A DNA stretch of 13,284 bases from positions 1 through 13,284 of the forward strand of contig CAUCXP010000020.1 in assembly GCA_958446785.1 (NCBI GenBank). The letters run 5' to 3'. Shown here one piece after another: positions 1 to 13,284 of this stretch. Numbering within the stretch: the stretch's first letter is position 1; each line of letters opens with the position of its first letter. The notes below the pieces were generated by a model, which had not been told where the DNA came from, searched no databases, and saw only the letters and a list, made by a program, of their open reading frames with translations. The position numbers and the translations under genes were made by a program. Source of the stretch: an uncultured Collinsella sp. (GTDB lineage Bacteria > Actinomycetota > Coriobacteriia > Coriobacteriales > Coriobacteriaceae).

Positions 1-322
1 GGCTGTTGTCGTGCGCCTGCGCAGCGCCGAGGTTTATTTGGTCGAAGTCGACCGCATGGACCCGATTGCGCTCGCGCATGCGTGCTGGGAGATCGGCAAC
101 ATGCATGCGCCGCTCTTCCGGGGCGACTCGGACGAGCATACCGTGCGCATGTATACGCCGGTGCAGCCTGTTTTGGGCCGCATGCTTCGGGGTGTCGAGG
201 GTGTTCGGCTCTCGGTGGTTACCCGTGAACTCGATGCGGGCCGACGCTTTGCGTCGAGCGCGGCCGATGTTGTCGTGAGCATGGCTCCGGACTTTACGAT
301 CGTAAAGAAGGCGCGCGGTTAA
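1..322 (+). CDS. UreE-like urease/nickel accessory protein, C-terminal part (5' end outside window)
   Basis: The reading frame is open from base 2, so the start lies upstream of the window; the GTG at 11 is only an internal Val codon. The visible 106 or so residues match the C-terminal half of the UreE nickel metallochaperone family, which delivers Ni to urease in the cytoplasm. The family signature is visible as DPIALAHACWEIGNMHAPL, followed by the helix VLGRMLRGVEGVRLSV. In well-studied UreE proteins a conserved Ni-binding His lies just before that helix (DHVL); here the same place reads QPVL, without His. There is also no His-rich C-terminal tail: the protein ends IVKKARG. Fold membership is likely, but classical nickel binding is doubtful. 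No urease gene lies downstream. A hairpin terminator follows the stop. The family call is moderately firm; the function is inferred. Confidence 0.7.
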   Translation, partial: AVVVRLRSAEVYLVEVDRMDPIALAHACWEIGNMHAPLFRGDSDEHTVRMYTPVQPVLGRMLRGVEGVRLSVVTRELDAGRRFASSAADVVVSMAPDFTIVKKARG

Positions 323-335
323 CGTGCGTATAAGT

Positions 336-379
336 AAGACGGACTTTGAGAGGCAACTATTCAAAGTCCGTCTTTCTGT
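336..379 (+). terminator. Hairpin terminator after the UreE-like gene
   Basis: A perfect 14-bp inverted repeat, AAGACGGACTTTGA (336-349) and TCAAAGTCCGTCTT (361-374), has an 11-base loop and is followed by a short, interrupted T run (TTTCTGTT). It starts 14 bases after the UreE-like stop codon. It also falls inside the longest possible upstream extension of the HAD gene, which argues against that extension being translated. Confidence 0.75.
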
Positions 380-405
380 TGATGAGATGCTGTGGGGGAA
401 AGCAT

Positions 406-1203
406 ATGGGTCTTGAAGGAATCAAGCTGATTGCATGCGATTTGGACGGTACGTTGCTGCATCCGGGGGAGCACGAGCCGCGTTCCGAGGCCTTTGAGCT
501 CATCGATGAACTGCATCGTCGCGGTATCGTCTTTATGCCGGCGAGCGGTCGTCAATATGCGAGCTTGCGCTATCTGTTTGCCCCGGTGGCCGATGAGCTC
601 GCCTATGTATGCGAAAACGGAGCTCTGGTGATGAGCGAGGGACGTGCCGTTGTCAAGCGTTCCATGGAGCGTAGCCTTGCTATGGATATCGCGAATGCCG
701 TGATTGCGTATCCCCATGCCGACGTGACCCTTTCGTGTGAGGGGCACCTCTACACCATGAGCGGCAACGATGCGTTCGTCGATCATTTGCGCTATGAGGT
801 CCACTGCGATGTGGCGGTGGTCGACCGTCCCGAGGACATCGAAGAGGACGTCATTAAGATTGCCTTCCAGACGCCCGAGGTGAATCAGCCGGCGGCGCTG
901 GAGTATTTTGAGCGCCACTTTAGCGATCGAGTCGATGTCATGACATCGGGAACCGAATGGACGGACTTTATCGGCTTTGATTCGGGTAAGGGTTCCGCGC
1001 TTGCCGATTACGGTCGTGCCCTGGGTATTTCGCCCGATGAGATGATGGCGTTTGGCGATAACGAGAACGACCGCGACATGCTCAACGTAGTGGGCCATCC
1101 TTATCTAATGGAGAGCTGCAATCCCTCTATGCGTGGCATCAACGACCGCGTCCGCTATGTGTACACGGTCGAAGAAGAACTGCGTCGCCTGCTTGCCGAG
1201 TAG
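406..1203 (+). CDS. Cof-type HAD-family phosphatase
   Basis: This 265-residue protein has all haloacid-dehalogenase motifs. Motif I is ACDLDGTLL, with nucleophile D12 and acid/base D14. Motif II is the Ser of FMPASGRQY, motif III is K195 in DSGKGSAL, and motif IV is AFGDNENDRDML with D218 and D222. Length and the large cap between motifs II and III fit the Cof/type IIB subfamily, cytoplasmic phosphatases of sugar phosphates, FMN or similar small phosphoesters; the substrate cannot be read from sequence. I chose the ATG at 406 because GGGGGAA lies 5 bases before it. The frame is open back to 346, but those codons lie inside the terminator hairpin of the previous gene. It is probably a single-gene unit. 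It converges with the PerR-like gene, with only 15 bases between the two stops. Confidence 0.9.
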   Translation: MGLEGIKLIACDLDGTLLHPGEHEPRSEAFELIDELHRRGIVFMPASGRQYASLRYLFAPVADELAYVCENGALVMSEGRAVVKRSMERSLAMDIANAVIAYPHADVTLSCEGHLYTMSGNDAFVDHLRYEVHCDVAVVDRPEDIEEDVIKIAFQTPEVNQPAALEYFERHFSDRVDVMTSGTEWTDFIGFDSGKGSALADYGRALGISPDEMMAFGDNENDRDMLNVVGHPYLMESCNPSMRGINDRVRYVYTVEEELRRLLAE

Positions 1204-1218
1204 GCATGTCCCAAACAT

Positions 1219-1599
1219 CTACCGGCAGTCGGGGCAGAGACCCTCGAAGATGGTGTAGTGCGACGTGACGTGCCAGCCGATTTGCTCGGACGCCTTGGTG
1301 TCGAGCTGGGCATCGAAGGGGAGCGGTACGTCGATGACGCGGCTGCACGAGGTGCAGATGATATGCGCATGCGGCTCGATCGTGCGATCGAAGCGGCTGC
1401 CGCCCGGCGTCTTGATGGAGAGAATCTCGCCGGCGTCGGCCAAGAGATTGAGGTTGCGGTAGACCGTGCCGCGGCTGATTTTGTCATCCTGCGCGCGCAC
1501 GACGTTGTAGATTTCGTCGGCGGTGGGATGGTTATAGCTTTGGCGCACGGCGTCAAGAACCAGCTTTCGCTGCCTGGTATTCCTTCTTTGCACCGCCAT
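1219..1599 (-). CDS. perR: Fur-family regulator of the PerR (peroxide-sensing) type
   Basis: This 126-residue protein has an N-terminal winged helix (about 1-75, with HPTADEIY and SRGTVYRNL) and a C-terminal metal-binding dimerisation domain. Structural zinc ligands are C82/C85 (CTSC) and C122/C125 (CPDC). Using Bacillus subtilis PerR as a guide, the regulatory-metal residues H37, D85, H91, H93 and D104 have counterparts H24, D71, H77, H79 and D90. Keeping Asp at the last position favours a PerR-like Fe-dependent peroxide sensor over Fur, Zur or Nur. Such proteins repress oxidative-stress genes until peroxide oxidises the Fe-binding histidines. GAGGCGAGG lies just upstream of the ATG. A candidate promoter overlaps the end of the acylphosphatase gene 61 bases upstream, so the gene may be transcribed alone or with the upstream genes. 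Family is very sure; PerR rather than Fur is fairly sure. Confidence 0.85.
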   Translation of the reverse strand: MAVQRRNTRQRKLVLDAVRQSYNHPTADEIYNVVRAQDDKISRGTVYRNLNLLADAGEILSIKTPGGSRFDRTIEPHAHIICTSCSRVIDVPLPFDAQLDTKASEQIGWHVTSHYTIFEGLCPDCR

Positions 1600-1635
1600 G
1601 CGCCTCGCCTCTTTTCTATCAACGGTCGTAGGTAA

Positions 1636-1664
1636 ATGATACCGTATTTAGCACACAATACTAA
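1636..1664 (-). promoter_or_regulatory. Candidate perR promoter with an overlapping TTAG/CTAA palindrome
   Basis: Read on the minus strand, TTAGTA (1664-1659), a 17-base spacer and TATCAT (1641-1636) form a plausible sigma70-type promoter; the -10 is good and the -35 weak. An imperfect palindrome, TTAG-N9-CTAA (1648-1664), covers the -35 and the adjacent spacer, where a Fur-family repressor could autoregulate. The -35 overlaps the stop codon of the acylphosphatase gene. The operator role is inference. Confidence 0.4.
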
Positions 1665-2071
1665 TAACGAGGCGTGAAACCGTCTTCATTGGCAAGTGGG
1701 GCTCGGGCCTGGGCGTCTACGAGGCGAAAACGCGTCCCCATACGCTCGTAGGAGGCATGAAGCGCCTCGAGATGAGATAGGATATTTGCCGGAGCTCCCT
1801 GTATCTCCATCTCGACTGAGCCGTCTTCCATGTTACGCACCCAGCCGGTGAGCGCGCGTGCCTGCGCGAGGTTGGTGTTGGTAAAGCGAAAGCCAACGCC
1901 CTGGACTTGCCCCTCCCAGCGTAGGAAATAGCGCAGGGGAGTGTCTTGAGTGGCCTCGTCGCTTGCGAGCACAGTAAGCCTGCGGCGCAGCTCGAGCTCG
2001 ACGTTTGATGGTTTTTGAGGCTCTCGACTGCCGCCGGTGACGCTGGAGAAGAACGTATCGAAGAGGCCCAT
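1661..2071 (-). CDS. Acylphosphatase with an N-terminal extension
   Basis: The protein has 136 residues. From about residue 47 to the end it is an acylphosphatase domain, which hydrolyses acyl-phosphates such as acetyl- or carbamoyl-phosphate in the cytoplasm. The signature VQGVGFRF carries the phosphate-binding R62, and GWVRN carries the catalytic N80; their spacing of 18 matches the classical Arg/Asn pair. Stand-alone family members are usually near 90 residues, so the first 45 or so residues (MGLFDTFFSSVTGG, then a charged helical stretch) are an unexplained addition. The ATG at 2071 lies 2 bases after the stop of the Gfo/Idh/MocA oxidoreductase gene, which suggests translational coupling. 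The frame stays open farther upstream into that gene, but the extra residues are shadow sequence. The domain call is firm; the role of the extension is unknown. Confidence 0.85.
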   Translation of the reverse strand: MGLFDTFFSSVTGGSREPQKPSNVELELRRRLTVLASDEATQDTPLRYFLRWEGQVQGVGFRFTNTNLAQARALTGWVRNMEDGSVEMEIQGAPANILSHLEALHASYERMGTRFRLVDAQARAPLANEDGFTPRY

Positions 2072-2073
2072 AG

Positions 2074-3180
2074 CTATGCCTGCTTGCCTGCGTCGGCCGG
2101 GAAGGTTATGCCGGCCTGCTGGCGCACGGCATCCATGATGCGCAGTGAGACGAGTGTGACATCGCGGTAGTGGCCAAGCTCGTGGCGTCCCGCCGGGGTC
2201 TCCCAAATCTCTTCCTTAACGTTATCGATGCCGCCGATGGCGGTGATAAAGTCTGTGAGTTCGTATTCCATAGTGTTGCTCGATTTGGGCAGGTCGAGCA
2301 CGCGGCCGTTGTCTCCCTGTTCGCGCGGTGCCTCGGTCGCCGAGCCGCGTACGACATCGCCGCGATAGTCGATGCGGACGTTGCGGGGCGTGGACAGATG
2401 GTCGATCTGGATAGTGCCACGCTCGCCTTCGATCTGCGAGGGCAGCAGGTCATTCGTTATTTTGGAGTGCGCGAGCTCGACGGAGATGCGGCCACCGCCG
2501 TAGCTGGCGAGGATGGAACCGCAGCCGTCGATGGGGCCGTGCGTGAGCTGTCGCGTGGCGGGGTCGAGCAGAGTAGCCATGCTCGTAAGGCCGGAGGGCA
2601 TGCCGAAAATCTCGACCATGGGCTCGACGGTGTAGACGCCAATGTCCATGAGGGAACCCGATGCCATATTGCAGTCGAAGATATTGGTGGCGCGTCCCGC
2701 GAGAATCTCGTTGTAGCGCGAGGAATATTTGCCAAAGCGCAATGAGGCGCGGCGGATGGGGGCGATCTCGCCCAGGGCGTCCTCGATGGCGTGGAAGGCG
2801 GGGTCGTGGAGGGGACGCATGGCCTCGAGGGCCACGACACCTGCTGCCTCGGCAGCGCGGAAGACTTCCAGCGCCTGCGCTTCGGTGGCGCAGAAGGGCT
2901 TCTCGACGATGACGTGCTTGCCACCGGCGATGCAGGCAAGGGCCTGCTCGTAGTGAAGTGCGTTAGGGCTGCCGATATAGACGGCGTCGACGTCGGCGGC
3001 TGCCGCGAGCTCATCGAGTGAAGTAAAGTTTCGCTCGCCACCGCGCTCGGCGGTAAAGGCGGCACCGCGATTGGCATCGCGTGAAAGCGTGCCCACAAAC
3101 GCGGCTTGGTCGTTGGCGTTGACGACTTGGATAAAGTCGTCGGTGATCATGGATGTGCCGATGGTCGCGATGCGCAGCAT
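2074..3180 (-). CDS. Gfo/Idh/MocA-family NAD(P)-dependent oxidoreductase
   Basis: This 368-residue protein has an N-terminal Rossmann domain (about 1-120) and a C-terminal alpha/beta dimerisation domain. The nucleotide loop is atypical: IGTSMITDD instead of GxGxxG, a variant I associate with a subgroup of this family. SPNALHYEQA and the family hallmark VEKP (E93-K94-P95, K94 likely catalytic) follow. GSLMDIGVYTVEPM is the usual second-domain active-site segment. Members oxidise or reduce sugars, inositols or related polyols; the substrate here is unknown. AAGGGGGAC lies before the ATG at 3180. The frame is open for another 169 codons upstream through rnhA, but those residues are low-complexity shadow of that gene. 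It is followed at 2 bases by the acylphosphatase gene, so the two are probably cotranscribed. It is 73 bases downstream of rnhA. Confidence 0.9.
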   Translation of the reverse strand: MLRIATIGTSMITDDFIQVVNANDQAAFVGTLSRDANRGAAFTAERGGERNFTSLDELAAAADVDAVYIGSPNALHYEQALACIAGGKHVIVEKPFCATEAQALEVFRAAEAAGVVALEAMRPLHDPAFHAIEDALGEIAPIRRASLRFGKYSSRYNEILAGRATNIFDCNMASGSLMDIGVYTVEPMVEIFGMPSGLTSMATLLDPATRQLTHGPIDGCGSILASYGGGRISVELAHSKITNDLLPSQIEGERGTIQIDHLSTPRNVRIDYRGDVVRGSATEAPREQGDNGRVLDLPKSSNTMEYELTDFITAIGGIDNVKEEIWETPAGRHELGHYRDVTLVSLRIMDAVRQQAGITFPADAGKQA

Positions 3181-3253
3181 ACGTCCCCCTTGCGTTGTTT
3201 GGTCTACAGGATGAGTGTAGCGCGTGGGGATATAAAGCTGCGCGAAAACGCTA

Positions 3254-3739
3254 TTACAGGTCGCTCTCGTTAAAGCCGGCGTCGATATCGAGGTTACTGC
3301 CGTCGGCCGCCGTGGTGGCGAGCTCATCGCAGCGCTCGTTGAGCTCGTGACCGGCGTGACCCTTAACCCAGATGAACTCAACCTTGTGCTTGCTTTTGGC
3401 GGTGAGTAGGCGCTCCCACAGGTCGCGGTTCTTGACGGGTTGCTTGTTGGCGGTTTTCCATCCGCGCTTTTTCCAGCCGTCGATCCAGTGCTTGTTAAAG
3501 GCGTTGACGACATACTGCGAATCGGAATGGACTTCGACCTCGCAGGGGCGGTTGAGCGCCTCGAGCGCCACGATGACGGCCATGAGTTCCATGCGGTTGT
3601 TGGTGGTCTTGGCGTAGCCGCGCGAAAGCTCGGAGGTGAAGGTCTTGCCGGCGGGGTTGGTGTATTTGAGCACGGCGCCGTAGCCACCGCGTCCCGGATT
3701 TGATCGGGCCGAGCCGTCGGTGTAGATGATGACCTTCAC
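3254..3739 (-). CDS. rnhA: Ribonuclease HI
   Basis: This 161-residue protein cleaves the RNA strand of RNA:DNA hybrids, removing R-loops and primers. The catalytic acidic residues are all present: D8 (YTDGS), E51 (NNRMEL), D73 (SDSQY) and D138 (ERCDELA), plus the assisting H128 (VKGHAGH). The basic handle region [16 protein letters not shown] (about 89-104) is also seen, as in Escherichia coli RNase HI. The start is GTG at 3739, preceded by AAAGGAAG at about 4 bases; no better in-frame ATG exists. The C-terminal tail after residue 145 is short and acidic. A candidate -10 hexamer (TACAAT) lies about 40 bases upstream. It is the first gene of a same-strand run with the oxidoreductase, acylphosphatase and perR; whether they form one operon is inference. 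Confidence 0.95.
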
Positions 3740-3777
3740 GGGCTTCCTTTCGTTGAGTGCATTTCATGTGAGTGACC

Positions 3778-3783
3778 ATTGTA
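3778..3783 (-). promoter_or_regulatory. Candidate -10 element for rnhA
   Basis: The minus strand reads TACAAT here, 38 bases upstream of the GTG start of rnhA and inside the 99-base gap after the LysR gene. I see no convincing -35 at 16-18 bases; TTGTTA is present but 20 bases away. The gap contains no clear LysR terminator. Confidence 0.3.
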
Positions 3784-3838
3784 GCGCCATGCCCGCCGGG
3801 GGCTAACAATCTACGATTTCTACCCCGTCTTCCGACAG

Positions 3839-4741
3839 TTAGTTGGCATGGATGATGCGGTTGAGCTCGTCGAGGTATTGCTGCAAGAGGGGAGAGGGCT
3901 TGCGCTCGTCGTGCATGATATAGCCTACGCGCATCGTTGGGGCGTCTGCTAACGGGATCGATGCCATACCCCATTGCATTTCATTGGAGAGGACGCCGGT
4001 CGACAGGGTGTAACCGTTCGACGTGATAAGTAAGTTAGTAAGTGTTCCGCGGTCCGAGATTCGTATGTTGCGGTCGCAAGGGATATAGCTAAAAGGTTCC
4101 TCGGCGTAATAGAAGGAGTTTGAGGTTCCCTGCTCAAAGCTGTAGCGCGTATAGGGCGTGAGGTCGGCAAGGGACAGCTGAGGGCGGCGGGCGAGCGGGT
4201 GGCGCTCGCTAACGAAGACGTGGACCGTCGCGTCGAATAGGGGATGGAAGCTTGCACGGGCATCGGCGAAGGCCTTCTGCAGAACGCGGGCGTTAAAGTC
4301 ATCCAGATACAGAATGCCGATATCGCTGCGAAACGCACGGACGTCATCGATGATCTGCGATGTGGTGGTCTCGCGCATGATGAACTCGAACTTGCTGTCG
4401 CGGCAGCGCTCGACCACGTTGACAAAGGCCTCGACCGAAAAGGCGTAGTGCTGGGCGGAAATGGCGAGGCGGGCTTGCGGGGTGCCGCCGTCCTCGTAGC
4501 GCGCCTCGAGCATGTCGGCCTGCTCTACGACCTGGCGCGCATAGCCCAAAAGCTCGGTGCCGTCGTTGGTGAGCGTGACGCCGCGGCTGGAGCGCGTAAA
4601 GATCTCCAAATGGAGCTCCTGTTCCAGGCTTTTGACGGCATTGGAGATATTGGACTGAGCGGTATAGAGGCGCTGAGCTGCGGCGTTGATTGAGCCGGAC
4701 TCTGCCACGGCGATAAGAAAACGAAGCTGCTGGAGGGTCAT
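3839..4741 (-). CDS. LysR-family transcriptional regulator, probable regulator of metY/sulfur metabolism
   Basis: The 300-residue length is typical of LysR proteins. Residues 1-60 form the winged helix-turn-helix (MTLQQLRFLIAVAESGSINAAAQRL, recognition helix AQSNISNAVKSLEQEL, wing FTRSSRGVTLTNDG). About 90-296 is a periplasmic-binding-protein-like effector domain with SDIGILYLDDFN and SFEQGTSNSFYYAEEPFSY. AAAGGAC lies about 8 bases before the ATG. The gene is divergent from metY across 275 bases containing several palindromes, the classical arrangement of a LysR regulator with its target. Known LysR regulators of sulfur amino-acid genes (CysB, CmbR, MetR types) sense O-acetylserine, sulfur metabolites or homocysteine. 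Family is certain; metY as target is a strong contextual inference; the effector is unknown. Confidence 0.9.
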   Translation of the reverse strand: MTLQQLRFLIAVAESGSINAAAQRLYTAQSNISNAVKSLEQELHLEIFTRSSRGVTLTNDGTELLGYARQVVEQADMLEARYEDGGTPQARLAISAQHYAFSVEAFVNVVERCRDSKFEFIMRETTTSQIIDDVRAFRSDIGILYLDDFNARVLQKAFADARASFHPLFDATVHVFVSERHPLARRPQLSLADLTPYTRYSFEQGTSNSFYYAEEPFSYIPCDRNIRISDRGTLTNLLITSNGYTLSTGVLSNEMQWGMASIPLADAPTMRVGYIMHDERKPSPLLQQYLDELNRIIHAN

Positions 4742-4757
4742 CGGTGCCCGTCCTTTC

Positions 4758-4791
4758 GATAGCTATCTAAAAAACCGATAACAGGTTAGCG
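4758..4791. promoter_or_regulatory. Candidate LysR binding sites (two palindromes)
   Basis: GATAGCTATC (4758-4767) is a perfect 10-base palindrome. CGATAACAGGTTAGCG (4776-4791) is a near-perfect one (6 of 7 arm positions match around a central AG). Both lie just upstream of the LysR start, on the LysR side of the metY promoter. LysR proteins bind such dyads as tetramers and often autoregulate. Assignment is by position and symmetry only. Confidence 0.35.
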
Positions 4792-4802
4792 CTTTTAAGT
4801 GA

Positions 4803-4831
4803 TTGACCGAGCGAAACAATGCTCGTACTAT
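4803..4831 (+). promoter_or_regulatory. metY promoter with a CGAGC-N8-GCTCG inverted repeat in the spacer
   Basis: TTGACC (4803-4808), exactly 17 bases, then TACTAT (4826-4831) is the best sigma70-type promoter in the window. Transcription would start near 4838 and give a leader of about 180 bases before metY. The spacer is nearly filled by an inverted repeat, CGAGC (4808-4812) and GCTCG (4821-4825). A protein bound there would cover the RNA polymerase contact region, so the dyad is a candidate operator. Confidence 0.7.
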
Positions 4832-4900
4832 TCAAAACACACAAAGGCGGTAGGTAATTAAGCCGACCACGGAACCGGGATGTCAAAAGGAGGACCGCAT

Positions 4901-4954
4901 ATGAACTGCTTGCCAAGACGAATGCCGGGCTCCTGTTTGCGCCCGTTGGCGTGA
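4901..4954 (+). CDS. Upstream ORF / Cys-containing leader peptide of metY (17 codons)
   Basis: This is a short ORF, MNCLPRRMPGSCLRPLA then TGA, inside the transcribed leader of metY. AAAAGGAGG (4885-4893) lies 7 bases before its ATG and is a better SD than that of metY itself (AAGGAG, 5005-5010). It encodes Cys at codons 3 and 12 and an internal Met at 8. Cys-containing leader peptides controlling sulfur genes by attenuation have been described in mycobacteria, which gives a precedent. The Cys12 codon overlaps CTCCTG (4930-4935), which can pair with CAGGAG just after the stop (4956-4961); its CTCCT part can also pair with the AGGAG of the metY SD. A ribosome stalled or moving here could therefore change access to metY. 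I see the ORF, SD and complementarity; translation and regulation are inference. Confidence 0.5.
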   Translation: MNCLPRRMPGSCLRPLA

Positions 4955-5016
4955 TCAGGAGACAGCGACTTACTTTTCTCTTATTTATTTACTTTCGTTC
5001 GATCAAGGAGATCATC

Positions 5017-6327
5017 ATGAGCCAGTTCATCAACAACCCCGAGCACACCTTTGGTTTCGATACCCTGCAGCTTCATGTTGGCCAGGAGAGCGCCGACCCC
5101 GCATCCGACTCCCGCGCCGTGCCTATCTACCAGACCACGAGCTATGTGTTCCGCAACTCCCAGCACGCCGCCGACCGCTTTGGTCTTGCCGACGCCGGTA
5201 ACATCTACGGCCGTCTGACCAACTCCACCCAGGGCGTCTTTGAGGACCGTATCGCCGCGCTCGAGGGTGGCGTGGCCGGTCTTGCCGTCGCCTCCGGTGC
5301 CGCTGCCATCACCTATACCCTGCAGGCTCTTGCCCAGGCCGGTGACCACGTGGTGGCTCAGAAGACCATCTACGGTGGCTCCTACAACCTGCTGGAGCAT
5401 ACGCTCTCCCAGTTTGGCGTCGAGACCACGTTTGTCGATGCTCATAACCTGGAAGAGGTTGAGGGTGCCATCAAGGACAACACTACGGTCATCTACCTCG
5501 AGACGCTCGGCAACCCCAATTCCGACATTCCCAACATCGACGCTATCTCCGAGGTCGCCAAGAAGCACGGTCTTCCGGTCGTCGTCGATAACACCTTCGG
5601 CACCCCGTATCTGTTCCGTCCGCTGGAGCACGGCGCCAACATCGTCGTTCACTCCGCAACTAAGTTCATCGGCGGCCACGGTACCTCGCTGGGCGGTGTG
5701 ATCGTCGACGGCGGTAACTTCGATTGGAAGGCGAGTGGCAAGTACGCCCAGATCGCTGAGCCCAACCCCTCCTACCATGGCGTCTCGTTTGCCGAGGCTG
5801 CCGGTCCCGCTGCCTTCGCGACCTATGTCCGCGCCATCTTGCTGCGCGACGAGGGCGCCTGCATCAGCCCGTTCAACGCCTGGGTCCTGCTCCAGGGCAC
5901 CGAGACTCTGTCGCTGCGCGTCGACCGTCATGTCGAGAACACCAAGAAGGTCGTTGAGTTCCTGGCTGGTGACAGCCATGTCGCCAAGGTGAACCACCCG
6001 AGCCTGTCTGAGCACCCCGATCACGAGCTCTATCAGAAGTACTTCCCCAACGGTGGCGCGTCGATCTTCACCTTTGAGATTAAGGGTGGCCAGGAGGCAG
6101 CTTGGAAGTTCATCGATCATCTGCAGGTGTTCTCGCTGCTCGCCAACGTGGCCGACGTCAAGTCGCTCGTCGTGCACCCGGCTACCACCACGCACTCCCA
6201 GCTCTCTGCCGAGGAGCTCGCCGAGCAGAACATCACGCCCTCCACGATCCGTCTTTCCATCGGTACCGAGAACGCCGAGGACATCATTTGGGATCTGAAG
6301 CAGGCCTTCGCCGCGCTGGACGAGTAA
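5017..6327 (+). CDS. metY: O-acetylhomoserine sulfhydrylase (O-acetylhomoserine aminocarboxypropyltransferase)
   Basis: This 436-residue PLP enzyme of the Cys/Met-metabolism class converts O-acetylhomoserine plus sulfide (or methanethiol) to homocysteine (or methionine) in the cytoplasm. It opens with FDTLQLHVGQESADPASDSRAVPIYQTTSY, typical of MetY. YGRLTNSTQGVFEDRIAALEGG, SGAAAITYTLQALAQAGDHVV and the PLP segment VDNTFGTPYLFRPLEHGANIVVHSATKF follow, with K216 as the Schiff-base lysine. The length near 430 and the insert around 230-270 (GNFDWKASGKYAQIAEPNPSYHG) separate MetY from the shorter cystathionine synthases and lyases. AAGGAG lies 6 bases before the ATG at 5017; the frame is open back to 4951 but without an SD. 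Codon choice is strongly biased, suggesting high expression. Regulation probably comes from the divergent LysR gene and the long leader. A strong terminator follows. Substrate preference (O-acetyl rather than O-succinyl) is a family inference. Confidence 0.93.
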   Translation: MSQFINNPEHTFGFDTLQLHVGQESADPASDSRAVPIYQTTSYVFRNSQHAADRFGLADAGNIYGRLTNSTQGVFEDRIAALEGGVAGLAVASGAAAITYTLQALAQAGDHVVAQKTIYGGSYNLLEHTLSQFGVETTFVDAHNLEEVEGAIKDNTTVIYLETLGNPNSDIPNIDAISEVAKKHGLPVVVDNTFGTPYLFRPLEHGANIVVHSATKFIGGHGTSLGGVIVDGGNFDWKASGKYAQIAEPNPSYHGVSFAEAAGPAAFATYVRAILLRDEGACISPFNAWVLLQGTETLSLRVDRHVENTKKVVEFLAGDSHVAKVNHPSLSEHPDHELYQKYFPNGGASIFTFEIKGGQEAAWKFIDHLQVFSLLANVADVKSLVVHPATTTHSQLSAEELAEQNITPSTIRLSIGTENAEDIIWDLKQAFAALDE

Positions 6328-6387
6328 GGCGACTTGTGCAAGGACCCCTTGCGACTCGATAGGTATAACTGCATAAAATGCCTGCTC

Positions 6388-6428
6388 AAGGCGCCTGCGC
6401 AAGCAATGGTTGCGCAGGCGCCTTTTTT
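6388..6428 (+). terminator. Strong intrinsic terminator after metY
   Basis: A perfect 15-bp stem, AAGGCGCCTGCGCAA (6388-6402) and TTGCGCAGGCGCCTT (6410-6424), has a 7-base loop and runs directly into an uninterrupted T tract (TTTTTT). It lies 60 bases after the metY stop, so metY is a single-gene transcript. Confidence 0.95.
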
Positions 6429-6639
6429 GCATAGAGAGGGTGCAAAAACAGGGTTTTTGACACGCTTTATGCATTCGAGTTGTGGAAAACTCCTGTTGAG
6501 AGGATGTGAGTTTTACGCAATTGACGTGCGCCTTTTGAGTAAAACCGCAGGTCGCGATTTGCTCGAGGTACTATGCAGCGCGATCGAATCACACGCAGCT
6601 CAAACGCAGCAAAAACGCACTACGGAGGTTTCCAGCTAC
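6429..6639 (+). promoter_or_regulatory. Non-coding leader/promoter region of the secreted 3D-like protein, with several inverted repeats
   Basis: The gap between metY and the next gene is 312 bases; after the metY terminator about 210 bases remain with no credible ORF. CAAAAAC-AGG-GTTTTTG (6443-6459), flanked by GTG and CAC, makes a tight hairpin overlapping a TTGACA at 6457. GAGTTTTAC (6508-6516) can pair either back to AAAACTC (6486-6492) or forward to GTAAAAC (6539-6545), so two hairpins compete. TACTAT (6569-6574) is a good -10 hexamer but lacks a recognisable -35. I cannot match this to a riboswitch class I know. Confidence 0.35.
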
Positions 6640-7416
6640 ATGAGGATCGATTCACGAAAACCGAAAGCCGCCGCCCTTTCCGCCGCTCTGACCGTGGCGC
6701 TTTTGGCGGGCGCCGGCGCAACTGATGCCCACGCGGCAACACTGTCCGATACGGTTGGATCTACGCCGTCCGAGACGACGCTGGTACAGCCCGTTGATTA
6801 TCGCGGCGATGGTTATGGTTCCATGCAGGAGTGGAACGCCTCGATGGAGGCCAAGCGCGATTCCCTTGAGATGCGCGCTCAGATTATCCTAAACATGTAT
6901 GGTGACTATGCCACCGATGACGAGCGCGCTGTGCTGCAGGGTTGTATCGATGGTGCGGGCAGCCTTTTGACGATGGGGGAGGTCGACGCGAAGTCGACCG
7001 AGCTCGATGAGCTGCGCACTGCGCTTGAGAATGCCAAGCGCGAAGCGCTCGAGGCCGCTGCCGCCGAGGCAGAGGCTGCCGAGGCCGCCCAGGCTTCGTA
7101 CTACAACGCCGGCTACACTCCGTCCTACGCGTCTGCCGCGTCCTACGCGAACGGATCGGGCCTGACGCGCTCTGCGGGTGTCAATAACTACAACGGGCGC
7201 CGCGAGACCTATTACAGCAGCAATGTGCTTTATCACTATCGCACGGGCGAATGGACTCAGGATTCTGAGGGCTTCTGGCGCGATTCCGACGGCTATTACG
7301 TTGTTGCCGCGGGCGATATGGCCCAGGGCTCGACCTTTACGGGCTCCAAGGGTGATTGCAAGGTCTATGACTCCGGCTGCGTCGCCGGAACCACCGACTA
7401 CTACACCGGTTGGTAA
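6640..7416 (+). CDS. Secreted cell-wall-associated protein with coiled coil and C-terminal 3D-like domain
   Basis: This 258-residue protein begins with a Sec signal peptide: basic residues, a hydrophobic core from about 10 to 28, and probable cleavage after AHA (residue 32). Residues 60-130 or so are polar and helical, and about 130-160 is an Ala/Glu-rich coiled coil. A Tyr/Ser/Gly-rich linker (about 160-200) follows. The last 50 residues end in a segment resembling the 3D domain of RpfB/YabE/YuiC-type muralytic proteins: the three Asp of that fold are at D226 (VVAAGD), D244 (VYDSG) and D253 (TTDYY), with an extra Cys pair, C240 and C247, that could form a disulfide. A peptidoglycan-related role outside the membrane is therefore likely, but the domain match is by eye. 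GGAGG lies 11 bases before the ATG at 6640; the frame is open back to 6334 through the metY terminator, so that extension is rejected. Confidence 0.75.
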   Translation: MRIDSRKPKAAALSAALTVALLAGAGATDAHAATLSDTVGSTPSETTLVQPVDYRGDGYGSMQEWNASMEAKRDSLEMRAQIILNMYGDYATDDERAVLQGCIDGAGSLLTMGEVDAKSTELDELRTALENAKREALEAAAAEAEAAEAAQASYYNAGYTPSYASAASYANGSGLTRSAGVNNYNGRRETYYSSNVLYHYRTGEWTQDSEGFWRDSDGYYVVAAGDMAQGSTFTGSKGDCKVYDSGCVAGTTDYYTGW

Positions 7417-7446
7417 TCTGCCATCAGAGCAAAATAGGCACATGAT

Positions 7447-7497
7447 GGGCGGGCGTCTTTACTGAGCTTTTAGGCAACGTAAAGCCGCCCTTTCTTT
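7447..7497 (+). terminator. Intrinsic terminator after the secreted 3D-like protein
   Basis: The two-part stem is GGGCGG (7447-7452) with CCGCCC (7485-7490), and, after a 4-base bulge, CTTTAC (7457-7462) with GTAAAG (7479-7484). It is followed by TTTCTTT. It lies 30 bases after the stop codon. Confidence 0.8.
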
Positions 7498-7607
7498 ATG
7501 TGCGTTTGAGTTAACAGAGCCCTTACCGTGGCGGTACGCTGGGCGTATGCATGCGGGGCACACTGGTTCATGAGAAATAGGGTCTTTCTCTTGGAGGAAG
7601 TGATCTT

Positions 7608-7814
7608 GTGAATGCTCGAGATATTGCCGTTGCCGCCGTCGCATTGGTACTTGGCTGTCTTGGCCCTACAGCTGCGTTTGTCGCAGGCATGCAGGGCTCG
7701 TGCGGGGCTGCTCCTATTGTGGTCGGCGCGCTCATCGCAGCAGCGCTGCTGGGAAGTGCGGGCGTGACCCTTTGTCGCGATGACGAGGACGAGACGCCGC
7801 AGGTGCAGCGCTAG
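7608..7814 (+). CDS. Small two-helix membrane protein, function unknown
   Basis: This 68-residue ORF begins with GTG at 7608, with GGAGGAAG 8-10 bases upstream; no in-frame ATG precedes the first helix. Two hydrophobic segments, residues 7-28 (AVAAVALVLGCLGPTAAFVAGM) and 35-56 (an Ala/Leu/Val-rich run ending GVTLC), are joined by a short GSCG turn and followed by an acidic tail (RDDEDETPQVQR). Cys17 lies in helix 1, Cys32 in the turn and Cys56 at the end of helix 2. The short N-terminus and the acidic tail suggest a hairpin, but topology cannot be settled. It is bounded by a terminator on each side, so it has its own transcript. I do not recognise the family. The SD, membrane pattern and bounded position make it likely to be real. 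Confidence 0.6.
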   Translation: MNARDIAVAAVALVLGCLGPTAAFVAGMQGSCGAAPIVVGALIAAALLGSAGVTLCRDDEDETPQVQR

Positions 7815-7854
7815 CCGTTGTGAAGCTGGTTTTGCCCATAGATGAAGAAGGAAG

Positions 7855-7889
7855 CCGCCGCAAGGGGAGTGCCCTTTGCGGCGGTTTTT
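7855..7889 (+). terminator. Intrinsic terminator after the small membrane protein
   Basis: CCGCCGCAAGGGG (7855-7867) and CCCTTTGCGGCGG (7872-7884) form a 13-bp stem with one G-T pair and a 4-base loop, followed by TTTTT. It lies about 40 bases after the stop and 33 bases from the end of the convergent ketopantoate-reductase-family gene. Confidence 0.9.
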
Positions 7890-7922
7890 GCTATTGAGAC
7901 TGTTGGATGCGGTACGGCGGCG

Positions 7923-8837
7923 TTACCAGCTGGCCTCGATTTCGCGGATGCGCGAATAGAGCCATTCGTTTTGCGGCACCTGGATACCGTGCTTGGTCGC
8001 GAGGCGGCAGATGGTACCCGCAAATTCCTCGACCTCGGTTCTGCGTTGAGCGATGCGGTCTTGCGCCATCGAGGGCATGCCGGCGGGATCGAGCCCTTTT
8101 ATGAGACGCACCATCTGCGTCAGGTCTTCCTCGGTGAGCTCGATGCCCTCGGCATTGGCGACTGCAAGCGTCTCGCGCATGGCGGAGACAAAACTGCGGA
8201 GCTGCTCGGAGCCCTGCTCCGTAGCGCTTCCGTAGGTGCCGCCGTAGGCCATACAGGTCTGGTTGATGCCGTCGTTGAGCATGAGTTTGGCCCACATGCG
8301 ATGTGCGATGTCGTGCTCGACGGTATGGGCGATGCCGCAGCGCGTGTAGAGCCCGTCGATAGCGGTGACGGTCGCGGGGTCGGTGCCGGCGGCCGCACCA
8401 AAGCGGATCTCGCCCGCATTGGTAAAGGCGAGCGCGCCGTTGAGAAACACAGCGTCCATGCCTTGGCAGATTCCGATGACGGTGTGCTCCCAGACAAAGC
8501 GCTCGGCAATCTTTTGCTCGCTGGTGATGCCGTTGCATAGGGATGCGATGAGCGTGTCGGGCCCTACGATGCGTTCCATAGTCTTGAGCGCCTGGTCGAG
8601 TCCGGTTGTCTTGACCGTGAGGATGACCAGGTCGACGGGCGTCGCCTCGCTCGCGCGGACGGACTTGAGCGCGCAGGGCTTGCCGTTGACGGTGAGCGCA
8701 TCACCCGCGTGGCGCTCAAAGCGCGCGTCGTCCATAACGTATTCGATGGCGTCGTTGCCGAGCGCTTGGGCGATCATGCTGCCGTAGAGCAGGCCCACGC
8801 CGCCCTTGCCGATGAAGGCGACCTTGTTGATCTGCAT
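7923..8837 (-). CDS. Ketopantoate reductase (PanE/ApbA) family protein
   Basis: The protein has 304 residues, the usual PanE length. The N-terminal NADP-binding loop is VAFIGKGGVGLLYGSM, then LVILTVKTTGLDQAL and the family's NGI segment (SLCNGITSEQKI). The C-terminal helical domain has RMWAKLMLNDGINQ, with the expected catalytic Lys in AKLMLN, and TEVEEFAGTICRLATKHGIQVPQNEWLYSRI, the conserved substrate/cofactor end of the family. PanE reduces ketopantoate to pantoate for coenzyme A synthesis; paralogues act on other 2-keto acids, and no other pantothenate gene is here, so I leave the symbol empty. I chose the ATG at 8837, 9 bases after GGGGAG; the in-frame ATG at 8846 directly abuts that SD. 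A terminator-like hairpin ends 2 bases before the SD. Family firm, exact substrate unsure. Confidence 0.85.
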   Translation of the reverse strand: MQINKVAFIGKGGVGLLYGSMIAQALGNDAIEYVMDDARFERHAGDALTVNGKPCALKSVRASEATPVDLVILTVKTTGLDQALKTMERIVGPDTLIASLCNGITSEQKIAERFVWEHTVIGICQGMDAVFLNGALAFTNAGEIRFGAAAGTDPATVTAIDGLYTRCGIAHTVEHDIAHRMWAKLMLNDGINQTCMAYGGTYGSATEQGSEQLRSFVSAMRETLAVANAEGIELTEEDLTQMVRLIKGLDPAGMPSMAQDRIAQRRTEVEEFAGTICRLATKHGIQVPQNEWLYSRIREIEASW

Positions 8838-8854
8838 GTGAATCATCTCCCCAT

Positions 8855-8881
8855 AAAAAGGCGCCCGCGTATGGGGCGCCT
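8855..8881 (-). terminator. Terminator-like hairpin between the cyclase and PanE-family genes
   Basis: On the minus strand AGGCGCCC (8881-8874), a 7-base loop, GGGCGCCT (8866-8859) and then TTTTT (through 8855) form an intrinsic terminator of 8 bp. It lies 73 bases after the cyclase stop codon. Its T tract ends 2 bases before the GGGGAG SD of the PanE-family gene (8852-8847), so it is also inside that gene's 5' leader and could act as an attenuator. Confidence 0.75.
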
Positions 8882-8954
8882 GATGGATTGTATGCCGCCG
8901 GGCCATGTCGCGTGCACCGGATGGCCGTATTTAGAAGAACAAACGCATGGGAAC

Positions 8955-9725
8955 TTATGACGCGGGGCAGACCGCAAAGACACGTGCGGGATATCCGACG
9001 CCATCACGCACCTTGGGGAAGGTGCAGAAGATGACGGCGCCCGTGGCGGGAAGCTCGTCCAGATGGTCCATGACCTCAATCTGGTAACGGTCGACCGAGA
9101 GGATGTACTGTTCGCCGGGGTAGGGGTAGGCATCCTCGCGTGTGGTCACGGTTGCGGGGTCGGTGTCTGCCGGTTCGTGGCCGATGGCACCGATGTTGCG
9201 CTCTTCTACAAGCCATTTGATGGCATCGAGGTCCCAGCCGGGGTAGTGGGGCTGGCCGTCTTCGTCCTTGTTTTCGAGGTCGGCGAGCTTGGACCAGTCG
9301 GAGCGGAAGGCGACGAAAGCATCCTCAGGAATGCGACCGTGCTCGTCCTCCCAAGCCTTGAGGTCATCGATGGTCAGGATAAAGTCGGGGTTTGCGGCGC
9401 ACTCCTCGTGCTTGTCGATCACACAGAGCGGATGCATAAACTCGATAGGTTCGATCTCGCCAAGGGAACGGCCATCGACATGGAAGTGGCGCGGCGCGTC
9501 GACGTGGGTGCCGTACTGCGAGGCGACCGAATACTGGAAGCAACGCATGGGCGCGAGCATGTCCTCGGGCGTGCCGGGCAGGTAGTCGAAGAGCTTGGTG
9601 GACTCAAATGGCTCAAAGCCAAACCAGTGCGGGGTGTCGCACGAGAGCGTATGGGTGAGGTCAACCCAGCGATAATCGGTGCTTTTGAGCTGGGATGCGA
9701 GGTTCCAAAGGTCGAGCGCGGGCAT
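8955..9725 (-). CDS. Cyclase-family (KynB/isatin-hydrolase-like) metal-dependent hydrolase
   Basis: This 256-residue protein belongs to the cyclase family (arylformamidase KynB, isatin hydrolase and relatives), which hydrolyse amide or lactam-like bonds using Zn or Mn. The family metal motif HxGTHxDxPxHF is present as SQYGTHVDAPRHF, with H74, D76 and H80 kept, but the first His is Gln (Q70). DLTHTLSCDTPHW near the N-terminus, AFRSDWSK and AIGHEPADTDPA are other recognisable family blocks. AAAGGAG lies 6 bases before the ATG at 9725. No tryptophan-degradation gene is nearby, so kynurenine formamidase cannot be assumed. It is divergent from the Fe-S aldo/keto reductase gene, with 163 bases between the starts, and shares the strand with the PanE-family gene. 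Family sure, substrate unknown. Confidence 0.82.
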   Translation of the reverse strand: MPALDLWNLASQLKSTDYRWVDLTHTLSCDTPHWFGFEPFESTKLFDYLPGTPEDMLAPMRCFQYSVASQYGTHVDAPRHFHVDGRSLGEIEPIEFMHPLCVIDKHEECAANPDFILTIDDLKAWEDEHGRIPEDAFVAFRSDWSKLADLENKDEDGQPHYPGWDLDAIKWLVEERNIGAIGHEPADTDPATVTTREDAYPYPGEQYILSVDRYQIEVMDHLDELPATGAVIFCTFPKVRDGVGYPARVFAVCPAS

Positions 9726-9888
9726 GGGTGGCTCCTTTCATCGGGCTTTTTGCTGATGTTAAAGCGGTGCCGTGACAGCTCGATTTCTGCTGCGTTACGA
9801 TACGTTCTCGATTGCGATTCCACGATGTTTCGGCCGCGTGACCATTGTGTTTCGCCTTGCCGGGGCGCTGATGGCGAAGGGAGGGGCC

Positions 9889-11076
9889 GTGCAATACCGC
9901 GGTGACCCCAAAAGTGGTAACCGAATATCTGCTCTGGGTCTGGGCTGCATGAGGTTTCCCGGTTCGCCGGGACACCCCGATGCGAAGACAGCCGATGCCA
10001 TCATTTCCCGTGCGGTGGAGCAGGGGATTAATTATCTGGATACTGCGTATCTCTATCCCGGTAACGAGGCGTGCGTGGGCGCCTCACTTGAGCGCTTGGG
10101 GCTGCGCGACCGGGTGTTGCTGGCGACCAAGTTGCCGCACGCTTCGTGCAAGCGCGCGGAGGATTTCGACCGGTTCTTCGACGAACAACTGCGTCGCCTG
10201 CGGACCGACCATATCGACTATTACCTTATGCACAACATCACTTCGCCCGCTCAGTGGGAGCGCGTGGTGGCGTTGGGTATCGAGGACTGGATCGCGCGTC
10301 AAAAGGCGGCGGGGCGCATTCGCCAGATTGGTTTTTCGTACCACGGCAGCGCGGCTGATTTCCTGACGATGCTTGACGCATATGACTGGGATTTTTGCCA
10401 GATACAGTACAACTATGCCGGCGAGCGTTACCAAGCGGGAACGGCAGGACTCATGGCGGCTGCGGAGCGCGGGCTCGCGGTGTTTGTGATGGAGCCGCTG
10501 CTGGGCGGGCGTCTGGCAGGCAAGCTGCCGCCGCGGGCCCGCGCCGTGCTCGATGGCGCTCGTGACCCGCATTTGCGCACTCCTGCCGCTTGGGGGCTTT
10601 CGTGGGTGTGGAACCATCCTCAGGTGACGATGCTGCTTTCGGGTATGACCAATACCGCGCAAGTGGATGAGAACGCGGCGTTGGCCGATCGGGCCCTGCC
10701 GGATTCGATGACAGTTACTCAGCTTGATGCCATCGCACGCGTGCTGACGGAGTTTGAAAAATCGAATCGCGTGCCCTGCACGGGATGCGGCTACTGCATG
10801 CCATGTCCCAAGGGTATCAACATTCCCGCCTGCTTTGCCGCCTACAACGCGAGCTATGCGCACAGCTGGTTTACGGGGCTGTCGCAATACTTTACGGCGA
10901 GTGCGGTGCGCACGAGCGAGCCCAAGCTGGTGAGCAATTGCGTCAAGTGCGGCAAATGCGCGCGCCACTGCCCGCAGCATATCGATATCCCCGAGCGTCT
11001 CGATGACGTGCGCCGACGCTTCCAGCCGGGCCCCGTAACGGCCGCGCTTAAAGCCTTTTGCAAAACGCGTTCCTGA
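9889..11076 (+). CDS. Aldo/keto reductase with C-terminal 2x[4Fe-4S] ferredoxin-like domain
   Basis: This 395-residue protein starts with an aldo/keto-reductase barrel (about 1-285). The tetrad is intact: D51 and Y56 (YLDTAYLYPG), K81 (LATKLPH) and H115 (YLMHNI). The C-terminal part binds two iron-sulfur clusters: C297, C300, C303 and C306 (CTGCGYCMPCP), and C351, C354, C357 and C361 (CVKCGKCARHCP). Such fusions are common in anaerobes and probably link carbonyl reduction to ferredoxin-type electron carriers; the substrate is unknown. I chose the GTG at 9889 because AGGGAGG lies 4 bases before it and the protein then begins VQYRGDPKSGNRISALGLGCMRF, the usual N-terminus of this subfamily. The ATG at 9871 has no SD. 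The stop codon is the first part of a hairpin repeat that leads into the next gene, suggesting cotranscription. Confidence 0.9.
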   Translation: MQYRGDPKSGNRISALGLGCMRFPGSPGHPDAKTADAIISRAVEQGINYLDTAYLYPGNEACVGASLERLGLRDRVLLATKLPHASCKRAEDFDRFFDEQLRRLRTDHIDYYLMHNITSPAQWERVVALGIEDWIARQKAAGRIRQIGFSYHGSAADFLTMLDAYDWDFCQIQYNYAGERYQAGTAGLMAAAERGLAVFVMEPLLGGRLAGKLPPRARAVLDGARDPHLRTPAAWGLSWVWNHPQVTMLLSGMTNTAQVDENAALADRALPDSMTVTQLDAIARVLTEFEKSNRVPCTGCGYCMPCPKGINIPACFAAYNASYAHSWFTGLSQYFTASAVRTSEPKLVSNCVKCGKCARHCPQHIDIPERLDDVRRRFQPGPVTAALKAFCKTRS

Positions 11077-11166
11077 TGCCCCTTTTATAACTCGCGGTGG
11101 AATAGCTTCTGTTTGCGGCAGAATAGGGGCCAAACAGGAACTATTTCGCCGCAACTGAAGGGGGCT
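11072..11166 (+). repeat. Paired leader hairpin element, copy 1 (before the second Gfo/Idh/MocA gene)
   Basis: This element starts at the aldo/keto reductase stop codon with TGATGCCCCTTTTATA. A 22-bp hairpin (11094-11115 with 11131-11152; one mismatch and three G-U type pairs) has a 15-base loop. AACTGAAGGGGGC follows. CCCCTT (11079-11084) can pair with AAGGGG (11158-11163), the SD of the next gene, enclosing the hairpin. A homologous copy lies at 12231-12330. No T tract follows, so it is not a standard terminator. Confidence 0.8.
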
Positions 11167-11169
11167 GTC

Positions 11170-12189
11170 GTGGGCCATCGGGATTCATGTGATGATTTGC
11201 GTGAGGTTCGTTGGGGCGTTTTGGGCGCTGGGCACATTTCTCATCGATTTGCATCGTCGCTCAAGAAGGTCGACGGGGCACGGTTGGTGGCTGCGGCCGG
11301 TCGCACTCCTGCACATGTCGAGGAATTTTGCCGAGCGTTTTCGATCGATGCTGCGCATGGCCATGCCTCGGTCGACGATAACGGCAATGCGGCTTATGAC
11401 GCGCTGATTGCCGACCCCGATGTCGACGCAATCTACTTGGCGCTTCCGCATGGCATGCATACGCGTTGGGCCTGTCGCGCGCTGTGCGCCGGAAAGGCCG
11501 TGCTGTGCGAAAAGCCGGCCGTTTTGAGTGAGGAAGAGGCTCTCTCGATCGCCTCCACCTCTCGCGAGCGCGGCGTGCTGTTTATGGAGGCAATGAAGAA
11601 TCGGTTTTGCCCGATGCGCGCTCGCGTGAAGGACTTGTTTGCGTCGGGTGAGCTTGGCCGTATTGTCTCGATTGAAAGCGTGCAAAAGCTCGATTACGGC
11701 GAGTCTCCTTCGGGCTATCTGCTTGATCCGTTGCAGGGCGGCTGTCTATATGACATGGGCTGCTATGCGGTCGGTTGGTTTGAGGATTTGCTCGCGGGCG
11801 CTTGCGAGGTTTCGTCCCGTGAAGTTCGCTGGCGTGACGTATCGGGCGGTCGCGTCGATTGGGCCGACGAGATCCATATGAGCGTCGGCGGTATACCCAT
11901 TCATATGGTGTGCGACGGCGAAGCAACATATGAAAGCCGCTTAACGATTGCCTGTGAGCGGGGCTCGTTGGAAATCGAGCGCCTCCATCGCCCCGAGCTC
12001 GCTCATGTGAAGTATTCCGACGGACGAATGCTCGAAATAAATGCCCCGTTTGAGGTCGATGATTTCTACGGCGAAGCTTCGCATGCGACCCAGCTCATCC
12101 GGGCGGGGAAACTCGAGAGTCCCGTCATGCCTCTTGCCGCCACGCAGCGCTGTGCGCAGATCATCGATGCGATTCGCTTGACGCTCTAG
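11170..12189 (+). CDS. Gfo/Idh/MocA-family oxidoreductase (second, distinct copy)
   Basis: This 339-residue protein has a Rossmann nucleotide loop (WGVLGAGHIS, G19/G21/S24), DVDAIYLALPHGMHTRWACRALCAGKAVLCEKP with the family K115, and a second-domain segment GGCLYDMGCYAVGW. MEAMKNRFCP (family pattern MEAxxxRFxP) resembles the dihydrodiol-dehydrogenase/glucose-fructose-oxidoreductase-like branch, unlike the IGTS-type copy at 2074-3180. The substrate is unknown. The start is GTG at 11170, 5 bases after AAGGGGG; the frame is open back to 11113 but only through the hairpin element. The first 12 residues before the Rossmann strand (VGHRDSCDDLRE) are a short polar lead. It lies between the aldo/keto reductase and endonuclease IV genes and is flanked on both sides by the paired hairpin element, which may control it. 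Confidence 0.88.
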   Translation: MGHRDSCDDLREVRWGVLGAGHISHRFASSLKKVDGARLVAAAGRTPAHVEEFCRAFSIDAAHGHASVDDNGNAAYDALIADPDVDAIYLALPHGMHTRWACRALCAGKAVLCEKPAVLSEEEALSIASTSRERGVLFMEAMKNRFCPMRARVKDLFASGELGRIVSIESVQKLDYGESPSGYLLDPLQGGCLYDMGCYAVGWFEDLLAGACEVSSREVRWRDVSGGRVDWADEIHMSVGGIPIHMVCDGEATYESRLTIACERGSLEIERLHRPELAHVKYSDGRMLEINAPFEVDDFYGEASHATQLIRAGKLESPVMPLAATQRCAQIIDAIRLTL

Positions 12190-12230
12190 GCTGCGGTACT
12201 GGTGCTCAAGGGGGCTCGGCGGACCGTGCC

Positions 12231-12330
12231 CCTGATGCCCCTTTTATATCTTGCGGTGGAATACGGTCTGTTTGCGCCAAAATAAGGCACCAATAGACCG
12301 TATTTCACCGCAACTGATGAGGGGGAGCTG
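12231..12330 (+). repeat. Paired leader hairpin element, copy 2 (before endonuclease IV)
   Basis: Starting CCTGATGCCCCTTTTATA, as in copy 1, it holds a 19-bp hairpin, TTGCGGTGGAATACGGTCT (12251-12269) with AGACCGTATTTCACCGCAA (12295-12313), containing a single G-T pair. The 25-base loop keeps the copy 1 pattern TTTGCG.CA.AATA.GG..CCAA. AACTGATGAGGGGGAG follows, holding the SD of nfo. CCCCT (12238-12242) can pair with AGGGG (12320-12324). Upper-stem bases differ from copy 1 but pairing is kept. Confidence 0.8.
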
Positions 12331-12333
12331 GAG

Positions 12334-13200
12334 ATGCTGACGATCGGGTGTCATCTTTCGACGACGAAGGGCTATCGGGCAATGGGGGAGACGGCGTTGT
12401 CCATTGGTGCCAATACCTTTGCGTTCTTTACGCGCAACCCGCGCGGTGGCAAGGCAAAAGACCTTGACATGGATGACGTGGCGGCTCTGCGCGAGCTTAT
12501 GGCGCAAAACGACTTTGGACCGCTGGTGGCGCATGCCCCGTATACCTATAACCCCTGCTCCGCTAAGGAGCGGGCGCGCGAGTTTGCCTTGGAGGCTATG
12601 GCGGAAGATTTGCAGCGTCTGGAAGCACTGCCCGGCAACTACTACAACTTCCATCCCGGTGCGCATGTGGGACAGGGGGCAGACGCCGGCATTCAGATGA
12701 TTGTCGACACGCTGTGCCAGGTGATGTTTGGGGGCCAGCAGACGATGGTATTGCTCGAGACCATGGCGGGTAAGGGCACCGAGGTGGGCCGTAGCTTTGA
12801 AGAGCTGGCGTGCATTATCGAGGGCGTTGCCGCCAAGTGTCCAGAGCTGTCCGATAAACTGGGCGTTTGTTTGGACACCTGCCATGTGAGCGATGCCGGC
12901 TACGACATCATCCATGATCTGGACGGCGTACTCGACGAGTTCGACCACGTGGTGGGCATCGATCGCCTGCATGCCGTACACATCAACGATTCGAAGAACC
13001 CTTGTGGCGCCCATAAAGATCGTCACGAGTGCATCGGCAAGGGATACCTTGGCAGCGAGGAATTTGGCGGCGGTATGCAGGTTATGCAGAATATTGTATC
13101 GAATAGCCGCTTGCGTGCACTTCCATTTATTTTGGAGACGCCGAACGAACTTGCAGGTTATGCAGCGGAAATTACGCTATTAAGGTCGTTACAGCAGTAA
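12334..13200 (+). CDS. nfo: Endonuclease IV (AP endonuclease)
   Basis: This 288-residue TIM-barrel, trinuclear-zinc enzyme of base-excision repair cuts the backbone at abasic sites and some oxidised bases. Family metal-binding blocks appear in order: H67 in [72 protein letters not shown] and FILETP. Together they supply the expected His, Glu and Asp ligands. The length is near the usual 280-285. AGGGGGAG lies 6 bases before the ATG at 12334. That SD can pair with the CCCCT opening the hairpin element upstream, so translation may be structure-controlled. It is 144 bases downstream of the second Gfo/Idh/MocA gene on the same strand. After the stop, the last 84 bases of the window hold no gene or terminator that I can see. 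Confidence 0.95.
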
Positions 13201-13284
13201 CAACTGTCACAAAGTGGAGTGTTCCATTCACGTTATGGGATTGTTTCAATCAGTTTTCTCATTGCAGATTCGTAATTCAGGGTG

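Follow-up and report, generated by a model that had tools for sequence, protein, structure and literature searches.

Two hairpins before adjacent Collinsella genes are very probably copies of a dispersed REP-type palindrome

Two similar hairpins precede adjacent genes in the window, the whole 13,284-nucleotide stretch of DNA from an uncultured Collinsella sp. that was analysed. Do they control the genes that follow them, or are they members of a repeat family that came to lie there? The initial annotation proposed a pair of leader hairpins and named a new cis-regulatory RNA family, a palindromic extragenic repeat and a dyad operator as candidates. Comparison with other genomes makes it very probable that both hairpins belong to a dispersed family of REP-type palindromes, close to a REPIN in layout.

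The two copies at the locus

Two elements with 63-bp palindromic cores were confirmed at the positions first described, and the common blocks TGATGCCCCTTTTATA and GCGGTGGAATA, the loop pattern and TATTTC.CCGCAACTGA were all found in both copies. The proposed 5–20 bases between element and start codon were also borne out. The right outer arm ends 5 bases (copy 1) or 8 bases (copy 2) before the start codon, and the core ends 15 or 20 bases before it. On its other side, the left arm of copy 1 starts 2 bases after the aldo/keto reductase stop codon (11074-11076). The right arms supply the Shine-Dalgarno sequences of both downstream genes.

Table. Elements and neighbouring genes, with positions in the window
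Feature	Position	Strand	Remarks
Aldo/keto reductase with 4Fe-4S domain, upstream gene	9871..11076	+	Pfam PF00248, PF13187
Copy 1, left outer arm CCCCTTTTATAAC	11079..11091	+	
Copy 1, core, 63 bp	11092..11154	+	1/48 rows behind covariance model R1
Copy 1, right outer arm CTGAAGGGGG	11155..11164	+	Shine-Dalgarno-like AAGGGGG for next gene
Gfo/Idh/MocA-type oxidoreductase, between both copies	11170..12189	+	Pfam PF01408; GTG start, chosen in this analysis
Copy 2, left outer arm CCCCTTTTATATC	12238..12250	+	
Copy 2, core, 63 bp	12251..12313	+	1/48 rows behind covariance model R1
Copy 2, right outer arm CTGATGAGGGGG	12314..12325	+	Shine-Dalgarno-like GAGGGGG for next gene
Deoxyribonuclease IV (nfo), downstream gene	12334..13200	+	Pfam PF01261, TIGR00587

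Each copy was predicted to fold as a single long hairpin with an additional outer stem, with minimum free energies of -53.2 (copy 1) and -59.8 kcal/mol (copy 2). The corresponding z scores were -4.54 and -7.91, and 0/200 shuffles equalled either fold. The outer stem and the loop pattern are common to both copies while the upper stem differs. Each upper arm had been said to pair with its own partner. Each copy does fold on itself, but the upper stem of copy 1 is imperfect, with one mismatch and one wobble. The fully pairing combination AGTTCCTG/CAGGAACT is present in most aligned orthologues of copy 1.

Distribution, gene context and site occupancy

The covariance-model search that the initial annotation called for found the element in 22/42 Collinsella genomes. 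In 21 of them the strand-wise matches number 35 to 96, or about 17-48 copies each, and the remaining genome (G013) has a single copy. These copy numbers are lower bounds because the best 127 candidates were scored per genome, or the best 21 in the class-wide set. With stricter filters, 21/246 genomes of the class match, and these all belong to a single genus out of 110. The element was found in 0/109 other genera sampled when the covariance model scored the best 21 candidates per genome, a setting that weak matches outside the genus could escape. Among the sampled genomes only part of the genus Collinsella carries the family. The nearest genome, G001, has 28 copies. The likeness of the two window copies is not due to chance, given the tens of other copies in this family.

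The element consists of two inverted conserved arms (TTGCGGTGRAATA) flanking a variable spacer, 63 bp in total, and a core of this length occurs in 136/142 distinct copies, orthologous copies counted. 79 asymmetric copies out of the 142 were used in the profile. The full hairpins compiled comprised 100 distinct copies; a locus search gave at least 120 loci, and those titled as other organisms are absent among the full hairpins and were left unused. Over 23 pairs, 91.2% of cells are paired vs 33-44% when slid, so the element is palindromic. No coding capacity was seen in it. Read by eye, the hairpin foot before TTGCGG is mostly TAAG, TAAC or TCAG, and neither a GTAG nor a CGTC tag was found beside the hairpin.

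28/28 G001 copies are intergenic by our own gene calls, with 18 between tandem genes, 9 between convergent genes and 1 between divergent genes. The background of 121 element-free intergenic regions (72 tandem, 20 convergent, 29 divergent) includes regions near copies; of its five stretches L258 was omitted, where just 34% was called coding. Against it, divergent sites are depleted (p=0.017) and the enrichment of convergent sites is not significant (p=0.07). When 175 occurrences at all loci, among which overlapping loci repeat sites, were merged into 36 site clusters, 23 were tandem, 12 convergent and 1 divergent; the two window sites form one cluster. Of the 18 tandem G001 copies, 15 are closer to the stop of the preceding gene than to the start of the following one (p=0.0075 in a sign test, p=0.016 by Wilcoxon), and the core is within 20 bases of the stop in 14/27 stop-adjoining copies. 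The distance from core to downstream start in tandem sites ranges from 15 to 443 bases. In G001 the element sits mainly just 3' of stop codons. No strand is consistently favoured: the transcript corresponds to the G.U-forming strand in 5/8 asymmetric tandem G001 copies (5:3) and in 4/13 cluster counts (4:9). Neither position nor strand is thus fixed relative to the downstream start.

Strains were compared for empty sites, as had also been proposed, and some sites carry the element in certain strains but lack it in others. Locus L055 is empty where L030, L119, L128 and L129 are occupied, and L021, L125 and L148 lack the element that L034, L053 and L120 have at the same place. Presence or absence at the same site was observed for a few sites. 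No target duplication is visible at the compared sites, whose empty versions are not clean enough to reveal one. At the window locus, 20 genomes (L153-L172) align across an entire 1601-base stretch spanning both sites. In G021 (L174) the Gfo/Idh gene is missing from this place and one hybrid element is left. The hybrid junction suggests that the two copies probably served as recombination sites.

These findings support the palindromic extragenic repeat among the original candidates: the element has tens of copies, those in G001 all intergenic, is inconsistent in strand and in distance from the downstream start, and is absent from some sites in related strains. Such traits are typical of REPs and REPINs, and the initial annotation had named them as favouring a mobile palindrome over a regulatory RNA.

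Stem changes, alternative readings and a possible mobiliser

Stem changes that preserve pairing had been read as selection on structure or as the mark of a mobile palindrome. Such changes are real, with 64 double-change cells vs 31.3 in shuffles. They are alone no proof of RNA-level function, however, and 58/64 fall in one 4-bp block that is swapped as a unit. Covariation exceeded shuffles on 3/5 measures; double-change pairs (8 vs 7.5) and pair types (25 vs 24.2) did not. A DNA hairpin or gene conversion would yield the same pattern. At one site the block was probably swapped by gene conversion, the likely means of exchange in that case and perhaps in others. Upper-stem variants probably persist because the hairpin must close and because copies swap blocks by gene conversion. 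Coevolution of the outer stem was not supported, as 121/2000 permutations of the partners did as well as the arms' own pairing.

Could the hairpins nevertheless act as leader RNAs at this locus? The left arm CCCCTTTT would mask the right-arm Shine-Dalgarno sequence and so control the downstream gene; at copy 1, a ribosome finishing the upstream gene would sit on the left arm and thereby open the following start codon, a case of translational coupling. Folding predicts that the Shine-Dalgarno sequence is mostly paired, with unpaired probabilities of 0.00-0.43 at site 1 (19 sequences) and 0.00-0.19 at site 2 (21 sequences). The window contributes one sequence at each site, and 4/23 (site 1) and 2/23 (site 2) were omitted with unmatched flank strings. 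The 20-genome alignment across both sites also fits control of this kind, and masking by the left arms is plausible at both local copies. Against it, most tandem G001 copies lie nearer the upstream stop than the start that follows, 9/28 copies are convergent, the strand is inconsistent in both counts and own outer-arm pairing is not clearly above permuted partners. Among orthologues at site 1 the left arm differs (CCCC/ACCC), yet the right arm shows no change to match. We consider leader control unlikely, and a leader-hairpin family is unsupported given many copies on mixed strands at variable distances with empty sites. Consistent with the initial remark that no known riboswitch or T-box fits, no Rfam family reached its gathering score in the window. 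MicroRNA-family matches below threshold were taken as generic similarity to long hairpins.

The position just 3' of genes would also suit an ordinary terminator or an mRNA-stabilising hairpin copied to many gene ends, as would the 14/27 cores close to stops. A run of at least 4 T within 12 bases was found on only 6/36 transcribed 3' sides, however, so the family as a whole does not consist of intrinsic terminators. Conservation of sequence in both arms and site presence or absence point instead to a mobile repeat. We regard this explanation as quite unlikely, and an mRNA-stabilising effect may be a by-product of the repeat. A miniature inverted-repeat element of a DDE insertion sequence would likewise be short, palindromic, dispersed and free of apparent coding capacity. 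Yet the three genes scanned between close copy pairs (Gfo/Idh, an HTH regulator and one without any match) are not recognisable transposases, and no target duplication is visible; this origin is very unlikely. The sole transposase between two half-elements belongs to an IS3-family element inserted inside a copy. The least credible candidate is the dyad operator, in which a regulator binds GCGGTGRAATA half-sites upstream of its target genes. The inverted half-sites are indeed the most conserved part of the element, but only 1/28 G001 copies is divergent, 9 are convergent, where a promoter is not expected, and 15/18 tandem copies are nearer the upstream stop. An operator is extremely improbable.

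The palindrome probably spread as a non-autonomous element with its hairpin handled as single-stranded DNA. We lean slightly towards a RAYT-type HUH transposase that acts in trans on this hairpin. PF01797 was found in 36/42 Collinsella genomes, not all of them RAYTs. A RAYT gene of the L151 type (at least 71% identity) is present in 20/21 multi-copy genomes vs 0/21 others. Shared ancestry confounds this co-occurrence, and G031 lacks such a gene despite its 51 strand-wise matches. The L151 protein scored 55.4 bits against NCBIfam REP_Tyr_transpos, below the cut-off of 80, and had no match in a search of solved structures. 0/20 L151-type loci are directly flanked by the element, and the nearest copy is 2.2 kb off. 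11/20 of these stretches, which reach up to about 8 kb on each side but are shorter at contig ends (one is only 3.6 kb long), contain no copy. Of 83 PF01797 matches, 31 were read as loci, and among these a copy within 1.5 kb was found at L184 alone. This IS200-like gene has a variant copy about 290 bases beyond the transposase frame. G001 has a second RAYT (L152) with its own palindromes, to which the element arms show no resemblance.

Comparison with known repeat systems

An apparent new leader RNA thus becomes a repeat family once its relatives are counted, and Collinsella, a common gut genus, gains a REP-type family of clade-limited range. It could be used to study how REPs spread with a non-adjacent RAYT, how repeats drive gene loss or gain (G021 and its Gfo/Idh gene being a case) and how a repeat arm comes to be reused as a ribosome-binding site. 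A limited literature search found no published description, although the element may be among the 250 palindromic candidates that a microbiome RNA survey lists in its supplement (PMC8040213, available part). Rfam leader RNAs, riboswitches and T-boxes likewise place a hairpin near a start codon but gave no gathering-score match here.

A sister Collinsella group has a REP of its own, GGGAAAATAGGGACAGGCAC, in 9/42 genomes, none of which is a multi-copy carrier of the window element. Both form inverted pairs in the same genus and share the AAATAGGGAC motif, which the window family has in its GGGA-type arm. Unlike the window element, variants of the sister REP flank a RAYT gene (L192, L194) and single units also occur; the outer and inner sequences differ. 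The RAYT-flanking form GGGAAAATAGGGACTGTCCC resembles the GGGA-type arm (0/5000 plain letter shuffles equal), and for the GTTC and CGGT arms 28 and 31 of 5000 shuffles reach the score. Against the main form, 3 (GGGA), 22 (CGGA), 652 (GTTC) and 2075 (CGGT) of 5000 do so. At the sequence level the likeness is clear only for some arm forms.

Published REPs occur chiefly between genes in tandem or convergent order, near 3' ends (PMC3733652, available part), and those tagged with GTAG or CGTC resemble the Collinsella element in being palindromic and intergenic, in this placement and in having subfamilies with alternative complementary stem bases. REP units described there are 20-40 bp, in contrast to the 63-bp Collinsella element, whose hairpin foot lacks the tetranucleotide. 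Actinobacteria are unnamed in the main text of that source, as far as available. Like REPs, the element is repeated and palindromic, and its 28 G001 copies are extragenic by our own gene calls. A separate REPIN class in Actinobacteria, with the single suf-locus RAYT acting in trans from elsewhere, recognition through a long conserved foot, a swappable 4-bp block, no GTAG tag and two local Shine-Dalgarno-masking switches, would go further and is unlikely. The element is REPIN-like rather than a proven REPIN, because RAYT-type genes are present but not adjacent and the GTAG tag was not seen. Its conserved foot TTGCGGTGRAATA and its copies' distance from the RAYT gene, which they do not flank, set it apart from the REPINs in the available part of PMC3116915. 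Those are inverted doublets with variable spacers of constrained length in which compensatory changes are common. The Collinsella family shares with them the inverted arms, the variable spacer of constrained length, the extragenic position, the tens of copies, the compensatory changes and the RAYT genes in the same genomes.

Distribution of the palindromic element in Collinsella

The two window elements lie between three genes, all on the + strand. The sequence blocks that the initial annotation had reported as shared by them are correct on re-inspection. Folding predicted a long hairpin and an outer stem containing CCCC/GGGG for both (z = -4.54 for copy 1 and -7.91 for copy 2). The upper stem of copy 1 is slightly decayed relative to most orthologues. 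A search of the window against Rfam returned no family at gathering score.

Positions of the element cores in the window
Feature	Position	Location
Element copy 1 core	11092-11154	between aldo/keto reductase and Gfo/Idh oxidoreductase genes, both +
Element copy 2 core	12251-12313	between Gfo/Idh oxidoreductase and deoxyribonuclease IV (nfo) genes, both +

DNA searches of the nearest genome compared (G001, 71% of sampled words in common with the window) found the second window element identical over 116 bases, together with many dispersed relatives. Forty-eight representative copies were aligned over 63 columns without gaps, and a covariance model was built from this alignment. The model matches the element in 22/42 Collinsella genomes. 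Twenty-one of these have 35-96 strand-wise matches each; because the palindrome usually scores on both strands, this corresponds to about 17-48 copies per genome, which are lower bounds. G001 holds 28 copies (56 strand-wise matches) and one more that is split by an IS3-family insertion in the loop. The latter (L021:1524-2822) shows an apparent TTT duplication, and uninterrupted versions of the site are present in L053 and L125. The remaining matching genome, G013, lies outside the multi-copy group and has a single copy (L255:3394-3456) adjoining iron transport genes of the feo type (identified by eye). Its core closely resembles those of L015, L092 and L126, and horizontal transfer is possible. 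A class-wide search with the model matched 21/246 genomes, all within one of 110 genera. When named genomes were searched with a 17-base pattern, many Collinsella aerofaciens contigs matched.

Stem variation and presence or absence of copies

The core is 63 bp long in 136/142 distinct copies, orthologous copies included, with little variation in its outer 13 bp (TTGCGGTGRAATA and the complement). The flanks have an intrinsic polarity: the arm on one side is C-rich and then T/A-rich, and the opposite arm reads CTGATGAGGGG. Polarity derived from the flanks agrees with that derived from wobble pairs in 24/24 asymmetric copies, the same copies on which the flank score was trained.

In the pair counts 91.2% of cells are paired. 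Double-change cells (64 vs 31.3) and the covariation score (0.207 vs 0.108) exceed the shuffled values, with 0/500 shuffles as high in either case, a comparison that related sequences may surpass without any structure, as the tool itself warns. There is no excess over shuffles in pairs with a double change (8 vs 7.5) or in pair types (25 vs 24.2). Most double-change cells (58/64) fall in columns 14-17, paired with 47-50, where the blocks GGGA, CGGA, GTTC and CGGT alternate. Quasi-palindromes are subject to correction. Gene conversion is suggested by two orthologues of the second window site (L165 and L166), whose stem and loop resemble those of site 1. The compensation in the stem can be accounted for fully by block exchange together with a requirement that the hairpin close, and compensatory changes do not by themselves demonstrate RNA function.

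Copies also vary in presence. One site holds the element in L030, L119, L128 and L129 and is empty in L055; another holds it in L034, L053 and L120 but not in L021, L125 or L148. No target duplication could be read from these comparisons because the neighboring bases also differ between strains. Relative to window positions 11161-12189, L174 of G021 is missing the Gfo/Idh gene and retains a single hybrid element, with its left flank from site 1 and its right flank from site 2. Recombination between two direct copies would leave such a hybrid, and either loss or gain of the gene is compatible with it. The roughly 200 bases before nfo in eight more distant loci (L175-L182) contain no such element and look unrelated by eye.

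Gene context and the downstream start codons

All 28 G001 copies are intergenic by our own gene calls, 18 between tandem, 9 between convergent and 1 between divergent genes. The 121 element-free intergenic regions of at least 20 bp comprise 72 tandem, 20 convergent and 29 divergent, so that divergent sites are depleted among the copies (p=0.017); the convergent excess gave p=0.07. The initial annotation had noted closeness to a start codon. This is not a family trait: the upstream stop is nearer than the downstream start in 15/18 tandem copies (p=0.0075), with medians from the core of 38 to the stop and 178.5 to the start. The counterpart of window copy 2 is one of the three exceptions. Start-codon closeness is therefore a property of two short gaps in the window. 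No consistent strand preference was seen, the G.U-forming strand being the transcript in 5/8 asymmetric tandem G001 copies and in 4/13 cluster counts of a larger set.

REPs of E. coli have roles in mRNA stability. At this locus the right arms, AAGGGGG and GAGGGGG, offer the best Shine-Dalgarno-like match ahead of each downstream start (by eye). They are mostly paired in folding predictions, with an unpaired probability of at most 0.43 across 19 sequences at site 1 and at most 0.19 across 21 sequences at site 2; each set includes the window. At site 1 the stop codon of the upstream gene precedes the left arm by 2 bases, so a ribosome terminating there could free the downstream start. Coevolution of the outer arms across the family is not clear.

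Possible relation to REP sequences and RAYT genes

Y1 transposase genes (PF01797) occur in 36/42 Collinsella genomes. An orthologue of L151, the G001 RAYT at the suf locus (neighbors named by eye), is present at no less than 71% identity in 20/21 multi-copy genomes, G031 being the exception, and in 0/21 others. This co-occurrence is weak evidence because both traits are clade-specific. For the second G001 RAYT, L152, only 10 other genomes have a counterpart of at least 93% identity that covers most of it. This RAYT (L152:1087-1878) has its own palindromic repeats, CATTGGGGACAGACTTA...ATGAGTGCTTTC, on both sides (by eye) and is probably a separate REP-RAYT pair.

A sister-group REP, GGGAAAATAGGGACAGGCAC, was searched as GGGAAAATNGGGACNGTCCC with up to 2 mismatches. 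It has 23 to 124 strand-wise matches each in G030, G036, G037, G041 and G042, and few in four more genomes; the 21 multi-copy carriers of our element have none. Twenty stretches (L271-L290) revealed single units, inverted pairs and other arrangements; ten G030 pairs, selected by spacing, span 63-66 bp, and three from G036 and G037 measure 75-103 bp. In L192 and L194, RAYT genes are flanked by variants of this REP. With this RAYT-flanking form the GGGA-type arm of the present element shares 15/17 bases (0/5000 shuffles equal); it matches the main form less well (3/5000 equal), and the GTTC and CGGT arms have weak or no likeness to the main form. We infer that the family may be akin to the sister-group type and spread by a RAYT in trans.

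Among published candidates, a microbiome RNA survey names one from Collinsella, 51 bp long and located upstream of the L7/L12 gene; its supplement is said to hold 250 palindromic ones (PMC8040213). REPINs are described as REP doublets in inverted orientation, with spacers that vary but are constrained in length, and compensatory changes in them are common (PMC3116915). GTAG and CGTC REPs are reported mostly near 3' ends, between convergent and tandem genes; their stems show GT pairing and alternative bases (PMC3733652). In TnpA-REP recognition, hairpin and GTAG tag are described as contributing to varying degrees (PMC8266576). Since the element lies directly beside the RAYT gene in 0/20 L151-type loci and carries no GTAG tag, it is filed outside the class of RAYT-REPIN pairs, as a REP-type, REPIN-like repeat.
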